From the NCBI GenBank assembly GCA_021788955.1, contig JAJYKC010000181.1:1-6030 (forward strand): 6,030 nucleotides of DNA. Direction: 5' to 3'. Below are positions 1 to 6,030 of this stretch, piece after piece (position 1 is the stretch's first letter; each line of letters opens with the position of its first letter). The notes under the pieces are model-generated. The model ran no database searches and was not told the DNA's origin. It worked only from the letters and a program-made list of their open reading frames with translations. The position numbers were made by a program, and so were the translations under genes. This stretch comes from Acidobacteriota bacterium. GTDB taxonomy: Bacteria; Acidobacteriota; Terriglobia; Bryobacterales; Bryobacteraceae.

Positions 1-174
1 CTTACTCCGCAAGAGGCCGGCAATATCGCCGCCCATGCCGGCGTGCGGCGCCTTGTGTTCACCCACCTGGGCATTCCGGGCAAGACAAGCACCGAAGCGC
101 CGAATCTCGTCAGGGCAGCACATGAAACCTTCCGTGGCGAAATAATTGTGGCCCATGACCTTGACAGATTCTGA
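1..174 (+). CDS. MBL-fold metallo-hydrolase, RNase Z-like (C-terminal fragment)
   Basis: This is the last 57 codons of a gene entering from the left edge in frame 1 and stopping at TGA 172-174. The visible peptide begins L-T-P-Q-E-A-G and contains A-A-H-A-G-V, then L-V-F-T-H-L and finally I-V-A-H-D-L-D. This order matches the C-terminus of metallo-beta-lactamase-fold hydrolases of the ribonuclease Z/arylsulfatase-like group, where the His in the T-H motif after a beta strand is a metal ligand and a short D-L segment ends the domain. The N-terminal HxHxDH metal site, which would confirm the family, lies outside the window, so the substrate (tRNA 3' end or another ester) cannot be decided. The next gene on the same strand starts 341 bases later, so it is probably a separate transcription unit. 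I am fairly sure of the fold and unsure of the exact function. Confidence 0.75.
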   Translation, partial: LTPQEAGNIAAHAGVRRLVFTHLGIPGKTSTEAPNLVRAAHETFRGEIIVAHDLDRF

Positions 175-353
175 GGCGTAGTTCATCTGGAGCCCGACCG
201 AACCGGGGACGGCTGGTGCGACCCGGAGCTAATCTACCAAGCGGGTTCCAAGCGTGTGACGTGCTAACAGGACAGAACCGAGGCGTAATGCGTAACGGAC
301 CTCTCTCGCTGACGGCACGTGCTCCACGCCCCAGCAACCGAAGCGACGGACAG

Positions 354-393
354 GACCGCGGGGCGGGTCCGCCGCCACTTCTGATCCGCGGTC
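354..393. repeat. 8-bp perfect inverted repeat, GACCGCGG / CCGCGGTC
   Basis: GACCGCGG at 354-361 is the exact reverse complement of CCGCGGTC at 386-393. The 24 bases between them include a smaller GGCGG-GT-CCGCC repeat (362-373). The right arm overlaps the left arm of the next repeat (382-388), so the two hairpins could not form together in one RNA. The repeats are directly visible, but GC-rich sequence makes them easier to find by chance and no role is known. Confidence 0.4.
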
Positions 394-405
394 AGTGTCG
401 GATCA
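382..405. repeat. 7-bp perfect inverted repeat, TGATCCG / CGGATCA
   Basis: TGATCCG (382-388) and CGGATCA (399-405) are perfect reverse complements separated by 10 bases. The repeat lies about 110 bases upstream of the yggX-like start. It could be an operator or a hairpin in an upstream transcript. No T-run follows it, so it does not look like an intrinsic terminator. Confidence 0.4.
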
Positions 406-417
406 CGCCAGGAATTT

Positions 418-434
418 CGGCTGGGAGTCAGCCG
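418..434. repeat. 6-bp hairpin, CGGCTG-GGAGT-CAGCCG
   Basis: CGGCTG (418-423) and CAGCCG (429-434) pair perfectly around a five-base loop. It sits just downstream of the 382-405 repeat, giving two consecutive potential hairpins. No T-tract follows. Its function is unknown. Confidence 0.4.
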
Positions 435-489
435 CGCAGTTGTCCGCGATTCTGATATCCCATAATCCGTTCTCCCCCACCCCATGCGC

Positions 490-506
490 TATTCTGAATC
501 GAGAGG
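490..506 (+). promoter_or_regulatory. Possible -10 element and ribosome binding site of the yggX-like gene
   Basis: TATTCT at 490-495 resembles a sigma-70 -10 hexamer. GAGAGG at 501-506 is a reasonable Shine-Dalgarno sequence, nine bases before the ATG at 516. No good -35 box is seen at the expected spacing. An alternative promoter would be TTGTCC (440-445) with CATAAT (461-466), but that spacer is only 15 bases. The ribosome binding site is more secure than the promoter. Confidence 0.3.
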
Positions 507-515
507 ATATCGAAC

Positions 516-842
516 ATGGGTTGTGGAAGTGGCATGCCGGGGCCGCAGGTGCCGGAAACCAGCACAAGAAGCGTTTTTTGCGTGAAGTTTCAGCGCGAGA
601 TGCCCGGGCTCGAGGAGCCGCCCTTCGACAATCATCCGCTTGGCCAGCGCATCTACGAGAACGTTTCGAAGGAAGCGTGGAAGATGTGGGTCGAGCAGAT
701 GAAGATGATCATGAACGAGTACCGCCTCAACCTCGGCACGCCGGAGGCGCAGGAGTTTTTGCTGAAGCAGATGGAAGATTATTTCTTCGGCGAAGGCGCG
801 AAACTTCCTCCCGGCTTCGTTCCCCCGCAAGCCAAGAAGTAA
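516..842 (+). CDS. yggX: YggX-like Fe(II)-trafficking / oxidative damage protection protein
   Basis: The 108-residue product matches the YggX family, small cytosolic proteins linked to iron handling and protection of Fe-S clusters from oxidative damage. The family core is clear: V-F-C with Cys22, Q-R-E at 26-28, L-G-Q-R-I-Y at 42-47, V-S-K-E-A-W at 50-55, M-N-E at 66-68, L-N at 71-72, and a C-terminal F-F-G-E-G followed by G-F-V-P-P. Cys22 corresponds to the conserved N-terminal cysteine of the family. Family members are usually about 90 residues and place this cysteine near residue 7, so the ATG at 516 gives roughly 15 extra N-terminal residues rich in Gly and Pro, with an additional Cys3. 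ATG 534 or GTG 549 would remove part of this. I kept 516 because GAGAGG lies nine bases upstream, although GGAAG before 534 is also possible. The gene stands alone on this strand, and its TAA directly touches the stop codon of the convergent ATP-grasp gene. Confidence 0.9.
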   Translation: MGCGSGMPGPQVPETSTRSVFCVKFQREMPGLEEPPFDNHPLGQRIYENVSKEAWKMWVEQMKMIMNEYRLNLGTPEAQEFLLKQMEDYFFGEGAKLPPGFVPPQAKK

Positions 843-2063
843 CTACCGAATTACGGGCAGAACTGTCTGGATATCGAACTCCAGCCGGCTGTGGGCCCGG
901 CGAAGTGCCTCTTCGGCAGCGGCCGGCTTGGCGGCGCGGGAAAATAAGAACCCCAGATAGCTATGGCCTTCCGGCAGCGGCTGCAGGTGATGACCTTGTT
1001 TCGCCGTGATCACCGCATCCACAATGCCCTCCGTGGTCAGCGCGTCGTCGATCCCTCGCACGTCCACGTACACACCCTCGCGGGGAATGGGAATCATCAT
1101 GACGCCCGAGGCCTCTCCATCGAGGTGCAGTTCGCCCGGATCGAGGCCCGCCGCGTGACGCAGGATCAGTTCTTCGAGCCCCGGCAACGCGCGGGCACAC
1201 AAGCCTCCGATGGGCCGAGGCGCCGCTTCGAGCACCCACACGCCTTCCCGATTGAGCCGCATCTCGGTGTGCACGGGGCCGTGAGTCAATCCGAGTGCGC
1301 TCACCGCGCGGGCCGCGGCACTCGTCAGCGCGTCTTGCACGCCGGCCGGTTCGCGTGACGGCGTGACGTAAATCGTTTCCTCGAAAAACGGACCGTCCAG
1401 CGGGTCCGGCTTATCGAAGATTGCCAGCGCGCGAAACCGCCCGCGGCTCATGATGCCCTCGACAGCGAACTCGCGCCCCGGAATAAACTCTTCCACTTGG
1501 ACAAACCGCTCCTGCTCCGCCGCGCGCGCGCCGGCAAGCAACGCCCGGATTCGCGCGCAGGCGGCGGTAAACTCCGCCGGGTTATCGGCGCGAATCACGC
1601 CGCGACTGCCCGACATCGTCAGCGGCTTCAGCACGCAGGGATAAGGCGCTCGCGACGACGCAGCTTCGGCATCCTCGTCCGGAGAGATCCGGAAAAATCG
1701 CGGCGCAGGCATGCCGGCCTTGCGAAAACACTCCCGCGCAAGAAACTTATTCGACGCCGCGCGAACCGCATCGGGCGAATGAAACGGCAAGGCGAGCCGG
1801 GCCGCCGTCACGGCCGCCAGGAACGCGGGCCGGTCGCCCACAGCCGCGATGCCGTCTACTTTCCCGGCCTCCGCCGCCGCGCGCCGCGCCGAGCCCTCGG
1901 CGTTGTTGAACCGCAGCGCAATCGCCCCGTCGCCCCACGGGTCGTCCATCACGTGGCAGCGGTCCGTGGCCAGGCGCAGTTCCAGGCCGGCGCGTTCCGC
2001 CGCTTCGGCGAAAGAGCGCAACTGGTAGCCGGTGGTTGCCGCGAAGAGAAGAACTTTCGGCAT
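843..2063 (-). CDS. ATP-grasp ligase (L-amino-acid-ligase-like), partner of the radical SAM selenoprotein
   Basis: The 406-residue protein is an ATP-grasp enzyme, the superfamily that uses ATP to activate a carboxylate as acyl-phosphate and joins it to an amine or similar nucleophile. An N-terminal Rossmann-like segment starts M-P-K-V-L-L-F. The ATP-grasp core follows: N-K-F at 105-107, the nucleotide-binding V-L-K-P with Lys146, the glycine-rich loop S-G-S-R-G (151-155), V-Q-V-E-E-F-I-P-G-R-E-F (188-199), H-T-E-M-R around Glu267, and L-E-A-A-P-R-P-I-G-G (278-287) carrying the metal and phosphate ligands. The C-terminal 85 residues (G-V-M-M-I-P onward) resemble the extra domain of BacD/YwfE-type L-amino acid ligases. 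The substrate is unknown. I chose ATG 2063 because the preceding gene, read through its selenocysteine codon, ends at 2069, leaving a five-base gap, and because M-P-K-V-L-L-F fits the family start. The upstream GTG at 2117 would add 18 unrelated residues. No strong Shine-Dalgarno precedes 2063, which suggests translational coupling. Confidence 0.85.
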   Translation of the reverse strand: MPKVLLFAATTGYQLRSFAEAAERAGLELRLATDRCHVMDDPWGDGAIALRFNNAEGSARRAAAEAGKVDGIAAVGDRPAFLAAVTAARLALPFHSPDAVRAASNKFLARECFRKAGMPAPRFFRISPDEDAEAASSRAPYPCVLKPLTMSGSRGVIRADNPAEFTAACARIRALLAGARAAEQERFVQVEEFIPGREFAVEGIMSRGRFRALAIFDKPDPLDGPFFEETIYVTPSREPAGVQDALTSAAARAVSALGLTHGPVHTEMRLNREGVWVLEAAPRPIGGLCARALPGLEELILRHAAGLDPGELHLDGEASGVMMIPIPREGVYVDVRGIDDALTTEGIVDAVITAKQGHHLQPLPEGHSYLGFLFSRAAKPAAAEEALRRAHSRLEFDIQTVLPVIR

Positions 2064-2068
2064 TTGAT

Positions 2069-3421
2069 TCAGAGGCGAGCCAACTGCTCGTCCGCGGGTT
2101 CGGCTCAACAGTACCACGGCTCTTCGAGATACGGGATCGTGGCGCGCGCAGGCCGCGGATCGTCACCCATCGCCTTCCCGTGCGCCAGCGTCCACAGCCG
2201 CTCGAAGATTTCGCGGCGCGAAGCCTGCTCCCGCTGGGCGTCCTGCACGGTTTGCATGGCGCTCGCAGAAAGCCAGTCCATCGAAGGGTCCGGATGATTC
2301 CAGCGGTAGAGCAGCGCCGGAGGATCGAACCTGTCGATACAAGCGGCGACGTCGCTTAACTCGAGCAGCAGCGAATGGGCCGGAATCAGCAGCCGCAGCG
2401 CAAGCTGAAGCGGCGCGGTGTGCTCCACCAGTTCCAATTCGTGCAGCGAGGCGAGCAGGTCGCGGTAGGACGCGGCGGTGGTCCACGGAGTGAAAGGGAT
2501 GAATGTCGGAGCGAGGGCAAGTCCCGATTCCCGCATCAACTCCGCCGCGGCGAAAAAATCCGCCCGCGTGTGGCCCTTGTCGAGCCTGGCGAGAACGGCG
2601 TCGTCCAGTGACTCCACCGCGCTCGTCACAAACAGGCAGCCGGTGCCGCGGAGCACGGGCAATATCGAACGGTGCTTGAGCAGGTGCTCGATCTTGATGG
2701 TCGCGTCGTAAGTAACTTCCGGGAACTCGTGGTGCAGCCGCTCGACGATGCGCCGGGCGTGCGCCGGCCCGTTCAGGAAATCCGGATCGCCGAAGGTGAT
2801 GTGGCGAGCCCCGGCTTCCACCTGCTGGCGGATATCGGCGAGAACGACATCGGCGGAGACGACGCGGAACGCGCCGCGATACACCGGCACAACCGGGCAG
2901 TGGCGGCACAAGTGCTTGCACCCGCGCGAAGCCTCCGTGTAGCCAGCCACCGTGGCGCCGCTGTCAGTCACCAGTTGCGGATAGAGGCGAAGCGACGGCA
3001 GAGTCGAGCGGTCCGGCGTCAGAAACCGCTGCCGGGCCAGGTGTGCCGTCTCCTTCGCGACGCGACCCTCGGCAAACTCGACCAGCGCCGTCTCAAACTC
3101 AGCCCCAAAACACGCCTCCACGCCCAGGGTTCGGAGATGTTCACGATTCAGAGCGGCGTAAAGGCCGAAACAGCAGACGCGAGCGGAAGGGTTCACTCGC
3201 CGGGCGCGTTCAATCAGCGGGACGGCAAGCCTGGTCGCGGTGTGCATCGGCAGAAAGAAGGCGATCAGCCCGGCGTCCTGAAAAGCCTCTCCGGAAACCG
3301 GCGCGAGGCTTGCGTCAACGCACTCCACCTGATGCCCGCGCGCGCGCAGCCATGCGGCCGGGGATGCCAAGCCGAAGGGCTGATGGCCAAGGTCGTATGT
3401 CGAAACCAGGAGGACACGCAT
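2069..3421 (-). CDS. B12-binding/radical SAM selenoprotein with CUAEP tail
   Basis: The 450-residue product is a radical SAM enzyme, read with the TGA at 2107-2105 as selenocysteine (Sec439). Residues 1-125 (M-R-V-L-L-V-S-T-Y-D onward) form a Rossmann-like region in the position of a cobalamin-binding domain, though a classical DxHxxG motif is not obvious. The radical SAM core starts near 160 and has the cluster motif C-K-H-L-C-R-H-C (Cys168, 172, 175) that binds a 4Fe-4S cluster and S-adenosylmethionine. G-D-P-D-F-L-N-G (211-218) follows a core strand. The tail reads E-E-P-W-Y-C-U-A-E-P and then eight residues to TGA 2071-2069. I recall a recognised family of radical SAM proteins with a CUAEP or CCAEP tail, in which Sec and Cys interchange. 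The start ATG 3421 has AAGGAG nine bases upstream. The gene ends five bases before the ATP-grasp gene, so they form an operon. The reaction is unknown; the C-U pair suggests a redox-active or substrate-contacting tail. Confidence 0.88.
2074..2093 (-). promoter_or_regulatory. Putative bacterial SECIS hairpin downstream of the Sec TGA
   Basis: On the minus strand, CGAGC (2090-2086) and GCUCG (2080-2076) form a perfect five-base-pair stem around the loop AGUUG (2085-2081). Two more G-C pairs (2093/2074 and 2092/2075) can add below a bulged A at 2091. The loop begins 20 bases after the TGA at 2107-2105. Known bacterial SECIS elements lie immediately downstream of the UGA within the reading frame, with the apical loop about 16-37 bases away and a G among the first two loop bases. 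This hairpin meets both criteria. It would recruit SelB with Sec-tRNA to recode the UGA. Assignment is by inspection, without a folding calculation. Confidence 0.72.
2105..2107 (-). other. In-frame TGA recoded as selenocysteine (Sec439)
   Basis: The codon follows TGG-TAC-TGT (Trp-Tyr-Cys) and precedes GCC-GAA-CCC (Ala-Glu-Pro), giving C-U-A-E-P. The open frame continues twelve sense or Sec codons to a second TGA at 2071-2069. Support comes from the family tail motif, the hairpin directly downstream and the fit to the next gene's start. Selenocysteine decoding also needs selA, selB, selC and selD elsewhere in the genome, which cannot be seen here. Confidence 0.85.
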
Positions 3422-3436
3422 GAGCGAGGACTCCTT
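3408..3436. promoter_or_regulatory. Two opposing Shine-Dalgarno sequences around overlapping start codons
   Basis: On the plus strand AGGAGG (3408-3413) lies six bases before the ATG at 3420. On the minus strand AAGGAG (complement of 3431-3436) lies nine bases before the ATG at 3421. The two ATGs share bases in the tetramer CATG (3419-3422). The minus-strand site is very likely functional. The plus-strand AGGAGG lies opposite the Val-Leu-Leu codons of the radical SAM gene, so it could be coincidental. Confidence 0.55.
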
Positions 3437-4904
3437 TCATCGTAGCGGCCTGCACGCCGGACGGGGATTCGCCGTCATAACTCATGTGAGGTTCTGGCCT
3501 TTCGCGTTGGCGTGTGTCTGCACGGCAGTGTATTCGCAGCCGGCTTCCGCCCTACGCCCGAACATCGCCGTGGAAGTGCCCGGCGTGATTGGCAGCATCC
3601 CGGGCCAGGAATTAGCCGAAGCCCGGCAGCCCCAGCCGGCGCCCGAACTGAAACTTCCCCCCGGGCGCCACGATTACGACCTCAAAGGCGACAGCCGCAC
3701 GCTCTTCGAGCAGGTTGCGCGGATGTTGGGTTTGCAGGTCGTCTTCGACCGCGAATACCAGCCGACGGCCAACGTCCGCTTCTACGTGGAACAGCAAGAC
3801 GCGCGCGCGACGCTGCGCCTGCTCGAAGCCGCCACCGATTCTTTCGTGGCGCCGATGGGCGAACATGTGATCCTGGTGGCGCGGGACACGGTGCAGAAGC
3901 GGCAGCTTTACGCCCCCATGATCGCAGTCGCGGTGCCGATTCCGGAGGGGGTAACGCCGCAGGAGATTCAGGAGATCGCGAACGCGGTGCGTTCTTCGAT
4001 GGATATCCGGCGCCTGATGGCCGATCCCGACAAACGGATGATCCTCATCCGCGACACCGAAGGCAAGGTGCGGACCGCCCAACTCCTGGCGGAAGATCTG
4101 ATGCGCCCGCGCCCGCAGGTGGAGGTGGAGGTCGAGTTGATGACGACGACGTCGGACGTGGCGACACACTATGGCCTTTCGCTGCCGGCCTCGTTCCCGA
4201 TCGTCGATTTTCTCGGCAACGGCGCGAACCTGCTCGGCTCGCCGCTCACCTCCGCAGTCTCCGGTTTTCTCACGTTCGGCGGAGGCACGACTTTCATCGG
4301 CATCGGCCTGACGAGCGCCACGCTATGGGCCACGGCGAGCCGGTCGATCACCAAGACGCTCGACCACGCGGAAATGCTGGCGAGCGACGGACAGCCGGCG
4401 ACATTGAAGATCGGCACGAAATATCCGATGGTAACCAACGCTTACGTCGGCCAGGTGACGGGCACCGGCCCGGTTTACACGCCGCCGCCGACGGTCCAAT
4501 TTGAGGATCTCGGCCTGGTGCTGAAGATCACGCCGCACGTGCACGGGATGAATGAAGTCACGCTCGACGTGGAAGCATCGTTTCAGCTTCTCGCGGGCAC
4601 GGCGGCGAGCGGATTGCCGATCATTTCCGACCGGGAATACAAGGGGACGGTGCGGATGCGGGAAGGCCAGTCGGCGATTCTGGCGGGCATGATGAGCGCC
4701 TCCGACGCGCGGACGGCGGTCGGGATCCTGGGGCTGATGAACATTCCGCTCATCGGCAAGATTCTGAGTGAGCGTACCACGGACAAAGCGCACGACGATA
4801 CGCTGATTGTGCTGCGGCCTCATCTCACGATCCCTCCGCCCGGTATTTTCGCCGTGCACGAGGCGTGGGTGGGCAGCGAAACACGTCCCGCCGAACCGCT
4901 GTAG
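3420..4904 (+). CDS. Secretin-family outer-membrane protein (type II/III secretion-like)
   Basis: The 494-residue product is a secretin-like protein, the family that forms gated rings in the outer membrane of type II/III secretion and type IV pilus machines. After a signal peptide come an N0/STN-like domain (about 85-155, starting Y-D-L-K-G-D and including L-G-L-Q-V-V-F-D), an N1-type ring domain (about 168-228) and the secretin domain (about 233-471). The latter shows Q-V-E-V-E-V-E-L, L-G-L-V-L-K-I-T-P-H-V and the terminal I-P-L-I-G-K-I-L-S followed by L-I-V-L-R-P-H-L, typical of the secretin C-terminus. Start choice is open. ATG 3420 has a strong AGGAGG but gives a long 24-residue n-region. 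GTG 3486 (residue 23) lacks a Shine-Dalgarno but yields a textbook signal peptide with cleavage after P-A-S-A (41-44), and it would leave a 64-base divergent promoter space. It is shorter than typical GspD or PilQ, and no secretion or pilus partner gene adjoins it. Confidence 0.82.
   Translation: MSEDSFHRSGLHAGRGFAVITHVRFWPFALACVCTAVYSQPASALRPNIAVEVPGVIGSIPGQELAEARQPQPAPELKLPPGRHDYDLKGDSRTLFEQVARMLGLQVVFDREYQPTANVRFYVEQQDARATLRLLEAATDSFVAPMGEHVILVARDTVQKRQLYAPMIAVAVPIPEGVTPQEIQEIANAVRSSMDIRRLMADPDKRMILIRDTEGKVRTAQLLAEDLMRPRPQVEVEVELMTTTSDVATHYGLSLPASFPIVDFLGNGANLLGSPLTSAVSGFLTFGGGTTFIGIGLTSATLWATASRSITKTLDHAEMLASDGQPATLKIGTKYPMVTNAYVGQVTGTGPVYTPPPTVQFEDLGLVLKITPHVHGMNEVTLDVEASFQLLAGTAASGLPIISDREYKGTVRMREGQSAILAGMMSASDARTAVGILGLMNIPLIGKILSERTTDKAHDDTLIVLRPHLTIPPPGIFAVHEAWVGSETRPAEPL
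3460..3476. repeat. Short inverted repeat between the divergent genes, GACGG / CCGTC
   Basis: GACGG (3460-3464) and CCGTC (3472-3476) pair around seven bases. If the secretin gene really starts at GTG 3486, this lies in the divergent promoter region and could be an operator or hairpin. If it starts at 3420, the repeat is simply coding. Five base pairs in GC-rich DNA can easily arise by chance. Confidence 0.2.
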
Positions 4905-4936
4905 TGGCGGGATGCAGAGGGCGACGGCTTCCGGCT

Positions 4937-4945
4937 TGTTATCCT
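4937..4945 (+). promoter_or_regulatory. Possible extended -10 promoter of the SIS-domain gene
   Basis: The 53-base gap between the secretin gene and the SIS-domain gene contains TGT followed by TATCCT (4940-4945), which resembles an extended -10 element. No clear -35 box is seen. Transcription would start about 6-7 bases before the ATG at 4958, giving an almost leaderless message, in keeping with the weak ribosome binding site there. The alternative is simple co-transcription with the secretin gene. Confidence 0.25.
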
Positions 4946-4957
4946 GAAGCAGCATCA

Positions 4958-6019
4958 ATGTCGAAAATGTTGCAGGAGATCCGCCAGCAGCCCGAGGCGC
5001 TGGAGCGGACACTGAAAAGTTCGCTGCGGCTGGCGGAGAAGCTGAAGCGGCGTCTGGAACAAAAACGGCCGCGAATGATTTTGCTGGCGGCGCGCGGCAC
5101 CTCCGACAATGCGGCGTTGTTCGGCCGGTATCTGCTGGAAATCGCGACCGGCATCCCGGTTTCGCTCGCCGCGCCCAGCGTATTCACGCTCTACGGCGCG
5201 CGGCTTGCTCTCGACGATGTGCTCGTGGCCGCGATCTCGCAGTCGGGTGAATCCACCGACATCAACGTGGTATTGGAGCGCGCCCGCGAGGAGGGAGCGC
5301 TGTCGATCGGCATCACCAACGAAGCCGGCAGCACGATGGCAAAGCTAGCCGAGTACACTTTCCTGGTGAAGGCCGGACGGGAGAAGAGCGTGGCCGCCAC
5401 CAAGACTTACACCGGCCAGCTTCTGTGCATGTATCTACTGACGTACGCTCTCGGCGGCGGAGTAAATCTAGAGACACTGGCGCGGCTGCCCGAGTGGACC
5501 GAAAGCGCGTTGAGTCTGGAAGAACGCATCGCCGAGAGAGCCGAACGGTACCGGTTCATGGAGCATGCCGTGGTGGTGGGCCGGGGCATGGCGTACGCGG
5601 ACGCGTTCGAGTTCGCGCTTAAGCTGATGGAGACCTGTTACGTCGTGGCCGAGCGGTTCTCATCGGCGGATTTTCTCCATGGGCCGATTGCGATGGTGGA
5701 GCGGTCGTTCCCGGCGTTCCTGTTTACGCCGCCGGGCGTAACCTGGCCGACGATGCGCGAAATGCTGGACAAGCTGGAACACCTGAAAGCGGACACGCTA
5801 CTGATTACGGACGAGAGTAATCGCGAGGCGCTCGACCGCGGACGGGGCGTGATCGCGATTCCGGCGAAGCTGGCCCGGAAGTCCGGGCTGCCGGTGGAAG
5901 TCTACACGCCTATTCCCTACATCGTGCCGGCGCAGTTATTCGCGGCGCGGCTGGCAGCCGAGAAGGGGCTCGATCCGGACCAGCCACGCACGCTCACCAA
6001 AGTGACCAGAACGCTCTGA
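4958..6019 (+). CDS. SIS-domain phosphosugar isomerase/deaminase (GlmS isomerase-like, no glutaminase domain)
   Basis: The 353-residue protein has two SIS sugar-phosphate-binding domains and matches the isomerase half of glucosamine-6-phosphate synthase (GlmS) without its N-terminal glutaminase domain. Such stand-alone proteins include aminosugar-phosphate deaminases (NagB-II type) and AgaS-like isomerases. The first domain shows A-A-R-G-T-S-D-N-A (44-52) and the phosphate loop S-Q-S-G-E-S-T (94-100), followed by S-V-A-A-T-K-T-Y-T (144-152). The second shows A-L-K-L-M-E-T (220-226), whose Lys222 and Glu225 match the catalytic Lys and Glu of GlmS, then L-H-G-P with His241 matching the ring-opening His. 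The C-terminus D-P-D-Q-P-R-T-L-T-K keeps the active-site Lys348. All key residues are therefore present. It probably acts in the cytosol on fructose-6-phosphate/glucosamine-6-phosphate or related aminosugars, with free ammonia instead of glutamine. ATG 4958 was chosen because the homologous region begins M-S-K-M-L-Q-E-I; the open frame extends upstream to 4865 but overlaps the secretin gene. Confidence 0.9.
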   Translation: MSKMLQEIRQQPEALERTLKSSLRLAEKLKRRLEQKRPRMILLAARGTSDNAALFGRYLLEIATGIPVSLAAPSVFTLYGARLALDDVLVAAISQSGESTDINVVLERAREEGALSIGITNEAGSTMAKLAEYTFLVKAGREKSVAATKTYTGQLLCMYLLTYALGGGVNLETLARLPEWTESALSLEERIAERAERYRFMEHAVVVGRGMAYADAFEFALKLMETCYVVAERFSSADFLHGPIAMVERSFPAFLFTPPGVTWPTMREMLDKLEHLKADTLLITDESNREALDRGRGVIAIPAKLARKSGLPVEVYTPIPYIVPAQLFAARLAAEKGLDPDQPRTLTKVTRTL

Positions 6020-6030
6020 GCCGGCGGTGA

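Follow-up and report, generated by a model that had tools for sequence, protein, structure and literature searches.

A predicted selenocysteine codon in a CUAEP-tail radical SAM gene of an Acidobacteriota bacterium, and Cys/Sec variation of the C-terminal dyad among its relatives

The first TGA of a radical SAM gene from an Acidobacteriota genome almost certainly encodes selenocysteine (Sec), and the reactive two-residue tail to which it contributes appears to exist in nature as all four combinations of Cys and Sec, including two adjacent Sec. The gene was found in a stretch of 6,030 nucleotides (contig JAJYKC010000181.1, assembly GCA_021788955.1; hereafter the window), and its features are listed in Table 1. 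The best explanation as a whole would join a Sec codon with its SECIS, an AprD4-like enzyme bearing a Cys-Sec arm, a unit formed with the downstream ligase and chemistry carried out by the dyad; we put its probability at about 0.85.

Table 1. Features of the window discussed in the text, with the strand on which each is read
Feature	Position	Strand	Details
Predicted radical SAM selenoprotein gene	2072..3421	-	450 aa, Sec = residue 439; tail EPWYC-U-AEP
TGA codon, read as Sec	2105..2107	-	Basis: Cys/Sec exchange among relatives and downstream hairpin
Predicted coding tail AEPADEQLARL and true stop TGA (2069-2071)	2069..2104	-	
Candidate SECIS-type hairpin	2076..2090	-	5-bp stem CGAGC/GCUCG, loop AGUUG (2081-2085), UGA-to-loop 19 nt
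ATP-grasp ligase gene (L-amino acid ligase type, LAL_C2 domain)	843..2063	-	ATG five bases past true stop of the radical SAM gene
Iron_traffic (YggX) family gene	516-842	convergent on ATP-grasp gene	123.4 bits, cut-off 74

Results and Discussion

The radical SAM gene and its family

Plain ORF calling gave a radical SAM frame from 3421 to 2105 on the minus strand, halting at the first TGA after Trp-Tyr-Cys. The minus-strand letters (TGG TAC TGT TGA GCC GAA CCC GCG GAC GAG CAG TTG GCT CGC CTC TGA ATCAA ATG) read through this TGA as Cys-Sec-Ala-Glu-Pro and eight further residues, up to a second TGA (complement 2069-2071) that is separated by five bases (2064-2068) from the ATP-grasp start codon ATG (complement 2061-2063). 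This layout had been described in the original prediction, and re-reading the sequence found it exact. The C-terminal C[UC]AEP tail is present in the window gene as WYC-TGA-AEP. The radical SAM motif CxxxCxxC lies at C168/C172/C175 and was invariant in 18 sequences; only C262 and the dyad residue C438 were further Cys in invariant columns of that set, which leaves no evident motif for an auxiliary cluster. The protein matched PF04055 (46.6 bits, cut-off 29.5), and its match to the B12-binding family PF02310 was below the gathering score (22.7 bits vs 32.1). At 3419-3422 the radical SAM ATG (complement 3419-3421) overlaps the first listed start (3420) of a divergent secretin-domain ORF, the true start of which probably lies further in.

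The original prediction had linked the tail to a radical SAM family ending in CUAEP or CCAEP. Such a family is real: the window protein matched NCBIfam NF040546, "CUAEP/CCAEP-tail radical SAM (seleno)protein", with 625.9 bits (cut-off 500), residues 3-448 aligning to positions 1-467 of a profile of 468. As the name states both the tail and the possibility of a selenoprotein, NCBI was already aware of the family, and the window gene is a new example within it, differing in nothing from a family that it matches over nearly its full length, with the CxxxCxxC motif and the Cys-Sec-Ala-Glu-Pro tail. The model name covers only Cys-Sec and Cys-Cys endings, whereas related loci also have Sec-Cys and Sec-Sec. 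Among the best 120 of 7998 scored homologues, 49 ended exactly at W[YF]C, 70 continued as W[YF]CCAEP and one ended at WY. Paludibaculum fermentans, a species in culture, is named among the hits of this search. The description of the selenoprotein as hidden therefore held for ordinary gene calling, by which the tail is lost in those 49 of 120, but not for NCBI, which already names the family a (seleno)protein. Judged by record titles, NF040546-type genes among the best 80 of 576 relatives come from Acidobacteriota, Chloroflexota, Gemmatimonadota, Calditrichota, Latescibacterota and others. One contig titled as a Bifidobacterium breve MAG (L061) carries a family gene that groups (99) with genomes G594 and G566 of the Acidobacteriota sample, and this record is probably mislabelled or mixed.

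NF040546 is absent from the 119 prokaryotic families of selenoproteins tabulated in 2026 (PMC13188914), among which no motif is written UU, some motif fields being blank. Full-text searching, mostly judged from search listings and with subscription journals mostly outside its reach, found no paper on the NF040546 family or on adjacent UU, and the part of the literature so covered gave no known reaction for the family.

Dyad states among relatives

Relatives were located by a contig scan of genomes in which the best 80 of 576 confirmed relatives were kept, and the dyad counts therefore describe a sample weighted to close relatives. Adding 24 new Acidobacteriota loci, 22 new ones found in an order of Chloroflexota, a single locus on a plasmid and the window brought the scan loci to 128 distinct sources, with repeat fetches of genomes already in the count (L084, L113, L134, L137, L142) set aside. 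Readable tails were obtained from 123 of them, in which the dyad read Cys-Sec (92), Cys-Cys (21), Sec-Cys (6) or Sec-Sec (4). Dyad codons were TGT or TGC (Cys) or TGA (Sec), and never TAA or TAG. The five sources left out of the dyad counts were L130, which reads C-TGA-SEP, and L004, L108, L118 and L121, which had no tail; in L118 the frame leaves the family directly after IPYP, and this is perhaps a frameshift or a degraded copy. TGA also serves as the terminator of several family genes, that of the window among them, so UGA has not been reassigned in general.

Two checks suggested with the original prediction, conservation of AEP past the TGA and Cys at the TGA position in relatives, both came out in its favour. 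AEP followed the dyad in 123 of 123 readable tails and, given this count, the AEP tail of the window gene is more than chance; Cys-Cys stood in 21 of 123 tails and Sec-Cys in 6 of 123. The conserved AEP tail, the occurrence of Cys at the same position in some relatives and the downstream hairpin all support the proposal that the apparent stop would be read as Sec.

The SECIS-type hairpin

PMC13188914 gives a bacterial SECIS model with a loop of 3-9 nt, a stem of 4-16 bp, a G within the first two loop positions, a distance of 16-37 nt from the UGA and an MFE at or below -7.5 kcal/mol. The window hairpin lay inside these limits in loop (5), stem (5), position of the G (second) and spacing (19). 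Its MFE was about -7.1 kcal/mol alone, just short of -7.5, and -10 with flank; in single-sequence folding the flanked hairpin was not better than shuffles, 57 of 200 of which folded as well. An Rfam search of the window returned three sub-threshold matches, with no SECIS family among them.

Across relatives, a hairpin was counted when it lay in register with the UGA and its AG[GT]T-type loop was closed by 4 bp or more of stem. It was present in 95 of 101 Sec forms vs 6 of 21 Cys forms (Fisher 3.4e-10), the exceptions being six Sec forms without a 4-bp stem as defined and the six Cys forms that had one; an earlier, smaller count gave 60/63 and 6/17, and L025, at a contig end, was left out of both counts. 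When synonymous codons were resampled with the protein kept (500 draws), 10.2 of the 101 Sec forms had a hairpin on average and never more than 20; in the corresponding null for Cys forms the average was 0.9 of 21 and the highest draw 4, where 6 were observed. In the 87 main-register loci, stem pair 20-30 occurred as AU, GC, CG and GU, and pair 21-29 as GC, UA, CG and UG, and such differing pairs at the same positions are compensatory changes in the hairpin. A shifted register with a 4-nt loop was found in eight loci. The presence of a SECIS-type hairpin is strongly supported by these comparisons across the family. Six Cys-Cys genes (L006, L023, L055, L069, L081, L082) still have a 4-6 bp hairpin where the SECIS would lie. 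Since this count exceeds the codon null, some Cys forms appear to retain a hairpin remnant, as would be expected after loss of Sec.

Selenium machinery in relatives

Among the best 80 of 576 relatives, the closest by whole gene was L005 (86% identical), the genome of which gave matches to selA (462 bits), selB (338.6 bits) and tRNA-Sec (79.7 bits); L004 was 88% identical over a part, its gene being cut by the contig end. In L005, therefore, the selB and selC whose absence would have counted against the original prediction were both present. selA was over cut-off in 71 of 79 relatives, comprising 59/62 Sec forms vs 12/17 Cys forms (Fisher 0.0099), and the Sec-form genomes falling short of it were L016 and L048 (absent) and L046 (partial). 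A search for selB covered 50 of the 79 relatives; 28 of the 33 Sec forms among them were over cut-off, as were 12 of the 17 Cys forms. The shortfall of selA and selB in Sec-form genomes likely reflects MAG gaps, and the five Cys-form genomes without selA were the same five without selB. tRNA-Sec scored 59.9 to 79.7 bits in 11 of 12 genomes, the twelfth (L024, a Cys form) scoring 47.4 at a threshold of 47. Weak selB and tRNA-Sec matches mean little, because 14 control genomes gave them too: selB matched in 14/14 (2 over cut-off) and tRNA-Sec in 14/14 (5 over cut-off), with selA in 1/14. Within the Chloroflexota order, selA carriage did not separate carriers of the radical SAM gene (21/25) from non-carriers (24/31).

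A shift of Sec within one Chloroflexota clade

Sec-Sec tails, WY-TGA-TGA-AEP, were found in L056, L074, L139 and L143, and Sec-Cys tails, WY-TGA-TG[TC]-AEP, in L079, L135, L138, L140, L141 and L145. That a single Chloroflexota clade has such UUAEP and UCAEP forms is new here. A UU pattern scan of 400 genomes of the Chloroflexota phylum sample returned the starting genome only, and the remaining UU/UC genomes were found by a family search within its order. In an unrooted tree of 122 rows, built without the dyad by a quick method (L146, of 245 residues, left out), all ten genes grouped together with an SH-aLRT of 97; nested among the Sec-Sec genes, the six with Sec-Cys made up a clade of their own (SH-aLRT 98). 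Over the whole tree, the fewest changes between states containing U and Cys-Cys numbered 14, of which at least 7 were forced by well-supported branches (Cys-Cys label), and Cys and Sec have therefore been exchanged repeatedly.

The simplest reading of the clade would be a passage from Cys-Sec to Sec-Sec to Sec-Cys, Sec having shifted one residue N-terminally via a double-Sec stage; because the tree is unrooted, the direction of the shift was taken from the outer rows. Both UGAs of the Sec-Sec genes lie inside the 16-37 nt range of one hairpin, at 22 and 19 nt. We consider it reasonably probable that Sec is free at either dyad position, that the Anaerolineae clade made its shift via UGA-UGA read by one SECIS hairpin, and that the dyad therefore acts as one in a Sec-dependent radical SAM reaction not described before, which feeds a dedicated amino-acid ligase.

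Two readings would remove Sec from all or some of these genes. If the UGA were an ordinary stop, the tail would be vestigial or non-coding, and the 49 of 120 best-scoring homologues called as terminating there (best 120 of 7998) would be correct; yet the tail is conserved across phyla, the codon is swapped with Cys and never with TAA or TAG, and the hairpin is mostly limited to UGA forms. On account of the Cys/Sec exchange, the lack of TAA/TAG and the hairpin we rejected this reading, which has scarcely any probability left. Sequencing or binning artefacts might alternatively be suspected behind the Sec-Sec and Sec-Cys forms, as L056, L074 and L079 come from MAGs. Against this, ten separate genomes fall in a single supported clade with the Sec-Cys clade nested within it, genes of both forms retain the AEP tail, and selA was over cut-off in 9 of the 10 genomes (G647 was without), making artefacts very improbable.

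The ATP-grasp partner and gene neighbourhood

The ligase of the window has ATP-grasp_4 and LAL_C2 domains, its closest solved structure being the L-amino acid ligase 3vot (99.6 bits), and it fell below the cut-off of every one of the 22 NCBIfam models listed. A ligase match was present in 45 of 80 loci (best 80 of 576 relatives): 39 lay on the same strand and started less than 300 bases from the end of the radical SAM match, four were further downstream (865 to 2923 bases) and two were on the opposite strand. Among 34 other genomes searched, 30 had a match at 1e-30 or better, with none in L011, L059, L067 and L072. Of 149 Acidobacteriota genomes (1e-60 for each gene), 24 had both genes (centre genome included), one the radical SAM gene alone, two the ligase alone and 122 neither, such that the ligase occurred in 24/25 genomes positive for the radical SAM gene vs 2/124 negative ones. 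In 56 genomes of the Chloroflexota order (radical SAM 1e-100, ligase 1e-60) the corresponding numbers were 23, 2, 7 and 24, and exceptions to the partnership thus included a ligase in 7 of the 31 genomes lacking the radical SAM gene. We are confident from this co-occurrence that the radical SAM gene and the downstream amino-acid-ligase-like gene are near-obligate partners, presumably forming a functional unit. This partnership is new here.

An ATP-grasp homologue of 44% identity with an in-frame TGA was seen at G495:C27:22315-23556, in an Acidobacteriota genome with no radical SAM match at 1e-60. Proteins of ~110 residues, alike by eye, lie near the radical SAM gene in 17 other loci besides the YggX-type gene of the window. 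Neighbour clusters are leads only, the ORF caller having missed genes in high-GC loci. An MFS transporter convergent to the radical SAM gene is annotated in L001 and, by the look of the protein, is found in L056 and L074; it is a possible carrier of the product.

Comparison with known systems and proposed mechanism

Comparison with AprD4, a radical SAM 1,2-diol dehydratase (6fd2), supports an AprD4-like fold for the window enzyme, with a B12-type Rossmann domain, a radical SAM barrel and a short arm with adjacent Cys-Sec at its end. Identity was 18%, the alignment stopped at model residue 416, before the dyad, and the tail region of the predicted model was of lower confidence (blocks of 69, 73 and 81). 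The ligase partner resembles the L-amino acid ligases BL00235 (3vot) and BacD in its ATP-grasp and LAL_C2 domains. C-terminal vicinal thiol/selenol arms are found on other folds in thioredoxin reductase (GCUG) and the mercuric reductase MerA (Cys-Cys), and these resemble the window protein in bearing Cys-Sec or Cys-Cys as neighbouring residues of a C-terminal arm, a likeness of working only. The second-best family for the window protein was ArsL (NF040542). It is likewise a radical SAM protein (two examples were aligned, at 30 and 34% identity) with a C-terminal vicinal Cys pair, and an ATP-grasp neighbour is present in the Priestia ArsL region (L003) as in the window. ArsL differs in having no Sec, in a tail of RCCLKC vs C[CU]AEP and in its arsenic gene surroundings; the window protein scored 251.6 bits against the family cut-off of 450, and its tail is not RCCLKC.

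In our proposed mechanism, the Cys-Sec arm would reach into the radical SAM site, where the dyad would capture or reduce a soft, electron-poor centre of the substrate, and the ATP-grasp enzyme would then couple the unusual amino acid so formed to an amine or to another amino acid. That the dyad acts as a pair at this site seems likely. By analogy with ArsL, which as the next-nearest family also terminates in a vicinal Cys pair, the dyad would most likely hold a soft-element acceptor during SAM cleavage, although we advance acceptor capture as the specific role only tentatively, at less than even odds.

The dyad might instead be a redox pair, a selenenylsulfide giving two electrons or a hydrogen atom to a substrate radical and recycled by the cellular thiol system, for which the C-terminal GCUG of mammalian thioredoxin reductase is the model. 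The use of Sec-Sec, Sec-Cys, Cys-Sec and Cys-Cys alike suits a dichalcogenide couple, and the lack of an evident auxiliary cluster motif also speaks for this reading. Set against it are ArsL, for which PMC8552651 predicts that As(III) receives the 3-amino-3-carboxypropyl group from SAM, a transfer and not dithiol redox, and several CU-motif families of the 2026 table, namely SaoL, HgcA, SaoC and MbdU, which PMC13188914 places among organometal or metal-binding proteins; a redox pair is possible, at less than even odds. The rank of NF040542 as second-best family raises the further thought that the enzyme is of ArsL type and produces an arsinothricin-like amino acid containing arsenic, from which the ligase makes a peptide. 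The ATP-grasp protein of Priestia L003 matched 32 of 81 neighbourhoods at 1e-8, although ATP-grasp proteins generally could do so. The ArsL score and tail sequence speak against this route, as does the finding of an arsenic gene (an arsC homologue, L008) in only one of 81 neighbourhoods of related loci (window excluded), searched at 1e-8 with 13 proteins of two ArsL regions and the Priestia ATP-grasp protein, a search that distant kin could escape. Arsenic chemistry thus found no support in the neighbourhood, and we regard this route as improbable.

Significance

Many database copies of the family gene (49/120) halt just before Sec, and a gene expressed as annotated would therefore yield a protein without its reactive arm. 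The radical SAM gene and its near-obligate ligase make a two-gene system of a size suited to reconstitution, and the dyad, with its four natural states, lends itself to asking by experiment for what reason an enzyme uses selenium. Where two UGAs stand side by side and both encode Sec, they would also put to the test the handling of tandem recoding by SelB with a single SECIS.
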